Positions 1 through 64,000 of a DNA stretch of 64,000 bases are shown here, piece after piece. Location of the stretch: contig NZ_SRWZ01000003.1 in the NCBI RefSeq assembly GCF_004804355.1, positions 62,001 through 126,000 of the forward strand. Reading direction: 5' to 3'. This stretch comes from Cognatitamlana onchidii (lineage in GTDB: Bacteria; Bacteroidota; Bacteroidia; Flavobacteriales; Flavobacteriaceae). Within the stretch, counting starts at the first letter, position 1; every line of letters begins with the position of its first letter. The notes under the pieces are model-generated. The model made no database searches, was not told the origin of the DNA, and worked only from the letters and a program-made list of their open reading frames with translations. A program made the position numbers and the translations under genes.

Positions 1-1
1 T

Positions 2-376
2 TATGTACTTTTCTTTAAAGTTACTTATGTAGGTTTTAATTGAAGGTAAAAACTGAGTCATCCCATCAATAAAAATAGGCTTAAAGTTTAAGAATTGCTC
101 ATCTAACTTCGATATGATTAATCTGTATTCTTTTTTAGTAGAACTGTCAAAAAACACGATCCATTCAAAATTAGTATTTGTTTGTGACATCACACTAGGA
201 AAACAATAATCTGTAAATAATTTAAAACGATTCCTATGCCATTCGTCTGTTAGAATGGGTTTATTGTGCTTATTGGTGGTCCAATCCTCCTTTCTAAGAT
301 TAAATCGAGTAATTAAAAAGTGTTTGAACATAGACGCTTTCGATGAATAAAATTTAGAACGAATATACAATTTCAT
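2..376 (-). CDS. Putative rhamnosyltransferase-like glycosyltransferase, N-terminal part (cut by window edge)
   Basis: An open minus-strand frame begins at the ATG at 374-376 and runs without a stop to the window edge, giving about 125 residues. The visible part contains HFLITRFNLR, then DEWHRNRFKLFTDYCFPSV and NFEWIVFFDSST. This order resembles the N-terminus of the putative rhamnosyl transferase family (Pfam PF11316), where a similar FDS-type segment occurs. The rest of the protein lies outside the window, so catalytic residues cannot be checked. It would transfer a sugar in surface-glycan synthesis if the family call is right. It is transcribed away from the MFS gene that follows. The family assignment rests on pattern recognition of short motifs. 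Confidence 0.6.
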   Translation of the reverse strand, partial: MKLYIRSKFYSSKASMFKHFLITRFNLRKEDWTTNKHNKPILTDEWHRNRFKLFTDYCFPSVMSQTNTNFEWIVFFDSSTKKEYRLIISKLDEQFLNFKPIFIDGMTQFLPSIKTYISNFKEKYI

Positions 377-492
377 TCAAAGCCAAGGAAATTTACCCAA
401 ACCCTTTTTGAAATACATATTTCTAATAAAACTTAAACTTTAGTCTCTTATTTTACAAGAATAAAATCATACATTCGTGCTTTTTAAAAGAC

Positions 493-1797
493 ATGATTAA
501 GCGTCGCACATCACTTATTAAGCCCAATAGATTTCCCTTTTTTTATGGTTATGTGATTCTGCTTTTTGGCACTGTTGGAATTTTGTTTAGTATTCCGGGG
601 CAAACGGTTGGTGTTTCGTTATTTACAGACCCAGTAAAAGATGCTTTAAATTTAAGTAGAAACGAGTTTAGTAGCGCTTATATGCTTGGTACCCTACTAA
701 GCGCATTTTTCGTAACAAAAGCAGGGGTGTTATTTGATAGGTTAGGGGCTCGATATGTTGCTTTTTTGGCTGCTTTAGTTTTAGCATTGACATTATTATT
801 GTTTTCAATTTCGGAATACATAGTTGATACTGTTAAGCAAATACTGAATATAGAGAGTAACCTTGTAACCCTTATTATTATTACCATCCTTTTTTTTATT
901 CTACGTTTTAGTGGACAAGGGGTTTTAACCATGGCTTCGCGTAACATGATTATGATGTGGTTTGATAAAAACCGTGGAAAGATTAATTCCATAAGTAGCA
1001 TAGCCGTTTCATTTGGATTCTCCAGTTCTCCCTTACTTCTTAATAGTTTAATAGAATCTTATAACTGGCAATATACATGGCAAATCATGGCTTTTTCAAT
1101 ACTGGGGTTTTGTATAATCATTCTTATATTTTACAAAAACAAGCCTGAAGATTACAATTTGAAAACCGACGGAATAACAAAGAAAACGGCTTCCAAGAAG
1201 CAGATGGTAATAGAGAAACCAAAAGACTTTACACTTGCAGAAGCTAAACAAACCCGAGCTTTTTGGATTATCGGCCTTATCTTGGCTTTTAATAGTTTTT
1301 TTGTTACTGGGCTAACTTTTCATGTCGTATCAATCTTTGAAACCCATGAATACACTAGAACAGAGGCGATATCAATATTTATTCCAATTTCTATAATTGC
1401 AATTGTGGTTTCTACCGTAGCAAATATAGCCAGCGATTATGTGCAGCATAAAATTTATATTTATAGCATGTTAATTAGCGGTATCATGGCTTGTGTTGGC
1501 CTATGGTTATTAAATTATACGTTTGGTGTTTATTTGCTCATTTTGGGGCTTGGGGTACTTGGAGGTTTGTTTGCTGTTGTAAATGCAGTAACGTGGCCAA
1601 AGTATTATGGAAGAAAACATTTGGGTGCCATTACTGGTAAGTCCATGAGTTTTTTGGTGCTAGCAAGTGCAATTGCGCCAGCCTTATTTAGCCTATCTTT
1701 TACGTATTTAATGGATTACAAGTATGTTGCTATTATTGCCTTAATATACTTAGCAATCTTACTTATTGGAGCTATAAAGTTTAGAAAACCTGCTTAG
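493..1797 (+). CDS. MFS transporter (OFA-like)
   Basis: This 434-residue protein is almost entirely hydrophobic and shows about twelve membrane segments in two blocks, split by a charged loop near residues 205-250. The first block has a major-facilitator motif A-like loop (GVLFDRLGARYV, about residues 78-89). The opening segment (FFYGYVILLFGTVGILFSIPGQT) resembles oxalate/formate-antiporter-like MFS permeases. It sits in the inner membrane, but the substrate cannot be read from sequence. A sequence TACATTCG at 470-477 is close to the Bacteroidota -7 element and would place transcription just upstream of the ATG. It is a single gene: 133 bases separate it from the next CDS. Confidence 0.85.
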   Translation: MIKRRTSLIKPNRFPFFYGYVILLFGTVGILFSIPGQTVGVSLFTDPVKDALNLSRNEFSSAYMLGTLLSAFFVTKAGVLFDRLGARYVAFLAALVLALTLLLFSISEYIVDTVKQILNIESNLVTLIIITILFFILRFSGQGVLTMASRNMIMMWFDKNRGKINSISSIAVSFGFSSSPLLLNSLIESYNWQYTWQIMAFSILGFCIIILIFYKNKPEDYNLKTDGITKKTASKKQMVIEKPKDFTLAEAKQTRAFWIIGLILAFNSFFVTGLTFHVVSIFETHEYTRTEAISIFIPISIIAIVVSTVANIASDYVQHKIYIYSMLISGIMACVGLWLLNYTFGVYLLILGLGVLGGLFAVVNAVTWPKYYGRKHLGAITGKSMSFLVLASAIAPALFSLSFTYLMDYKYVAIIALIYLAILLIGAIKFRKPA

Positions 1798-1930
1798 GTG
1801 AGCTAAGTAGATGTTTGGTCATAGTACGCTTTTTTTAAGGGGATTATAATTCAGATTAAACCTTTCCAACTATTTAAGGTCTTAGTGTTAGTTAGTTCTA
1901 AAATCTTCTACATTTAAACAATTTAAATTT

Positions 1931-2377
1931 ATGATGTTAAAGTTTTTTTTCGCGTTTACACTTGCTTGCTTCTTTCATGGTAATAATATTGCTAAATTTA
2001 CCATAACAAAAGATGCTACAGGACTGTATATTATAGCAAATTTAGATGCTTCAGATTTGGCCTTAGACTTAAACGGTGAGGCACAAGATATTACAATTGA
2101 AGATTTGCAAACGTACTTATATAAACATACAGTCTACGTTGTAAATAATCAACACTGTTCTCAGAGTATAACAGACTTTAAGATAGAACAAGACCATTTT
2201 ATAGTGACTTCTAAATTGAGTGGAGAATTTAATAAAATTCATACACTTCGCATCAAAAACACGGCACTCATCAAAGTAAATACTAAACAATCAAATATTA
2301 TAGAACTCAGGTTTGATGGTTTGTATCGAGATTTCTTAATAGATGAAAACCAACCTATTCTAAATATTACACTTTAA
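1931..2377 (+). CDS. Small exported protein of unknown function, upstream partner of the sulfatase/YHYH gene
   Basis: A 148-residue protein that I do not recognise. It begins with two consecutive ATG codons and a hydrophobic stretch (about residues 3-16) that looks like a signal peptide or short membrane anchor. The rest is beta-rich with few helices and alternating hydrophobic residues, suggesting a small periplasmic or surface beta fold. It ends only 10 bases before the next ATG, so it is almost certainly co-transcribed with the large sulfatase-YHYH gene and may be exported with it. A sequence TACATTTA at about 1908-1915 could be a -7 promoter element. No enzymatic motif is visible. Confidence 0.7.
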   Translation: MMLKFFFAFTLACFFHGNNIAKFTITKDATGLYIIANLDASDLALDLNGEAQDITIEDLQTYLYKHTVYVVNNQHCSQSITDFKIEQDHFIVTSKLSGEFNKIHTLRIKNTALIKVNTKQSNIIELRFDGLYRDFLIDENQPILNITL

Positions 2378-2387
2378 CCCAAATAAC

Positions 2388-5000
2388 ATGTTTAAAGCAA
2401 CTATTTTAATTCAAAAAAAAATATCCAGTATTTTAACCGCATTATATATTTTAAGCTTTACAGGGGCTTTAGCTCAAGTGGATTCTCCTCCTAATATACT
2501 TATAATAGTAGCGGACGATTTAGGCATTGATGCTTTAAACTCATCAGACTACGGAATATCTGGTACAACGCAACCCATAACTCCATATATTCAATCATTA
2601 AAAGATAACGGTGTTTCGTATTTGAATACTTGGGCCACCCCACAGTGTACTACAACAAGAGCCTCCATTATAAGTGGTAAATATGGAATAAATAGCGGTG
2701 TTAGAAATGTACCAGACAATTTAGACCTCTCGCACGAATCGTTATTTAATTACTTGAATAATAATGTATCAACACCCTATGTAAAAGCTTTAATAGGTAA
2801 ATGGCATATTTCAAGACCAGTCGATTTAAACCATCCTTATGCACATGGTTTGGATTATTTTGAAGGTATCATTGCTGGCATTGTTAATGACTATTACAGT
2901 TGGGAAAAAGCTGATGAAAATGGACAAACAGTAAGCGTTGATGAATATGTTACAAAACATTTAACAGACTCTGCAACAAAATGGATTTCAGAACAAAGCG
3001 ATCCATGGTTTTTATGGCTCTCCCATATTGCACCACATAATCCGTTTCATATTCCACCCCAAGGCACCTATTCTCAAACAGATTTATCTGGAAATAGAGG
3101 TAAATACTTAGCTTCTATTGAGTCTATGGATTATTACATCGGGGAGTTGCTAAATAGTATGACGGAAGAAACGAGGGATAATACGATAATAATATTTTTA
3201 GGAGATAATGGCACGCCAGGTCGTATTTTGGAGTATTTCCCGAATGGTCATGGAAAAACATCTATGTATGAAGGAGGATTACGAGTACCTATGATAATTA
3301 GTGGTAAAGGCGTAACACGTAGGGGGGAATTAGAGGCAGGTCTTACCCAAGTAAATGATGTATACGCAACTTTAGTAGAATTATTATCAGAAGACTTGGA
3401 AGGTGGCATCTATAACAGTTATAGTTTGGCACCATCCTTAACTATGGAAAATACTATTACTAGACCTTACATTTATTCGGACTATATAAACGGAGGTGTA
3501 GAATATTGGGCTATAAGGAATAATACTTACAAACTAATTGAAAACGAGAATGGGGAGGTGGAATTCTACAACCTCGGAAATGATTTAAAAGAGGAACATA
3601 ACTTAGTCGATTTTTTAACAAATCAGGAAGCAACTGTATTAGCGCGATTAAAGTTAGAAGCGCAGAATATAAGAACTGGTTGGTCTTGTAACGATGCTAT
3701 TTTAAATGGTGAAGAGCAGGCTATTGACGACTGTAACACATGCGCTACCGACAATTTAAGCTTTTCTAATATTGGTTGTTGCGACACTCCCAATAGTCCT
3801 AATGTATATTATGAATATCAAGAAGATACAAATAGGAAAGTGTATAGTAATAACTATCCTAATCATGATTTTTGCTACAATCCAAGAAATATACCCTCTC
3901 AAAGCTATCATGATTTAGAGATGGATTTAAATCCCACTATCACTGGAACCATAACGCCTCTTATTAACCAAATTACGGGAAGACCGGCGACTACATTTGG
4001 TGTAGCATTGAACGGTGTAATGTTTTCTCCAGGTCCAGCACTACCGTTTGTATATAGTAACCCAAACACTAATGAATATAACTGGGATTGGGTTTTTGAA
4101 CCTACAAACAATCAAGGTAATGAGGTCAATCAAGTTAAACTCGATTGCGCAAGTGCTCATACTAATACAAAACATGGCTATCATTATCATGGTGAGATGT
4201 TTTCATATTTAGAGCATGAGATGGAAGGCATTACTTCCGCTAGAACTGTAGATGAAGTGATTCCTATTGGTTGGGCGGCAGATGGCTTTCCTATTCTATA
4301 CAAATTCGGACCAGATAGCTCTGGAAATATAAAGAACTTAAAACCAAGTTATAGGCTCAAAGAAGGAGAGCGCCCTGGAGATGGCACCGATGCGCCTTGT
4401 GGTGTGTATTCAGGAAAATATACAAACGACTATGAGTATGTTATGGGTTTGGGCGATCTCGATGCCTGTAACGGAATGGCCTCTGCAATTACTTTAGATA
4501 CTGCCTTAGGAGAACAAACCTTCGATTACTTTTATGTGATAACCTCTACGTTTCCGCAGGTACCTCGTTGCTTTGTTGGGCAAGTGAACGAATCGTTTTC
4601 AGTAGGAAAAATTTCTGGAATGGATAACGACGGGGATGGGTTTATTGCGGAGTTTGATTGCAATGATAATAACCCTAGCATAAATCCACTTGCCACAGAA
4701 ATCCCAGGAAACAGTATAGACGAAAATTGCGATGGCTTGGATACATTGAGTCAAAGCAGCTCTGATTTGCCTTTAATTACGATGTTACCTAATCCGAGTA
4801 CTACCATGGTAAGGTTAATAAATAACTATGGTTTTAGTTACCAAGTTCATCTTTACGATGTACAAGGGAAAGCACTCTTTTCAGTTCATAATAGTCCTGA
4901 ATTTGTATCTGTTGAAAACTTACCAAATGGCATTTACCTGCTTAAAATTGTAAATGAAGAAACAGGGGCTCATGAGGTTTATAAACTAATCAAAAACTAG
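2388..5000 (+). CDS. Secreted multidomain protein: sulfatase + YHYH domain + MopE-like metal-binding motif + T9SS sorting tail
   Basis: An 870-residue exported protein. Residues 1-30 are a signal peptide ending in GALAQ. Residues about 35-440 are a type I sulfatase: VADDLG with metal-binding Asp43/Asp44, the formylglycine-site region C87-T-T-T-R91, GKWH (about 137-140) and FLGDNG. Residues about 460-740 form a YHYH-type domain with the namesake YHYH near residue 597. A DNDGDG...DCNDNNPSINPLA...ENCDGLD segment (about 745-785) matches the repeat-type putative metal-binding motif family (PF11617), and the last 70 residues look like a type IX secretion sorting domain. The cysteine motif is CTTTR rather than the usual C-x-P/A-x-R, so formylglycine maturation is uncertain. 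No sulfatase-maturase gene lies nearby. It follows the small exported protein by 10 bases. Confidence 0.85.
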   Translation: MFKATILIQKKISSILTALYILSFTGALAQVDSPPNILIIVADDLGIDALNSSDYGISGTTQPITPYIQSLKDNGVSYLNTWATPQCTTTRASIISGKYGINSGVRNVPDNLDLSHESLFNYLNNNVSTPYVKALIGKWHISRPVDLNHPYAHGLDYFEGIIAGIVNDYYSWEKADENGQTVSVDEYVTKHLTDSATKWISEQSDPWFLWLSHIAPHNPFHIPPQGTYSQTDLSGNRGKYLASIESMDYYIGELLNSMTEETRDNTIIIFLGDNGTPGRILEYFPNGHGKTSMYEGGLRVPMIISGKGVTRRGELEAGLTQVNDVYATLVELLSEDLEGGIYNSYSLAPSLTMENTITRPYIYSDYINGGVEYWAIRNNTYKLIENENGEVEFYNLGNDLKEEHNLVDFLTNQEATVLARLKLEAQNIRTGWSCNDAILNGEEQAIDDCNTCATDNLSFSNIGCCDTPNSPNVYYEYQEDTNRKVYSNNYPNHDFCYNPRNIPSQSYHDLEMDLNPTITGTITPLINQITGRPATTFGVALNGVMFSPGPALPFVYSNPNTNEYNWDWVFEPTNNQGNEVNQVKLDCASAHTNTKHGYHYHGEMFSYLEHEMEGITSARTVDEVIPIGWAADGFPILYKFGPDSSGNIKNLKPSYRLKEGERPGDGTDAPCGVYSGKYTNDYEYVMGLGDLDACNGMASAITLDTALGEQTFDYFYVITSTFPQVPRCFVGQVNESFSVGKISGMDNDGDGFIAEFDCNDNNPSINPLATEIPGNSIDENCDGLDTLSQSSSDLPLITMLPNPSTTMVRLINNYGFSYQVHLYDVQGKALFSVHNSPEFVSVENLPNGIYLLKIVNEETGAHEVYKLIKN

Positions 5001-5086
5001 TGGTGGTTTTTTAAAAATGAGTCATACAATAAAAGCATGATGCATTTATAGATGAAAACGTTATAATAAATAAAAACAGTTATTAA

Positions 5087-8000
5087 CTACAGGCTATTAG
5101 AATGCTTAGCCTGGGTTTTTCCCTTTCTCAATTTTCTGTTACTTAATCGTAATTTTCCTTTTACTCTGCGTTTTTTTTCTTTTTTATGATTGATGTCTTG
5201 CGAAATATGGTAGTAAATTTTAGAACCACTATGGTCATAACTTACTTTATCAGGTAATTCAATACCATCTGTATGCTTTAAATTACTAGTTGGTATTGAA
5301 ATCCATATGTCTTTAAACGATTTAGGTTTTAAAGCACCTTCTACATAAAAATGAATGGCAGAAGATTGAATTTCTGTTCTTGGTAGAGAAAACATCCCGT
5401 TTTTAATTTTGATTTTTGCGTCTATTGGCTGAAAAGACATCATTTTAAAACGTTCTTTTTTTAAAACCTTAACATGTTCAATAATAGGCCTAAATTCATA
5501 GAGTTTTAAGCTATCTATTCTAAAATTTAAAAAACCATTTAAAGCACTAAAGTCAAGTTGATCTTTTTCATCAAAATATCCTGAAACATCTAAATCTGAA
5601 TTTAAAATAGCCTCAAAAGTTTTTGCTTCTTTCAAGGATTGTATCTCAAAATAGTCCAAAGCCTTTGCTGCTTGTCCAATATTTAATTCATGAGTTTTAA
5701 TTTTAGTTTTAAAGAACGTTTTTTCTGTTTCATTTAGGGCTAAAGACATTCCTAGTTTTAAATCACCTTCTTTATAAGAAACCCCTGTGTTTTTTAAATG
5801 AACTTGTTGTTGGTTATCAAAGAGTAAGTCGGTTTCAAAATTTTTAAGTAGTATATTTTGATGTTCAAACCTATCAACTTTAATGACTAGTTCAGGATTA
5901 AAAGAGGTTTTTAAATCTAGTAGCGATTTTTTAAGGAGTTTTAAATCTTTCTTCTGTTTAGTAGTTTTATTTTTTAATGTATTGCCTGGTGCACTTTCTA
6001 GAATTTCATTAATGTCTGTAAGGGTTAAATGTGGTGAATACACGATAAAGTTACTCTGATGATTGTGATTTTCGGCATTTTTACTAATTAACCCCGAGAA
6101 GTTATCAATTTGCCCCGAAACACGAACATAATTATTGCTTTTTAAGCGTAACTGTAAGCTATTTACAGTGGCCTCATTGTTTTTTATTGCTAGATCTAAA
6201 GTATCTATAGGAATAAATAAACCCGCCGACTTGAATTCAATAATAGAGGGGGTTAATTGTAATCGTCCAGTAGCTTTCGATTCTTCCAAAGAAAAGTGTT
6301 GCGACTGCCCGCTATAGGTGCCGGTAAACTTGTATTTACCGGAATCGAATAAGAAGTTCGAATTTCCAAAATAATCATTTAAATCGGTATTGTCTCCTTG
6401 TGAATCTAGACTAAATAAAAAATCAAACTTATTCTTTGGGGATAGAGGCTTACCTTTATTATGCGCTTTAATAGCTCCGTTAACAACCGTATTTGAGTTT
6501 TTGTAGTCTACGCTTAGTTTATCAATTTTTAAAAGCGATGCGTTCTCAAAATATATCTGTGCACTTACCTTTTGGGTAGTTAGATCCTGATATTTTAAAG
6601 CGCCAATTTCTATATCTAGAACTGGGTTAAAATCGTAAATATCTTTAAATGATTGATATAAATCTGATTTGTTATGATGAATCTGTGCTTCGTGCCCTTT
6701 TTCAATTTTATCCAGAAGTTTTAATAAGGCATCCAGATCTATAAAGTCACTTTCAACCAATAAATAGGTACTAGAATTATTGAAAGCTTCAGGAACCATA
6801 AAACTTGGAAAATCTTTTACTTTGGCAGATAATTTTAGCTTATGGTTATTACCAATATCAATCTCAAATTTATCAAGAGAGGCTTGTCCGTCTTCAATAT
6901 GCAGTAACATATTATCAATGATAATATCTAATTGGGCTGGTTCATAATGGAGTATGTTACTATCAATTATTAAAGTTCCAGAAGCGTTATTGAGTAATTC
7001 AGAAAACTTATGGATATTTCCGCTAATATGTCCATTGAATGAAAACGCTCCTTTGTCAAAGCGAAACAAGTCGGTTTTAAAAATATTATTAAATGCTTGG
7101 GAGACTCCATTGGCCTTTACATCAAAATTAATAAAAACGGGCTCTTTAATGGCATCTTTGGGAATCGGTATTTTTATATCTCCATTTAGTGTTAGTGCAG
7201 CACCTTCGTGAGTAAAACCAAAGCTGTCTATATTGAGAGTTTCTTCATTTAAAAAGGATACCTTACCGCTAACATTTTGCATGACATGATCTTGGTAAAT
7301 AAGTTCTTCTAAATTTATAGCAAAAGACGGGTGAAATTGCCGATATATTTTGGCTAAAGATGTATGTAGATTTTTTCTAGCCGCCACACTCGATTTTTGT
7401 TTAGGAGCAAGTTTAGTTATAAGTTGTAAAAACTGGTCTACATCTATTTTTTTAGAATGTAGTAAAATATCGCTTTCTAAAGGTAAATTACGATTTGGTT
7501 TTACGAGACTCGATAAATGCTTTAGTCTACCTTTTAGGCTTATGGTATTTCCTTGTGGCATGGGAATATCGAATGCCATAATTTCTGCAAACTCGTTATT
7601 TAATTGTAGGTGAATATTATTTATAGGAAGCTGTGCCTGAGTAGGCCTAAAAAAAACAGCTGTTTCACTCATTTTAAAGTTGCCAATGCTATGATTTAGC
7701 ATAAGCCATGGTTCGGCAATATCACCTTCTACCAAGGCATCAAGGGAAAAGTCTCCATTTTGAAAATAAAAATCGGTATTATTCAAAGCATTTGCTAAGT
7801 CCTCATTTTTGCCTTTAAGCCTAACATGCCCCTCTACATAGTTTTTAATGACGGGCGTACTTCTAAAAACAGCGTTATCTATTAAAACATCAATGCCTTT
7901 TAAATCCCCAGAAATTAAATTGAAGTTTATTTGAAGATCCTTTTTGTCTCTCGTTTGGGGGCTAACACTATCTTTACTATGGATGTTATTGGTAAGGCTT

Positions 8001-9061
8001 CCACTAAGATTAAAATTTGTTAGCGTGGTAGCGTCTTTCAGTGTAAATATGTTGTTTTCGGTAGAAAAATCTATGGCAATGTTAGGATTGTTTCGGTATG
8101 AAAAAAAACCTTTTAAAGTTAGATGTGTTTTAAGCGTTTTGTCGAATGCATAATCATTAAGTTTAGAGGCAATGTTATCTGGGAGTAGCGCCCTTGTCGC
8201 ACTAAAGTCTGTAGTTTCATTTACTAGGTCAAACTGGTATGCTGTTTTGTTAGAGAGTTTAAATTTGGCATGAAATAAAAAACGTTGCTTATCGATAAGT
8301 AGATCAAACGGAGATACAAGAATTTCTTGAGAGTTTAAGTCAAAGTTAAAATCATACGAACCTTTTATAAGGGCATTATTAAGATAGCTACCGTTTTCTA
8401 AATTAAAACCTAATTGATGAACCGTAACGTCCATATTGTTTCTTCCTGAAATAAGGTTTTCATCTGCATTTAACCGACTCCTAAAATTGTTAATAGTAAA
8501 ATGAATATTTTTATTAAGAACCTGATCTTCTATTTTTACAGATACATTTTGTAAGTCTACCTTTAAGCGTTCTTCATGAAGCCATGCTGGTAAGGTAAAT
8601 GGGGAATAAGGCCTGTTTTGCCGAGCCATTTTTATATTTTTGTAGAACAACTCAGGTTTGCCTTGTTCTATGGTTGAGCTATACTGTACATCTTTTAGTC
8701 TTATTTTTTTAAACTTCAAATTCTTTTTGAATACATCGGTTAAGTTAAGAACGATTTCTGCTTCTTGAGCTTTAAAGCCTGTTCTATGGTTGGTTAATGT
8801 ATCAAAGTCTGTATGTTTAAAACCTTTAAGTTTAAAATTTAGATTAGGGAAATCTTTTAGTGCATTCACTTTAATATCATCTATGCTTAGGGTGCCTGTA
8901 TGATGCTCTTCATAATAATTCTTAATGAGGTTAAGGACTTCATCCTTATTATAAGCACCATAAATTGTGAGTAGGAGTGGAGCTAGAACAAACGAAATTC
9001 CTATCCAAACCCATAGTTTTCTTTTGGTTTTACGACTGTGTTTTTTTTGAGTTTTTGTCAT
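5087..9061 (-). CDS. AsmA-like family protein (inner-membrane anchored, periplasmic bridge type)
   Basis: A 1324-residue protein with a very basic N-terminus, one membrane helix at about residues 15-35 (WVWIGISFVLAPLLLTIYGAY), then a long region of repeated beta-strand stretches of the AsmA/TamB/DUF748 type. The early segment (about 40-110) has the AsmA N-terminal look: a helix with YYEEHHTG followed by GTLSIDDIKVN and NLNFKLKGF. The C-terminus is strongly basic. Family members anchor in the inner membrane and are thought to move or organise lipids across the periplasm. It is a single gene convergent with the sulfatase gene and has no obvious operon partner. The large size is normal for Flavobacteriia AsmA-like proteins. 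Exact function is unknown. Confidence 0.8.
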   Translation of the reverse strand: MTKTQKKHSRKTKRKLWVWIGISFVLAPLLLTIYGAYNKDEVLNLIKNYYEEHHTGTLSIDDIKVNALKDFPNLNFKLKGFKHTDFDTLTNHRTGFKAQEAEIVLNLTDVFKKNLKFKKIRLKDVQYSSTIEQGKPELFYKNIKMARQNRPYSPFTLPAWLHEERLKVDLQNVSVKIEDQVLNKNIHFTINNFRSRLNADENLISGRNNMDVTVHQLGFNLENGSYLNNALIKGSYDFNFDLNSQEILVSPFDLLIDKQRFLFHAKFKLSNKTAYQFDLVNETTDFSATRALLPDNIASKLNDYAFDKTLKTHLTLKGFFSYRNNPNIAIDFSTENNIFTLKDATTLTNFNLSGSLTNNIHSKDSVSPQTRDKKDLQINFNLISGDLKGIDVLIDNAVFRSTPVIKNYVEGHVRLKGKNEDLANALNNTDFYFQNGDFSLDALVEGDIAEPWLMLNHSIGNFKMSETAVFFRPTQAQLPINNIHLQLNNEFAEIMAFDIPMPQGNTISLKGRLKHLSSLVKPNRNLPLESDILLHSKKIDVDQFLQLITKLAPKQKSSVAARKNLHTSLAKIYRQFHPSFAINLEELIYQDHVMQNVSGKVSFLNEETLNIDSFGFTHEGAALTLNGDIKIPIPKDAIKEPVFINFDVKANGVSQAFNNIFKTDLFRFDKGAFSFNGHISGNIHKFSELLNNASGTLIIDSNILHYEPAQLDIIIDNMLLHIEDGQASLDKFEIDIGNNHKLKLSAKVKDFPSFMVPEAFNNSSTYLLVESDFIDLDALLKLLDKIEKGHEAQIHHNKSDLYQSFKDIYDFNPVLDIEIGALKYQDLTTQKVSAQIYFENASLLKIDKLSVDYKNSNTVVNGAIKAHNKGKPLSPKNKFDFLFSLDSQGDNTDLNDYFGNSNFLFDSGKYKFTGTYSGQSQHFSLEESKATGRLQLTPSIIEFKSAGLFIPIDTLDLAIKNNEATVNSLQLRLKSNNYVRVSGQIDNFSGLISKNAENHNHQSNFIVYSPHLTLTDINEILESAPGNTLKNKTTKQKKDLKLLKKSLLDLKTSFNPELVIKVDRFEHQNILLKNFETDLLFDNQQQVHLKNTGVSYKEGDLKLGMSLALNETEKTFFKTKIKTHELNIGQAAKALDYFEIQSLKEAKTFEAILNSDLDVSGYFDEKDQLDFSALNGFLNFRIDSLKLYEFRPIIEHVKVLKKERFKMMSFQPIDAKIKIKNGMFSLPRTEIQSSAIHFYVEGALKPKSFKDIWISIPTSNLKHTDGIELPDKVSYDHSGSKIYYHISQDINHKKEKKRRVKGKLRLSNRKLRKGKTQAKHSNSL

Positions 9062-9246
9062 TCAGAGCTATTCACATCAGGTAACATAACATGATAAATA
9101 TAATAGATAGGTCTAAATATTTTAAGTTTTACACGGAAAGTTTTTGGCAAGCTGTAGTTTGCTGCCTTTAGTTTTCATGACTTATATCATGAAAGGTTGC
9201 GGTTCATTTAATTAATTTTATGTATTGAAATCGTTAAATCTTAATT

Positions 9247-10398
9247 ATGAAACATTCAACCCAATTACGCGTTCAAGCTATTTATTATAAGCTCTTTATT
9301 CTTGGTTTTGTACTTTTATTCGTGGCCTGTAAGAATGGTGCTTCAAAAGAGAAAAAGAACGAAGCTACCACCGATGATATTGTAAAAGTTGAGGAGATTT
9401 ATTGGAATGTTAAAGCCATTCAACCAGATGGTAAAAGTCTAGATATCAAAGCTTTTAACGATCAGGAAAAGGCTTTCGATGTTAAAGGTATTCAAAACTC
9501 CGATCAAGATAACTTAATAGACATTAAAGCTATTGTAGATGGTAATAACTTACCTGTTAAGATATTAGTTAGCAAAGATCAATTCACTCCTGTAGTAGCC
9601 ATTACGCCTAAAGGTGATGCTTATAAGCTTCAAGCCGTTACTCCAGAAGGAGAAAAACTACAAGTTATAGGGGTAGTTAGATTTGGAAATATAGTTATCA
9701 TGAAAGCCATGACAAAAAAGGGTAAGTTTTATGGCGTGAAAGCTATTTCGCCAAATGGCAAACTCAATGATGTTAAAGGTATAAAAATAAACCCTCAGGA
9801 TAGAGAAATGAGCTCGCGAGGGCATGAAATCTATGCACATGTAAAAGCCATGCACCCGTCGGCCAATGAAGATGAGTTTGAATTACCTAAAAAAAATGTC
9901 GCTAAAGCTGATTACAAAAGTGATTTTAAAAGAATTATTTGGAATATAGAAGCGGTAACCACCGATGGTAAAAATCTTGATGTAAAAGCTTTTGATGCCG
10001 ATGGTAATGCCTTTGATGTAAAAGCCACACAAGATTCCAAACAACATAGTTTTATGAATATTAAGGCTTTTGTTAACGAGGAAGAATTACCTGTTAAAAT
10101 AATGCATAGTGAAGAAGGGCATGCACCCATCAAGGCGATCGGATCGGACGGTAGTATTTATGATATAAAAGCGATTGCAGATGGCGGTGCAAAACTAGAT
10201 GTAAAAGGTATTAGCAGATCAGGTAATATTATTAATGTAAAAGCTGTAAACGAAAATGGCGAGTTGTATGGTGTAAAAGCCTTTGCCCCAGATGGAAAAC
10301 TTAATGCTGTAAAAGGGGTTAAAATCTTTCAAAGAGATATAGAAATGAAATTAAGAGGAAATCCAGTATATGCGCATTTAAAAGCTATCGTACAATAA
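9247..10398 (+). CDS. Lipoprotein built from two tandem copies of a VKAI-repeat unit
   Basis: A 383-residue protein with a signal peptide ending in a lipobox (LLFVAC, Cys about residue 28), so probably a membrane-anchored lipoprotein. I do not recognise a named family. The mature part is a collinear duplication: about residues 47-205 match about 227-383 segment by segment (W-N-V/I-K/E-A; DGK-x-LD-V/I-KAF; AFDVK; LPVKI; SGNI-x-x-VKA; YGVKA; GKLN-x-VKG-V/I-KI; YAH-V/L-KA). Within each copy a short K-A-I/V/F strand recurs roughly every 15-25 residues, suggesting a beta-repeat fold such as a propeller or solenoid. It stands alone and is followed by a strong terminator at 10441-10474. Confidence 0.75.
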   Translation: MKHSTQLRVQAIYYKLFILGFVLLFVACKNGASKEKKNEATTDDIVKVEEIYWNVKAIQPDGKSLDIKAFNDQEKAFDVKGIQNSDQDNLIDIKAIVDGNNLPVKILVSKDQFTPVVAITPKGDAYKLQAVTPEGEKLQVIGVVRFGNIVIMKAMTKKGKFYGVKAISPNGKLNDVKGIKINPQDREMSSRGHEIYAHVKAMHPSANEDEFELPKKNVAKADYKSDFKRIIWNIEAVTTDGKNLDVKAFDADGNAFDVKATQDSKQHSFMNIKAFVNEEELPVKIMHSEEGHAPIKAIGSDGSIYDIKAIADGGAKLDVKGISRSGNIINVKAVNENGELYGVKAFAPDGKLNAVKGVKIFQRDIEMKLRGNPVYAHLKAIVQ

Positions 10399-10440
10399 TT
10401 ATTGCAAAATTTATAAATTACAACAGCTATTATATTATAC

Positions 10441-10474
10441 AAAAGCGAGGACTTATTTAAGTTCTCGCTTTTTT
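10441..10474 (+). terminator. Rho-independent terminator after the repeat lipoprotein
   Basis: A 14-base stem AAAAGCGAGGACTT pairs with AAGTTCTCGCTTTT around the loop ATTT, with a single G-T wobble, and is followed by T residues. It lies 43 bases after the lipoprotein stop codon. The A-run on the left would also let it act on the opposite strand. Confidence 0.9.
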
Positions 10475-10681
10475 AATGGTAAAAAAATGGCCTTATAATT
10501 AACATGTCATGTATACATATATCTTCATAGTCGAGATAGCTTTTAAAGGACTCTTAAAAAGGTAACTATTGTAAATAGCGTGTTATATGTCCGAAAAAAA
10601 CTTTCAGAGAATATTTCGGAACATCTCAGAGTAAGAATGGGTTAAATTTAGAGAACAGTTTAATTTTCAAAGCTTAAAACC

Positions 10682-12550
10682 ATGAAACTAACTCTATTCA
10701 ATCCACAGTTTTTCTACCAATTTTTTTATTCATTGGCTTTTGTATTTATGTTTTGTTTGGTCCTCTATAAAAGTTTGAAAAGAGGATACCATTTACGCTC
10801 GGTGTTATTAATGCTAACCACCATTTCACTATGCACTGTTATAGGCACCAGAATATTTACAATACCCATAGAGGATTGGAGTGCCGCTCTGCAATTAAAA
10901 GCACCAGAATTTAATAATAGATCATCCATTGGAGGGCTTTTGTTTGGTTTAATAGGACTTATTATTTCAACAAGAATATTTAGGTTTAAAAGACCTATGT
11001 TAGATCTATTTACTTGGTTAGTACCCGTAGCAATTGGTATCACAAAATTAGGGTGTTTATATAATGGTTGCTGTTATGGACTTCCCTTCAATGGGTTTTG
11101 GGGCATACAATACCCTGTAGGAACCCATGGGCACTTTAATCATTGGGTTTCAGGTGCTATTGGAAACAGTGATAAACTGTCATTATCAATGCATCCTGTT
11201 CAACTTTATGAAACCCTGCTGTTATTTATTATTGGTTATATTATTTGGAAAACTCATAAAAAGTGGAGAAAAAATGGAAGCGCTATGCTATTTGCTTTAT
11301 GCTTAATTTTTTCATTGCGATTTGGAGTTGAATTTTTTAGAGATCATAGCGTATCCCATTTTAGCACGACTCATTATTTGGGTATATGGTCTATTCAATG
11401 GGGTATGTTAGGTATAGGCCTTATATTAGGTGTCATTTTATGGTTTTACGAAAAACATTTTAGGTTAACTATCACAAAAAGTTTTCCAAAAATACTATAT
11501 ATCCATGCCGAGTTCATTTACATAATTATCCTAGCATTTTTTATATACGTATTTAGGAATCTGCTAGTAGCCTTCGAGCTTAGAGTAGTTTGGATTATGT
11601 TCATTCCTGCCATTATAATGTCTTTTTATTACCTTTTTACAGAAGTTCGATTAAGGAACCATCGTAAACTAGTTGCTCTATGGCTGCTCACCCCGTTCTA
11701 TGTTCTGGCTCAAACAATTCCAGACCAAACGCCAGTAATTAAAAAGTATAAACGTATCGATATTGGCGGCTCTTTTGGTGATTTTTCAAATACAATTAAA
11801 TATAACCCACAGCAAGTAGTAGCACAGCAAGGGCAACCACAAACACTGGGTGGATGTGGCCCTGCAACTGGAACTACATACACAACAGCTTATTCCTATG
11901 AGTTCTTTAAGGAATCTTATCAAGTGGGTGGCGCCGGATATTCTCAGGTTATCATAAAAGGGAATAAAATAAACACTTATGGTGTTAATATTTCTGGAGG
12001 GTCTATAAAAAGAACTAACTTAAGCACTAATTATTCAGAGTCGGAATTTATTTACGCTATAAACCCCTATGCAAAGTGGGATTGGAAATGGCTAGGCGTG
12101 GGCGTGGGGTTTCAACTAGGTAAATTAAGGGTTAATAAGAATGAAACTATAACTATAGGCGAAGAAACTATAGCTATAGACAATGAAAATTTAGATGATC
12201 TAACAAAACATCATACGTTCTTACCTGAATTCCATATTAGGGTTGGTCCTAAAAAATACTTGGATATAGATTATAATTACGGTTTTATAATGCCGTCAGC
12301 TTATCCTACACTATATTCTAGATCAAGCATAGGAAGTGCTTTTGGCCTCAGTCAAGATTATAGTTTAAGATTCGGCCAAATATGGAACTTAAAAACGGGT
12401 TATATGTCTGCAGAGGCATTACTTACTAATAAGATAGGTGTTAACCTTATGTATGTCTTTAAGAAAACTAATAATGAAATTGATAAGGATGACATTTCAG
12501 GAAAATTTTTATTTTCTTTAAATTATCGTTTTGGGCATCAACAAAAATAA
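10682..12550 (+). CDS. Lgt-like polytopic membrane domain fused to an outer-membrane beta-barrel-like domain
   Basis: A 622-residue protein. Residues about 1-265 are a polytopic domain resembling prolipoprotein diacylglyceryl transferase: GCLYNGCCYGLP (about 125-136), HPVQLYE (about 177-183) and RFGVEFFRDH correspond to conserved Lgt-family blocks. The usual R-x-G-N-F-x-N site is replaced by KLGCLYNGC, so true Lgt activity is doubtful. After further membrane segments comes a signal-peptide-like stretch (RLRNHRK followed by LVALWLLTPFYVLAQT, about 322-346). Residues about 347-622 are strand-rich, aromatic and end in FLFSLNYRFG, as outer-membrane barrels do. An in-frame ATG at 11618 could start the barrel part separately. 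The next gene, 19 bases on, is a CDP-alcohol phosphatidyltransferase, which suggests a lipid role. Confidence 0.75.
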   Translation: MKLTLFNPQFFYQFFYSLAFVFMFCLVLYKSLKRGYHLRSVLLMLTTISLCTVIGTRIFTIPIEDWSAALQLKAPEFNNRSSIGGLLFGLIGLIISTRIFRFKRPMLDLFTWLVPVAIGITKLGCLYNGCCYGLPFNGFWGIQYPVGTHGHFNHWVSGAIGNSDKLSLSMHPVQLYETLLLFIIGYIIWKTHKKWRKNGSAMLFALCLIFSLRFGVEFFRDHSVSHFSTTHYLGIWSIQWGMLGIGLILGVILWFYEKHFRLTITKSFPKILYIHAEFIYIIILAFFIYVFRNLLVAFELRVVWIMFIPAIIMSFYYLFTEVRLRNHRKLVALWLLTPFYVLAQTIPDQTPVIKKYKRIDIGGSFGDFSNTIKYNPQQVVAQQGQPQTLGGCGPATGTTYTTAYSYEFFKESYQVGGAGYSQVIIKGNKINTYGVNISGGSIKRTNLSTNYSESEFIYAINPYAKWDWKWLGVGVGFQLGKLRVNKNETITIGEETIAIDNENLDDLTKHHTFLPEFHIRVGPKKYLDIDYNYGFIMPSAYPTLYSRSSIGSAFGLSQDYSLRFGQIWNLKTGYMSAEALLTNKIGVNLMYVFKKTNNEIDKDDISGKFLFSLNYRFGHQQK

Positions 12551-12569
12551 GGTTATGTTTTAAGTACTC

Positions 12570-13169
12570 ATGAAAATTCCTTTTGTTTTAATACTATTCA
12601 GGCTATTGCTAGCTCCAATAATACTGGGGCTGGCTTATTTTATTGGAGACGATTCCAAATTTATTATTATAGTTTTTATGTACTTAGGATTGTTGTCTGA
12701 TATTTTAGACGGTATCATTGCAAGAAAGCAAAACATCTCTACACAAAAATTAAGGCGCATGGATAGTCAAGTAGATATACTATTTTGGTGTTCTATTGGT
12801 CTTGCAGCTTGGATATTAAATCCTAAATTAATTTCAGATAATGCTCGCGTAATTGTATTTATTATTGCAATGGAAATAATATGTTATGTTACGAGTTTAA
12901 TAAAGTTTAAAAAAGAAATGTGTGCCCATGCTTTTTTAGCTAAAATTTGGGCCTTGTCTTTACTTATAACGTTTACATTTTTAATTGGTTTTAATTATGC
13001 CGGATTTCCGTTTACCATAGCCGTAGTAATTGGTTTTCTATCTTATTTAGATATCCTTTTAATAATTTTAATTTTACCAAAATGGACACACGATATTCCA
13101 AGTGCCTATCATGCGTATCTTATAAGAAAAGGTATTCCATTCAAAAAAAATCAATATTTAAATGGATGA
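12570..13169 (+). CDS. CDP-alcohol phosphatidyltransferase family protein
   Basis: A 199-residue membrane protein with about six helices. It carries the family signature in the form D-ILD-G-II-AR-(8)-L-RRM-D-SQV-D near residues 44-68, i.e. the D-x2-D-G-x2-A-R...D-x3-D catalytic aspartates are all present. The conserved glycine eight residues after the Arg is a Leu here. These enzymes join an alcohol to a CDP-activated lipid with release of CMP at the inner membrane. It is 19 bases downstream of the Lgt-like fusion gene, so the two are probably one transcript. The alcohol substrate cannot be told from sequence. The missing glycine makes it a divergent member rather than a plain pgsA or pssA. 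Confidence 0.8.
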   Translation: MKIPFVLILFRLLLAPIILGLAYFIGDDSKFIIIVFMYLGLLSDILDGIIARKQNISTQKLRRMDSQVDILFWCSIGLAAWILNPKLISDNARVIVFIIAMEIICYVTSLIKFKKEMCAHAFLAKIWALSLLITFTFLIGFNYAGFPFTIAVVIGFLSYLDILLIILILPKWTHDIPSAYHAYLIRKGIPFKKNQYLNG

Positions 13170-13321
13170 TAATTTGTTCTTTGTATGTATTAGTGGTTGC
13201 TTTATAAAAAACATTTAGCGTGCGGAAATCTTAGAATTATGGCCAAAAGGCGTAACTTAAGATTTGGATACGTCTAGATGAAAAAGATTTAGGAGGCCTT
13301 TAGAAGTAATAGCGAGGTTGA

Positions 13322-13555
13322 ACACATAAAAAGACCTTTAACCTTCTTTATAATGTTAAAAACCGCTTATGGTTTGAGAGCTCTCAATTTATTAAACTAG
13401 GAGTGGACGAGTACATTTTTTATACGAAACAATGTCTAAGGCAAGGGCAATATGTGTCACAGAGATTAAACTTTATAGGCTCAAATAAAGGTAATTACAT
13501 GTTCCTTTTTACCTTTTTAATGGAATTGAAAAAGATGAATGAAATATTATTTTAG
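13322..13555 (+). pseudogene. Possible gene remnant without start codon
   Basis: An open stretch of about 77 codons ending at TAG 13553-13555. Its composition looks protein-like (KNRLWFESSQFIKLGVDEY, then RLNFIGSNKGNYMFLFTF), but it has no ATG start and is preceded by a TGA at 13319-13321. I cannot name the family. It may be the C-terminal end of a gene that lost its 5' part by deletion or frameshift, or chance. Confidence 0.3.
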
Positions 13556-13767
13556 AAATAGCAAAAAAAAACTTTTTTTATTTTTTTATTCAATATTTTG
13601 TTTTTCTTTTGCACCAGAAAGTTTTTAGTATAGAGACTTTTTAGCTGAACAAAGTGATACCTGTTTTTACGTTCGGGCTTTTGAGAATTAGGAAGTCAAA
13701 ATCAAAAGCAGCTTATAGGATAAGCACCCGAAATTTAAAGCTAACTTCCGTTACCTTTACATTATAT

Positions 13768-13824
13768 ATGAATCAAATTTTGTTTGGATTCATACCTACC
13801 ACTATAAATCAAATACGTATTTGA
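13768..13824 (+). other. Short upstream ORF in the speA leader
   Basis: An ATG at 13768 starts an 18-codon frame reading MNQILFGFIPTTINQIRI, stopped by TGA at 13822-13824. Its first 26 bases form an inverted repeat (ATGAATC at 13768-13774 with GATTCAT at 13787-13793), and its last codons lie inside the palindrome at 13808-13825. It has a single Arg codon. Translation is unproven; it could be chance or a leader element for the polyamine operon. Confidence 0.3.
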
Positions 13825-13825
13825 T
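13808..13825. promoter_or_regulatory. Perfect 18-base palindrome upstream of speA
   Basis: ATCAAATACGTATTTGAT is an exact palindrome 92 bases before the speA ATG. The length and symmetry suit a dimeric DNA-binding protein. The low GC content and lack of a loop make a terminator unlikely. Which regulator would bind is unknown. Confidence 0.5.
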
Positions 13826-13917
13826 ATAAATTCTTTTTTGAAGTTTTTTTTTATTGAGCTTGTTAACAACTAACTAAGTTCACTACATCTTATTTCTCAA
13901 AATTGAATTTTTATATA

Positions 13918-15381
13918 ATGAATACTAAGTATATTGATTTAATCAATCAAACGTTTGATTTCCCACAACCAGAGTTTGCTCTGGAAAACGACCAATTATA
14001 TTTCCATGATATTGACTTAAACAAATTAGTTGAAATTTATGGAGCACCACTAAAATTTAACTATTTACCGCAAATATCAAATAATATAAGCAGAGCAAAA
14101 AAGTGGTTTGAAATTGCGTTTAAAAAACATAATTATAAAGGCGATTACAATTATTGTTATTGTACTAAAAGTTCCCATTTCAAACATATTTTAGATGAAG
14201 CTTTAAAAAATGACATCCATATTGAAACCTCATCGGCTTTTGATATAGATATTGTTGATAACTTAAAAAAGACTGGTAAAATAACTAACAACACTTATGT
14301 TATTTGCAATGGTTTTAAAAGGGAGCAATACATTATTAATATTGCTAGGTTAATAAATAAAGGACATCAAAACTGTATCCCCGTAATAGATAATTATGAA
14401 GAAATTAACCTGTTATCTAATGAGATAAAGGGCAATTTCAATATTGGTATTAGAATAGCTTCAGAAGAAGAGCCTAAATTCGAATTTTACACCTCGAGAT
14501 TAGGTATTGGCTATAAAAATATTGTGCCATTTTATAATTCTGAAATTAAAAATAACCCCAAAGTTAAGCTTAAAATGCTTCATTTCTTTATCAATACAGG
14601 AATTAGAGACAATGCCTACTATTGGAATGAGCTATTAAAATGCTTGAAGGTATATACAAGTTTAAAGAAGGTGTGTCCTTCATTGGATAGTTTAAATATA
14701 GGAGGCGGGTTCCCTATAAAAAACTCCCTAGCCTTCGATTTTGACTACGCATATATGGTTGATGAAATTGTAAATCAAATCAAGCAAGCTTGTGAAGAAG
14801 AAGGGGTGGATGTACCCAATATATTTACGGAGTTTGGAAGTTTTACTGTTGGCGAAAGTGGAGGCGCTATTTATGAAATACTATATCAAAAAAAACAAAA
14901 CGACCGTGAAAAATGGAATATGATAAACTCTTCGTTCATTACCACATTGCCCGATACTTGGGCGATAAATAAGCGTTTTGTAATGCTACCGATAAACAGG
15001 TGGAATAGTTCTTACGAGCGTGTACTGCTGGGTGGCTTAACCTGCGATAGTGATGATTACTACAATAGCGAACAACATATGAACGCTATTTACTTACCAA
15101 AGTATGATAAGGATAAACCATTGTACATTGGTTTTTTTAATACTGGAGCATATCAGGAAACTATTGGTGGTTATGGTGGTTTACAGCATTGTTTAATACC
15201 GAGTCCAAAGCATATACTTATCGATAAGGATGAGCAAGGAAATATAATTACCACACTTTTTAAGGAACAACAAAAAAGTGAAGACTTATTAGGAATTTTA
15301 GGCTACCATAAAGAGCCCATATTAGAAGAAAAAAATCAAATTACAGAAACAGCAAACAATTTGCAATTAGCAGATAAATAA
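13918..15381 (+). CDS. speA: Arginine decarboxylase (short, alanine-racemase-fold type)
   Basis: Decarboxylates L-arginine to agmatine with PLP in the cytoplasm, the first step of the agmatine route to putrescine and spermidine. I choose the ATG at 13918 (MNTKYIDLINQ); the frame is open back to a TTG at 13903. The 487-residue product shows a PLP-lysine region YCTKSSHFKHIL (about residues 83-94), a phosphate-binding glycine loop LNIGGGFPI, and a late CDSDD that would supply the cysteine and aspartates at the dimer interface. It is shorter than the E. coli SpeA and matches the Bacteroidota form. One base separates its stop from speB, and DHS-like follows, so the three form one operon. Confidence 0.9.
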   Translation: MNTKYIDLINQTFDFPQPEFALENDQLYFHDIDLNKLVEIYGAPLKFNYLPQISNNISRAKKWFEIAFKKHNYKGDYNYCYCTKSSHFKHILDEALKNDIHIETSSAFDIDIVDNLKKTGKITNNTYVICNGFKREQYIINIARLINKGHQNCIPVIDNYEEINLLSNEIKGNFNIGIRIASEEEPKFEFYTSRLGIGYKNIVPFYNSEIKNNPKVKLKMLHFFINTGIRDNAYYWNELLKCLKVYTSLKKVCPSLDSLNIGGGFPIKNSLAFDFDYAYMVDEIVNQIKQACEEEGVDVPNIFTEFGSFTVGESGGAIYEILYQKKQNDREKWNMINSSFITTLPDTWAINKRFVMLPINRWNSSYERVLLGGLTCDSDDYYNSEQHMNAIYLPKYDKDKPLYIGFFNTGAYQETIGGYGGLQHCLIPSPKHILIDKDEQGNIITTLFKEQQKSEDLLGILGYHKEPILEEKNQITETANNLQLADK

Positions 15382-15382
15382 A

Positions 15383-16318
15383 ATGAACACAAAAACTTAT
15401 GCCGGCATCCCTGAAAAGTATGCCAAACTAGAACAAGCTAAAATTGTTTTAATTCCAGTACCTTACGATGGCACCAGTACCTGGCAAAAAGGAGCAGATA
15501 AAGGCCCCAAAGCTTTTTTAGAAGCTTCAGAAAATATGGAGCTTTATGATATTGAAACCGATTTTGAAGTCTACAAAGAGGGGGTTTATTTAGCCGAAGC
15601 AATCACTGAGAGTAACTCGCCAGAATCTATGGTAGAAGCTGTTCATCAAGTGGTTAAAAGCTATATAAAGAAAAACAAGTTTGTAACTATTTTTGGTGGC
15701 GAACACTCTATATCTATTGGTACTATTCGGGCTTTTAACGAGGCGTTTAACAGCCTTACCGTATTACATATTGATGCACATGCCGATTTAAGGAAATCCT
15801 ATGAAGGTAGTTCCTGCAATCATGCTTGTGCTGTTTACGAAGCCAGTCAGGAAACCAATTTAATTCAAGTGGGCATTCGTTCTATGGATGCCATAGAAAA
15901 ATCTGTAATGGATTTTGATAAAACCTATTTTGCTCATGAAATGGCAACAGATGACTCTTGGATGGAATCTGCCATAGACCAAATGACCGAAAATGTTTTT
16001 ATAACCTTCGATTTAGATGTCTTAGACCCATCTATATTACCTAGCACAGGTACTCCAGAACCTGGCGGCTTATTATGGTACGAAACGTTAGACTTTTTAA
16101 AGCAAGTGTTTGAAGAAAAGAATGTGGTTGGCTTTGATATTGTGGAGCTTTGCCCCAATGAAAACGACAAATCATCAGACTTTCTAGCGGCAAAACTTTA
16201 TTATAAAATGCTTAGTTATAAGTTCCAAATTGATGAAAATGATGATTATCAAGATATATACGACGACTCAAATCGATTAAATAAATCTATAAAATTTCAC
16301 GAAGAAGATGAATACTAA
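15383..16318 (+). CDS. speB: Agmatinase (agmatine ureohydrolase)
   Basis: Hydrolyses agmatine to putrescine and urea. The 311-residue protein carries the arginase-fold Mn-binding signatures in order: FGGEHSISIG, HIDAHADLR and TFDLDVLDPS. The early PYDGTSTWQKGADKGP segment is also typical of agmatinases. The start follows the speA stop after one base and the end overlaps the DHS-like start by 11 bases, so translation is probably coupled. Together with speA it makes putrescine from arginine without ornithine decarboxylase. Confidence 0.93.
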   Translation: MNTKTYAGIPEKYAKLEQAKIVLIPVPYDGTSTWQKGADKGPKAFLEASENMELYDIETDFEVYKEGVYLAEAITESNSPESMVEAVHQVVKSYIKKNKFVTIFGGEHSISIGTIRAFNEAFNSLTVLHIDAHADLRKSYEGSSCNHACAVYEASQETNLIQVGIRSMDAIEKSVMDFDKTYFAHEMATDDSWMESAIDQMTENVFITFDLDVLDPSILPSTGTPEPGGLLWYETLDFLKQVFEEKNVVGFDIVELCPNENDKSSDFLAAKLYYKMLSYKFQIDENDDYQDIYDDSNRLNKSIKFHEEDEY

Positions 16319-17282
16319 AGGCGCAATTTCAAATTTCATAGAAAAGTACTACTTGCATTTCAATGCAGCTACAGTAGTAGATGCTGCCAAAGCATACGAA
16401 GCCCAACTCAATAAGGGCTCTAAAATGTTAGTGTCTTTGGCAGGAGCTATGAGTACTGCCGAATTAGGCAAAATATTTGCAGAAATGATACTACAAGATA
16501 AAGTTCATATTATTTCTTGTACTGGGGCTAACCTTGAAGAGGATATTATGAATCTAGTTGCACATTCGCACTATAAGCGTATTCCCGACTATCGTGATTT
16601 AACACCTGAAGATGAATGGGATTTGTTAGAGCATGGTTTAAATAGAGTGACAGATACATGTATTCCTGAAGAGGAAGCCTTTCGAAGACTACAAAAACAC
16701 ATTTATGCCATTTGGAAAGAGGCCGATGATAACGGTAAACGCTATTTGCCTCACGAGTATATGTACAAGATGCTATTATCGGGTGTTCTTGAGGAGTACT
16801 ATGAGATAGACCTAAAAGACTCTTGGATGTACGCCGCAGCAGAAAAAAACTTACCAATTGTTTGCCCTGGATGGGAAGACAGTACTATGGGAAATATTTT
16901 TGCTAGCTATGTCCTTAAGGGAGAATTAAAAGTGAGTACCATGAAATCTGGAATTGAATACATGACCTTTCTGGCAGATTGGTATACTAATAATTCGAAA
17001 AATGGTATTGGATTTTTTCAAATAGGAGGGGGTATAGCTGGAGATTTTCCAATATGTGTAGTACCCATGCTATATCAAGATATGGAGCGTACAGACACAC
17101 CGTTTTGGAGTTATTTTTGCCAAATAAGTGATTCTACTACAAGCTACGGCTCGTATTCAGGAGCTGTTCCTAATGAAAAGATTACATGGGGAAAATTAGA
17201 TATTGACACCCCAAAATTCATTATTGAAAGTGACGCGACTATTGTTGCTCCTTTAATATTTGCTTATTTATTAGACATGTAG
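16308..17282 (+). CDS. Deoxyhypusine synthase-like protein (probable polyamine aminoalkyl transferase)
   Basis: A 324-residue member of the deoxyhypusine synthase family. The catalytic-lysine region is conserved as SGAVPNEKITWGK (Lys about residue 296), and the NAD-binding features SLAGAMSTAE (about 42-51) and GGGIAGDFPI are present. In eukaryotes and archaea the enzyme moves an aminobutyl group from spermidine to eIF5A. Bacteria lack eIF5A, so bacterial members are thought to make polyamines, for example homospermidine. Its position, overlapping speB by 11 bases and following speA, argues that its substrate is an agmatine- or putrescine-derived amine. The exact product cannot be decided from sequence. 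Confidence 0.85.
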   Translation: MNTKGAISNFIEKYYLHFNAATVVDAAKAYEAQLNKGSKMLVSLAGAMSTAELGKIFAEMILQDKVHIISCTGANLEEDIMNLVAHSHYKRIPDYRDLTPEDEWDLLEHGLNRVTDTCIPEEEAFRRLQKHIYAIWKEADDNGKRYLPHEYMYKMLLSGVLEEYYEIDLKDSWMYAAAEKNLPIVCPGWEDSTMGNIFASYVLKGELKVSTMKSGIEYMTFLADWYTNNSKNGIGFFQIGGGIAGDFPICVVPMLYQDMERTDTPFWSYFCQISDSTTSYGSYSGAVPNEKITWGKLDIDTPKFIIESDATIVAPLIFAYLLDM

Positions 17283-17284
17283 CC

Positions 17285-17590
17285 ATGAAAAGTAAAAACA
17301 ATCCCAACTTAAAACGAGTCATTGTTGATTTTAAAAAATTAACCCCCGAAATTTTAGTGTTGGTTGTTGAAAAGTACCCAGATGGTTATAACGACAGCGA
17401 TATCATTCAATTTAGAAATGCCAATTACGAACTCATTGAAGCGGTTGAAATTATTACAGAAGATACCAAGTATCTTGTAAAAGTTAGTGCTAAACTTGAA
17501 AAAGTTATGGAAGATTATGACGAGGATGCTTATGAGGATTTTGAGAATGATGACCCAGAAGCTATCCAAAATCCTTTTGAAGACGACTAG
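17285..17590 (+). CDS. Small acidic conserved hypothetical protein
   Basis: A 101-residue soluble protein starting 2 bases after the DHS-like stop. The first two thirds are a mixed alpha/beta domain (KRVIVDFKKLTPEILVLVVEKYPDGY), and the last 25 residues are almost wholly Asp/Glu (DEDAYEDFENDDPEAIQNPFEDD), like the tails of nucleic-acid mimics or RNA-polymerase accessory subunits. I do not recognise a characterised family. The tight spacing puts it in the polyamine operon, but a role in polyamine handling is only inferred. The acidic tail could bind polycations. Confidence 0.75.
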   Translation: MKSKNNPNLKRVIVDFKKLTPEILVLVVEKYPDGYNDSDIIQFRNANYELIEAVEIITEDTKYLVKVSAKLEKVMEDYDEDAYEDFENDDPEAIQNPFEDD

Positions 17591-17627
17591 TAAAACTTAT
17601 ACGATAACCAGCACAAAAAAATAAACA

Positions 17628-18041
17628 ATGAAATCACAATTTCACTTAGCATTGCCCTGTGAAGATATAAAAGAAACAGAGAAGTTTTACTCAGAAGTTT
17701 TGGGAATGCCCCTAGGGAGGCAAACAGATACATGGGTTGATGTCAATTTATTCAACAATCAACTTACGTTTACCCAATCTGGTACTTTCGATTTTAAATA
17801 CAAAAACTACAAACTGGATGATAATGTTTTACCATCTTTTCATTTTGGAGTTATTGTTAGTATAGAAACATGGGGTATGCTGTACAAAAAGCTTTTACAA
17901 TCAAACCAAGAAGTAACCACCGAAGTAACTTTTATGGAAAACAAAATAGGAGAGCACCTTTCATTTTTCATAACAGACCCTAATGGTTACATGATAGAAT
18001 TTAAAAGTTTTAAAAGCAAAAAAGAGATTTTTGAAACCTAG
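17628..18041 (+). CDS. VOC family (glyoxalase/dioxygenase-fold) protein
   Basis: A 137-residue protein of the vicinal oxygen chelate fold: two beta-alpha-beta-beta-beta modules, the first beginning FHLALPCEDIKETEKFYSEV (His4-Leu-Ala) and the second containing FHFGVIVS and FITDPNGYMIEFKSF. The metal ligands could be the N-terminal His, the His of FHFG and the Glu of IEFK. Members include glyoxalase I, extradiol dioxygenases and antibiotic-binding proteins; the substrate is not evident. It lies 37 bases after the acidic protein and 2 bases before the RMD1 gene, so probably in the same transcript. Confidence 0.85.
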   Translation: MKSQFHLALPCEDIKETEKFYSEVLGMPLGRQTDTWVDVNLFNNQLTFTQSGTFDFKYKNYKLDDNVLPSFHFGVIVSIETWGMLYKKLLQSNQEVTTEVTFMENKIGEHLSFFITDPNGYMIEFKSFKSKKEIFET

Positions 18042-18043
18042 CC

Positions 18044-18835
18044 ATGAACTTAAATAAATCAAATGCTGTTGCTTTTAAAGTATCAGAAAACATTGATATT
18101 GGTTCATTAAGAACCATTTTTAAACAATCGCCATTGTTTTATGATAACGATGAACTGTTTTATAGTCTTGAGGAAGAGAAATATTTTTATGTTTTTAAGT
18201 ACGGTATTATTTGCTTTTTCAATTGTTCTTCAATGGAGATTAACACCTTAAAAAGAAAAATAGCTTTTGCACTAAAAGGTACAATTATAAAAAAACCTGT
18301 TTCAGAAAGTGTGGATGTTATATTAAACTCAAATGAGACTAGCATTGACTTTGACAACATCAAGTTAAGAGATAATAATTCTGAAAAAATTAGACTTATC
18401 ATGCTTAATTTATCACAATCTGTAGCACTAAATTTTTATTATAATATCTCAGAACAGATTTTGGAGGATACAAGGAGGCATACTAACATTCTTGAGGAAA
18501 AGGGAAAACTAAATATTAGTGGTAAAAAACTAAAGCGCTACATTGGTAGTGTATTGAACGTAAAGAATAAGATTTCTGAAAATCTTTACATTTTCGAATC
18601 TCATGAAGTTGCAAGCGACGATAAAGTTTTAAAAAGATTAAATGCCGAGCTTAAGAAAAAATTCGATTTAATAGATAGGCATCATATCATTCACCATCAA
18701 ATAGATATTGTTAAGGAAAACCTCGATCTGTTCAAAGACATTATGTTCCATAGAGAGAGCAGTAGATTAGAACTAATCATCATTATTTTAATCGTTATTG
18801 AGGTTATAGACCTATTTATTTTAAAATTCAACTAA
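18044..18835 (+). CDS. RMD1 family (DUF155) membrane protein
   Basis: A 263-residue protein with the DUF155/RMD1 layout: an N-terminal region with YFYVFKYGIICFFNCSSMEIN (about residues 45-66), a helical middle with many charged residues, and a single C-terminal membrane helix (ELIIIILIVIEVIDLFIL). Yeast RMD1 homologues are mitochondrial or sporulation proteins of unclear mechanism; bacterial function is unknown. It starts 2 bases after the VOC gene stop and ends 21 bases before the RimK-like gene. Confidence 0.8.
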   Translation: MNLNKSNAVAFKVSENIDIGSLRTIFKQSPLFYDNDELFYSLEEEKYFYVFKYGIICFFNCSSMEINTLKRKIAFALKGTIIKKPVSESVDVILNSNETSIDFDNIKLRDNNSEKIRLIMLNLSQSVALNFYYNISEQILEDTRRHTNILEEKGKLNISGKKLKRYIGSVLNVKNKISENLYIFESHEVASDDKVLKRLNAELKKKFDLIDRHHIIHHQIDIVKENLDLFKDIMFHRESSRLELIIIILIVIEVIDLFILKFN

Positions 18836-18856
18836 ATCAAAACATCAAATAAAAAA

Positions 18857-20230
18857 TTGAACTCAATACAATACAAAGTAGTTGGCAGCGAGGAGTGGTG
18901 TGTCTTTAAGGAATTTGGAATTCCAGCTATTAAAGCGCGCATAGACTCTGGAGCTAAAACATCATCAATACAAGCCAATAATATAAAGCCTTTCTCAAGA
19001 AAAGGCGAGGAATGGGTAAAGTTTGAAGTAAACCCAATTCAGGAAAACCGAAGCATAGCAATTAAATGCGAGTCTAAAGTTATAGCAAAACGAGTTGTTA
19101 AAAGTTCCCTTGGTATTTCAGAAGAACGTTTTGTAATTAAAACCGCTCTAACCCTTGGAGACGATACATTTGATATTGAACTCACACTAGCAAATAGGGA
19201 TTCCATGGAATTTAGAATGCTTTTAGGCAGAGAGGCTTTGGCAGGACGCTATGTAGTTGATACGGCTTCTTGCTATTTACAAATAAACTTCACTCAGGAG
19301 GAAATAGATAAAAAATATGCACCGTTTATTCCAGAAAAAACAGGTTTAAAAATTGCTTTGTTAGCCAGTAATCCAGACTTATACAGTAACAAGCGCTTAA
19401 TGGAAGCAGGGCAGGCTAAAGGACATGACATGGTATTCTTAAATGTACAACAGGCGTACATGAAGTTTGATGCAACAGAACCACAAATTCGCTACCGAGG
19501 TGGAAATGTTATTGATGCTTTTGATGCTATTATACCTAGAATAAAACCATCTATGACGTTTTATGCCTGTGCTTTAATACGACAGTTTGATGCTATGGGC
19601 GTTTATTGTTTAAATACAGCCGAAGCCATTACACAATCAAGAGATAAGCTTTTGGCTACCCAACTATTTGCTAAAAACGACATCCATATACCAACAACTG
19701 GTTTTGCCAATTCTCCATTAGACACCAAAGATTTAATCAAGATGGTAAACGGGGCACCATTAATCATCAAGTTGTTAGAAAGTACTCAGGGTAAAGGTGT
19801 TGTTTTAGCCGAAACCAATAAAGCAGCAGAAAGTGTTATAAATGCCTTTAAGAGTGTTAACACCAATATACTAGTTCAGGAATTTATAAAGGAAGCTAAT
19901 GGTCAGGATATAAGATGTTTTGTAGTAAACGGTAAGGTAGTAGCTTCGATGCAACGGCAGGCCGCTAAGGGTGAGTTTAGAGCAAATATTCATCAAGGAG
20001 GACTAGCATCTAAGGTGAAAATTACCGCTGAAGAAAGAAAACTAGCCGTAAAAGCAGCAAAAATATTAAACTTACCTGTAGCAGGTGTAGATATTATACG
20101 TTCTAATAAAGGGCCACTTTTATTAGAGGTAAACTCCTCACCAGGATTAGAAGGAATAGAACACGCTACAGGATTGGATATTGCAAATATTATGATAGAA
20201 GCTATAGAGAAGAAGTTGAAGTTTAAATAG
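18857..20230 (+). CDS. rimK: RimB-like protease domain fused to RimK-like ATP-grasp ligase
   Basis: A 457-residue fusion. Residues about 1-140 form a putative ATP-dependent zinc protease domain (RimB type, retropepsin-like) with [15 protein letters not shown] (about 26-40). Residues about 165-457 are a RimK-type ATP-grasp ligase with [27 protein letters not shown] and [14 protein letters not shown]. RimK adds glutamates to the C-terminus of ribosomal protein S6; RimB is thought to trim such tails. The start is a TTG at 18857; no closer ATG fits the domain. The fused form is known in other bacteria, but whether S6 is the target here is inferred. It ends the long polyamine-led gene run. Confidence 0.85.
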
Positions 20231-20436
20231 TGCTTGTTAAACCATCAGTATTAGTGCAAATTAACGTTTACATAATTACTATCGATACAAGTCTAAAGCC
20301 ATTATATCTGCAATTATGTCAAATATCGCCCAAAAGCGCTATTAAGCTAATTGTTATAAATGTACTATAATTTATATTATGTAAAATAGAATCTGGATTT
20401 ACCTGTATCAATATACCACTCTTCTAACAAAATAAT

Positions 20437-21681
20437 CTATAACGAGATATCCCATTGTATGCGAAATCGTAATCCACTAGAATCAGCTAGCGCTTCACTT
20501 TCTAATTCAAAATAAGTAACTTCTGCAGTTAGCTTGTTTCTATGTCCGCCTTTAAAAAACCAATTGAATGCTAGCGCATATTCCTGTTCTAAATTTCTAG
20601 ACACATCAGCATTAGGATTATAAGATGCAAATCGTCCAGCGATTTCCAACGGTTTGGGTATAAACCCTAAAGCATTCGAAAAGAAATAGCCAGCTTGAAA
20701 ATAACTACCTCTTAACTTTGTTATTTGGTTATTAACCCGATCATCAATGTTTTTAGTGTGTATTTCACTTTGCCATGAAAACCCTTTGTATTTAAAGGCT
20801 GTTTCTAGCATCATTTGATTCACTTTATACTGACCAGAAACTCCCTCTTCAAACCCCTCTAACTGTCCACCTCCATCTTGAGAAAACCGCGTATACGGAC
20901 TCGTATTGGTAGCTCCAGCAAATGCTAATAATGCGGTTGGCTTCTGGGTAAAATCTAAATCAGATCCCGACATGCCTACAGACCTTCCTAGAAAATTCCA
21001 TTGTAAGCGCCCAACATACATTAAGTTATTATCATCATTTTCAGCGGCGCCACGTCCTGTTCCTGTAAGCACCGAAACATGATAGTTTAAATCCGCCAAA
21101 GAGCCTTCAAAAAGATGTCCATAAAACTCTATACCTTGTTGCCTATCTAATGTAAATGGTCTGGTAATAATAGAGCGTTCTGCCAGTTGTTGTTTCCCTG
21201 ATGAAATAACACGTTCACGGTTGTAATAGGTTTTCCACTGCCCCACTTTAATATTAAAGGCTTTCCATTTGGTAAACATTAGTCTAAAATCTAATAAGTT
21301 GCCTTGTGCAAGTTCGTATTCAAAGTAATACTTCATGTAAGGCTTAAACGCATGCCCTCCTACTTTCAATCGGGCTCTATTAATTTTAAAAACGGTATTA
21401 TCTGTGGCATAAATATCATCAAAATTTAAGGGGTTCTGGTCGCCAGGGGTTGCAAACCTAAACTGTAAACGCGATTCAATGTGTAGAAGATGTTTATTGT
21501 CTAAGGTTTTAAACTGAAACCCTTTGTTGGTATAGCGAATATCTATTTTATCCTTAGATAAAGCGTCTTGTTGTTTTTCTTGGGCATTTATAACGTTTAT
21601 AGAGCTAATAAATAAAATACACAACAACGTGAAAAAAACACTTATTTTCTTAAAAAGAAAGCGGTTTGCAAGCATATACAA
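20437..21681 (-). CDS. Phosphate-selective-type outer-membrane porin (OprO/OprP family)
   Basis: A 414-residue protein with a signal peptide (residues about 1-33, ending INAQ) and a strand-rich body with regularly spaced aromatic residues, ending in FRIQWDISL with hydrophobic alternation as in beta-barrels. Segments such as FKINRARLKVGGHAFKPYMKYYFEYELA and FNIKVGQWKTYYNRERV are typical of phosphate-selective porin O/P family members. It would form an outer-membrane channel, with specificity unknown: no phosphate-uptake genes are nearby. It is a single gene, divergent from the MG2/TonB-plug gene 222 bases away; no clear terminator or promoter was recognised in the flanks. Confidence 0.85.
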   Translation of the reverse strand: MYMLANRFLFKKISVFFTLLCILFISSINVINAQEKQQDALSKDKIDIRYTNKGFQFKTLDNKHLLHIESRLQFRFATPGDQNPLNFDDIYATDNTVFKINRARLKVGGHAFKPYMKYYFEYELAQGNLLDFRLMFTKWKAFNIKVGQWKTYYNRERVISSGKQQLAERSIITRPFTLDRQQGIEFYGHLFEGSLADLNYHVSVLTGTGRGAAENDDNNLMYVGRLQWNFLGRSVGMSGSDLDFTQKPTALLAFAGATNTSPYTRFSQDGGGQLEGFEEGVSGQYKVNQMMLETAFKYKGFSWQSEIHTKNIDDRVNNQITKLRGSYFQAGYFFSNALGFIPKPLEIAGRFASYNPNADVSRNLEQEYALAFNWFFKGGHRNKLTAEVTYFELESEALADSSGLRFRIQWDISL

Positions 21682-21903
21682 GATTTATGACATGTGAAAA
21701 TATAGATATAAATTGACATATTCAAATAGCCATTTTGCGAATAATAAAGTTAAGAAGAAGGTGTTTAATAGCCTTCGTTAGAGCATACATAGTAAAGGCT
21801 TTGTAAAATGATATCGGATAGGGTAATTTTAAGAAAATCAATGGTTTATATTGTTGAATAAATTGTAAATTAGAAGAACTTCATTGATAAAAATGAATTA
21901 GAT

Positions 21904-24414
21904 ATGCCTTTTAATCGCTTTCTTGTTTTATTAATCTTTTTTGTTAACGTATCTGCTCAAGAAGCTAATCGGTTTCAAGACATGTTAAAATACCTAAGTT
22001 CCGCAACCACAGAGCAGGTCTATATACAAACAGATAAAGACCTTTATACTCCAGGGGAATCTATTTGGATCAAGGCATATTTGGTAGATGCTAAAACACA
22101 CGCACCAAGTAACATGAGTAGAGTGATTTATATTGAAATACTTAATTCAAAAGATAGCATAATAGCGCAACAGAAGCTTTATGCGCCATTTGCAAAGGCA
22201 TCTAGTAATATCACCTTGCCCAAACAAGTTTCGTATGGTACTTATACTTTAAGAGGCTACACCAAGTACATGTTAAATAATATGGCGCCTGTAATCTTTC
22301 AAAAAGAACTATCAGTTTTACCAAAGGATAGTATGTCCAACATTATTTCAGAAAATTTTGAGCAAGACACATCAGTTCTAAATAAAACGAACTTAAATGA
22401 TAAAGCACCAAAAGTTCAATTCTTTCCAGAAGGCGGTGACCTAGTTATTGGCATGGAGTGTGTTTTGGGTGCCATAGTTAAAGATAGCGAGGGCAATGGT
22501 CTAGCACTTGAAGGTAAAATTGTAGATGATAATGGCCATTTAGTAACTTTTTTTAATAGTTACAAATTTGGATTGGGCTGGACCTCTATTTTAGTAAAAC
22601 CAAATACACAGTATTATTTACAAATCCCTTATAACAATACCTTATTCAAATATCCACTACCCGATGCTATTTTAAAAGGGTATACCTTCCGGGTTACGAA
22701 TTTTGGTAAGCATGTTAATATAAATGTTTCAACGAATATTTCTAACGGCCTTCAAGGTGCTCGGTTAGTAGGTCACATTAGGGGGCGAATTATTCTTAAT
22801 CAGGTCCTTAAAAGTCATGAAATGAGCCTTAACACCATTAAACTCATTACAGACAAGCTACCAGAGGGCATCGCTCAATTTACATTATTCAAGCCTAATA
22901 GCGAGCCCATATGTGAGCGCTCAACGTTTATTGAAAACGCAAGCAAGAATTTAGAGTTACAGATTAATACAGACCGAACGCACTATGGACTGCGAGAGAA
23001 AGTTAATGTGGAACTTCAATTGTTAAACGATGACGGAGAACATCTTGAAGGAAACTTTTCGGCAGCTGTAGTTCCTAAAAGTGAAATTAAAAGTAATACA
23101 AATAATATAAAAAACTGGTTATGGCTAAATTCCCATTTCGGTGGTTCTGTCTTGACCTCTAATTATTTTTTTAAAGAAAAATTTAATGGACATAATTATA
23201 TGCTAGACTTGTTAATACTTACACAGGGTGGAATGAAGTCTTGGTCGTCTTTTATGGCAAAAGATACGCTAAGTAAGGATTATGCGGCGCCAGAGCTTGG
23301 TATAATGATAGAAGGAATTACAACAGCCTACAAGAATCAAGACCAGCCAAGGCAAACACTTACAACATTAAATGTTTTATCCAATGAATTGATTCAAGAA
23401 AAAATGACGACTAATGAACAAGGTAAATTTAGCTTTGGGCCGTTTGTTTTCGAAGACAGTTTAAGTACCGTTATTATTGCAAATAAACCCTCTGGGGCAT
23501 CAATTACTAAAGATGACATATCAATATTTCTAGAACCTTACTTCCCTAAAGTTGAACCTCTCAGAAGAGGTAAAAGACATTCAAAACAGGTTGTTAACCC
23601 TATTCTTAAAGCTAATAATGTTGATATGATAGAATTGGAACCCATTTCCAATATAAAACATGATTCTGCTACGGTTCACTTAGAAGAGGTTATATTAACC
23701 CATAACAAAAAGAAGACATCATTGCAGCTTCTAAATAAAGAGCTTAATGCAAGAACCTTGCATGGAACGCCATCAAAACGTCTTATTCCTGATTCAATAC
23801 CAGGATTAGAACGTGGTCCATCCAATGTTTTCAATCTTTTAAGATATGTGCCTGGTGTTCGCGTTTCTGGTAGTTTTCCAAACCAAGAAGTTTTCATTAG
23901 ACCAAAGTTTGGTCGTTTTGGAGACCCTCCTTTTTATTTGTTAGACGGCACCCCTGTTTCAAAGGAATACATTAAGAATATGCCAATATCAGATATTCTT
24001 TTCGTTGATGTATTAAAGGGAGCCGATGCATCAATATATGGTGGTAGAGCCTCTGGTGGTGTGGTGGCCGTTTACACTAAAAGAGGTGATGATGTGAATG
24101 AGACGGCAACGGCCCGTGAATTTTCAGGCATGAAATATGTTATGATTCCTGGGTTCCACAAGACGAGTTCGTTTTATAAACCTAGTTATGAGGATTCTTT
24201 AACAAATTACGGGAAACCTGATTATCGTAAGACTTTGCACTGGGAACCTAACATTGAATTGAGTAGTGATTCTTCTCATAGTTTTTATTTTTTTACTGGA
24301 GATTTAGTTAATAACTACGTAATTCGTATTGAAGGCATAACTAAGCAAGGTGTGCCTGTATTCGAGGAATTCAATTTTTATGTAACAGATTCTGGGAAAC
24401 TCTTGGGGCATTAA
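21904..24414 (+). CDS. Exported MG2-domain protein with a TonB-receptor plug domain but no barrel
   Basis: An 836-residue exported protein. A signal peptide (residues 1-18, ending VSAQ) precedes an alpha-2-macroglobulin MG2-like domain (about 38-135: VYIQTDKDLYTPGESIWIKAYL), further beta domains, and a TonB-dependent-receptor plug domain at about 640-730 (LRYVPGVRVSG...YLLDGTPVSKEYIKNMPISDILFVDVLKGADASIYGGRASGGVVAVYTKRG). The following 100 residues are not long enough for the 22-strand barrel. Similar barrel-less plug proteins occur in Bacteroidota, where their role is unknown; they may cap or pair with separate barrels. No neighbour suggests a substrate. Confidence 0.8.
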   Translation: MPFNRFLVLLIFFVNVSAQEANRFQDMLKYLSSATTEQVYIQTDKDLYTPGESIWIKAYLVDAKTHAPSNMSRVIYIEILNSKDSIIAQQKLYAPFAKASSNITLPKQVSYGTYTLRGYTKYMLNNMAPVIFQKELSVLPKDSMSNIISENFEQDTSVLNKTNLNDKAPKVQFFPEGGDLVIGMECVLGAIVKDSEGNGLALEGKIVDDNGHLVTFFNSYKFGLGWTSILVKPNTQYYLQIPYNNTLFKYPLPDAILKGYTFRVTNFGKHVNINVSTNISNGLQGARLVGHIRGRIILNQVLKSHEMSLNTIKLITDKLPEGIAQFTLFKPNSEPICERSTFIENASKNLELQINTDRTHYGLREKVNVELQLLNDDGEHLEGNFSAAVVPKSEIKSNTNNIKNWLWLNSHFGGSVLTSNYFFKEKFNGHNYMLDLLILTQGGMKSWSSFMAKDTLSKDYAAPELGIMIEGITTAYKNQDQPRQTLTTLNVLSNELIQEKMTTNEQGKFSFGPFVFEDSLSTVIIANKPSGASITKDDISIFLEPYFPKVEPLRRGKRHSKQVVNPILKANNVDMIELEPISNIKHDSATVHLEEVILTHNKKKTSLQLLNKELNARTLHGTPSKRLIPDSIPGLERGPSNVFNLLRYVPGVRVSGSFPNQEVFIRPKFGRFGDPPFYLLDGTPVSKEYIKNMPISDILFVDVLKGADASIYGGRASGGVVAVYTKRGDDVNETATAREFSGMKYVMIPGFHKTSSFYKPSYEDSLTNYGKPDYRKTLHWEPNIELSSDSSHSFYFFTGDLVNNYVIRIEGITKQGVPVFEEFNFYVTDSGKLLGH

Positions 24415-24519
24415 TATGTCTTAACCTCAGGACGCTACAAAAAAAAACTTATGCCCAAAAAGCACGCGTACTATAACCCTTTTTCCAAAAAATAATTTTA
24501 CAAATAAAAGTCTTATATT

Positions 24520-24527
24520 TATCTTTG
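24520..24527 (+). promoter_or_regulatory. Promoter -7 element before the VTT-like membrane gene
   Basis: TATCTTTG matches the Bacteroidota TAnnTTTG consensus exactly and lies 19 bases before the ATG at 24547. No clear TTG was found at the expected -33 distance. Confidence 0.5.
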
Positions 24528-24546
24528 TGCCTTTAATGCCCCAAGA

Positions 24547-25164
24547 ATGAAAAACACCCCCAAGGCCAAGAGTGGGAAATCACGCTTGCAATTACTTCAT
24601 CAATATTATCAATATACAGGCTTTTATCAGTTTGTAGGGCGTGCCGTTATAAAGGCATTGCCATATATTTTGGGAGCAGTTGTGATTATATATGGCTTAA
24701 ACCAAATTTTTAATATCAATGCAGGGTTGGTGAGGCTTACTCAAATTTTGCCAGCCTATGGTGTTTTAAGTTTCTTTTTTGTTTCTGAGACCTTATTGGG
24801 GTTAATACCGCCAGAAATATTTATAGCTTGGTCCGATAAAACTACAGATCCTTGGTTTAATTTAAGCCTACTGGCCCTGTTATCCTATGGTGGCGGATTA
24901 TTAGCCTATTGGATGGGACGTTCTATTACCAAAATAGAATCCGTTCATAATTATTTAGAGGTTAAAATGGCAAAGCAGTTGAAGAACTCCAAAAAATGGG
25001 GTGGTTTCTTAATTGTTGTAGGTGCCCTATTACCTCTACCCTTTTCTATATCTTGTATCGCAGCGGGGATTATAAAATTTCCCTTCCGAGGTGTTGTACT
25101 TTATGGATCTTTAAGATTGCTTAGGTTTGCTATCTATGGGTTGATTATTTTCAATGCCATTTAA
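24547..25164 (+). CDS. VTT/SNARE-associated-like inner-membrane protein
   Basis: A 205-residue membrane protein with about four to five hydrophobic helices after a basic N-terminus (KNTPKAKSGKSRLQ). The central FFFVSETLLGLIPPEIFIAW and the later GALLPLPFSISCIAAGII resemble the re-entrant and proline-containing loops of the DedA/YqaA/VTT family, which are linked to phospholipid scrambling and membrane homeostasis. It has its own -7 promoter element. The next gene, DUF3817, follows after 64 bases with a separate promoter. Confidence 0.75.
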   Translation: MKNTPKAKSGKSRLQLLHQYYQYTGFYQFVGRAVIKALPYILGAVVIIYGLNQIFNINAGLVRLTQILPAYGVLSFFFVSETLLGLIPPEIFIAWSDKTTDPWFNLSLLALLSYGGGLLAYWMGRSITKIESVHNYLEVKMAKQLKNSKKWGGFLIVVGALLPLPFSISCIAAGIIKFPFRGVVLYGSLRLLRFAIYGLIIFNAI

Positions 25165-25177
25165 AAAACACCTTATC

Positions 25178-25211
25178 TTGTAGCGTTTTAGATTTTTGTG
25201 TTCTACTTTTG
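25178..25211 (+). promoter_or_regulatory. Promoter of the DUF3817-mscS pair
   Basis: TTG at 25178-25180 and TACTTTTG at 25204-25211, 23 bases apart, fit the Bacteroidota promoter consensus. The ATG follows at 25229. Confidence 0.6.
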
Positions 25212-25228
25212 CACTTAAATCATAAGGC

Positions 25229-25525
25229 ATGTTTTCTTTTAAATCTATATTTAGAATTGTGGCACTTTTAGAAGGTGTCTCATATATCCTTCTTTTATTT
25301 ATTGCAACACCTATTAAGTACTTGGGTAACGATCCGCAATATGTCAAATTATTAGGCATGCCCCATGGACTCCTATTCATTGCTTATATTGCCTTGGCCA
25401 TAATTTTAAAAAATGATTATCTATGGAATACAAAGCAATTTATAGTTGTTTTAATAGCCTCTATAATTCCTTTTGGAACATTTTATATTGATAAAGTTTA
25501 TCTTAAAAATACGGTCGTGAAATGA
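25229..25525 (+). CDS. DUF3817 domain membrane protein
   Basis: A 98-residue protein with three hydrophobic helices. The N-terminal FRIVALLEGVSYILLLFIATPIKYLG followed by KLLGMPHGLLFIAYI is the DUF3817 signature, including the conserved EG and GxxHG. Function is unknown. The last codon and stop overlap the mscS start by 4 bases (ATGA arrangement), so the two proteins are translationally coupled and perhaps work together in the inner membrane. Confidence 0.85.
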   Translation: MFSFKSIFRIVALLEGVSYILLLFIATPIKYLGNDPQYVKLLGMPHGLLFIAYIALAIILKNDYLWNTKQFIVVLIASIIPFGTFYIDKVYLKNTVVK

Positions 25526-26772
25526 ATACCATTAAGCACTACATTTATGACTACTTAGTTTCTATTGGTCTTTCTGATGCCTCTGCCAAATATTTAAATG
25601 TTTTCATATTACTTATTGGCTTAGTCGTCATTATTTTTCTAATAGATTTTCTAATAAGGAAACTTCTAATACAGGCCTTTGTTCAATTTGCAAAAAGTAC
25701 TAAAACACATTTTGATGACTTTTTAATTGCTAATAAAGTACCAAGAAATATTGCGCACATAATACCCTTTTTGATTGCGCTAGAGTTTATCCCTGACATC
25801 TTTGAGGATTTTTATGATTTAGAAATAATTGTTGAAAAAGGACTAATCGTATTTTCTTTAGTACTTATTTTATGGATGGTGAGAAGCATTTTAAATACTG
25901 TTGAAGATTACCTTAAAACCTTGCCGCGATTTAAAGACAAACCTATAGATAGTTACATACAAGTCTTTATGATTTTTGCCTGGTTAGGTGCCTTTTTATC
26001 TGCTATAGCCATAATTACAGGCATTCCATTTATAAAATTCTTAACAGGTTTAGGGGCTATTTCGGCTGTTGTGTTGCTTATTTTTAAAGACACCATTTTA
26101 GGCTTTGTGGCCAGCATACAAGTGGCTATCAATGATATGGTTAGAATAGGTGATTGGATTACTTTCGAAAAATATGGTGCCGATGGAAATGTAGAAGAAA
26201 TTAATTTAGCAACCGTTAAAGTTCAGAATTTTGATAAAACAATAACAACCATCCCTACTTATGCTCTAATATCCGATTCCTTTAAGAATTGGCGAGGTAT
26301 GACTAATTCTGAGGGAAGGCGTATTAAACGAGCGCTCTTTATTAAACAAGACGGTGTTAAATATTTAAGTGAAGATGCTGTTGAAAATTTAAAAGGTATC
26401 CAACTTATTTCTGAATATCTAAATAGCAGACAGAAAGATATTAAAGCTTATAATGCTTCAAAAAACATCGATAAGTCCTTATTGCTTAACGGAAGAAACT
26501 TAACAAACCTTGGTGTTTTTAGAAAGTATATTGATAGCTATTTAAATAACCATTCTGCTATTAATAAAGACATGATTATTATGGCGAGGCAACTTGCGCC
26601 AACAACACAAGGAATCCCTCTAGAGATTTATGCTTTTAGTAGTGATAAGCGTTGGGAGAATTACGAATATATTATGTCGGATATATTCGATCACCTAATT
26701 GCGGCACTCCCCTATTTTGAATTAGAGATTTTTGAGCTTCCTAGCCATAGCAGTTTAAAGCATTTAGCATAA
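25522..26772 (+). CDS. Mechanosensitive ion channel, MscS family (YbdG-like)
   Basis: A 416-residue inner-membrane protein. Several N-terminal helices (about residues 20-55, 75-120 and 145-170) precede the MscS core: the pore-lining helix region FLTGLGAISAVVLLIFKDTILGFVASIQ, then the beta domain MVRIGDWITFEKYGADGNVEEINLATVKVQNFDKTITTIPTYALISDSFKNW. This long beta-domain loop and overall length resemble YbdG-type channels. It opens under membrane tension during osmotic down-shock. It overlaps DUF3817 by 4 bases and is followed immediately by a bidirectional terminator. Confidence 0.9.
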   Translation: MNTIKHYIYDYLVSIGLSDASAKYLNVFILLIGLVVIIFLIDFLIRKLLIQAFVQFAKSTKTHFDDFLIANKVPRNIAHIIPFLIALEFIPDIFEDFYDLEIIVEKGLIVFSLVLILWMVRSILNTVEDYLKTLPRFKDKPIDSYIQVFMIFAWLGAFLSAIAIITGIPFIKFLTGLGAISAVVLLIFKDTILGFVASIQVAINDMVRIGDWITFEKYGADGNVEEINLATVKVQNFDKTITTIPTYALISDSFKNWRGMTNSEGRRIKRALFIKQDGVKYLSEDAVENLKGIQLISEYLNSRQKDIKAYNASKNIDKSLLLNGRNLTNLGVFRKYIDSYLNNHSAINKDMIIMARQLAPTTQGIPLEIYAFSSDKRWENYEYIMSDIFDHLIAALPYFELEIFELPSHSSLKHLA

Positions 26773-26812
26773 AAAAAGAGGATTTAGCAAAATGCTAAAC
26801 CCTCTTTTTCTT
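26773..26812. terminator. Bidirectional terminator between mscS and leuB
   Basis: A stem of AAAAAGAGG plus TTTAGCA pairs with TGCTAAA plus CCTCTTTTT across a three-base loop, with one small mismatch. A-runs and T-runs on both sides allow it to stop transcription from mscS (plus) and from the leu operon (minus), whose last stop codon is at 26830. Confidence 0.9.
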
Positions 26813-26829
26813 TATCAACTAAGTTCTTC

Positions 26830-27885
26830 TTAAATATTCGCAGCCAACCAATCACCTACTTCACTGGTTCCGTAAGACTTGCCTCCATCGGCTAAATCCT
26901 CAGTTACCATACCTTCATTTAGTGCTTTATTAACTACATTTCTAATGGCTTTTCCTTCTTCTTGAAGTCCAAAATTTTCAAACATCATTGCAGCAGATAA
27001 TACAGTGGCCATTGGATTAGCTATATTGTTACCTGCAGCTTGTGGATAAGAACCGTGAATAGGCTCGAACAATCCTATATCCGATCCTAAAGAAGCAGAA
27101 GGCATTAGTCCCATAGATCCTGAAATTACAGAAGCTTCATCGGTTAAAATATCTCCAAATAAGTTTTCTGTAATTAGCACATCATAACTGTTTGGCCATT
27201 GCACCAAACGCATGGCTACAGCATCTACAAACTCATAAGACACTTCAACCTCTGGGTAATCTTTTTCCATAGCTTGTACCGTTTCTCTCCAAAGTCTTGA
27301 TGTTTCAAGTACATTAGCTTTATCAACACAGCATAACTTTTTTGAACGCGACATCGCTAATTCAAAACCTTTTTTAGCCAAACGTTGTACCTCTTCTCTT
27401 GTGTAAACACAATTGTCATAAGCGGTTTCTCCTCCGTCTCTTCGCCCTTTTTCACCAAAGTAAATACCGCCTGTTAATTCACGTAAAAACACCAAATCGG
27501 TGCCTTCAATACGCTCTTGTTTTAAAGGCGATTTATCCAATAAAGATGGGAATGTAAAGGTTGGGCGTACATTAGCAAAAAGACCTAAAGCCTTACGCAT
27601 TTTAAGTAAACCTTGCTCTGGACGAACCTTAGCAGATGGATCGTTATCAAATTTTGGATGACCAATAGCACCAAATAATACGGCATCGGCATTTTTACAA
27701 ATGTTGTGGGTTTCATCTGGGTAAGGTTCACCAACGGCATCTATGGCCGCTGCCCCTGTTAATGCTGGTTGCCAGTTAATATCATGTCCAAATTTTTTGG
27801 CAACAGCATCACTAACTTTTACTGCTTGATCAATAACCTCAGGTCCTATACCGTCTCCGGCTAAAAGCGCAATATTAAATTTCAT
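26830..27885 (-). CDS. leuB: 3-isopropylmalate dehydrogenase
   Basis: Oxidises and decarboxylates 3-isopropylmalate to 2-oxoisocaproate with NAD+, the third step of leucine synthesis. The 351-residue protein shows GDGIGPEV at the N-terminus, FGAIGHPKFD, LVFLRELTGGIYFGEKG, the metal-binding ITENLFGDILTDEAS and the nucleotide-binding LFEPIHGSYPQAAG. It is the last gene of the minus-strand leuC-leuD-leuA-leuB operon, 12 bases after leuA, and stops just before the shared terminator. Confidence 0.97.
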   Translation of the reverse strand: MKFNIALLAGDGIGPEVIDQAVKVSDAVAKKFGHDINWQPALTGAAAIDAVGEPYPDETHNICKNADAVLFGAIGHPKFDNDPSAKVRPEQGLLKMRKALGLFANVRPTFTFPSLLDKSPLKQERIEGTDLVFLRELTGGIYFGEKGRRDGGETAYDNCVYTREEVQRLAKKGFELAMSRSKKLCCVDKANVLETSRLWRETVQAMEKDYPEVEVSYEFVDAVAMRLVQWPNSYDVLITENLFGDILTDEASVISGSMGLMPSASLGSDIGLFEPIHGSYPQAAGNNIANPMATVLSAAMMFENFGLQEEGKAIRNVVNKALNEGMVTEDLADGGKSYGTSEVGDWLAANI

Positions 27886-27897
27886 TCCTTTTATATT

Positions 27898-29418
27898 CTA
27901 ATTAATAATAATGTTTAGCATTTTTTCCGTGGCTTTTATGGCCGATACTGTTTGATCTGAATCTAAGCCACGTGTTTTAAATTCTTTTTCAGCGTTCTTC
28001 CAAGTAATAATGGTTTCACACAAGGCATCAGAGTTACTCCCAGGAGGAATTCTAACTGCGTAATCAATTAAATTGGGTAAGGTGATATCCTTCTTTTTAA
28101 AGATTGATTTTAAGGCATTCATAAAGGCATCGTACTGTCCGTCACCTTGCGCATGTTCCTCAAAGGTGGCCCCTTCTATAGTGATAGACACCGTTGTTGA
28201 AGGCTTTAATCCTTTAGAATGTGTAAGTACATAGGAGTTTACCGTTACTTTTTCCTCATATGTGGTATCTAAAACATCCGAAATAATATAAGGTAAATCT
28301 TCTTTAGTAACCACTTGCTTTTTATCGCCAAGCTCTATAATCCTTTGGGTAACTTTCTTTAAGTCTTCATCATTTAATTGAAGCCCTAACTGCTGTAAAT
28401 TTTTTTGAATATTTGCCTTTCCAGAAGCTTTACCTAAGGCGTACTGTCGTTTTCTACCAAAACGTTCAGGCATTAAATCACTAAAATAGAGGTTGTTTTT
28501 ATTATCGCCATCAGCATGAATTCCTGCAGTTTGGGTAAATACATTAGCACCAATAATTGGTTTGTTGGCTGGTATCATGACTCCAGAAAAATTTTCAACA
28601 AGCTTACTTACTGTATATAAAAATTGTTCGTTTACACCAATTTCTATATTAGGTAAAAAGTCGTTTATTACGGCTATTGTGCTCGACATGGGGGCATTAC
28701 CTGCACGTTCTCCCATACCATTAACTGTAAGATGCAATCCATCTGCACCAGCTTTTAGACCTGCTATGGCATTGGCTACTCCAAGATCATAATCATTATG
28801 TGCATGGAAATCAAAGTGTAAACTAGGATATTTGTCTTTTATCTCCTTAACAAAAGTATAGGACTCCTCTGGTGTTAAAACACCCAGAGTATCAGGGAGC
28901 ATAATGCGTTTAATTGGTTGAGACGAAAGAAAATCTAAAAACTCGAACACATAGTCCTTAGAATTTCGCATACCATTACTCCAATCTTCTAAATAAACAT
29001 TGGTATCGATACTCTTTTCTTCTGCCAGAGCAATATTATCGGCTATTTCCTTAAAGTGTTGTTTAGGCGTTTTTTTAAGCTGATGCGTTAAATGATTTAA
29101 TGAGCCTTTGGTAAGGAGGTTCTGAACCTTTGCTCCAGCTTCTAGCATCCATTTAATAGACACCCCATTATCAACAAAGGATAATACTTCAATTTTATCT
29201 AAATAATTATTTTCTGAAGCCCAGTCCGTTATATCTTTTACCGCTTGAAATTCTCCTTCAGAAACTCTGGCTGATGCAATTTCGATACGATCAACCTTAA
29301 GTTCTTCAAGTAAAAGTTTGGCGATAGTTAGTTTCTCTGAAGCAGAAAACGACACCGTAGAGGTTTGTTCACCATCCCGTAAGGTCGTATCCATTATTTC
29401 TAGCTGTCTTTTACTCAT
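27898..29418 (-). CDS. leuA: 2-isopropylmalate synthase family enzyme with regulatory domain
   Basis: Condenses acetyl-CoA with a 2-oxoacid; in this leu operon most likely 2-oxoisovalerate to 2-isopropylmalate. The N-terminal HMGL-like TIM barrel has MDTTLRDGEQTSTVSFS with catalytic Arg-Asp, and the metal-binding HAHNDYDLGVAN. The C-terminal part (about residues 370-500) is the LeuA regulatory/dimerisation domain. I prefer the start at 29418 (MSKRQLEIMDTT), matching family N-termini; an upstream in-frame ATG at 29448 would add ten residues. Citramalate synthase is the main alternative, since the two share domains. It sits between leuD and leuB. Confidence 0.85.
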   Translation of the reverse strand: MSKRQLEIMDTTLRDGEQTSTVSFSASEKLTIAKLLLEELKVDRIEIASARVSEGEFQAVKDITDWASENNYLDKIEVLSFVDNGVSIKWMLEAGAKVQNLLTKGSLNHLTHQLKKTPKQHFKEIADNIALAEEKSIDTNVYLEDWSNGMRNSKDYVFEFLDFLSSQPIKRIMLPDTLGVLTPEESYTFVKEIKDKYPSLHFDFHAHNDYDLGVANAIAGLKAGADGLHLTVNGMGERAGNAPMSSTIAVINDFLPNIEIGVNEQFLYTVSKLVENFSGVMIPANKPIIGANVFTQTAGIHADGDNKNNLYFSDLMPERFGRKRQYALGKASGKANIQKNLQQLGLQLNDEDLKKVTQRIIELGDKKQVVTKEDLPYIISDVLDTTYEEKVTVNSYVLTHSKGLKPSTTVSITIEGATFEEHAQGDGQYDAFMNALKSIFKKKDITLPNLIDYAVRIPPGSNSDALCETIITWKNAEKEFKTRGLDSDQTVSAIKATEKMLNIIIN

Positions 29419-29508
29419 TGAAGGCTTTGTAAATTCACAAAAAAGCATTTCATAATTAAATGGAATGCTTTTTCGAAATTGTTATATGTTTAATTGTTTT
29501 ACCACTGT

Positions 29509-30108
29509 TTAAAATGGTCTTGTTTCTGCAAATGTTTTGACCTCATCTTTCATGTTTTGAAGATAATCAATGTCATCAAAACCATTGAGCATATTTCCTT
29601 TCTTATAACCATTAATATCAAAAGATTCAGAAGCTCCTGTTGCAACTAAGGTAACTGTTTGATTTGGTAGATCAACTTTTATCTCAGTTTTAGGATCCGC
29701 TTCAATAGCGTCAAATAATTGTTGTGCAAATTCTGGAGATACTTGAACTGGTAAAACCCCAATATTTAAACAGTTATTTCTAAAAATATCTGCAAAGAAC
29801 GATGAAATTACGCATCGTAATCCAAAATCATAAACAGACCATGCAGCATGCTCTCTTGAAGAACCAGAACCGAAGTTCTTTCCTCCTACTAAAATTTTAG
29901 AACCAGCATATTTAGCATCGTTTAAAGGAAAATCGGCAATGGGATTACCCTCAGAATCATATCTCCAATCACGGAAGAAATTATCTCCAAATCCTTTGCG
30001 CTCTGTTGCTTTTAAAAAACGAGCCGGTATAATTTGATCGGTGTCCACATTCTCAATAGGTAGCGGATATGCTGTACTTGTTAATACTTCAAATTTATCG
30101 TAAGCCAT
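29509..30108 (-). CDS. leuD: 3-isopropylmalate dehydratase, small subunit
   Basis: Swivel-domain subunit of isopropylmalate isomerase, which pairs with LeuC to convert 2- to 3-isopropylmalate. Key segments are VDTDQIIPARFLK near the N-terminus and GGKNFGSGSSREHAAWSVYDFGLRCVISSFFADIFRNNCLNIGVLP. I choose the ATG at 30108 (MAYDKFEV), giving 199 residues; an ATG at 30135 would add nine residues that do not resemble the family. It lies between leuC and leuA in the operon. Confidence 0.95.
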   Translation of the reverse strand: MAYDKFEVLTSTAYPLPIENVDTDQIIPARFLKATERKGFGDNFFRDWRYDSEGNPIADFPLNDAKYAGSKILVGGKNFGSGSSREHAAWSVYDFGLRCVISSFFADIFRNNCLNIGVLPVQVSPEFAQQLFDAIEADPKTEIKVDLPNQTVTLVATGASESFDINGYKKGNMLNGFDDIDYLQNMKDEVKTFAETRPF

Positions 30109-30203
30109 ATTATTTTTGATTTTAGCCAGTAGCATTTCGCCATTGGCAATATCTTTTATTTAAATTAAATTAAGCTATTGGTAAAACCAAAAGCCATTGC
30201 CTT

Positions 30204-31610
30204 TTAGGCTGTTACTTCTATTAATGTTCTTGGATCTGTGACTACACCTTGAACCGCTGTAGCAGCTGCCACAAGAGGTGATGCCAATAAGGTTCTAGAC
30301 CCTGGTCCTTGACGTCCTTCGAAATTACGATTCGATGTTGATACCGCTAATTTCCCAGCAGGTACTTTGTCATCGTTCATAGCCAAACAAGCAGAACAAC
30401 CTGGTTCTCTTAATACAAAACCAGCTTCATCTAAAATCTTGTCGAGACCTTCTTCTTTAATTTGGTCCACCACTTTATGAGACCCAGGTACTAGCCAAGC
30501 GGTGATGTTATCTGCTTTTTTACGACCTTCTACAATAGAACAAAAAGCTCTAAAATCTTCAATACGGCCATTGGTACACGATCCTAAGAACACATAATCT
30601 ACCTGCTTGCCAATCATGTTTTCCCCTTCATTAAACTGCATATAGCCTAATGATTTCTTATATGTTTCAACACCACCTTCTACCTCATCAGCATTAGGAA
30701 TTGATTGTGTAACCCCAATACCCATACCTGGATTAGTTCCGTAGGTAATCATAGGTTCTATATCAGAAGCATTATAAGTAAACTCTACATCAAACTCGGC
30801 GTCGTCATCCGTTTTAAGCGTTTCCCAATAAGCCATAGCTTTATCCCAATCAGCGCCTTTTGGTGTGTGCTTTCTTCCTTTTATATACTCAAACGTCTTT
30901 TCATCTGGAGCAATCATACCTCCACGAGCACCCATTTCAATAGATAAGTTACAAACTGTCATACGGCCTTCCATAGACATATTTTCAAAAACATCGCCAG
31001 CATATTCTACAAAATATCCGGTGGCTCCAGAAGTTGTTTGTTGAGAAATGATATATAAAGCTACATCTTTAGGTGTTACTCCAAAACCTAATTCACCATT
31101 AACATTAATACGCATTTTTTTTGGTTTTGGTTGCATAATGCATTGTGTAGACAATACCATTTCAACCTCAGAAGTTCCAATACCAAAAGCAATGGCCCCA
31201 AAAGCACCATGGGTAGAGGTATGCGAATCTCCACAAACTATAGTAGAACCTGGTAATGTAATACCATTTTCAGGACCTACAATATGAACAATACCATTGT
31301 TTCTATGTCCTAAGCCCCAGTGTGAAATTCCATATTCGGCAGCATTGTTCGCTAAAGCTTCCAATTGATTTGCAGATAATGGATCGGCCACTGGTAAATG
31401 CTGATTCCATGTAGGGGTGTTATGGTCGGCGGTAGCAAAGGTACGCTCTGGATACATAACCCCAATTCCTCTTTGTTTTAAGCCAACGAATGCTACTGGA
31501 CTCGTTACTTCATGTATAAAATGACGGTCAATAAAGAATACATCTGGTCCATCTTCAATATTGCGAACCACATGCGAATCCCATACTTTGTCAAATAATG
31601 TCTTGCTCAT
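30204..31610 (-). CDS. leuC: 3-isopropylmalate dehydratase, large subunit
   Basis: Aconitase-fold subunit carrying the 4Fe-4S cluster. The 468-residue protein has [24 protein letters not shown], the cluster cysteines in FLGSCTNGR and [10 protein letters not shown], and [18 protein letters not shown] near the C-terminus. It is the first gene of the leu operon, with a good promoter about 70-100 bases upstream. Its partner leuD starts 96 bases downstream. Confidence 0.97.
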
Positions 31611-31681
31611 AAATAGTTTAAATTTTCGTATTTGTCTTCAATTTGCAGGTTTTACCTAGCATAGCGAATCATAAAAGTCTA

Positions 31682-31710
31682 CAAATTTATAGTTTATTAG
31701 AGTTATTCAA
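31682..31710 (-). promoter_or_regulatory. Promoter of the leu operon
   Basis: On the minus strand, TTG (31710-31708) and TAAATTTG (31689-31682) are separated by 18 bases and match the Bacteroidota -33/-7 consensus. Transcription would start about 65 bases before the leuC ATG. I looked for a leucine-rich leader peptide in that leader and found none. Confidence 0.6.
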
Positions 31711-31767
31711 AACTTAAAAGCTATTTGTTATTTATTTTTTATAAAATAACTAATGAACACCATAATA

Positions 31768-31784
31768 ATTGCATTTTATGCAAT
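31768..31784. promoter_or_regulatory. Inverted repeat upstream of the leu promoter
   Basis: ATTGCAT-TTT-ATGCAAT is a perfect 7-3-7 inverted repeat about 60 bases upstream of the leu -33 element and 50 bases past the end of the thioesterase gene. The size suits an activator or Lrp/AsnC-type site. It lacks the GC-rich stem and U-tract of a terminator. Confidence 0.4.
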
Positions 31785-31833
31785 GAAAACATTTTTTTGG
31801 CTATAATTTTTAAAGAGGAATTTTAGTTGTTTT

Positions 31834-32217
31834 TTACAATCGGTCTTTTACGTACTCTACCTTGGTTTTTCCATGTGGTAATGGCTTACCATCTTTTCCA
31901 ACATTTACCATCACGATGTTAGAAATTGTTATGATTGTTTCTCGTGTTCTCATATTTCTTACTTCGCAACTTAAGGTTAAAGATGCACGTCCAAATTTCG
32001 CAGCTTTTATACCTATTTCAATAACATCGCCTTGTTTTGCTGAAGCCTTAAAATCTATTTCGCTAATGTATTTTGTAACTACTTTTTGGTTTTCTAATTG
32101 TACAATACTGTAAAGAGCTGCTTCTTCGTCTATCCACTCTAATAACCGTCCGCCAAAAAGTGTACCGTTAGCATTTAAGTCTTCTGGTTTAATCCATTTT
32201 CTAGTATGAAATCGCAT
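31834..32217 (-). CDS. Acyl-CoA thioesterase (hotdog fold)
   Basis: A 127-residue single-hotdog protein. The segment NANGTLFGGRLLEWIDEEAALYS is the YciA/BFIT-type signature of acyl-CoA hydrolases (the N-G-x-x-F-G-G region with the acidic residue of the helix), followed by the strands TKYISEIDFKASAKQGDVIEIG and RASLTLSCEV. It would release CoA from acyl-CoA esters in the cytoplasm; chain-length preference is unknown. It is 14 bases downstream of the DUF72 gene. Confidence 0.88.
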   Translation of the reverse strand: MRFHTRKWIKPEDLNANGTLFGGRLLEWIDEEAALYSIVQLENQKVVTKYISEIDFKASAKQGDVIEIGIKAAKFGRASLTLSCEVRNMRTRETIITISNIVMVNVGKDGKPLPHGKTKVEYVKDRL

Positions 32218-32231
32218 AATTTGGTTTTATA

Positions 32232-33119
32232 TTAAAATAGTGTTTTTTGAGTTTCTTGGTTAGGAATGGTAAGATTACACCCCAAAGCCGCATTTACTTT
32301 TTTTAAAAAGTAAGCGGATAGTAAGGGAGACTCTTTTTCTATATTTTGATGAATAAAAAAATCAATTTCTTTAATTCCCTGTGCTTTCCATAATTTAAGA
32401 CGCTCTACCCAATCATCCAATCTTGAATAATCTGATGCATGATTCGCTCCAACATACCTAACAAAAGCTGTGGCGTTAGTTAGCCTCATATGCATTAAGT
32501 CGCGCCTACCAGCAGTATCTACAATAATATTAGAGATATAATGAGATTCAAGAAGTTGGTACAACTCATCGGATACATTACTATCATTATACCAATTGGG
32601 ATGTCTAAATTCAACAGCCAAAGGAATTTCCTTTGGCCATGATTCAATAAAGTTAACTACCCTATCGAAATCTTTGGGCGCAAAATTAGAGTGCATTTGT
32701 AGAAAGACAGTGCCTAATTTTTCTTTTAAATTTGAAGCATTATATAAATAGTTGTCAACCACTTGAGTAACTTCATTTAAACGCTTCCAATGACTAATTT
32801 CTTGATTTAATTTGGGAAAAAACTTAAATCCCTTAGGCGTTTTATCGTACCATTTTGAGAATTGTTCAGCAGGAAAAATCCTGTAAAACGTGGCGTTTAA
32901 TTCTATTGCATTAAACTGGGTTGCGTAATACCCCAATTCATCTTTTGTTCCTCTGGGATAAAAGCCTTTAAGGTCTGCTCTATTCCACTTGGCACACCCA
33001 ACGTATATTTCAGGCGTATTAGCACGCTTATCTCTATTTAAAACCGCTTTAGTTTCAGGATGATCTTGTGGTAAAGTAAAATCAATATCTTGAGGGTTTT
33101 CTACGCTGCCAAATTTCAT
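32232..33119 (-). CDS. DUF72 domain protein
   Basis: A 295-residue TIM-barrel-like protein of the DUF72 family: YVGCAKWNRADLKGFYP, FNAIELNATFYRI, KGFKFFPKLNQEISH, FLQMHSNFAPKDFDRV, LAVEFRHPNWYND and RLTNATAFVRYVGA follow the family order. Function is unknown. It overlaps nothing and is likely co-transcribed with the thioesterase that follows after 14 bases. Its start faces the tetR-like gene 86 bases away, so the operator at 33182-33201 may also influence it. Confidence 0.85.
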   Translation of the reverse strand: MKFGSVENPQDIDFTLPQDHPETKAVLNRDKRANTPEIYVGCAKWNRADLKGFYPRGTKDELGYYATQFNAIELNATFYRIFPAEQFSKWYDKTPKGFKFFPKLNQEISHWKRLNEVTQVVDNYLYNASNLKEKLGTVFLQMHSNFAPKDFDRVVNFIESWPKEIPLAVEFRHPNWYNDSNVSDELYQLLESHYISNIIVDTAGRRDLMHMRLTNATAFVRYVGANHASDYSRLDDWVERLKLWKAQGIKEIDFFIHQNIEKESPLLSAYFLKKVNAALGCNLTIPNQETQKTLF

Positions 33120-33181
33120 TTAATTCCTTTTTTCCAAAAATAACTAAATTTTAACATTAGTATTCTAGATATTTTTTTAAT

Positions 33182-33201
33182 TTTGGAACGTTCATTTCAA
33201 A
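33182..33201. promoter_or_regulatory. Operator copy before the TetR-type regulator
   Basis: TTTGGAAC-GTTC-ATTTCAAA has the same 8-4-8 layout as the perfect operator at 33803-33822, with one changed base in each arm. It ends 4 bases before the regulator ATG, where a bound repressor would block its own expression. Confidence 0.65.
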
Positions 33202-33205
33202 TAAA

Positions 33206-33787
33206 ATGCCAAAAGTAGAAACATTTAACAGAGATTTAGTTATTGAGCAGGTTACCAATGTTTTTCATGACAAAGGGTTTAATGCTACATCTATGCAAGA
33301 TATTGTGGATGCCACCGGGCTAAACAGATCCAGTATTTATAACTCATTTGAAAACAAGCATAACCTTTTTTTAGAATGTTTAAAAACCTATAAGAGTAGA
33401 TCCAACAACCACCTTTCGGATAAGCTAAGTACAGCGTCAAATTCTTTAGATGCCATAGCGTTAATTTTTGATGTTTACATTGAAGAGATAATTAAGAATG
33501 TACATGATAAGGGGTGTCTTATTGTTAATTGTGCGTCCGAAATGGCAAATCATGATGTGTCTATCACTGATTTTTTATTCAAAAATCAAAGTGATATGCT
33601 CACATTTTTAGAAAATTTAGTTAGCAAGGGTCAAAAAGAACAGCTTATAAACACAAATAAGTCGTCAAAAGAATATGCCTTATACCTTTACTCCAGTATA
33701 CAAGGATTTAGAATGACTGGTATTTTAATTTCGGATAAACCTGAACTAGAAAGTATTAAGAACACGATTATACAAACATTAATTTAA
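33206..33787 (+). CDS. TetR/AcrR family transcriptional regulator
   Basis: A 193-residue repressor-type protein. Residues about 10-55 form the TetR DNA-binding domain (VIEQVTNVFHDKGFNATSMQDIVDATGLNRSSIYNSFENKHNLFLECL). The C-terminal helices form the ligand and dimer domain, with CLIVNCASEMANHD typical of the TetR_C subgroup near QacR/AcrR-like regulators of short-chain dehydrogenases. The same palindrome lies before its own start and before the SDR gene downstream, so it probably controls both. The inducer is unknown. Confidence 0.92.
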   Translation: MPKVETFNRDLVIEQVTNVFHDKGFNATSMQDIVDATGLNRSSIYNSFENKHNLFLECLKTYKSRSNNHLSDKLSTASNSLDAIALIFDVYIEEIIKNVHDKGCLIVNCASEMANHDVSITDFLFKNQSDMLTFLENLVSKGQKEQLINTNKSSKEYALYLYSSIQGFRMTGILISDKPELESIKNTIIQTLI

Positions 33788-33802
33788 TTTTTTTTAATTC
33801 AA

Positions 33803-33822
33803 TTTGAAACGATTGTTTCAAA
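33803..33822. promoter_or_regulatory. Perfect operator palindrome before the SDR gene
   Basis: TTTGAAACGATTGTTTCAAA is a perfect 8-4-8 inverted repeat, 15 bases before the SDR ATG and 15 bases after the regulator stop. A second, imperfect copy precedes the regulator itself. Confidence 0.75.
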
Positions 33823-33837
33823 TAAATATTTATAATT

Positions 33838-34587
33838 ATGAGTAAACTAGAAAACAAAGTAGCCGTTATTACAGGAGCCAATAGCGGTATTGGGTTAGCA
33901 ACCGCTAAATTATTTTTAAAAGAAGGAGCTAAAGTGGTAATTTCTGGAAGGCGTGAAAATGCTTTAGACGAAGCTACCAAAGATTTAGAAGGAGATTTTA
34001 TAACGGTTGTAGCCGACGTTAGTAAAACAGAAGATAATAAGAATCTTATTGACCAGGCTGTAGCAAAATATGGTAAAATTGACATTCTTTATCTCAATGC
34101 AGGTATTGCCCCACCAACTCCAATCGCAGATGTGACTGAAGCACATTACAATATTCTATTTGATATTAATGTAAAGGGCCCTATTATGGCGTCTAAATTA
34201 GCTTTACCGCATTTAAATGACAATAGTACCATACTATTTACAAGCTCTATTGTAAGACAAAAAGGGTTTGAAGGCTTTGGTGTATATTCAGCAACTAAAG
34301 GCGCCTTAAGCTCTTTTGCAAAAGTATTAGCGACCGAAGTAAAATCAAGAGGTATTAGAGTGAATACCATTTCCCCTGGTCCAGTTGAAACTCCAATTTA
34401 TGGAAAAATGGGATTACCGCAAGATGTACTAGATGGATTTGGAAAAGACATGAGTGCTCAAGTACCTTTAGGACGTTTTGGTGCCTCAGACGAAATAGCT
34501 ACTACAGCTCTGTTTTTAGCCTCAAGTGATGCTTCATATATTAACGGTGTTGATTTAGAAGTAGATGGCGGCTTATCACAACTTTAG
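33838..34587 (+). CDS. SDR family oxidoreductase under TetR control
   Basis: A 249-residue classical short-chain dehydrogenase: cofactor-binding TGANSGIG (about 14-21), NAG in LYLNAGIAPP, catalytic Ser in TSSIV and Y-S-A-T-K, and the C-terminal DGG. The substrate is unknown; proteins of this type are often paired with TetR regulators that sense an electrophile or quinone. The gene follows its regulator by 50 bases, with a perfect operator between, and is closed by a terminator at 34599-34632. Confidence 0.9.
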   Translation: MSKLENKVAVITGANSGIGLATAKLFLKEGAKVVISGRRENALDEATKDLEGDFITVVADVSKTEDNKNLIDQAVAKYGKIDILYLNAGIAPPTPIADVTEAHYNILFDINVKGPIMASKLALPHLNDNSTILFTSSIVRQKGFEGFGVYSATKGALSSFAKVLATEVKSRGIRVNTISPGPVETPIYGKMGLPQDVLDGFGKDMSAQVPLGRFGASDEIATTALFLASSDASYINGVDLEVDGGLSQL

Positions 34588-34598
34588 AATAGCTTAAA

Positions 34599-34632
34599 TA
34601 AAAGGTCGAAAACTTGAATTTTCGACCTTTTA
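34599..34632. terminator. Terminator after the SDR gene
   Basis: A 13-base perfect stem AAAAGGTCGAAAA / TTTTCGACCTTTT around CTTGAA, symmetrical in its A and T ends, lies 12 bases after the SDR stop. Confidence 0.9.
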
Positions 34633-34717
34633 TGTTAATAACCTGGTTAACAACTATCAGTAAATTGTTAATATAGGTTGTAATTATTCGATAATTTTAA
34701 GTCCAAATCTTCTATAT

Positions 34718-35134
34718 ATGGACTCTAGACAATTACACATTAAAGGTATTAGACCCGAAATTTCAAGTGCTACAATTAATGACAACATGAGTAATGACGA
34801 GCGTTTTCAAAATTCTGTACTACGCCCAGTTATTAAATTTCAAAACGATTTGTTGATTGAAGTTTTTAGAAACTATGTAGCAAAGCATAAAAATGTTTTT
34901 TACGAATTGACTTTAGAAAAGCGTATTGACTATATCGAAAATGCGGTTCAAAAAGATATGAAGTTTCGAAATTCTATGAAAGGGATGATTATTGGATTGT
35001 TCTCTGTTGAAGAATACTTAGTGTATATTGAAAACTCTTCAGCTTTAAACAAACGTATGATGAATATTGTTAAAGAACGTTTGCTTAGTCAGATTCAATT
35101 ATTTGAAACTCCTAAGTTACTGGCTGCAGTTTAG
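34718..35134 (+). CDS. Conserved hypothetical protein, helical
   Basis: A 138-residue soluble, mostly helical protein that I cannot assign to a characterised family. Recognisable stretches are DERFQNSVLRPVIKFQNDLLIEVF and FYELTLEKRIDYIENAVQKDMKFRNSMKGMIIGLFSVEEY. Similar Flavobacteriia proteins have been labelled glyoxalase without a visible VOC fold; nothing here supports that. The stop overlaps the convergent DUF2461 stop by four bases. Confidence 0.7.
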   Translation: MDSRQLHIKGIRPEISSATINDNMSNDERFQNSVLRPVIKFQNDLLIEVFRNYVAKHKNVFYELTLEKRIDYIENAVQKDMKFRNSMKGMIIGLFSVEEYLVYIENSSALNKRMMNIVKERLLSQIQLFETPKLLAAV

Positions 35135-35814
35135 TCTATTAACGACACCCCATTCAAATCCGTAGTAAGCACATCGCTCATATAATCAAAAAATGGACGA
35201 ATGGCTTTAAAGGATGCGTTAACATCATCTAAAAATCCAGCATCTAAAACTTCTTTATCTGTATACTTTTTAGTAAATATATATTGCTTTTTCTTTATTA
35301 AATCTATGGCCTTATGCTCTTTACTAAAGCCTTTGGGAGCTGTTTTTACCTCATCTCCAACAAAGGAATCACCCCAAATAGTATTAAATCTTTTGTTCGC
35401 TAAAATCTCACGGATTTCAGAATCATCCATCTCAAACTCCTTACGTATTCTTAGCAAATCTTCTTTAGCTGGTTCCCAAAACCCTGTAGCAATAAAACTT
35501 TGATTATTGGGCTGGATATGCAAATAGTAGCCGCCTCTTAGTCGCGGTTTTGTTCTGTGAAAAGAACCTCCAAAATGTGTTTTATATGGTAGTTTATTTT
35601 TTGAAAAACGCACATCGCGATAAATTCTAAAGATTTTTAATTTATCGATATCATCGTGCTTGCTTAAGCCTTCAAAAATAGTATTATAAAATTGCTTTAC
35701 TTCTGCTTCAATAGCTTTAAACTCAGGTTTGTTTTCATTAAACCAGTCTCTATTGTTATTTTTCTCTAGTTTTTTAAAAAAAGTGAAAACGGATTTAGGG
35801 AGTGTAGGATTCAT
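35131..35814 (-). CDS. DUF2461 domain protein
   Basis: A 227-residue protein with the DUF2461 (TIGR02453-like) order: FFKKLEKNNNRDWFNENKPEFKAIE near the N-terminus, RIYRDVRFSKNKLPYKTHFGGSF, GGYYLHIQPNNQSFIATGFW and the FDYM motif near the end. Function is unknown. It is convergent with the hypothetical gene before it, sharing stop-codon bases, and 70 bases from the end of the TruA-like gene start region. Confidence 0.85.
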   Translation of the reverse strand: MNPTLPKSVFTFFKKLEKNNNRDWFNENKPEFKAIEAEVKQFYNTIFEGLSKHDDIDKLKIFRIYRDVRFSKNKLPYKTHFGGSFHRTKPRLRGGYYLHIQPNNQSFIATGFWEPAKEDLLRIRKEFEMDDSEIREILANKRFNTIWGDSFVGDEVKTAPKGFSKEHKAIDLIKKKQYIFTKKYTDKEVLDAGFLDDVNASFKAIRPFFDYMSDVLTTDLNGVSLID

Positions 35815-35884
35815 TTTAAAAAGTTATGATTGATGAATTTGTGAAATTATGTCGACAACAAGACTTCTAAATTACAAAACAAAA

Positions 35885-36670
35885 CTATTCAAAATCAATT
35901 TTATTTAAAATCAATCCAGAAGCTGGAGCAATGTAATCCATTTTAATTTTACTATCAGGCACAAGACTATCTTTAATATCTTGGAGTGTTAATTTGCCTT
36001 TGCCCACATCAATTAAAGTACCCATCATCAGTCTAATTTGATTACGCATAAAACCTTTACCTCTCACCTTAAGTAGGTATGACTTTTTTGGAAAGTAGTT
36101 AGCCGTATAAATTGTATTTTCAACCAACTCACACTTTAATATCTCGCGTGTATAAATGCCCTTATCGGTGGGTTTAAAACAGTAAGACCATAAATAATTT
36201 TCGCCCTCAAATAATTGAGCGCCTTGTTTCATCAACTCAATATCCAAATCATCAAGAATAGTAGTCATGATGGGCGCACAAAACGGGTGGCACTTTTCTC
36301 CGTTGGTAAATAGGTAGAGATATTCTTTTATTTTTGGGTTATTGATGATATTAAACTTAGCATCAACTTCTCTAATTTTTAAAGCCCTAATATCTTGAGG
36401 TAAATTATAATTAAAGAGTTCTAAAAAAACGTCTTGATCTTGAATTGGGTCTTCCAAAAACAATTCGAACGTCGCCTGTTCTGCAGACACCATGGCATCA
36501 GTTCTTCCGGAACTTAAACTTTTGAAAGGCTTACCTTCCAAAATAAAATTTAAGGTTCTATCAACCATAAGATGCAATGTTTTCACATCTGGTTGTTTTT
36601 GCCACCCATGAAAACGATATCCTAGGTATTGGATATCAATCACATAGAAATATTTTTTAGCAAATCCCAC
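35885..36670 (-). CDS. Divergent TruA-family tRNA pseudouridine synthase at the end of the his operon
   Basis: A 261-residue TruA-family protein. TruA (HisT) makes pseudouridine at tRNA positions 38-40. The family active-site motif GRTDxGVHA is altered to SSGRTDAMVSA (about residues 57-67): the catalytic Asp stays, but Gly and His are lost. Other family blocks are YLGYRFHGWQKQP (about 15-27) and GKGFMRNQIRLMMGTLIDVGKGKL near the C-terminus. The start is 6 bases after the hisIE stop, so it is read from the his promoter. A canonical truA is presumably elsewhere in the genome. Target specificity may differ from TruA. Confidence 0.85.
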   Translation of the reverse strand: MGFAKKYFYVIDIQYLGYRFHGWQKQPDVKTLHLMVDRTLNFILEGKPFKSLSSGRTDAMVSAEQATFELFLEDPIQDQDVFLELFNYNLPQDIRALKIREVDAKFNIINNPKIKEYLYLFTNGEKCHPFCAPIMTTILDDLDIELMKQGAQLFEGENYLWSYCFKPTDKGIYTREILKCELVENTIYTANYFPKKSYLLKVRGKGFMRNQIRLMMGTLIDVGKGKLTLQDIKDSLVPDSKIKMDYIAPASGLILNKIDFE

Positions 36671-36676
36671 AAATAT

Positions 36677-37270
36677 TTATTTGTGTCGTCCTTTTAATTC
36701 GTTTTCAATATCTTTTAAAGTAAATCCTTTAGCCTGGAGCAGCATGAGGTAATGAAATAGTAAATCGGCAGACTCATAAAGGAATAATTCATCATTATTA
36801 TCCATTGCTTCAATAACTGTTTCCACAGCCTCCTCTCCTACTTTTTGAGCGACTTTATTAATACCTTTTGAAAACAAACTCGCTACATATGATTTTGTAG
36901 TATCTTTATTAGCAACACGCTCAGTAATCACATCTTCTAAAGTTGAAAAGAATCCGTAAGATTGCTCATTTTCTTCTCCCCAGCAATTACCCGTTCCCTT
37001 ATGACAAGTAGGACCCACAGGATTTACAGTAATTAATAACGAATCATTATCACAATCATTTTTTATTGAAACTAGCTCTAAAAAATTACCGCTTTCTTCT
37101 CCTTTGGTCCATAAACGCTGTTTACTTCTACTAAAAAAAGTTACTTTTTTAATCTCTAAAGTTTTTTGATAAGCTTCTTCGTTCATATACCCCAGCATCA
37201 ACACATTTCTTGTTGTAGCGTCTTGAATGATTGCTGGTACTAGTCCGCTTTGATCGTATTTTATTTCCAT
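36677..37270 (-). CDS. hisI: Bifunctional phosphoribosyl-AMP cyclohydrolase / phosphoribosyl-ATP pyrophosphatase
   Basis: Performs steps 2 and 3 of histidine synthesis. Residues about 1-105 are the cyclohydrolase (NVLMLGYMN, then DCDNDSLLITVNPVGPTCHKGTGNCW with zinc and magnesium ligands), and about 110-197 the pyrophosphohydrolase (SKGINKVAQKVGEEAVETVIEAM, ESADLLFHYLMLL). I take the start at 37270 (MEIKYDQSG); an ATG at 37300 would add ten residues overlapping a palindrome. It follows hisF and precedes the TruA-like gene by 6 bases. Confidence 0.96.
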   Translation of the reverse strand: MEIKYDQSGLVPAIIQDATTRNVLMLGYMNEEAYQKTLEIKKVTFFSRSKQRLWTKGEESGNFLELVSIKNDCDNDSLLITVNPVGPTCHKGTGNCWGEENEQSYGFFSTLEDVITERVANKDTTKSYVASLFSKGINKVAQKVGEEAVETVIEAMDNNDELFLYESADLLFHYLMLLQAKGFTLKDIENELKGRHK

Positions 37271-37289
37271 AATCTTTATTTTGTTTATG

Positions 37290-37306
37290 GCTGAAATCAT
37301 TTCAGC
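37290..37306. repeat. Small palindrome at the hisF-hisI junction
   Basis: GCTGAAAT-C-ATTTCAGC is a perfect 8-1-8 inverted repeat between hisF and hisI. In the mRNA it could form a hairpin just before the hisI start. Confidence 0.5.
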
Positions 37307-37313
37307 AAGATGA

Positions 37314-38069
37314 CTAAAGTCGCACTTCTATATTATGTTTTTTCAATTCTTTTTTTAGTTTAGGAATGGGAATTTCTCCAAAGTGAAATACACTAGCTGC
37401 TAAAGCGGCATCAGATTTACCTTCTTTAAACGTATCTACAAAATGTTGCACATTACCAGCGCCACCAGAGGCTATAATTGGAATATTAAGCATCTCTGAT
37501 AGTTTAGCAAGTGATTTATTGGCGAACCCATTTTTAGTACCGTCATGATTCATTGATGTAAATAAAATTTCTCCAGCTCCGCGCTTCTCCACCTCTTTGG
37601 CCCATTCAAATAATTTGATATCTGTTGGAATGGTGCCTCCAGCAAGATGCACGAACCATTCAGCATCTATTTCTTTGGCATCAATAGCAACTACCACACA
37701 CTGACTTCCAAATTTATCCGCTAGCTCATTAACTAATTCTGGACGTTTTACTGCGGATGAATTAATAGATACTTTATCTGCGCCATTTTTTAATAAAGCA
37801 TCTACATGTTCTACACTCGATATGCCGCCACCTACCGTAAAGGGAATGTTAACTTGTTCCGCCACACGAACCACCATATCTAATGTAGTTCCTCTATTTT
37901 CTAAAGTGGCTGCAATATCTAAAAACACCAACTCGTCGGCTCCTTGGTCGGCATATTGTTTTGCCAATACTACTGGGTCTCCAGCGTCGCGTAAATCTAC
38001 AAAATTGACCCCTTTTACGGTACGTCCGTTTTTGATATCCAGACAGGGTACTATTCGCTTAGTTAACAT
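37314..38069 (-). CDS. hisF: Imidazole glycerol phosphate synthase, cyclase subunit
   Basis: TIM-barrel subunit that uses ammonia from HisH to make imidazole glycerol phosphate and AICAR. The 251-residue protein has [19 protein letters not shown] at the start, the first phosphate site VGGGISS, and the second half-barrel site ASGGAGN. Asp11 (CLDI) and Asp130 (AIDA) correspond to the catalytic pair. It overlaps the hisA end by 11 bases, so translation is coupled. Confidence 0.97.
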
Positions 38070-38787
38070 TTACAATATAGTTTTCAAGTTGTTTAAGACT
38101 TAGTTTGTTTTCATAAATGGCCTTGCCTATTATGGTACCTTCACAGCCCAATGCTGCTAATTTTGGTAATTCGTCAAATTTTGAAATACCTCCGGAAGCT
38201 ATAAGTTTTACACCATTTAATGCTTTCAACATCTTTTTATATAAATCAAACGACGGACCTTCTAACATACCATCCTTAGCAATGTCAGTACAAATTACAT
38301 AAGACACCCCTTCCCTCATATAGTTCTCTACAAAAGGAATCAACTCTTCATTAGATTCTTCTAACCAACCACTTATGGCAATTTTTTCATTGTTAGCATC
38401 GGCACCTAAAATTATTTTATCTGCTCCAAATTTTGATAACCAACTTTTAAAAATCTCTGGTTTCTTTACGGCAATACTTCCTCCTGTAATTTGACCAGCT
38501 CCAGACTCAAACGCAATTCTTAAATCTTCATCCGTTTTTAGTCCACCGCCAAAATCAATCTTTAAATTGGTTTTAGTTGCGATGGTTTCTAAAACTTTGT
38601 GGTTTACAATATGACTTGCTTTTGCACCATCTAAATCCACTAAATGTAAATACTCAATTCCGTGATCTTCGTATTGCTTTGCAATTTCTAGTGGATTTTC
38701 GTTATATATTTTCTTTGTGCTGTAATCACCTTTGGATAACCTTACACATTTTCCTTCAATAATATCTATTGCTGGTATTATTCGCAT
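38059..38787 (-). CDS. hisA: ProFAR isomerase
   Basis: Isomerises ProFAR to PRFAR in step 4 of histidine synthesis. The 242-residue TIM barrel starts [16 protein letters not shown], carries [14 protein letters not shown] and the catalytic Asp region [12 protein letters not shown], then [10 protein letters not shown]. Its ATG sits next to a 20-base palindrome, on the far side of which lies the broken GIY-YIG gene. It overlaps hisF by 11 bases. Confidence 0.97.
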
Positions 38788-38806
38788 TGATTAACTTGTT
38801 AATCAA
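38787..38806. repeat. Perfect palindrome at the hisA start
   Basis: TTGATTAAC-TT-GTTAATCAA is a perfect 9-2-9 inverted repeat beginning at the last base of the hisA ATG. It marks the 3' flank of the GIY-YIG remnant and could be a processing or insertion-boundary element. Confidence 0.5.
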
Positions 38807-38814
38807 CCCTAAAT

Positions 38815-39120
38815 TTATTTCAGGGTCTTTTTATTAATTTCTATTCTTAAAAGATTTGGATTTGATGCTTTAATCAAACTCCATTTCCATTGTTTATGCC
38901 AATTTTTTAATTGTTTTTCTTTACTTCTGGCTTCCTGCATCGCATCAAACTCTTCAAAATAAATCAAATCTAAAACATTATACTTTTAAGTAACTAAAGC
39001 TCCTTTTCCGTTTAAATGTTCACTTAATCTTTGTTTTAGGTTTTCGGTATATCCAACATAATAATACCGTTCTATTTTTATTTGATAATTTGTACCATTA
39101 ATATTTAGCCATTTGCAAAG
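38815..39120 (-). pseudogene. Broken GIY-YIG endonuclease gene inside the his operon
   Basis: Reading the minus strand gives YQIKIERYYYVGYTENLKQ, then RLSEHLNGKGALVT, an in-frame TAA, and then KYNVLDLIYFEEFDAM and EARSKEKQLKNWHKQWKWSL before a stop at 38815-38817. These are the successive blocks of small UvrC-N/GIY-YIG nucleases (YYVGYTxNLxxRLxEH; LIYFE; EAxxREKQLKxW). There is no ATG in frame before the conserved region; a TGA precedes it. The first GIY strand is degraded. So the gene is dead by at least one premature stop and a damaged start. It lies between hisH and hisA in operon orientation. Confidence 0.8.
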
Positions 39121-39121
39121 A

Positions 39122-39141
39122 TCCTGAAAACAAGTTCAGGA
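39122..39141. repeat. Palindromic element flanking the GIY-YIG remnant
   Basis: TCCTGAA (39122-39128) and TTCAGGA (39135-39141) form a perfect 7-base hairpin around AACAAG, immediately upstream of the GIY-YIG remnant and 6 bases from the hisH stop. The sequence recalls CCTGAACTTGTTTCAGG-type elements that I remember from Bacteroidota intergenic regions; that resemblance is from memory only. Confidence 0.5.
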
Positions 39142-39146
39142 CGATT

Positions 39147-39728
39147 CTAAAGGTTCAAAAAATTCTCGAGAATTTTTGCTCCCTTAGAACCACTCTTCTC
39201 AGGATGAAATTGCGTTCCATAAAAATTCTCATGTTGCAACGCCGACGCATAATTAATACCATAATCTGTTTTTGCTATGGTTTCATTACAATGTTCTGCA
39301 TAATAGCTATGTACTAAATACATATACTCACTTTCCTTAATGTCTTTAAATAAATCTGACTTTAAATCTTTAATAACATTCCACCCCATTTGAGGTACTT
39401 TCACATCATCTGAAAACCGTTTAACGTTGGTTTGGAAAATACCTAAACCGATGGTGTTACCTTCTTCAGTATGTAAACACATTAATTGCATACCTAAACA
39501 AATACCTAATACTGGTTGTTTCAAATTAGGAATCAGTTTATCTAAACCACTTTCCTTAAGCATTTCCATTGCAGAACTTGCTTCTCCTACGCCTGGAAAT
39601 ATTACTTTATCAGCAGCTTTAATTTCTTCTGGATCGTTTGACAGCAAAGTATCATACCCTAAACGTTTAAAAGCAAATTGAATGCTTTTTATGTTTCCTG
39701 CGCCGTAATCTATTATAACTAATTTCAT
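39147..39728 (-). CDS. hisH: Imidazole glycerol phosphate synthase, glutaminase subunit
   Basis: Glutamine amidotransferase that supplies ammonia to HisF. The 193-residue protein has IIDYGAGNIKSIQFA, IFPGVGEA, the nucleophile block PVLGICLGMQLM (Cys), and the His-Glu pair in GTQFHPEKSG. A repeat-like spacer of 68 bases separates it from hisB upstream. Downstream lies the decayed GIY-YIG gene, before hisA. Confidence 0.97.
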   Translation of the reverse strand: MKLVIIDYGAGNIKSIQFAFKRLGYDTLLSNDPEEIKAADKVIFPGVGEASSAMEMLKESGLDKLIPNLKQPVLGICLGMQLMCLHTEEGNTIGLGIFQTNVKRFSDDVKVPQMGWNVIKDLKSDLFKDIKESEYMYLVHSYYAEHCNETIAKTDYGINYASALQHENFYGTQFHPEKSGSKGAKILENFLNL

Positions 39729-39733
39729 TTATA

Positions 39734-39764
39734 AGCTCTTGGCTTTTTGCTCTCAGCTATTAGC
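39734..39764. repeat. Dispersed repeat copy 1, hisB-hisH spacer
   Basis: A 31-base segment (starting AGCTCTTGGCT and ending AGCTATTAGC) matches the spacer copy at 40942-40972 at 25 of 31 positions. It lies just before the hisH start codon. Confidence 0.6.
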
Positions 39765-39796
39765 AAAATGCTAGTAACTAAAGGCTAAAAGCTATT

Positions 39797-40933
39797 TTAC
39801 AACATTCCTTTTGTGCTTGGTAAAAACATCTTGTTGGTATCACGTTTTACCGCCATTTTCATCGCTTTAGCAAAGGCTTTAAAAATACCTTCAATTTTAT
39901 GATGCTCATTAACGCCTTCTGCTTTTATGTTTAAGTTACATTTCGCACCATCGGTAAACGATTTAAATAAATGAAAAAACATTTCGGTAGGCATATCTCC
40001 TATCTTTTCGCGTTTAAATTCTGCATCCCATTCTAACCAATTTCTCCCTCCAAAATCTACAGCTACTTGTGCTAAGCAATCGTCCATTGGTAAACAAAAA
40101 CCATAGCGCTCGATACCTAATTTATCACCTAAGGCTTTATTAAATAATTCACCAAGAGCTATCATGGTGTCTTCAATGGTATGATGTTCGTCAACTTCTA
40201 AATCCCCATCAACTTTAATGGTTAAATCCATGGCACCATGGCGCCCGATTTGGTCTAGCATATGATCGAAAAAAGATAAACCTGTGTCGATATTATTCTT
40301 ACCAGACCCATCCAGGTTTAATTTTATATAAATCTGAGTTTCATTAGTATTACGTGTTATTTCCTTAACTCTTGATTTAAGTTTTAAAAACTCATATATT
40401 TCTTTCCAATCTGTACTTGTTAAAGCAATACAGTCTGTAATATCTTGTTTAGATGTTTCAATTTCATCGATTCCTAATTCTGGGTCTTTGGCCATAAAAA
40501 CACCTTTAGCTCCAAGGTTTTTTGCTAACTCCATATCGGTAATTCTATCACCTAAAACGAAGGAGCTCTCTAAGTCATAGTCTTCAGAAAAGTACTGGGT
40601 TAACAATCCAGTTCTTGGTTTACGTGTATTCGCATTTTCATGTGGAAACGTTTTATCAATATGAATTGCAGAAAACTCCACTCCTTCTTTTTTAAAGGCA
40701 TCAATAATTTTATTTTGAGCAGGCCAAAACGTGTTTTCAGGAAAACTATCTGTCCCTAACCCATCTTGATTGGTAACCATAACCAATTCATAATCCAACT
40801 CACTGGCAATTTTCGCCATGTATTGAAATACCTTTGGGTAATATTCTAACTTCTCTAAACTATCTAATTGATAGTCTACAGGTGGTTCTAAAACTAATGT
40901 TCCGTCTCTGTCTATAAATAATACTTTTTTCAT
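39797..40933 (-). CDS. hisB: Bifunctional histidinol-phosphatase / imidazoleglycerol-phosphate dehydratase
   Basis: Two enzymes in 378 residues. The N-terminal HAD phosphatase (about 1-165) has [16 protein letters not shown] and a metal-site KPRTGLL, plus [14 protein letters not shown]. The C-terminal dehydratase (about 190-378) has [28 protein letters not shown], and [20 protein letters not shown] with manganese-binding histidines. The fused form is usual for Bacteroidota and enterics. It lies between hisC and hisH with repeat-like spacers on each side. Confidence 0.97.
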
Positions 40934-40941
40934 TGCTTTAT

Positions 40942-40972
40942 AGCTTTTGGCTATTGGCAGTTAGCTATTAGC
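40942..40972. repeat. Dispersed repeat copy 2, hisC-hisB spacer
   Basis: A 31-base segment, AGCTTTTGGCTATTGGC onward to AGCTATTAGC, related to 39734-39764. It includes TTAGCT-ATT-AGCTAA (40961-40975), a perfect 6-3-6 inverted repeat, just before the hisB start. Confidence 0.6.
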
Positions 40973-40985
40973 TAATTTCCAACAG

Positions 40986-42020
40986 CTATAACATTTTCAT
41001 AACTTCAATTAATTTTTCATTTTCAGCTTCAGTTCCAACTGTAAAACGCAAACAATTTTCACAACCAGGTTGAGTTGTTCTATTTCTAATTACAATCCCC
41101 TTTTCAATCAACTGATTGTAACGTTTCGTGGCATCATCAACTTTAGCTAAAACAAAATTCGCATCGGTTGGATAAATTTTAGACACAAAATTTATCTCTT
41201 TTAACTTCTCAGTCAAAACATCACGTTCCCTCAAAATATCTGCAACTTGTTGTTTTGTAATTTCATTTTGCTCTAATTGAGCAATCGCTTTTTTTTGAGT
41301 TAATTCGTTGACGTTGTAAGGGGGTTTAATTCTATTTAAAATAGATATGATTTCTTCTGAAGCATAACAAATACCTAATCTAATTCCTGCCATTCCATAG
41401 GCTTTAGATAAGGTTTGAGTCACAATTAAATTTGGAAATTCTTCTAATCTACTCGCCCAACTTTCTTCATTCGAAAAATCAATATAAGCCTCATCAATCA
41501 CTACAATACCTTTAAACTCCTTGATTAGCCTTTCAATGGATTTAGCCTTAAAACTATTGCCTGTAGGATTGTTTGGTGAACAAAGGAATAACAATTTGGA
41601 ATTAGCATCTGCTATATCCAATATAGCGTCGACTCTTGGCTCAAAATTAGCATCTAATTCGACACGTTTTATACCAATAGCATTAATGTTGGCCAATACG
41701 CTATACATGCCGTAAGTTGGTGGCAGTATGATAATACTATCTTGATTTGGTTCACAAAAGGCACGGTAAATCAAATCTAATACTTCATCGCTTCCATTTC
41801 CTAAAAGTATATTTTTTTGGGGAATAGACTTGATTTTTGAAAGCAAGGATTTAACTGTACGTTGTTGCGGGTCAGGATACCTGTTCACACCATTCTCAAA
41901 CGGATTTTCGTTTGCATCCAAAAACACCATATCGTCGCTATTACCCTGATATTCATCTCTTGCCGATGAATAGGGTTTTAGTGCCTTTACGTTTGGTCTT
42001 ATTAAATCTTGAATATTCAT
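40986..42020 (-). CDS. hisC: Histidinol-phosphate aminotransferase
   Basis: PLP fold-type I aminotransferase for step 7 of histidine synthesis. The 344-residue protein shows DANENPFENGVNRYPDPQQ, LGNGSDEVLDL, CSPNNPTGN, VIDEAYIDFS and the PLP-lysine block TQTLSKAYGMAGIRLG. It overlaps hisD by 4 bases (start ATGA), indicating coupled translation. Confidence 0.97.
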   Translation of the reverse strand: MNIQDLIRPNVKALKPYSSARDEYQGNSDDMVFLDANENPFENGVNRYPDPQQRTVKSLLSKIKSIPQKNILLGNGSDEVLDLIYRAFCEPNQDSIIILPPTYGMYSVLANINAIGIKRVELDANFEPRVDAILDIADANSKLLFLCSPNNPTGNSFKAKSIERLIKEFKGIVVIDEAYIDFSNEESWASRLEEFPNLIVTQTLSKAYGMAGIRLGICYASEEIISILNRIKPPYNVNELTQKKAIAQLEQNEITKQQVADILRERDVLTEKLKEINFVSKIYPTDANFVLAKVDDATKRYNQLIEKGIVIRNRTTQPGCENCLRFTVGTEAENEKLIEVMKML

Positions 42021-43303
42021 GACTTCAAATCCTTTAATCGAATGCTTACCGCATTTTTGTGTGCCTGTAAACCTTCTGCTTTCGCCATTAACTCAATAGT
42101 TTCTCCTATATTCAAAAGCCCTTCTTTTGATATTTTCTGAAAGGTCATACTTTTCATGAAACTATCTAGATTCACTCCAGAATAAGCTTTTGAAAATCCA
42201 TTTGTTGGTAATGTATGATTGGTTCCTGAGGCATAATCTCCAGCACTTTCAGGCGTATAATCACCAATAAATACAGAGCCTGCATTACATATACCATCAA
42301 TATATAAATCTTCATTTTTACAGCAGATGATAAAGTGCTCTGGTCCGTACTCATCAATCATATCCAATGCTTTTTCATCAGTATCAACATAAATCAATTT
42401 TGAATTTGCAATTGCTTTTTCTGCTATGGCTTTACGTGGTAAAACAGCTAATTGCTTTTCAACTTCTTCTTCTACTTCATCTATAATGTGCTTTGAAGTA
42501 GACACTAAAATCACCTGGCTATCTGTACCATGCTCTGCCTGACTTAAAAGGTCTGATGCTATATAAGCCGGATTAGCAGATTCATCAGCAACCACCAATA
42601 ATTCGCTAGGGCCAGCAGGCATATCAATTGCTACACCATACTTAGTAGCAATTTGTTTAGCTACGGTTACAAACTGATTTCCTGGCCCAAATATTTTGTA
42701 AACCTTAGGAATGGTTGTTGTCCCGAAGGTTAAACCTGCAATGGCTTGAATACCACCAACTTTAATAATTTTTGTTACACCACACAGTTGTGCAGCAAAT
42801 AAAATTTCAGGAGCCAATGCGCCTTGTTTATTGGGTGGCGAACACAAAATAATTTCCTTACAGCCCGCTATTTGTGCAGGGACAGCCAACATTAATACCG
42901 TTGAAAACAATGGTGCCGTTCCTCCTGGAATATAAAGACCTACCTTCTGTATGGGTCTTTTCTCTTGCCAGCAATCTACACCATTCGTTGTTTCAATAGT
43001 TACTTTTGATGTTTTTTGGGCAGCATGAAACACTTCAATATTTTGCTTTGCTTGCTTTATGGCATTCTTTAATTTCTCAGGAACTTTTTTAACAGCTTTT
43101 TCAATTTCTATGGAGGTAACAACATGAGATTCTAAAACAATTTCATCAAATTTAGCAGTGTATTCGCTAATAGCCAGATCTCCTCGTTCTGAAACATCAT
43201 TAAAAATTTGAGTCACTATACCTTCAATATCCCCAACAGTTTGTGTTGGACGCTTTAAGATTTTAGACCAGCTGTTTCTATTTGGATTTTCAATTTTTTG
43301 CAT
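42017..43303 (-). CDS. hisD: Histidinol dehydrogenase
   Basis: Zinc enzyme that oxidises histidinol to histidine in two NAD-linked steps. The 428-residue protein has VGLYIPGGTAPLFSTVLMLAVPAQIAGC, IFGPGNQFVTVAKQ, IDMPAGPSELLV, LLSQAEHGTDSQ (zinc/catalytic His) and GPEHFIICC. It follows hisG by a 25-base repeat-like spacer and overlaps hisC by 4 bases. Confidence 0.97.
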   Translation of the reverse strand: MQKIENPNRNSWSKILKRPTQTVGDIEGIVTQIFNDVSERGDLAISEYTAKFDEIVLESHVVTSIEIEKAVKKVPEKLKNAIKQAKQNIEVFHAAQKTSKVTIETTNGVDCWQEKRPIQKVGLYIPGGTAPLFSTVLMLAVPAQIAGCKEIILCSPPNKQGALAPEILFAAQLCGVTKIIKVGGIQAIAGLTFGTTTIPKVYKIFGPGNQFVTVAKQIATKYGVAIDMPAGPSELLVVADESANPAYIASDLLSQAEHGTDSQVILVSTSKHIIDEVEEEVEKQLAVLPRKAIAEKAIANSKLIYVDTDEKALDMIDEYGPEHFIICCKNEDLYIDGICNAGSVFIGDYTPESAGDYASGTNHTLPTNGFSKAYSGVNLDSFMKSMTFQKISKEGLLNIGETIELMAKAEGLQAHKNAVSIRLKDLKS

Positions 43304-43306
43304 TTA

Positions 43307-43331
43307 AATAGGCTTTTACTAATAGCTATTA
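43307..43331. repeat. Dispersed repeat copy 3, hisG-hisD spacer (shortened)
   Basis: On the minus strand this spacer reads TAATAGCTATTAGTAAAAGCC before the hisD start, matching the TAATAGCT...AAAAGCC pattern of the hisB-hisH and hisC-hisB spacers with an internal deletion. Confidence 0.4.
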
Positions 43332-44186
43332 TAACACCATTTTTTCGATAGGACATACTAAAATACCTTGTGCGCCTTTAGCTTTTAGATCGTCAATAAC
43401 ATCCCAAAACTGGTTTTTGCTTATTACCGAGTGAATGGAGCTCCAACCTTCTTCTGCTAAAGGTAAAACAGTAGGACTCTTCATTCCTGGAAGTACATCA
43501 ATAATTTCCTTAACTTTTTCATTAGGTGCATTGAGCAACACATACTTAGAATTTCTTCCTTTTAAAACCGATTTAATTCTAAATTGAATCTTCTCTAAGA
43601 TAACTTGTCTTTCATCATCTAATTTGGGAGATACCGCCAGCACAGCTTCAGATTTTAAAATCGTGTCGACTTCTTTTAAATTGTTTTTAAACAGCGTACT
43701 TCCACTAGACACAATATCGCAAATAGCATCTGCAAGTCCAATATTTGGTGCAATTTCAACAGAACCATTAATAATGTGCAAATTTGCATTGACGCCATTT
43801 TTATCAAGAAACATTTGTACCGTATTAGGATAAGAAGTTGCAATACGCTTACCTTCCAAGTCTTTTATACTATTGTAATTATAGGCCTTTGGTACTGCAA
43901 TACAAACACGACAGGTGGAAAATCCTAGTTTTTCAACCACACCAATACCTTCTCCTTTTTCGATTAAAACATTTTCTCCAATAATGGCAGCATCTACTAC
44001 ACCATCCTTTAAATATTGAGGTATATCACCATTTCTTAGATAAAACACTTCAACAGGAAACCCTTTAGCAGAAGCTTTTAATTGGTCTTTTCCGTTTTCA
44101 ATAGAAATACCAATATCCTTTAATAGTCTCATCGAATCCTCGTTTAATCGACCCGATTTTTGAACTGCAATCCTTAGTTTACTCAT
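43329..44186 (-). CDS. hisG: ATP phosphoribosyltransferase (long, regulatory form)
   Basis: First and committed step of histidine synthesis, joining ATP and PRPP. The 285-residue length and the C-terminal ACT-like HisG_C domain (KAKGAQGILVCPIEKMVL at the end) show the long hexameric form, which is feedback-inhibited by histidine and needs no HisZ. Other blocks are RIAVQKSGRLNEDS, YLRNGDIPQYLKDGVVDAAIIGE and DIVSSGSTLFKNNL. I choose the ATG at 44186 (MSKLRIAVQ); an ATG at 44213 would add nine residues. It is the first structural gene of the his operon, 36 bases after the attenuator stem. Confidence 0.96.
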   Translation of the reverse strand: MSKLRIAVQKSGRLNEDSMRLLKDIGISIENGKDQLKASAKGFPVEVFYLRNGDIPQYLKDGVVDAAIIGENVLIEKGEGIGVVEKLGFSTCRVCIAVPKAYNYNSIKDLEGKRIATSYPNTVQMFLDKNGVNANLHIINGSVEIAPNIGLADAICDIVSSGSTLFKNNLKEVDTILKSEAVLAVSPKLDDERQVILEKIQFRIKSVLKGRNSKYVLLNAPNEKVKEIIDVLPGMKSPTVLPLAEEGWSSIHSVISKNQFWDVIDDLKAKGAQGILVCPIEKMVL

Positions 44187-44235
44187 TTTGTTCTTTTTAT
44201 GAGTTTGAAACAATCGTGTTAGATTTTAAAAATAA

Positions 44236-44264
44236 AAACCCGCTTGATTGTCTCAAACGGGTTT
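44236..44264 (-). terminator. his attenuator terminator
   Basis: On the minus strand AAACCCG...CGGGTTT with an inner TTGA/TCAA pairing forms a GC-containing hairpin followed directly by TTTTTATTTTT. It lies between the leader peptide and hisG. The 5' arm can instead pair with the end of the leader (TCTCAAGCG at 44310-44302 with CGTTTGAGA at 44259-44251, nine pairs including one G-T), which would form an antiterminator. Confidence 0.85.
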
Positions 44265-44295
44265 AAAATATATGTTGATTTTATTCAATACATTT

Positions 44296-44349
44296 TCACT
44301 TCGCTTGAGAGCAAATTTGAGAATGATGATGTAAATGAATAAAAGTCAT
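44296..44349 (-). CDS. hisL: Histidine operon leader peptide
   Basis: A 17-codon ORF on the minus strand encodes MTFIHLHHHSQICSQAK, with four His codons at positions 5, 7, 8 and 9 and a TGA stop. It is placed between the his promoter and the terminator upstream of hisG. Stalling at the His codons when charged tRNA-His is scarce would leave the leader's 3' part free to pair with the terminator's 5' arm. The His enrichment in a random 17-codon frame is very unlikely by chance. Not detected by length-based gene finders. Confidence 0.88.
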   Translation of the reverse strand: MTFIHLHHHSQICSQAK

Positions 44350-44366
44350 AATCTTGTTTTACGCTG

Positions 44367-44398
44367 CAAATATCAATAAAATATCTAATTAAATCCAA
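44367..44398 (-). promoter_or_regulatory. Probable his operon promoter
   Basis: On the minus strand TTG (44398-44396) and GATATTTG (44374-44367) are 21 bases apart, matching the -33/TAnnTTTG pattern with one mismatch. Transcription would start about 10 bases before the hisL ATG. Confidence 0.5.
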
Positions 44399-44501
44399 AT
44401 TATAAATAGAAATCTTATCACATTTAAAAATTATTTGATATTCTTTTTAAAAAATTCAATTATCATCAAAATATGAAGATAAATACTAAATAAACTACGT
44501 T

Positions 44502-45317
44502 CTATTGATTCCCTAATATAATAGGCATGCCACTTTCACCAGAACCAATAACTATAACTTTGCTGTTTGGAGATTCGGATAATTTAATAGTAGCTTCTAT
44601 ACCTTTATCTTGAAGAATTTTATCTGTTAAAGAGGCACTTAAAATTTTATTAGCGTCTGCTTTTCCTTGTGCTTCAATTCGCTGTTTTTCAGCTTCTTTC
44701 TGAGCTGTTACTAGCCTAAATTCATATTCTAGAGATTCTTGCTCCTGTCCTAACTTACGCTCAATCGCATCCTTAATTGCCGTTGGTAAAGTTACATCTC
44801 TTACAAGTACTTCCACCAATTCGATATATTGATCATTTACAATTTTTTTTGTCTCATCAAATATCTCTTGTTGAATAGCATCTCTTTTTGAAGAGTATAT
44901 TTGCTCAGGCGTATATCTACCCACAACACTTCTTGTTGCAGAACGAATAGCTGGTTTTAGTACGCGTTCTAAGTAATTGGCTCCTTTTTCTTGATGGAGT
45001 TTCCCTAAATTTTCAGTTTCTGGCATATACCATGCTGTTGCCTCCAGTTGAATATCTAGTCCATTGGATGATAACACTTTCATACGCTCCGTTAACTCTT
45101 GTTGTCTCACCTCATAAATAAATACTTTATTCCATGGAGCAACAATATGAAACCCTTCACCTAAAGGGGCTTCTTCTGTAACAACTCCACCTCCAAATGT
45201 CTTGTACAGCACTCCCGCCTCACCAGATCCAATGGTTACTGCAGATTTGGTTAAAACAATGACTAATACAATTCCTGCCAAAATAAAAGGCAAGGCTACT
45301 TTTGGTAATTTTTCCAT
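44502..45317 (-). CDS. Prohibitin/SPFH family membrane protein
   Basis: A 271-residue protein with one N-terminal membrane helix (FILAGIVLVIVLTKSAVTIG) and an SPFH domain (GEAGVLYKTFGGGVVTEEAPLGEGFHIVAPWNKVFIYEVRQQE), followed by a coiled-coil helix (LEYEFRLVTAQKEAEKQRIEAQGKADANKIL). Such proteins assemble into large membrane rings that organise lipids or proteases such as FtsH/HflKC. It is the last gene of a minus-strand run (VWA-SDR-prohibitin) with 21 bases to the SDR; the run ends about 290 bases before the his leader. Confidence 0.9.
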   Translation of the reverse strand: MEKLPKVALPFILAGIVLVIVLTKSAVTIGSGEAGVLYKTFGGGVVTEEAPLGEGFHIVAPWNKVFIYEVRQQELTERMKVLSSNGLDIQLEATAWYMPETENLGKLHQEKGANYLERVLKPAIRSATRSVVGRYTPEQIYSSKRDAIQQEIFDETKKIVNDQYIELVEVLVRDVTLPTAIKDAIERKLGQEQESLEYEFRLVTAQKEAEKQRIEAQGKADANKILSASLTDKILQDKGIEATIKLSESPNSKVIVIGSGESGMPIILGNQ

Positions 45318-45338
45318 AGTTACTTTTTTTAATTTTTT

Positions 45339-46115
45339 TTAAATTTTACCTTGATTTACCAACTGCCCTCCATCAATGGTTAACAGTTGCCCACTAGTGG
45401 TTTTGGCATCTATTGCCAAATATATAATTCCTTTTGCTATATCTTCAGGTAAAGATGTCTTATTTATGAGTGCTGCTTTTTCGAATTCTTTTTTTACAGA
45501 TTCGTAGCGCTTACCCAAAAAGTCTTTTGTCCACCTAGTTTGAATGAACCCGGGGCAAATCCCATTTACACGAACATCTGGTGCTAGAGCGTGCGCAAGC
45601 GATAGTGTCATAGTAGACAAAGCTCCCTTTGAGGCAGAATACGCAATTGAACTTCCAACACCTGAAATAGCGCTCATTGATGAAATATTTACAACAGACC
45701 CCTGTACTGATTTTAAATGTGGCGCTGAATACTTTACCATTTGATAGGCTCCAACTACATTTACTTGATAGACATCATAAAAATCTTTTTCCGTTAAGCC
45801 ATTTAAGTCGTTATAGTCACAAAATTTGGTGGTTCCAGCGTTATTTACCAGAACGTCCACCCTACCAAAAGTATCGATTACTTTACTAACAAGTTGTTTA
45901 CATTCTGCATCAATACCAACATTTGCTTGGCAAACTAAAGTGTTTACTCCCAAACTAACACATTCTTTGGAAAGTGCCAAAGCTTCATTTTCACTTCTCG
46001 AATAGTTAATAACAACATTCCAGCCTCTCTTAGCAAACTCAATTATAGCAGCTGCCCCAACTCCAGTTGCCGAACCTGTTATTAAAACAGTCTTTGATTG
46101 TTTTTTTAAATCCAT
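45339..46115 (-). CDS. SDR family oxidoreductase (FabG-like)
   Basis: A 258-residue classical short-chain dehydrogenase: GSATGVGAA in the Rossmann motif, NNAGTT, SSMSAISG with catalytic Ser, Y-S-A-S-K and a C-terminal LTIDGGQL. It is FabG-like, but the glycine motif is divergent (TGSATGVG rather than TGASRGIG), so it is probably not the fatty-acid enzyme, which is fabG at 48217. Its ATG shares a base with the TAA of the VWA gene upstream (TAATG), so the two are translationally coupled. Confidence 0.88.
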   Translation of the reverse strand: MDLKKQSKTVLITGSATGVGAAAIIEFAKRGWNVVINYSRSENEALALSKECVSLGVNTLVCQANVGIDAECKQLVSKVIDTFGRVDVLVNNAGTTKFCDYNDLNGLTEKDFYDVYQVNVVGAYQMVKYSAPHLKSVQGSVVNISSMSAISGVGSSIAYSASKGALSTMTLSLAHALAPDVRVNGICPGFIQTRWTKDFLGKRYESVKKEFEKAALINKTSLPEDIAKGIIYLAIDAKTTSGQLLTIDGGQLVNQGKI

Positions 46116-48151
46116 TAAATTAATCCGTTATATTTTCTTAAAATCCATTCTGCGCTTAAAGAAAGTGTTATTATACCTAATAGCAACTTCCAGTCTATCA
46201 AAGGTATGCTTTTTTTGTTGCTTTTTTGAATAGCCACAAAGCGTTTATCATTCATTAAGTGGGTAACTAAACTATCCGTATTAGATATAAAATATGCTTT
46301 ACCTGAAGATAACTCAGCAACCTGTTTTAATTTAGCTGTATTTGCATTAAGAAATTGTTCTTCTACCTTAAAATCTAAAATTTGAAACGACCCAGATTTG
46401 GCAATATTACTTCTAGAAGCTTTAATTGTAAAGTTATATTTTGAAGGTTTAAGCCCGCTCAAATCGACTTGGTAATACTTGTTTTTAAGAATCACAGGAA
46501 ACTCTCTACGCTCCTTGTCGTCACTATTTACTAGCTCTATGCTTAAAACTTCCCTTGAATCAAAAACAAAATTTTTATCAAAATATTCGGCCTTGATTAA
46601 AACATTTGAGTTACCATTATAAAACGATTCATAATCAATATTTAGTCGCGTCCTTTTTTGTTTCGATGCTAAATACTGAACTATTTTACCAATAAAACTA
46701 TCAAAATCGTTAAACGATTGATTTTGCAAGTAGCTATGTGCGCGCCATTGCCAAATATTCTCTCCGAATAATACAATTTCTCGCCTTCCCGCATCTTCAA
46801 GGCTAACCAATAAGGGTAATTCTGTGGGTATCCCATTTAAACTTTTAAACAAAATAGTTTCATAAGCATTATTAAATATGATGTCTCCGAAATTTGAACG
46901 CAATGGAGGAAACGAACTAAACCCAATATCATTAATAATAAATGGCGAATAATTCTTGTTTAAATTGGGCTGATAAAACTCCTCTTGATTAGTAGTTTCA
47001 AGGCTATAGTATTTTGAAGTTGCATTTAAAAACCCAAAATCTGTTTTAGGTCCTACAACAAGCCAAATATTTTTATTTGCCTCTATTATACTATTATAAG
47101 CTTCTTTAAACTTATAGTTTGGTTGATATATTATAAATAACTCAAAATCATTTATTTGACTCTCAACAGACTCAGGGTCTAGAACCTTAACAAACCGCTG
47201 TTCGTTATGCTCAATGCTCTTTTTTAACATTCCTAAATCTGGATGAGACATGTTGGCGACCAAGGCAATATTAGTTTTTTGATCTATAACTTCAACAGCG
47301 AAGTTTTTTATATTATTAGTCTTGTTTTTCTCATTATCTATGGGTACAATTTCAGCTTTGTAGTTTAAAACACCTATTTGATTTGCAGGTAATGTTAAAT
47401 TAATGATTTGAGAATTATTAGTTTTAGAAAAGTTTAGTGGTTTTGAAAAAACGATTTGACTCTGACTGGTAATAACAAATTTTGAATTAAGCTCTTTATT
47501 TCCGTTATAAACTACAATAACTTCTACAGGGAATTTATTCTTGAGAAAAGCATATTTGTTTACATTTAATTCTTGAATCTTAATATCGGTATATGTAATT
47601 GTGTCCCCTAAAATAACTGGGTATATAGGTTCTTCGTAATTACTTGAAGTCCATAAAAAATCGTTACCCAATGTTTGATTACCATCTGTAATTAAAATGG
47701 TTGGAGCTATTTTATTTTTATTAATCTGTAATAACTGCTTGAAGACCTGAGAAATATCCGTTTGATTATCAAGAAATTTTAGAGAGTCTTCTAATAACTT
47801 GAATCTTTCTCCAAAACTATACGTCGAGATATTAAACCTATTGTTAAGGTCTTGGTTTTCTTTTAGTTTTTTAACTAGGCTTATAGCCTCATTACCATAG
47901 CCTAAATGCTTGATGGAAATTGAATTATCGACCGCAATAACTAAATCGGGATTTTCAATGTAAGTTTCGTTCTGTTTGAAACTAAGATTTAAAAGTAGAA
48001 GTAAAACAGAAAATATAGTAATAAACCTTAAAAAAGAAAAAAGCATGCTCAATCTTGTCATGCTTTTCTTCTTGTTAAAATACTGGAAAAGTGCCAATAA
48101 CAGGGCTATAACTCCAGAAATTATAATGTACAATATGATTTCTATTTGCAT
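46115..48151 (-). CDS. VWA-like inner-membrane protein
   Basis: A 678-residue protein with two N-terminal membrane helices (about 4-22 and 34-60), a von Willebrand factor A-like domain beginning VIAVDNSISIKHLG (metal-binding D-x-S-x-S; about 90-100) and ITDGNQTLGND, a long periplasmic beta-rich region, and a last membrane helix near the C-terminus. The layout resembles Bat/aerotolerance-type and uncharacterised Bacteroidota VWA membrane proteins. It is coupled to the SDR gene by TAATG. Function is unknown. Confidence 0.8.
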   Translation of the reverse strand: MQIEIILYIIISGVIALLLALFQYFNKKKSMTRLSMLFSFLRFITIFSVLLLLLNLSFKQNETYIENPDLVIAVDNSISIKHLGYGNEAISLVKKLKENQDLNNRFNISTYSFGERFKLLEDSLKFLDNQTDISQVFKQLLQINKNKIAPTILITDGNQTLGNDFLWTSSNYEEPIYPVILGDTITYTDIKIQELNVNKYAFLKNKFPVEVIVVYNGNKELNSKFVITSQSQIVFSKPLNFSKTNNSQIINLTLPANQIGVLNYKAEIVPIDNEKNKTNNIKNFAVEVIDQKTNIALVANMSHPDLGMLKKSIEHNEQRFVKVLDPESVESQINDFELFIIYQPNYKFKEAYNSIIEANKNIWLVVGPKTDFGFLNATSKYYSLETTNQEEFYQPNLNKNYSPFIINDIGFSSFPPLRSNFGDIIFNNAYETILFKSLNGIPTELPLLVSLEDAGRREIVLFGENIWQWRAHSYLQNQSFNDFDSFIGKIVQYLASKQKRTRLNIDYESFYNGNSNVLIKAEYFDKNFVFDSREVLSIELVNSDDKERREFPVILKNKYYQVDLSGLKPSKYNFTIKASRSNIAKSGSFQILDFKVEEQFLNANTAKLKQVAELSSGKAYFISNTDSLVTHLMNDKRFVAIQKSNKKSIPLIDWKLLLGIITLSLSAEWILRKYNGLI

Positions 48152-48216
48152 TTACGATTTTTTAATTATGAGCTCTTTTCAGAGTAATAAATCGCAATTT
48201 ACATATCCATTTCAAG

Positions 48217-48963
48217 TTATGTAAGCATACCTCCATCAACATTTAATGTTTGACCAGTTACGTAAGCACTCATATCACTTCCAAGGAATACACAAACATT
48301 GGCAATGTCTTCGGGGGTCCCGCCTCTTTTTAATGGAATACTGGCTCTCCACCCCTTAACCACTTCTTCGTCCAATTTAGCGGTCATTTCTGTTTCAATA
48401 AAGCCGGGAGCCACAACGTTACTTCTAATATTTCTTGAGCCTAATTCCAAAGCTACAGATTTTGAGAACCCGATTATACCAGCTTTTGAAGCCGCATAAT
48501 TAGTCTGACCTGCATTTCCTTTAACACCTACAACCGAGCTCATATTTATAATGGATCCTTTGCGTTGTTTTAGCATAGTGCGCTGCACCGCCTTGGTCAT
48601 GTTGAAAACAGATTTTAGGTTAACTTCAATGACTTTATCAAAATCTTCTTCAGAAATTCTCATTAATAGGTTGTCCTTGGTAATACCTGCATTGTTAACC
48701 AAAATATCAATGCTTCCAAATTCACTAGCTACATTCGCTGCTAATTCTTGTGCTTCGTCAAAACTAGCTGCATTACTTTGATATCCTTTGGCTTTAACAC
48801 CTAAAGCAATTAATTCGTTTTCCAATTCATTAGCAGCTTCCACAGAAGAACTGTAAGTAAAAGCAACATTGGCACCTTGCTGAGCAAAAACCTGAGCAAT
48901 ACCCTTACCAATCCCTCTGCTAGCCCCAGTAACAATTGCTGTTTTTCCTTCTAATAATTTCAT
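48217..48963 (-). CDS. fabG: 3-oxoacyl-[acyl-carrier-protein] reductase
   Basis: NADPH-dependent reduction of 3-oxoacyl-ACP in fatty acid elongation. The 248-residue protein has TGASRGIG, NNAGITKDNLLMRISEEDFDKVIEVNLKSVFN (characteristic of FabG), SSVVGVKGNAGQTNYAASKAG with catalytic S-Y-K, and VTGQTLNVDGGM at the end. The minus-strand TATATTTG at 49008-49001 gives it a -7 promoter element. It is separated from sucD by a terminator. Confidence 0.95.
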   Translation of the reverse strand: MKLLEGKTAIVTGASRGIGKGIAQVFAQQGANVAFTYSSSVEAANELENELIALGVKAKGYQSNAASFDEAQELAANVASEFGSIDILVNNAGITKDNLLMRISEEDFDKVIEVNLKSVFNMTKAVQRTMLKQRKGSIINMSSVVGVKGNAGQTNYAASKAGIIGFSKSVALELGSRNIRSNVVAPGFIETEMTAKLDEEVVKGWRASIPLKRGGTPEDIANVCVFLGSDMSAYVTGQTLNVDGGMLT

Positions 48964-49000
48964 ATCTATTGTCTAGTTAGTTATTATATGTTGATTTATT

Positions 49001-49008
49001 CAAATATA
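49001..49008 (-). promoter_or_regulatory. Promoter -7 element before fabG
   Basis: Minus-strand TATATTTG matches TAnnTTTG exactly, 37 bases before the fabG ATG. No well-spaced TTG was found. Confidence 0.45.
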
Positions 49009-49032
49009 GCAAATACAAATGGCATGAAATGA

Positions 49033-49061
49033 AAAAACCTCACAAGACTTGCAAGGTTTTT
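49033..49061. terminator. Terminator after sucD
   Basis: AAAAACCT-CA-CAAG-A-CTTG-CA-AGGTTTTT folds into a symmetrical stem with A/T tails. It lies 19 bases past the sucD stop (minus strand). Confidence 0.85.
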
Positions 49062-49079
49062 ACATTCAAAATATTTAAT

Positions 49080-49952
49080 TTAAGCTAAAACTTCAGCTAT
49101 TTTCTTTCCAATTTCAGCAGGAGAATCTACTACATGAATACCACAGGCTCTCATGATTTTCTTCTTGGCCTGAGCTGTGTCATCACTTCCTCCAACAATG
49201 GCTCCAGCATGACCCATAGTACGGCCGGCAGGAGCAGTTTCTCCAGCAATAAACCCAACAACAGGCTTCTTGCTTCCACTTTCTTTATACCAGTTTGCAG
49301 CATCGGCTTCTAATTGCCCTCCAATTTCACCAATCATAACAACGGCTTCTGTTTCAGGATCATTTATTAATAACTCAACTGCTTCTTTTGTAGTTGTTCC
49401 AATAATAGGATCTCCTCCAATACCAATAGCAGTAGTAATACCTAAGCCTTGCTTTACCACTTGATCAGCAGCTTCATAGGTTAAAGTTCCAGATTTTGAA
49501 ACAATTCCAACTTTACCCTGTTTAAAGACAAATCCTGGCATAATACCTACTTTAGCCTCTCCAGGTGTAATCACTCCAGGGCAGTTAGGTCCAATTAATC
49601 TACAATCTTTGCCTTTAATATAATTTGAAGCAGTTATCATGTCTGCTACTGGAATACCTTCAGTTATGGTAATAATCACTTTAATACCCGCATCAGCAGC
49701 TTCCATAATAGCATCGGCTGCAAATGCTGGTGGAACAAAAATTATGGTGGTATCTGCATTTACCTGTTCAACAGCCTCTAATACTGTATTAAACACAGGT
49801 TTTCCTAAATGCGTCTGACCCCCTTTACCTGGTGTTACTCCACCAACAACGTTTGTTCCATATTCAATCATTTGACCAGCATGAAACGTTCCTTCACTAC
49901 CTGTAAAACCTTGAACTATAATATTTGAATTTTTATTTACTAAAACACTCAT
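49080..49952 (-). CDS. sucD: Succinyl-CoA ligase subunit alpha
   Basis: Alpha subunit of the TCA enzyme that makes ATP or GTP from succinyl-CoA. The 290-residue protein has the CoA-binding Rossmann part ([33 protein letters not shown]), [23 protein letters not shown], and the phosphohistidine block [13 protein letters not shown]. sucC, the beta subunit, is not nearby, which is usual in this group. It is read in the same direction as, and about 100 bases after, the lpxD-like gene. Confidence 0.97.
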
Positions 49953-50055
49953 AAGAGATTATTTTTCGTTATTAATTTTATCTAGCAAATGTAATTTTTT
50001 GCTTCAAAATTTTAAAACAAAAAGCTACATTTATTTATTGTAATAAGAGAAACGT

Positions 50056-50994
50056 TTATTCCTTTTTCCTTAATTCTCTTAAAATTTCAGGGATTTTTCT
50101 AATATAAGCCATTTCCTTAAAACGTTCCCGAGCTTCTGATGCTGGAGAACCAAAATATGTTTTACCCTCGTCGGTTGAGTGCCCCAAACCTGACTGAGCA
50201 TACAATTCGGTACCCTTTGCTATGGTAATACCACTTTTAACACCAACTTGACCCCATATAACAACTTGGTCTTCAACAACCACACAGCCCGCAATTCCTG
50301 TTTGAGAGGCTATTAAGCACTTTTTGCCAATAACGGTATCATGACCAATTTGAATCTGGTTGTCAAGTTTTGAACCTTCTCCAATAATGGTGTCTGCCGT
50401 TACGCCCCTGTCAATGGTACATGCAGCTCCAATGTCAACATGATCTTTTATAACAACTCTACCTCCCGATTTTAACCTATCATAGCCTTCAGGCCTGTTT
50501 TTATAATAAAAGGCGTTAGCCCCCAATACGGTAGCTGAATGTATAGTTACATTATCCCCTATTATAGTGTCATCATAAATACTAACATTAGAATGTATAA
50601 TGCAATTATCACCAATTTTAACGTTATTTCCAATGAAACAATTTGGCTGAATAATAGTGTTTTTGCCAATTATAGCGGAATCTGCTATGTGCTTACCGCA
50701 AGAATTAAAAGGCTTAAAATGTTCTGTTAGTTTATTAAAATCTCTAAAAGGATCATCGCTAACCAATAATGCTTTGCCTTTTGGACAATCCACTTCTTTG
50801 TTAATTAAAACAATGGTTGCTTTTGAATTTAGCGCCTTATCATAATACTTTGGATGATCAACAAAAACAATATCTCCGGGCTCTACCACATGAATCTCAT
50901 TCATGCCTAATACCTGAAAGTCTGAATCACCAACAAATTTACAGTCAATTAATTCCGCAATATTTTTTAAACTATGTGGTTTGGGAAACTTCAA
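50056..50994 (-). CDS. LpxD-like hexapeptide acyltransferase (second copy)
   Basis: A 312-residue LpxD-type protein: an N-terminal UDP-sugar-binding domain (IAELIDCKFVGDSDFQVLGMNEIHVVEPGDIVFVDHPKYYDKALNSKATIVLI) then a left-handed beta-helix with repeats such as IGKNTIIQ, IGDNCIIHS and IGEGSKLDNQIQIGHDTVIG, whose His aligns with the LpxD catalytic His. It differs from the canonical lpxD at 53749. It could modify another acyl site or sugar. It lies 3 bases after efp in the lpx gene run. Confidence 0.85.
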   Translation of the reverse strand: MKFPKPHSLKNIAELIDCKFVGDSDFQVLGMNEIHVVEPGDIVFVDHPKYYDKALNSKATIVLINKEVDCPKGKALLVSDDPFRDFNKLTEHFKPFNSCGKHIADSAIIGKNTIIQPNCFIGNNVKIGDNCIIHSNVSIYDDTIIGDNVTIHSATVLGANAFYYKNRPEGYDRLKSGGRVVIKDHVDIGAACTIDRGVTADTIIGEGSKLDNQIQIGHDTVIGKKCLIASQTGIAGCVVVEDQVVIWGQVGVKSGITIAKGTELYAQSGLGHSTDEGKTYFGSPASEARERFKEMAYIRKIPEILRELRKKE

Positions 50995-50997
50995 AAA

Positions 50998-51564
50998 CTA
51001 TTCTTTAATACGTTCTTTATAAGTTCCTTTTGCCGTCTCTACTTTTATTTTATCTCCTTCATTAATAAATAACGGAACATTAACAGTAGCACCAGTTTCT
51101 ACAGTAGCAGGTTTGGTAGCATTAGTTGCGGTATTTCCTTTTACACCTGGTTCTGTAGCTGTAACTTCCAAAACAACACTGGCTGGCATTTCTACAGAAA
51201 GCGGTAGGTTATCTTCTGAATTAATAATAACCGTAACTACCTCACCTTCTTTCATTAAGTCTGGACTGTCTAAAGCAGATTCTAATAGTTGGATTTGAGA
51301 ATAATCTTCTGTATTCATAAAATGATAATATTCACCATCATTATACAAATACTGAAATTTATGTGTTTCCACCCTTACATCATCCAGTTTGTGTCCTGCA
51401 GAAAATGTATTATCGATAACTTTTCCGTTCGTTACACTTTTTAATTTAGTTCTAACAAAAGCAGGTCCCTTTCCTGGTTTTACGTGCAAAAACTCTACTA
51501 TTTTGTAAATATCGTTATTATACCTAATGCATAATCCGTTTCTAATATCTGATGTTGAAGCCAT
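50998..51564 (-). CDS. efp: Elongation factor P
   Basis: Relieves ribosome stalling at polyproline. The 188-residue protein has three beta domains, with the tip-loop lysine in HVKPGKGPAFVRTKLKS (about residues 28-44) and the domain III signature VNVPLFINEGDKIKVETAKGTYKERI. The tip residue is Lys, so modification by an EpmA-like or other enzyme is possible; none is nearby. It is 4 bases after lpxA and 3 before the LpxD-like gene, a typical Bacteroidota order. Confidence 0.97.
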   Translation of the reverse strand: MASTSDIRNGLCIRYNNDIYKIVEFLHVKPGKGPAFVRTKLKSVTNGKVIDNTFSAGHKLDDVRVETHKFQYLYNDGEYYHFMNTEDYSQIQLLESALDSPDLMKEGEVVTVIINSEDNLPLSVEMPASVVLEVTATEPGVKGNTATNATKPATVETGATVNVPLFINEGDKIKVETAKGTYKERIKE

Positions 51565-51568
51565 TTAT

Positions 51569-52354
51569 TTAATTTGATTTAAAATATCCTTTCATAATTC
51601 CACGATGCGAATTCTTGATAAATTGAAGAATTTCGTCACGCTCCGGAGTTGCCTCCATTTCTGCTTCTATAATTTCTGAAGCCTGTGTGTTATTGTAATT
51701 TTTTTGGTAGAGAATTCTAAATATATTCTGAATCTCTCTAATTTTTTCAGTAGTAAACCCACGACGTCTTAAACCAACTGAATTAATCCCTACATAAGAT
51801 AGAGGTTCCCGTGCAGCTTTTACATATGGTGGTACATCTTTTCTAACTAAAGACCCACCTGTTACAAAGGCATGGTTTCCAACAGAAACGAATTGGTGAA
51901 CGGCTGTCATTCCAGCCAAAACGACATAATCACCAATGGTAATATGTCCAGCTAAAGTACTATTGTTTGAGAAAATACAATTATTACCAACAATACAATC
52001 ATGGGCTATATGGCAATACGCCATGATTAAACAATTGTTACCAACAACTGTTTTCATTCTATCTGCCGTACCTCTATTGATGGTAACACATTCTCTAATA
52101 GTTACATTATCTCCTATTTCTACAGTCGTATCTTCATCGTTATACTTTAAATCTTGTGGAACGGCTGAAATTACAGACCCCGGAAATATATTGCAATTCT
52201 TTCCTATACGCGCCCCTTCCATAATGGTGACATTACTTCCTATCCATGAACCTTCGCCAATTACAACATTATTGTGAATGGTGGCAAAAGGCTCGATTAC
52301 TACATTTTTTGCGATTTTTGCCCCTGGATGAACGTATGCTAATGGTTGGTTCAT
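51569..52354 (-). CDS. lpxA: UDP-N-acetylglucosamine O-acyltransferase
   Basis: First lipid A step, moving a 3-hydroxyacyl chain from ACP to UDP-GlcNAc. The 261-residue protein is a beta-helix of hexapeptide repeats (VHPGAKIAKNVVIEPFATIHNNVVIGEGSWIG) with the catalytic His in AYCHIAHDCIVGNN (about 120-126), and a C-terminal helical domain with SYVGINSVGLRRRGFT. It lies 1 base after lpxC-fabZ, in one transcript. Confidence 0.96.
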   Translation of the reverse strand: MNQPLAYVHPGAKIAKNVVIEPFATIHNNVVIGEGSWIGSNVTIMEGARIGKNCNIFPGSVISAVPQDLKYNDEDTTVEIGDNVTIRECVTINRGTADRMKTVVGNNCLIMAYCHIAHDCIVGNNCIFSNNSTLAGHITIGDYVVLAGMTAVHQFVSVGNHAFVTGGSLVRKDVPPYVKAAREPLSYVGINSVGLRRRGFTTEKIREIQNIFRILYQKNYNNTQASEIIEAEMEATPERDEILQFIKNSHRGIMKGYFKSN

Positions 52355-52355
52355 A

Positions 52356-53762
52356 TTATTTTACTTTAGATATTTGAGCCATTAATTCTGCTTCTGCGCA
52401 CAGTTTGCCATTGGCATAGGCATAACCCTGCATATGACATATACCGCGACGAATAGGAGAAATTAAAGTACATTTAAAAATTAAGGTGTCACCTGGAACA
52501 ACTTTTTGCTTAAACTTTACATTATCCATCTTCATGAAGAATGTTAAGTAGTTTTCAGGGTCCGGAACTGTGCTTAAAACCAAAATACCACCTGTTTGGG
52601 CCATAGCCTCACAAATTAAAACACCAGGCATTACTGGAGCTCCAGGGAAATGACCTTTGAAAAATTCTTCATTCATGGTGACATTTTTCATCCCCACTAC
52701 ATGGTTATCAGAAAGTTCAAAAACTTTATCAAGCAACAAAAACGGTTGTCTGTGCGGTAACATAGCCATAATTTGAGTCACATCCATAAGTGGTGGTTGA
52801 CCCAAATCAATATTTGGCACATTATTACGGCGTTCGTTTTTAATTAATTTAGATATTTTTTTTGCGAACTGCGTGTTTATATAATGCCCTGGTTTATTTG
52901 CTATAACTTTACCTCTTATTCTTGTGCCTATTAAGGCTAGATCCCCTAAAACATCCAGTAATTTATGGCGTGCTGCTTCGTTTGGATGATGCAACGTTAA
53001 ATTATCAAGAATACCATTAGGTTTAATAGCTATCGCATCTTTTTTGAAAGCTACCTTAAGCTTTTCCATAGTGTTAGGAGAAATGGCTTTGTCTACATAC
53101 ACAATAGCGTTATTTAAATCACCTCCTTTTATTAAACCATGTTCAAGCAACATTTCTAACTCATGTAAAAAACTAAAAGTTCTTGAGTCTGCAATATCCT
53201 TTTTAAAATCGGCTATATGGTTTAAAGTTGCATTTTGAGTGCCTAGTACTTTAGTCCCAAAATCTACCATAGTAGTAACCTGGTACTCTTTGGCCGGCAT
53301 TACTAGTATTTCGCTTCCAGTTTCCTCGTCTGCGTATGAAATGACATCCGACACCACGTATTCTTCTCTAAAAGCATCTAGTTCAGTAACCCCTGCCTTT
53401 TCTATAGCTTCAACAAAAAACTTAGAGGATCCATCTAAGATTGGAGGTTCAGACGCATTTAATTCAATTATTACATTATCAATATCTAAACCTATTAAGG
53501 CTGCAAGAACATGTTCGGAAGTTTGAATGGCCACTCCATTCTTTTCTAAGCGAGTCCCACGTTGTGTATTAGTTACATAATTAGCATCAGCCTCAATAAT
53601 TGGTTCTCCTTCCAAATCTACTCTTTTAAAAGCGATGCCTGAGTTAGCTTCAGATGGTTTAAAAGTTAAGGTTACGTCTTTTCCTGTGTGTAAACCTACA
53701 CCATTTAAAGAGACAGCTTCCTTAATTGTTTTTTGATTGATTTCAGTATTAACTATTCCCAT
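52356..53762 (-). CDS. lpxC-fabZ: Bifunctional UDP-3-O-acyl-GlcNAc deacetylase / 3-hydroxyacyl-ACP dehydratase
   Basis: A fused 468-residue enzyme typical of Bacteroidota. Residues about 1-310 are LpxC: LNGVGLHTGKDVTLTF, SEHVLAALIGLDIDN with zinc His, and HHPNEAARHKLLDVLGDLAL with the H-x3-E-x2-RHKxxD zinc and catalytic residues. Residues about 325-468 are FabZ: MLPHRQPFLLLDKV and GHFPGAPVMPGVLICEAMAQ with active-site His and Glu. Overlaps lpxD by 14 bases. It couples committed lipid A synthesis to fatty acid dehydration in one polypeptide. Confidence 0.97.
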   Translation of the reverse strand: MGIVNTEINQKTIKEAVSLNGVGLHTGKDVTLTFKPSEANSGIAFKRVDLEGEPIIEADANYVTNTQRGTRLEKNGVAIQTSEHVLAALIGLDIDNVIIELNASEPPILDGSSKFFVEAIEKAGVTELDAFREEYVVSDVISYADEETGSEILVMPAKEYQVTTMVDFGTKVLGTQNATLNHIADFKKDIADSRTFSFLHELEMLLEHGLIKGGDLNNAIVYVDKAISPNTMEKLKVAFKKDAIAIKPNGILDNLTLHHPNEAARHKLLDVLGDLALIGTRIRGKVIANKPGHYINTQFAKKISKLIKNERRNNVPNIDLGQPPLMDVTQIMAMLPHRQPFLLLDKVFELSDNHVVGMKNVTMNEEFFKGHFPGAPVMPGVLICEAMAQTGGILVLSTVPDPENYLTFFMKMDNVKFKQKVVPGDTLIFKCTLISPIRRGICHMQGYAYANGKLCAEAELMAQISKVK

Positions 53763-54777
53763 TTACTTTCTTTTCTAAATCGTTTAATGTTTTTACAATG
53801 GTTGGTAGGTTTTTAAAATGCACATAAGACTTTACATAGTTGCCATAATCTATGGATGGTGAGCCGTAAAGTTTTTCTCCATCCTTCACATTATGACCTA
53901 TACCAGATTGCGCTTGTACTTTAACTCCATTACCTATAGACAAATGACCCGCAATACCAACTTGCCCACCAATCATACCATATTGTCCTATTTTAGTGGA
54001 TCCTGCCACACCTGTTTGGGCAGCTATAACAGTGTTCTTTCCAATTTCTACGTTATGTGCAATTTGAATTTGATTATCTAGTTTTACACCTTTTCTTATA
54101 ATTGTAGAACCTAATGTAGCTCTGTCTATAGTGGTTGCAGAGCCAATATCTACATTGTCTTCTATAATGACATTCCCTGTTTGAGGTACTTTTTGAAACT
54201 CGCCATTCTCATCCGGTGTATATCCAAATCCATCGGCTCCAATTATAGCTCCACTATTTATTATGCAGTTGTTACCTACTTGAGTTTCAGAGTATAATTT
54301 AACACCAGAGAATACCGTAGTATTATCGCCAATTTTAACATTGTCTCCGATATAAGCTTGTGGGTAAATCTTTACATTATTACCAAGAACAACATTTTCA
54401 CCTAGATATGAAAAGGCACCCAAATATACATGCTCACCATAAGTAGCAGAATCCGATTGAAAACTTGGTTGTTCTATTCCAGACTTATTGTTTTTAACTT
54501 GGTTATAATATTCAAGCAGTTTAGAAAAGGATTTATAGGCATCATCTACCTTTATAAGTGTGGTATTAAGATCGTTCTCTGGGACGAACGTTTTATTTAC
54601 TATAGTAATCGAAGCCTTAGTGGTATATATAAAAGACGTATACTTAGGATTTGCTAAAAATGTTAAAGACCCTTCAAACCCTTCTTCTATTTTAGAAAGC
54701 TTCGATACTTCAACATCAGGATTCCCAACTACATCACCTTCTAAGATTCCTGCAATTTGTTGAGCTGTAAATTTCAC
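53749..54777 (-). CDS. lpxD: UDP-3-O-(3-hydroxyacyl)glucosamine N-acyltransferase
   Basis: Third lipid A step, N-acylating UDP-3-O-acyl-GlcN. The 342-residue protein has the N-terminal UDP domain (FTAQQIAGILEGDVVGNPDVEVSKLSKIEEGFEGSLTFLANPKY) and a hexapeptide beta-helix with GADGFGY and NQIQIAHNVEIGKNT, the latter with the catalytic His. This is the canonical copy. Its end overlaps the lpxC-fabZ start by 14 bases; the HD gene precedes it by 54 bases. Confidence 0.96.
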   Translation of the reverse strand: MKFTAQQIAGILEGDVVGNPDVEVSKLSKIEEGFEGSLTFLANPKYTSFIYTTKASITIVNKTFVPENDLNTTLIKVDDAYKSFSKLLEYYNQVKNNKSGIEQPSFQSDSATYGEHVYLGAFSYLGENVVLGNNVKIYPQAYIGDNVKIGDNTTVFSGVKLYSETQVGNNCIINSGAIIGADGFGYTPDENGEFQKVPQTGNVIIEDNVDIGSATTIDRATLGSTIIRKGVKLDNQIQIAHNVEIGKNTVIAAQTGVAGSTKIGQYGMIGGQVGIAGHLSIGNGVKVQAQSGIGHNVKDGEKLYGSPSIDYGNYVKSYVHFKNLPTIVKTLNDLEKKVNGNS

Positions 54778-54831
54778 AAGTTAAATGTTAGTCGTTTTTT
54801 GTTTGATAATCGCAAAAATAGGAAAAATGTA

Positions 54832-56076
54832 CTAAAGTCTCTCCTTAGGATAACATATAAAATATTTAGTAACGGGTTTTGATAATGCTTTTAAATTTAG
54901 TTGGTCTGATGCTTTTACAATATCTTGAATTTTTCCAGATTTATTGAGAATATTGATTCGTTTGGCGTTTAATTGATAGGCCTGATTTGATATACTACCA
55001 GAGAAAACAAAATAATTGGCTTCTTCTTTTGTAATTCCATGATCCGATATAATACTGTTTAAATGCTTGTCTAAACTTTTTGCCTTAATCTGTTTATTTT
55101 TCAGTTTAATTTTTAGCAAGTTTCTATTTATAATCATATTACAAAGCTTGCTCAACACAAAATCATCATGATATTGCCAGTCTTTAATTGCGGAAAGTAT
55201 ATCATAATCATCAAGTTTTGAAAACGTATCAATAGTATACTTATCAAAATTAGAAATAGAAATTTTATTGCTAAAAAAGTACATGAGCGCACTAGATGCT
55301 TTAAGACTTGTGCCTAAATCATGAAGTTCTTTGGCTCTTTTCAATACCCTAATTAGCAACTGTTCTGCTACTAGTCCAGTTTTATGAAGATAGACCTGCC
55401 AATACATTAAGCGTCTGGCAATTATAAATTTTTCTACACTGTATATCCCTTTTTCTTCAACCACCAAATCATCATTTACCACATTTAACATGGTAATTAA
55501 GCGTTCACTATTTATATTGCCTTCAGCAACTCCTGTATAAAAGCTATCGCGTTTTAAATAATCTGCTCTATCCATGTCTAGTTGACCTGAAATAAGCTGA
55601 CACATGAACTTTCTTGGATAATGGCCCTTAAAAATTTCAATGGCTAACGTTAAACTTCCGTTAAATTCGGCGTTTAACTTTTCCATAAATAACAAGGAAA
55701 TCTCCTCATGAGACACATCATTTACTATGCTATGTTCCATGGCATGAGAAAATGGACCATGCCCTATATCATGTAACAAAATGGCTGCATACAAAGCAGT
55801 CTCTTCATTATTTGAAATCTCAACTCCCTTAAAACGAAGCACATTCACCGCTTGTTGCATTAAATGTACACAGCCAATAGCATGATGAAATCGCGTGTGA
55901 TGCGCACCAGGATAAACCAAATAAGACATTCCCATTTGAGTAATTCTGCGCAAACGCTGAAAATATTTGTGTTGTATTAAATCAAAAATCAGAGAATTCG
56001 GAATAGTAATAAATCCGTAAATTGGGTCGTTTAATATTTTAAGTTTATTCAAACTTTCACGTTTAGCATTTAACAT
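54832..56076 (-). CDS. HD-domain phosphohydrolase
   Basis: A 414-residue HD-superfamily protein: FQRLRRITQMGMSYLVYPGAHHTRFHHAIGC, the HD metal pair in AAILLHDIGHGPFSHAMEHS, then DMDRADYLKRDSFYTG, as in dNTPase/SAMHD1-like HD proteins. It could hydrolyse a nucleotide. The ATG at 56076 is only 15 bases from the divergent porX ATG; a minus-strand TATATTTG at 56087-56080 would place transcription start at or after that ATG. A start at the TTG 56052 (MNKLKILNDPIYGFI) may therefore be the true one. It heads the lpx run. Confidence 0.85.
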   Translation of the reverse strand: MLNAKRESLNKLKILNDPIYGFITIPNSLIFDLIQHKYFQRLRRITQMGMSYLVYPGAHHTRFHHAIGCVHLMQQAVNVLRFKGVEISNNEETALYAAILLHDIGHGPFSHAMEHSIVNDVSHEEISLLFMEKLNAEFNGSLTLAIEIFKGHYPRKFMCQLISGQLDMDRADYLKRDSFYTGVAEGNINSERLITMLNVVNDDLVVEEKGIYSVEKFIIARRLMYWQVYLHKTGLVAEQLLIRVLKRAKELHDLGTSLKASSALMYFFSNKISISNFDKYTIDTFSKLDDYDILSAIKDWQYHDDFVLSKLCNMIINRNLLKIKLKNKQIKAKSLDKHLNSIISDHGITKEEANYFVFSGSISNQAYQLNAKRINILNKSGKIQDIVKASDQLNLKALSKPVTKYFICYPKERL

Positions 56077-56079
56077 TTA

Positions 56080-56087
56080 CAAATATA
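56080..56087 (-). promoter_or_regulatory. Possible -7 element of the HD gene
   Basis: Minus-strand TATATTTG lies between the divergent start codons of the HD gene and porX. It matches the consensus exactly; no TTG at -33 was found. Confidence 0.4.
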
Positions 56088-56091
56088 ATAT

Positions 56092-57645
56092 ATGAATAGA
56101 ATAAAAGTACTTTGGGTTGATGATGAAATTGATTTATTGAAACCTCACATTTTATTTCTTGAAAAGAAAAATTATGAGGTTATGACCTGCCAAAGTGGAA
56201 CAGAAGCAATAGATATATTAGATGAAGAAAATTTTGATATTGTTTTTTTAGATGAAAACATGCCTGGTCTTACAGGGCTAGAAACACTTCATGAAATTAA
56301 GGAAAAACAAGACAGCTTACCAGTTGTGATGATTACCAAAAGTGAGGAAGAATATATTATGGAAGAGGCCATTGGAAATAAAATAGCCGACTACTTAATA
56401 AAGCCTGTAAATCCCAACCAAATACTTTTAAGTTTAAAGAAGAATTTAGATCATTCTCGGTTAGTATCGGAGACAACAACCTCAAATTACCAACAAGAAT
56501 TCAGAAAAATAGCTATGGATTTGGCTATGGTTAATAGCTTTGAAGCATGGGCTAGTTTGTATCAAAAACTTATTTATTGGGAAATTCAGCTAGAAGATAT
56601 TGAAGATACAGGGATGTTTGAGATTTTAGAGTCTCAAAAAGTCGAGGCTAATATTCAATTCGGGAAGTACATTGAAAACAATTATGCCGATTGGTTTAAA
56701 GCGCATAGCGATGCTCCAATTATGTCTCACACCTTGTTTAAAGAAAAAGTAGTCCCAGAAGTTAGTAAGAAGCAGCCAACCTTATTATTGGTAATTGATA
56801 ATTTAAGATATGACCAATGGAAAGTTTTTGAGCCTATAATAAGTAATTATTTCAAAAAAGAAAAAGAAGAAGCGTTTTATAGCATACTCCCTACAGCAAC
56901 ACAATATGCTCGAAATGCCATTTTTTCGGGGCTGATGCCAAGTGACATGGAAAAATTATTTCCTGAGTATTGGAGAAATGACACCGATGAAGGAGGTAAA
57001 AATTTACATGAAGCCGATTTTCTTAAAGCTCAAATAAAACGTTTAGGGTTAAATGATATTGTTTATGAGTACTATAAGATTACCAATTTAAAAAATGGTA
57101 AAAAGCTAGCCGAAAATTTTAAATCCCTAAAATCCAACGACCTAACTGTGGTGGTGTACAATTTTGTAGATATGCTATCGCATTCAAAAACAGAAATGGA
57201 AGTTGTTAAGGAATTAGCCTCGAACGATAAAGCATATAGGTCTTTAACCTTAAGTTGGTTTAAAAACTCACCACTTCTTGAAATGATTCAACAAGCGCAG
57301 CAGTTAGGTTTTAAACTTATATTAACAACCGATCATGGTACAATTAATGTTAAAAATCCCTCTAAGGTTATTGGTGATAAAGACACGAGCTTAAACCTTC
57401 GTTATAAAACAGGGAGAAGCCTTACATATGAAAAGAAGGATGTCTTAGTAAGTAAAGAACCAAAGGAACTCCATTTGCCTTCTATAAATATGAGTAGTTC
57501 TTATATTTTTGCCAAAAGCGATTTGTTTTTTGCCTATCCTAATAATTACAATCATTATGTAAGCTACTACAGGAACACTTATCAACATGGAGGAGTTTCA
57601 CTGGAAGAAATGATTATTCCATTTGTTGTTTTCAACCCAAAATAG
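56092..57645 (+). CDS. porX: PorX-type response regulator with PglZ domain (T9SS regulator)
   Basis: A 517-residue protein with an N-terminal receiver domain (residues about 1-120: LWVDDEIDLLKPHILFLEKK, phosphoacceptor Asp in FDIVFLDENMPG, Lys in YLIKPVNP) and a C-terminal PglZ/alkaline-phosphatase-like domain (about 205-517: LLLVIDNLRYDQWKVFEP, YSILPTATQYARNAIFSGLMP, LILTTDHGTINVKNPSKV). The receiver-PglZ pairing and length match PorX, which with PorY controls type IX secretion. It starts 15 bases from the HD gene; tsaE follows after 95 bases. Confidence 0.93.
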   Translation: MNRIKVLWVDDEIDLLKPHILFLEKKNYEVMTCQSGTEAIDILDEENFDIVFLDENMPGLTGLETLHEIKEKQDSLPVVMITKSEEEYIMEEAIGNKIADYLIKPVNPNQILLSLKKNLDHSRLVSETTTSNYQQEFRKIAMDLAMVNSFEAWASLYQKLIYWEIQLEDIEDTGMFEILESQKVEANIQFGKYIENNYADWFKAHSDAPIMSHTLFKEKVVPEVSKKQPTLLLVIDNLRYDQWKVFEPIISNYFKKEKEEAFYSILPTATQYARNAIFSGLMPSDMEKLFPEYWRNDTDEGGKNLHEADFLKAQIKRLGLNDIVYEYYKITNLKNGKKLAENFKSLKSNDLTVVVYNFVDMLSHSKTEMEVVKELASNDKAYRSLTLSWFKNSPLLEMIQQAQQLGFKLILTTDHGTINVKNPSKVIGDKDTSLNLRYKTGRSLTYEKKDVLVSKEPKELHLPSINMSSSYIFAKSDLFFAYPNNYNHYVSYYRNTYQHGGVSLEEMIIPFVVFNPK

Positions 57646-57740
57646 TCTATGAAAAACACAAAACATCGATGAAATGCATATATTTTTAGGAATTTAAAAA
57701 AATTATGCTTAACATTGCCAGTAAAATATAGGTTTCAATA

Positions 57741-58157
57741 TTGGAAATTACTTATAAATTAAATGATGTTGAGGCAGTTGCTCAGCAGCTTATAAAGCAT
57801 GTAAAAAGTAAAACCCTATTATTCTATGGAGACATGGGAGTAGGAAAAACCACTTTAATAAGTGCTATTGTGAAAGCTTTGGGTAGTAAAGATGATGTAA
57901 GTAGTCCTACGTTTTCAATCGTCAATGAATATAAAGCTAAAGACGATGCTATATATCATTTTGATATGTACAGAATTCAAGATGTTGAGGAAGCTTATAA
58001 TTTTGGAATTGAAGATTATTTGAATTCTGATTATTGGAAATTAATTGAATGGCCAGCTAGGATTGAAGACCTATTGTTTGGTAATTATGATACAATTAAA
58101 TTGGAAATAAGAACTCGCAATTCAAGGATTGTAGTTCTTGAAGCTTATACTAAATAA
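57741..58157 (+). CDS. tsaE: tRNA threonylcarbamoyladenosine biosynthesis protein TsaE
   Basis: ATPase of the TsaBDE complex that makes t6A37 in tRNAs reading ANN codons. The 138-residue protein has Walker A FYGDMGVGKTTLISAIV, then SSPTFSIVNEY and IEWPARIEDLL. The start is a TTG at 57741 (MEITYKLNDVEAVAQQL); no ATG fits better. It follows porX by 95 bases and may share its transcript. Confidence 0.95.
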   Translation: MEITYKLNDVEAVAQQLIKHVKSKTLLFYGDMGVGKTTLISAIVKALGSKDDVSSPTFSIVNEYKAKDDAIYHFDMYRIQDVEEAYNFGIEDYLNSDYWKLIEWPARIEDLLFGNYDTIKLEIRTRNSRIVVLEAYTK

Positions 58158-58307
58158 CTAAAAAAATAAAGGCAAAATGAGCAAATAAATAACATGGTTT
58201 ACCTCCATATTTAAAGTTTTACGGGAAACCCCTACCGAAAATTTAAAGAATCCTAGTTTTTAACATTTCTTTAACATTTTTAGAAAAACTGAAGTATAGG
58301 CTTTAGT

Positions 58308-58315
58308 TACATTTG
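58308..58315 (+). promoter_or_regulatory. Promoter -7 element before the small secreted peptide
   Basis: TACATTTG matches TAnnTTTG exactly, 29 bases before the ATG at 58345. It would give the peptide and the overlapping membrane gene their own promoter. Confidence 0.5.
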
Positions 58316-58344
58316 GGTAATTAATTAATTAAATCCCTTATAAA

Positions 58345-58488
58345 ATGAAAACTAAAAAGTATGTAATCGCATTAGCGTTATTCGGAGGTATGTTATTTTT
58401 GGCTCAAGCAGCTACAACCTACAACCTTGATGCACAAGAAACAGCAATTAGAAAAGATAGAATCAAAGTTCCTGGACAAGAAAGGTAA
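58345..58488 (+). CDS. Small secreted peptide precursor (47 residues)
   Basis: A 47-codon ORF starting ATG at 58345 and ending TAA 58486-58488. The first 20-odd residues are a signal peptide (MKTKKYVIALALFGGMLFLA, then QAATTYN), and the C-terminal tail is basic (AIRKDRIKVPGQER). I recall similar short Flavobacteriia signal-peptide ORFs with a basic or Lys/Pro-rich end, but no function. It has its own -7 element and overlaps the start of the next gene by 59 bases in another frame. Confidence 0.65.
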   Translation: MKTKKYVIALALFGGMLFLAQAATTYNLDAQETAIRKDRIKVPGQER

Positions 58489-58975
58489 TAGGAAAAGTTT
58501 GGTTATAGGTAGTGTTATTGCAACATTAATTGCAACAACACCTTACTTATTCAGTCTACATGAAAGTGTTCCCGACATTAAAGTTGTGAACACTTTTTTT
58601 GGTAAATATGAGAGTAATTATTATGAGAGTCTTTTTGTACTTTCTTGGACTCTAACGGGTAAAGTCATTCCCTTATTCTTATTGTTTATTTGGATTTTCA
58701 CTTGTAAGCACTGGTGGTATCATACCATTTTAGTTCCTATCGCCATGTATTGTTACCAAATTATAGTTGTACTAAACGATGATCTTGTATTTGCTGATAA
58801 TGACCAAATACTGTACTTGATTCCTGTAATGGCTATTATTATTCCTTCCATATACTTAATAAGGGCTCGTATTTTTAATAGAATCAATGAGGCTAATAAA
58901 TCTTTAGAAGAACTTGAAGAGGAACTTATGCTATCACCAAAAAACTTTTGGGGCAAAATTAAGGATTACTTTTAA
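58430..58975 (+). CDS. Polytopic membrane protein of unknown function, overlapping the small peptide
   Basis: A 181-residue protein with about four membrane helices (for example SLVIGSVIATLIATTPYLF, YESLFVLSWTLTGKVIPLFLLFIWIF, ILVPIAMYCYQIIVVL, ILYLIPVMAIIIPSIYLI) and an acidic, coiled C-terminal tail (NEANKSLEELEEELMLSPKN). I take the ATG at 58430 (MHKKQQLEKIES), one codon after a TTG. The start lies inside the peptide gene in another frame, which suggests coupled expression. Its TAA overlaps the TAA of the convergent receptor gene by two bases. No family was recognised. Confidence 0.75.
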   Translation: MHKKQQLEKIESKFLDKKGNRKSLVIGSVIATLIATTPYLFSLHESVPDIKVVNTFFGKYESNYYESLFVLSWTLTGKVIPLFLLFIWIFTCKHWWYHTILVPIAMYCYQIIVVLNDDLVFADNDQILYLIPVMAIIIPSIYLIRARIFNRINEANKSLEELEEELMLSPKNFWGKIKDYF

Positions 58976-61398
58976 TTGGCATTTCCTAGTCGCTCCCTTT
59001 CTTGCAGTTCAATCTTTTTGCTGTTATTCTTTAAATTAAAGTTACCGAACTTATAATTAAACCCAACTATCAACAACCTATTCTCCATATTTGAGCTTAA
59101 ATAAATATCTTGGTTTAAATACTTTGTTGTTTGGGTGAAGTTTTGAGTATTAAACGCATCATTAATACCAACATTAAAAGAGGCTCTATTATTCCAAAGT
59201 GCCTTCCTAAGATTTATATCGAAACCAAATCTATTACTTATTATAGAAGGGCCATCGGCAATCCGAGATATAAATGTAAGTCCCACATCTAATGTTAAAC
59301 TCTTGTCTTTCAAAAAACTAAAATAATTTATAGCTTGACCATAAAACGACCACTGATCATTTTCGATAAGGCTATTATCACTCTCTAAGGCAAAATACTG
59401 ATTGTTATAGTAAAAAACCGATGATAGCACATATAGATTCCAAATATTCGTAATACCTGTATAAGTAGTAAAATCAAGGCCATACGATATACTTCTATCG
59501 ATATTTGTGCTAACATACTTAAGAAGTTTTTCTTCGTTATCCTGAAAAACTATATCTAAAATAGGATCGTTTTCTATTCGGTAATAAATTTCAAAGGTAT
59601 AATCCGTGTTAAAAGTATATCCTAGTGTAATAACATCATCTATTTGTGGTTGCAGGTTGGGATTACCAGAAACATAGGCATTATCATTAAGGAAATACTT
59701 AAACGGATTTAGTTGCGTATATTTTGGGCGGTAGATTCTTCGGTTATAGTTAACATAAATCTCATTCTCATCATTGAGTCTATTTAAAATATTAATAGAT
59801 GGAAAAAATTTTAAGTAATCATTGTTTGTAATAGCCTTGTTAGATAATGAATTACCTTTAATATTGGTATATTCCGTTCTCAAACCAGTTTTTAGACTCC
59901 AAGCACCCCAATCATTGGCATAACTCATGTAAGCAGCATAGTTCGTCTCATCATATATAAACACATCAGAATTCTCTAAATCATTTTTATTCACTTCATT
60001 TTCAAAACTATACTGATCTAAAACACTTTCAGATTCTATTTTAGATACTTTCATACCAGTCTCGAATTGTGCACCATTATCAAACGGCAATTCATAATCT
60101 AGCTGTCCAGTATACAATTTAATTTTCTGGTTTGAAAAGGTTTGGAACCTATTATTCCTAATTAAAACGCCATCAGGAAACAAATAATCCGTATCGACAT
60201 TCTGAAAACTTGAAAACTCATAATCAGTATAATGAGCACTAACGTTAATCTTTTCTCCTGCTCTATCGAATTTATGAATATAATCTGCATTGAACGCCAT
60301 ATTATACGTTTCATCAACAGAGCGGTTTTCAGTATTAAAAGTTGAATCCAATACTTTAGACGCACTAAAAACTTCAGTATTTGAATTTACATTGGTTTTG
60401 GTATAATCTCTCGGAGCAATTAACACGTTTGAAGAAAACCCTAAACGGTTGTTCTTATCAAATTCGTAGTCAAGATTAACATTAATGTTTTGATTTGCAG
60501 TTTTGCGAGTTCTTTTGTAATCTGTTTCCCAACTAGAAATTATTTGTTCATCTTGAATGAAGTTTATCGACTCCAAATTATTCCTAAAGTCTTTTCTAGG
60601 ACTAATATTATAGTTAATATATGTACTTAATTTTTTAGTCTTAAAATAATGACTTGTACCAAGGGAATACTTCGGGAACTGAAACCCCTGTTTATAATTA
60701 CCATATATACTACCATGGTATCCAATAGCAATATTTTTATTAGAAATAATATTAAGTACAGAACCACCTTCAGCATCATATTTAGCAGGAGGGTTCGTTA
60801 TAACCTCAATCGATTTAATATCATTAGCCGTAGTTCCTTCTAACAATTGCACAACTTCTCTTTCAGAAAGATAAACACGTCTATCGTTTAAATAAACGAT
60901 AGGCGTTGTCTGCTTAACGGAAATTGCCCCATCATGTACGATAACTCCCGGTGTATGCTTTAAAACATCCAGCACATTGTTATTGGATAAAGTAGAGTTT
61001 TCAACATTAAAGACTAAGCGATCAACATAGCGCTTTACAGTTGGCCTTTTAGCAACTATGGTGACATCTTCCAACTCCTCACGGTTTTCCTCTAAAATTA
61101 CTAGTCCTAAGTCAACCAATGTATTAATGTTAATTTCCTTCGAAAACGGTTTAAAACCAAGATAGCTTATTTTAAGTGTGTAGGTGTCTTTTACAACATC
61201 TTGAATATAAAACGTTCCAGACTCATTCGTGGTAGCGCCGTATTGTGGCTCACTGTTTTTAGAGTCTAACAAAACAACATTCGCATAAGGAATAGGAACC
61301 TTGTTCGTGTCTGTTAACATCCCTTTAACACCTAGCTCCTGCGAAAAACTAAAGAACTGAATCAAAAAAATAAAAGAGAAAACTATTTTATAGGTCAT
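58972..61398 (-). CDS. TonB-dependent-receptor-like outer-membrane protein
   Basis: An 808-residue outer-membrane protein. A signal peptide (residues 1-19, ending FSFSQ) precedes a carboxypeptidase-regulatory-like domain (about 22-105: KGMLTDTNKVPIPYANVVLL), a plug-type domain (about 115-225: NNVLDVLKHTPGVIVHDGAISVKQTTPIVYLNDRRVY...SIEVITNPPAKYDAEGGSVLNIISNK) and a strand-rich barrel to the C-terminus. This is the Bacteroidota outer-membrane beta-barrel family related to TonB-dependent receptors; substrate unknown. It is a single gene, convergent with the membrane protein before it and divergent from ald. Confidence 0.88.
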   Translation of the reverse strand: MTYKIVFSFIFLIQFFSFSQELGVKGMLTDTNKVPIPYANVVLLDSKNSEPQYGATTNESGTFYIQDVVKDTYTLKISYLGFKPFSKEININTLVDLGLVILEENREELEDVTIVAKRPTVKRYVDRLVFNVENSTLSNNNVLDVLKHTPGVIVHDGAISVKQTTPIVYLNDRRVYLSEREVVQLLEGTTANDIKSIEVITNPPAKYDAEGGSVLNIISNKNIAIGYHGSIYGNYKQGFQFPKYSLGTSHYFKTKKLSTYINYNISPRKDFRNNLESINFIQDEQIISSWETDYKRTRKTANQNINVNLDYEFDKNNRLGFSSNVLIAPRDYTKTNVNSNTEVFSASKVLDSTFNTENRSVDETYNMAFNADYIHKFDRAGEKINVSAHYTDYEFSSFQNVDTDYLFPDGVLIRNNRFQTFSNQKIKLYTGQLDYELPFDNGAQFETGMKVSKIESESVLDQYSFENEVNKNDLENSDVFIYDETNYAAYMSYANDWGAWSLKTGLRTEYTNIKGNSLSNKAITNNDYLKFFPSINILNRLNDENEIYVNYNRRIYRPKYTQLNPFKYFLNDNAYVSGNPNLQPQIDDVITLGYTFNTDYTFEIYYRIENDPILDIVFQDNEEKLLKYVSTNIDRSISYGLDFTTYTGITNIWNLYVLSSVFYYNNQYFALESDNSLIENDQWSFYGQAINYFSFLKDKSLTLDVGLTFISRIADGPSIISNRFGFDINLRKALWNNRASFNVGINDAFNTQNFTQTTKYLNQDIYLSSNMENRLLIVGFNYKFGNFNLKNNSKKIELQERERLGNAN

Positions 61399-61495
61399 GG
61401 AGCTATTTCTACTACAAAACTAAAATAATATATTTAATACGGACTACTGCAACGCATATTAAAAAAATCAGTTTTTTCCTATGTTTTAAGAAATT

Positions 61496-61561
61496 TGAAC
61501 ATTTGAAATTACAAATTAATATGGGCTTAAATGTTCATAATTAAAATTTATTTGTAATTTC
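61496..61561. promoter_or_regulatory. Two interleaved inverted repeats upstream of ald
   Basis: TGAACATTT (61496-61504) pairs with AAATGTTCA (61529-61537), and GAAATTACAAAT (61505-61516) pairs with ATTTGTAATTTC (61550-61561). Both pairs are perfect and their arms alternate, so they cannot form two nested hairpins. The block ends 22 bases before the ald ATG and covers the likely promoter. Confidence 0.6.
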
Positions 61562-61583
61562 ATGTTTCTATAAGACTTCAAAT

Positions 61584-62783
61584 ATGTCCAAACCACTATC
61601 GCCTTTTACTAAACAACAACTTTTACCCCAAGAAGAAACATTAGAAATCTACAAACAAAAGGGTGAGTTATTTATTGGCCTGCCAAAAGAAACAGCATTT
61701 CAAGAAAAACGTATTTGTTTAACCCCCGATGCTGTGTATGCATTGGTAACTAACGGACATAGAGTATTATTAGAATCTGGAGCCGGTAATGGTGCTAATT
61801 TTAGTGATAAAGATTATAGTGAAGCCGGTGCTGAAATAACAAAGGATACTGCAAAGGTGTTTTCTTGTCCAATGATTTTGAAGGTAGAACCTCCTACCCT
61901 TGAGCAAATAAAGTTAATGAACCCTCAAACTATTCTAATTTCTGCGCTTCAAATAAAAACGCAAGACAAAAAGTACTTTGAAACATTGGCCACAAAACGC
62001 ATAACAGCACTAGCCTTTGAATTTATTCGCGATAGTGAAGGTAGTTTTCCTGCTGTAAAATCTTTAAGTGAAATTGCTGGAACAGCCTCTGTTTTAATAG
62101 CCTCTGAACTGTTGTCTGATACAAAAAATGGCAATGGACTCATGTTTGGTAATATTAGTGGCGTGCCTCCACTAGAAGTAGTTATTCTTGGCGCTGGTAC
62201 GGTTGGTGAGTATGCTGCCAGAAGCGCTATTGGGTTAGGAGCAGGTATTAAGGTTTTTGATAACTCCATAACTAAGCTTAGACAAATTCAAACCAACTTG
62301 GGACGTCCCATTTTTACTTCTACCATACAACCAAAAAATCTTCTTAAAGCTCTTAAACGTTGTGATGTTGTTATTGGTGCTGTACGCGGAACAAATCGGG
62401 CACCTATTGTTGTAACTGAGGCTATGGTGGAACATATGAAAAAGGGAGCTATTATTATAGACGTCAGTATTGATATGGGCGGTTGTTTTGACACCAGTGA
62501 AGTCACCACACATAAAAACCCGACGTTTGTTAAACATAACGTCATCCACTATTGTGTCCCAAATATTTTAGCCAGATACCCCCGAACAGCTTCTGTTTCC
62601 ATTAGTAATATTTTTACGCCTTATCTTCTTAAAATCGCTGAAGATGGTGGGATAGAAAATTCCTTAAGATTTGATAAAGGTTTAAAAAATGGGTTGTACT
62701 TTTACCACGGAATTTTAACAAGTAAATCTGTGGGAGAATGGTTCGATTTAAAGTATAGCGATGTTAATTTGTTACTTTTTTAA
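61584..62783 (+). CDS. ald: Alanine dehydrogenase
   Basis: NAD-linked reversible deamination of L-alanine to pyruvate and ammonia. The 399-residue protein has GLPKETAFQEKRICLTPDAVYALVTNGHRVLLESGAG (substrate-side Lys and Arg), the NAD-binding VVILGAGTVGEYAARSAIGLGAGIKVFD, and HYCVPNILARYPRTAS. An N-terminal extension of about 30 residues precedes the conserved part. It is preceded by interleaved inverted repeats that look like regulatory sites. A DUF4258 gene follows after 33 bases. Confidence 0.93.
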   Translation: MSKPLSPFTKQQLLPQEETLEIYKQKGELFIGLPKETAFQEKRICLTPDAVYALVTNGHRVLLESGAGNGANFSDKDYSEAGAEITKDTAKVFSCPMILKVEPPTLEQIKLMNPQTILISALQIKTQDKKYFETLATKRITALAFEFIRDSEGSFPAVKSLSEIAGTASVLIASELLSDTKNGNGLMFGNISGVPPLEVVILGAGTVGEYAARSAIGLGAGIKVFDNSITKLRQIQTNLGRPIFTSTIQPKNLLKALKRCDVVIGAVRGTNRAPIVVTEAMVEHMKKGAIIIDVSIDMGGCFDTSEVTTHKNPTFVKHNVIHYCVPNILARYPRTASVSISNIFTPYLLKIAEDGGIENSLRFDKGLKNGLYFYHGILTSKSVGEWFDLKYSDVNLLLF

Positions 62784-62816
62784 ACGCTCCGTACAGACTA
62801 CCTCTAAACTCTTTCG

Positions 62817-63188
62817 ATGAAACTTATTCAACGCATTGGCTATTACCTTGGCGGATTTTCAATGGGATTAATTATACTAGCTTTTTTTCTTAACGGAAAA
62901 AAAACATCATGTAGTTATGGTCCCGAATCAAGAGTTCTAAAAAACATAACAACTAAAAAGATGCTATTCAATGAAGTTAGTCAAAGGTGTATTCATGAAC
63001 ACGCCTTTGACACTGCTACTATTCGAACTTCAATAAAAAAAGGAAATATTAATTTCTCAAAAAGCAGTCCAAGAAATAAGCCTTGTGGTATTTATTTAGT
63101 AAATGCGCAAATAAACGAATACGACGTTTTACTAACTATTGAAAATTGTGATAGCATTGCCAATATTACCAACTTAAAACTCAAATAA
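62817..63188 (+). CDS. DUF4258 domain protein
   Basis: A 123-residue protein with an N-terminal membrane helix (YYLGGFSMGLIILAFFLNG) followed by a DUF4258-type domain (VSQRCIHEHAFDTATIRTSIKKGNINFSKSSPRNKPCGIYLVNAQ). Some DUF4258 proteins are toxin-like, but no antitoxin is adjacent. Its stop directly abuts the sugar transferase ATG (TAAATG), so the two are co-translated, pointing to a role with the surface-glycan genes that follow. Confidence 0.8.
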   Translation: MKLIQRIGYYLGGFSMGLIILAFFLNGKKTSCSYGPESRVLKNITTKKMLFNEVSQRCIHEHAFDTATIRTSIKKGNINFSKSSPRNKPCGIYLVNAQINEYDVLLTIENCDSIANITNLKLK

Positions 63189-63785
63189 ATGTTGCTAAAA
63201 CGTTGTTTTGATTTGTTTTTTTCAATTTTTGGTCTTTTAGTGCTACTTCCGGTATTACTGGTGATAGCAATTATCATAAAAATAGACTCTAAAGGTCCTG
63301 TTTTGTTCGTGCAACCCCGCGTTGGAAAGGATAATGTAGATTTTAATATTTATAAATTCAGAAGCATGCGTATTCAATCGGATAAAAATGGTCTACTAAC
63401 TTTAGGAAATAATGATTCTAGGATTACAAAGGTTGGATACTTCCTTAGAAGATATAAAATTGACGAATTCCCTCAATTAATAAACATTATACAAGGTGAT
63501 ATGAGTTTTGTTGGACCTAGACCAGAATTAAGGCATTATGTCAATTATTATTCCGAGGGTGATATGGCAATATTTAAAGTTAGGCCGGGCATAACAGGGC
63601 TAGCTTCGTTAAAGTATAGAAACGAGGTTGAACTATTAAAAGCTGCTGAAGATCCTGAAAAGTTTTTCATTGAAACCATTATTCCTGATAAATTAAAATT
63701 CAACAAGGAGTATATAAGGAGGCAAAATTTTGTTTTTGACCTTAAACTTATTGGACTTACCATAATTAAAGTTATAACGAAATAA
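63189..63785 (+). CDS. Sugar transferase (glycosyl-1-phosphate transferase)
   Basis: A 198-residue protein of the bacterial sugar transferase family. One membrane helix (CFDLFFSIFGLLVLLPVLLVIAIIIKI) is followed by the catalytic region: GPVLFVQPRVGKDNVDFNIYKFRSM, RITKVGYFLRRYKIDEFPQLINIIQGDMSFVGPRPELRHYV and RPGITGLASLKYRN. It loads the first sugar phosphate onto undecaprenyl phosphate to start a surface polysaccharide or glycan. It starts immediately after the DUF4258 stop. Confidence 0.93.
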   Translation: MLLKRCFDLFFSIFGLLVLLPVLLVIAIIIKIDSKGPVLFVQPRVGKDNVDFNIYKFRSMRIQSDKNGLLTLGNNDSRITKVGYFLRRYKIDEFPQLINIIQGDMSFVGPRPELRHYVNYYSEGDMAIFKVRPGITGLASLKYRNEVELLKAAEDPEKFFIETIIPDKLKFNKEYIRRQNFVFDLKLIGLTIIKVITK

Positions 63786-63871
63786 TAGCATACTCTTATT
63801 TTTCATATTTGGCATAGAAACGAATTATTCATATTTTGGAGCCTTAGAAACAAATCCCCAAAGGCCCCAAT

Positions 63872-64000
63872 ATGAATAAAGTCAAGGCTCAATATATAGA
63901 TGAGTTGCTAGACGAATCTCAACTGTTTTCGACTAAAAATCACTTGAAGGCCAATATCGAGTTGTTTGATTTTTCTGAAGAGACCATTCTTGTAACGGGC
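63872..64000 (+). CDS. Polysaccharide-biosynthesis dehydratase/epimerase, N-terminal fragment (cut by window edge)
   Basis: An ATG at 63872 opens a frame that runs to the window edge. The 43 visible residues end in NIELFDFSEETILVTG, the start of the Rossmann dinucleotide-binding site as found in UDP-N-acetylglucosamine 4,6-dehydratase and related sugar-nucleotide enzymes. The residues before it (YIDELLDESQLFST) are a helical lead-in. It follows the sugar transferase by 86 bases and fits the surface-glycan cluster. Confidence 0.7.
   Translation, partial: MNKVKAQYIDELLDESQLFSTKNHLKANIELFDFSEETILVTG

Follow-up and report, generated by a model that had tools for sequence, protein, structure and literature searches.

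The DNA directly upstream of hisG in the flavobacterium Cognatitamlana onchidii very probably comprises a ribosome-mediated transcription attenuator of the his operon, a reading to which we assign a probability of about 0.93. In the window, that is, the whole stretch of 64,000 nucleotides that was analysed, a leader, a terminator and an antiterminator stand 5′ of a complete his operon (Table 1). This proposal, made from sequence, draws directly on the leader ORF, on three helices and their covariation, on the geometry of these elements and on their link to hisG, from which we infer that the promoter is used, that the leader is translated, that transcription terminates, that the system responds to histidine and that the switch is kinetic.

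Table 1. Features of the his leader and its surroundings in the window.
Feature	Position	Strand	Remarks
Band_7/SPFH protein gene	44502-45317	-	Directly upstream of the his leader, same direction, ends at 44502
-33 box, TTTG	44396..44399	-	21-bp spacer; assigned on the pattern of known Bacteroidota promoters
-7 box, GATATTTG	44367..44374	-	Type TAnnTTTG; transcription predicted to begin near 44362
Leader ORF, MTFIHLHHHSQICSQAK	44296..44349	-	17 codons; ATG at 44349, TGA ends at 44296 (stop included); His codons 5, 7, 8, 9
Protector helix 5′ strand (segment 1)	44324..44348	-	Inside the first leader codons
Antiterminator arm A, TCTCAAGCG	44302..44310	-	Within leader codons 14-16
Protector helix 3′ strand (segment 2)	44276..44298	-	At and after the leader stop
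Arm B	44251..44264	-	Terminator 5′ arm at 44264-44253; helix with arm A formed by 44259-44251
Terminator hairpin	44264-44236	-	12-bp stem, 5-nt loop; AAACCCGTTTGA-GACAA-TCAAGCGGGTTT, then TTATTTTTA
Terminator 3′ arm C, TCAAGCGGGTTT	44236..44247	-	
U tract of terminator	44226..44238	-	
hisG (long form)	43329..44186	-	First operon gene; Pfam HisG and HisG_C
hisD, hisC, hisNB, hisH, hisA, hisF, hisIE	36677..43303	-	Remaining his operon genes, in this order after hisG

Architecture of the his Leader

It was verified that the 17-codon ORF with histidine codons at positions 5, 7, 8 and 9, described in a previous sequence-only reading of this DNA, is present where that reading had placed it, and the hairpin and T tract claimed to follow it were found at 44264-44226. 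This hairpin, an intrinsic terminator lying between the leader ORF and the first gene, folded at -16.6 kcal/mol (z -6.65) and was the sole terminator found in the region, with 0.0 expected in shuffled sequences. The possibility that it represented a cassette shared with other operons was rejected, since a search of the genome matched the his site only.

The end of the leader harbors the segment TCTCAAGCG (44310-44302), which is complementary to CGTTTGAGA (44259-44251), so that the proposed nine-pair antiterminator between the leader end and the 5′ arm of the hairpin does exist; the corresponding fragment folded at -17.2 kcal/mol (z -5.4). Beyond what the earlier reading had described, a third pairing, of the protector (1:2) type and involving leader codons, was identified, joining the first part of the leader ORF (44348-44324) to the bases past its stop (44298-44276). 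In 89% of species, the duplex formed by the protector strands of the species' own sequence outperformed that of shuffled sequences (P ≤ 0.05), the register of the helix differing between clades, and the whole leader folded at -35 kcal/mol (z -5.95).

A promoter-like pair had also been claimed upstream of the leader, and the TTTG...GATATTTG arrangement seen there fits the Bacteroidota TAnnTTTG type; a sigma-70 scan of the region was uninformative for this phylum. In 101 of 105 relatives, a -7 box preceded the leader ATG at a conserved distance. Among the 105 family loci, this distance was bimodal, with 4-11 bases in 34 species (L084, L097, L109 and L110 among them) and 14-22 in 66. In F. psychrophilum, the published transcriptome study places the -7 box at -12 to -5 (PMC9723704). 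From this position, the leader ORF is predicted to begin 0-7 nt from the RNA 5′ end in approximately one-third of the genera, that is, about a third of the genera in the family would produce near-leaderless hisL transcripts, and in the window species the corresponding distance is predicted to be ~13 nt. Initiation of the leader appears to proceed without a Shine-Dalgarno (SD) site.

With regard to the neighbourhood, the nearest named HisG proteins were those of Hyunsoonleella and Algibacter, with 94% identity, which places the window near these marine genera within the Flavobacteriaceae. An apparently broken GIY-YIG nuclease gene was observed between hisH and hisA (window 38815-39135, minus strand), split by a stop codon into two fragments, the second of which gave a weak Pfam match (E 0.003) below the cut-off. 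Upstream of the leader, an end motif resembling LPLILGN was also seen in the distant relatives L093, L103, L104 and L247, indicating that the neighbourhood on the Band_7/SPFH side is conserved.

Conservation of the Leader and Its Link to hisG

The distribution of the leader was assessed in 149 Flavobacteriaceae genomes, approximately one per genus, of which 122 presented hisG, and the upstream DNA was read for all 122. A short ORF with clustered histidine codons preceded hisG in 121 of them, the remaining one being cut by a contig end, and the RNA element was carried by all 122. Among the first 110 loci, 105 presented a terminator preceded by a short ORF in which three or more histidine codons were counted and a run was present; the other five comprised four ORFs with two to three clustered histidine codons, such as MNKKHTHLHFDPGAQAR, and the locus cut by the contig end. 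The last 12 loci included 11 with a His-rich ORF and one weak form with two histidine codons, recognised by eye (MKKTHYIHNYNIISNEM). The placement of a His-rich short ORF before hisG is far above chance, since it was counted in 104 of 110 family loci, as against two of the 110 when the opposite strand was read and 0.9% of shuffled sequences. The loss of the histidine codons in relatives had been put forward as one observation that would speak against the attenuator; they were conserved in every relative that could be evaluated, and all 79 named relatives for which upstream DNA was available, Algibacter, Tamlana, Polaribacter, Tenacibaculum and Maribacter among them, had the leader.

A covariance model built from the leader (R1), for which only 17 loci outside the training set served as independent test loci, found the element beside hisG in all hisG-bearing genomes of the family except one, in which it was placed on the end of another contig. 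Conversely, a strong R1 match was obtained in only one of the 27 family genomes without a hisG match. In this genome (G027, contig C11, locus L235), the leader is followed by ~24 hisG codons fused to an apparent hisIE end, apparently the relic attenuator left by a deletion of the his operon. Weak R1 matches, checked in three genomes, corresponded to ordinary terminators. A second, near-identical his leader without hisG behind it was observed in another genome (G138, contig C126, locus L234), whose contamination was 2%.

This association with hisG bears on whether the hairpin is a mere terminator of the upstream Band_7/SPFH gene, next to which the His-rich ORF and the complementarity would be incidental. 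That gene runs in the same direction and its readthrough would also stop at the hairpin. However, a conserved promoter box, a His-rich ORF and a co-varying arm lie between the two in ~100 genera, and the element is absent or weak in 26 of the 27 genomes without a hisG match, which makes such a coincidence hardly credible.

Covariation of the Alternative Helices

In an alignment of 105 leaders, the terminator pairs were formed in 98.6% of cells, with 7 of the 12 pairs changed on both sides. The antiterminator pairs were formed in 93.0% of cells, versus at most 48% in any slid register, and 42 of its cells were changed on both sides versus 17.4 in shuffled sequences. The best single case was L073, in which arm B has CCCATCTGA in place of CCCGTTTGA, with matching sequences in arm C (TCAGATGGG) and arm A (CAGGTG), so that each of two positions underwent a coordinated three-way change of A, B and C. 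The sequence of arm B was almost invariant across the family, which leaves fewer independent compensations available. Thus, the covariation of the two alternative stems, by which it had been suggested that the attenuator be judged, was observed in the arms of both the terminator and the antiterminator.

The conserved ending of the leader peptide, QA[RKS], is encoded by arm A. Arm A falls in a different reading frame in five species and contains a stop codon in three others, the RNA arm being kept in all of them. The survival of the arm under a frame change or an internal stop indicates that selection acts there on the RNA rather than on the peptide, and, as QA[RKS] is lost in these cases, the conserved peptide end would be a by-product of the RNA arm. 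These observations also concern the idea that the peptide, or the terminated RNA of 120-130 nt, works in trans as a small protein or a small RNA. Trans-acting leader peptides are known elsewhere, as described for peTrpL (PMC7298713), and a conserved peptide end such as QA[RKS] would be in line with such a role. Nevertheless, that end encodes arm A and disappears where the frame is changed or interrupted while the RNA arm stays, and a primary trans function is accordingly considered extremely improbable, although the evidence for the arm as RNA leaves room for an added one.

Geometry of Translation and the Proposed Switch

The spacing between the leader ATG and arm A fell into a single phase in 100 of 105 species; no phase was kept by the spacer between the arm and the terminator. 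This pattern is expected of a translated leader followed by untranslated RNA. The last histidine codon was separated from arm A by a median of 12 nt (5-95% range, 11-14), and the end of arm A from the end of the stop codon by a median of 6 nt. Considering the size of the ribosome footprint, which is general knowledge, these distances imply that a ribosome at the histidine codons would leave the arm free, and that a ribosome at the stop would cover it. By position and covariation, the A-B helix is therefore a candidate antiterminator exclusive with the terminator, whose 5′ arm could be masked at the stop and released upon stalling at histidine codons.

The regulation would proceed as follows. 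RNA polymerase would start near position 44362, and a ribosome would begin translation of the 17-codon leader. When charged His-tRNA is ample, the ribosome would pass the histidine codons, reach the stop and cover arm A; arm B would then pair with arm C, forming the terminator, and transcription would end before hisG. When charged His-tRNA is scarce, the ribosome would stall at His codons 5-9, ~12 nt before arm A, displacing the protector helix. In this way, the freed arm A would pair with arm B ahead of arm C synthesis, the terminator would come too late and the operon would be transcribed.

A thermodynamic switch at equilibrium was considered and is unsupported, since equilibrium folding favoured the terminator in all three ribosome positions, with a median probability of ~0.96. 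This result implies that the attenuator would have to rely on the order of synthesis, with A-B pairing preceding the production of C. In the free RNA, arm B was often engaged with upstream bases at the stage preceding arm C (median 0.65), which suggests that the untranslated state may leak.

His Leaders in Other Bacteroidota Families

His leader ORFs are not restricted to the Flavobacteriaceae. Of 80 further hisG loci of the phylum, almost all belonging to other families, 58 had such an ORF upstream; by set, a His-rich leader was present in 30 of 40 and 28 of 40 loci, versus none and one on the opposite strand. Many of these leaders were followed by a terminator of unrelated sequence, for example of the AAAGGCTTACC or AACCCCGGC types, together with a predicted pairing between the leader and the arm, and a like architecture built on unlike sequence argues for selection on the mechanism. 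In the same 80-locus set, no intrinsic terminator was detected after the His leader in several other families, and no leader was found by the same His-rich ORF test in the lineages with the most divergent HisG.

In family f22 (16 loci), the leader ORFs were very rich in histidine codons, no intrinsic terminator was found, and the leaders often started with GTG ~4 bases after a TATATTTG-like box; these leaders are probably leaderless and have a different output. The His leaders upstream of hisG in families f8 (three loci) and f3 (five loci) included HHFHHSS, HHLHLHHRR and relatives, and no strong intrinsic terminator accompanied them, there being either none found or a weak A/T-rich hairpin, the latter in two of the f3 loci. 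Rho-dependent or translational control of the f8 and f3 leaders is possible.

The His-rich leaders without a detected intrinsic terminator indicate that another output must exist in the phylum, and it could be argued that in the window species, too, leader translation acts mainly through Rho-dependent termination or coupling to hisG translation, the intrinsic hairpin being secondary. Against this, the leader is followed there by a strong intrinsic terminator with a U tract, which co-varies with the antiterminator, so that this view is regarded as very unlikely, and transcription attenuation remains the preferred reading. For the phylum as a whole, we tentatively suggest, at somewhat less than even odds, that His leader-peptide control is ancestral in Bacteroidota, operating without SD sites and near-leaderless in one-third of Flavobacteriaceae genera, and that in some lineages the terminator was replaced by Rho-dependent or translational control.

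Comparison with Known Systems

Ribosome-mediated attenuation of his operons is textbook knowledge and is usually taught as a proteobacterial device. A comparative paper on attenuators by Vitreschak et al. in 2004 reportedly included Bacteroidetes/Chlorobi. The enterobacterial hisL and the leader described here share a short ORF with tandem histidine codons, a protector, an antiterminator and a terminator, placed before hisG in an operon of the order hisGDC(NB)HAF(IE). They differ in that the sequence and helix layout of the window leader are unrelated to those of hisL, its promoter is of the Bacteroidota type and there is apparently no SD site. In an Rfam search under strict and permissive settings, no leader family reached its gathering score, and His_leader was absent even among the weak matches. 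Of the enterobacterial hisL logic attributed to this element by the sequence-only reading, the logic itself holds, and the helix layout is the element's own.

A 2021 transcriptome study of F. psychrophilum described, in front of hisG, a structured 5′ element that is conserved in further genera of the Flavobacteriaceae and is not represented in Rfam, and it reported strong indications of leader-peptide attenuation ahead of amino-acid operons (PMC9723704). This element agrees with that of the window in family and position, from which we infer that they are the same; the main text of the study is silent on its anatomy, leader peptide and covariation. In view of these data, the earlier statement that experimental descriptions were lacking in Bacteroidota was too strong, and what stands of it is that the literature search yielded no direct experimental proof of attenuation. 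No paper providing a leader peptide or covariation for a Bacteroidota hisG was found among the openly readable main texts.

In Firmicutes, His attenuators placed before his or hisS-type genes comprise runs of histidine codons, a terminator and an antiterminator (PMC9413887; PMC2965389), with three to five histidine codons per run in the leader peptides (PMC9413887). They resemble the window element in their His-run leader, terminator and antiterminator, and differ in belonging to another phylum. A 2010 survey had considered leader-peptide systems unproven outside Proteobacteria and Actinobacteria (PMC2965389). The mechanism is known and the element had been reported in part, and what is new is its anatomy, its covariation, its phylum-wide spread and the predicted near-leaderless leaders in one-third of the genera. 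Classical attenuation would thus serve as a general gauge of histidine in Bacteroidota, whose ribosomes mostly skip SD sites; the conserved leader yields an annotation model (R1) ready for Rfam, and leader ORFs placed at or next to the RNA 5′ end offer a natural test of attenuation.
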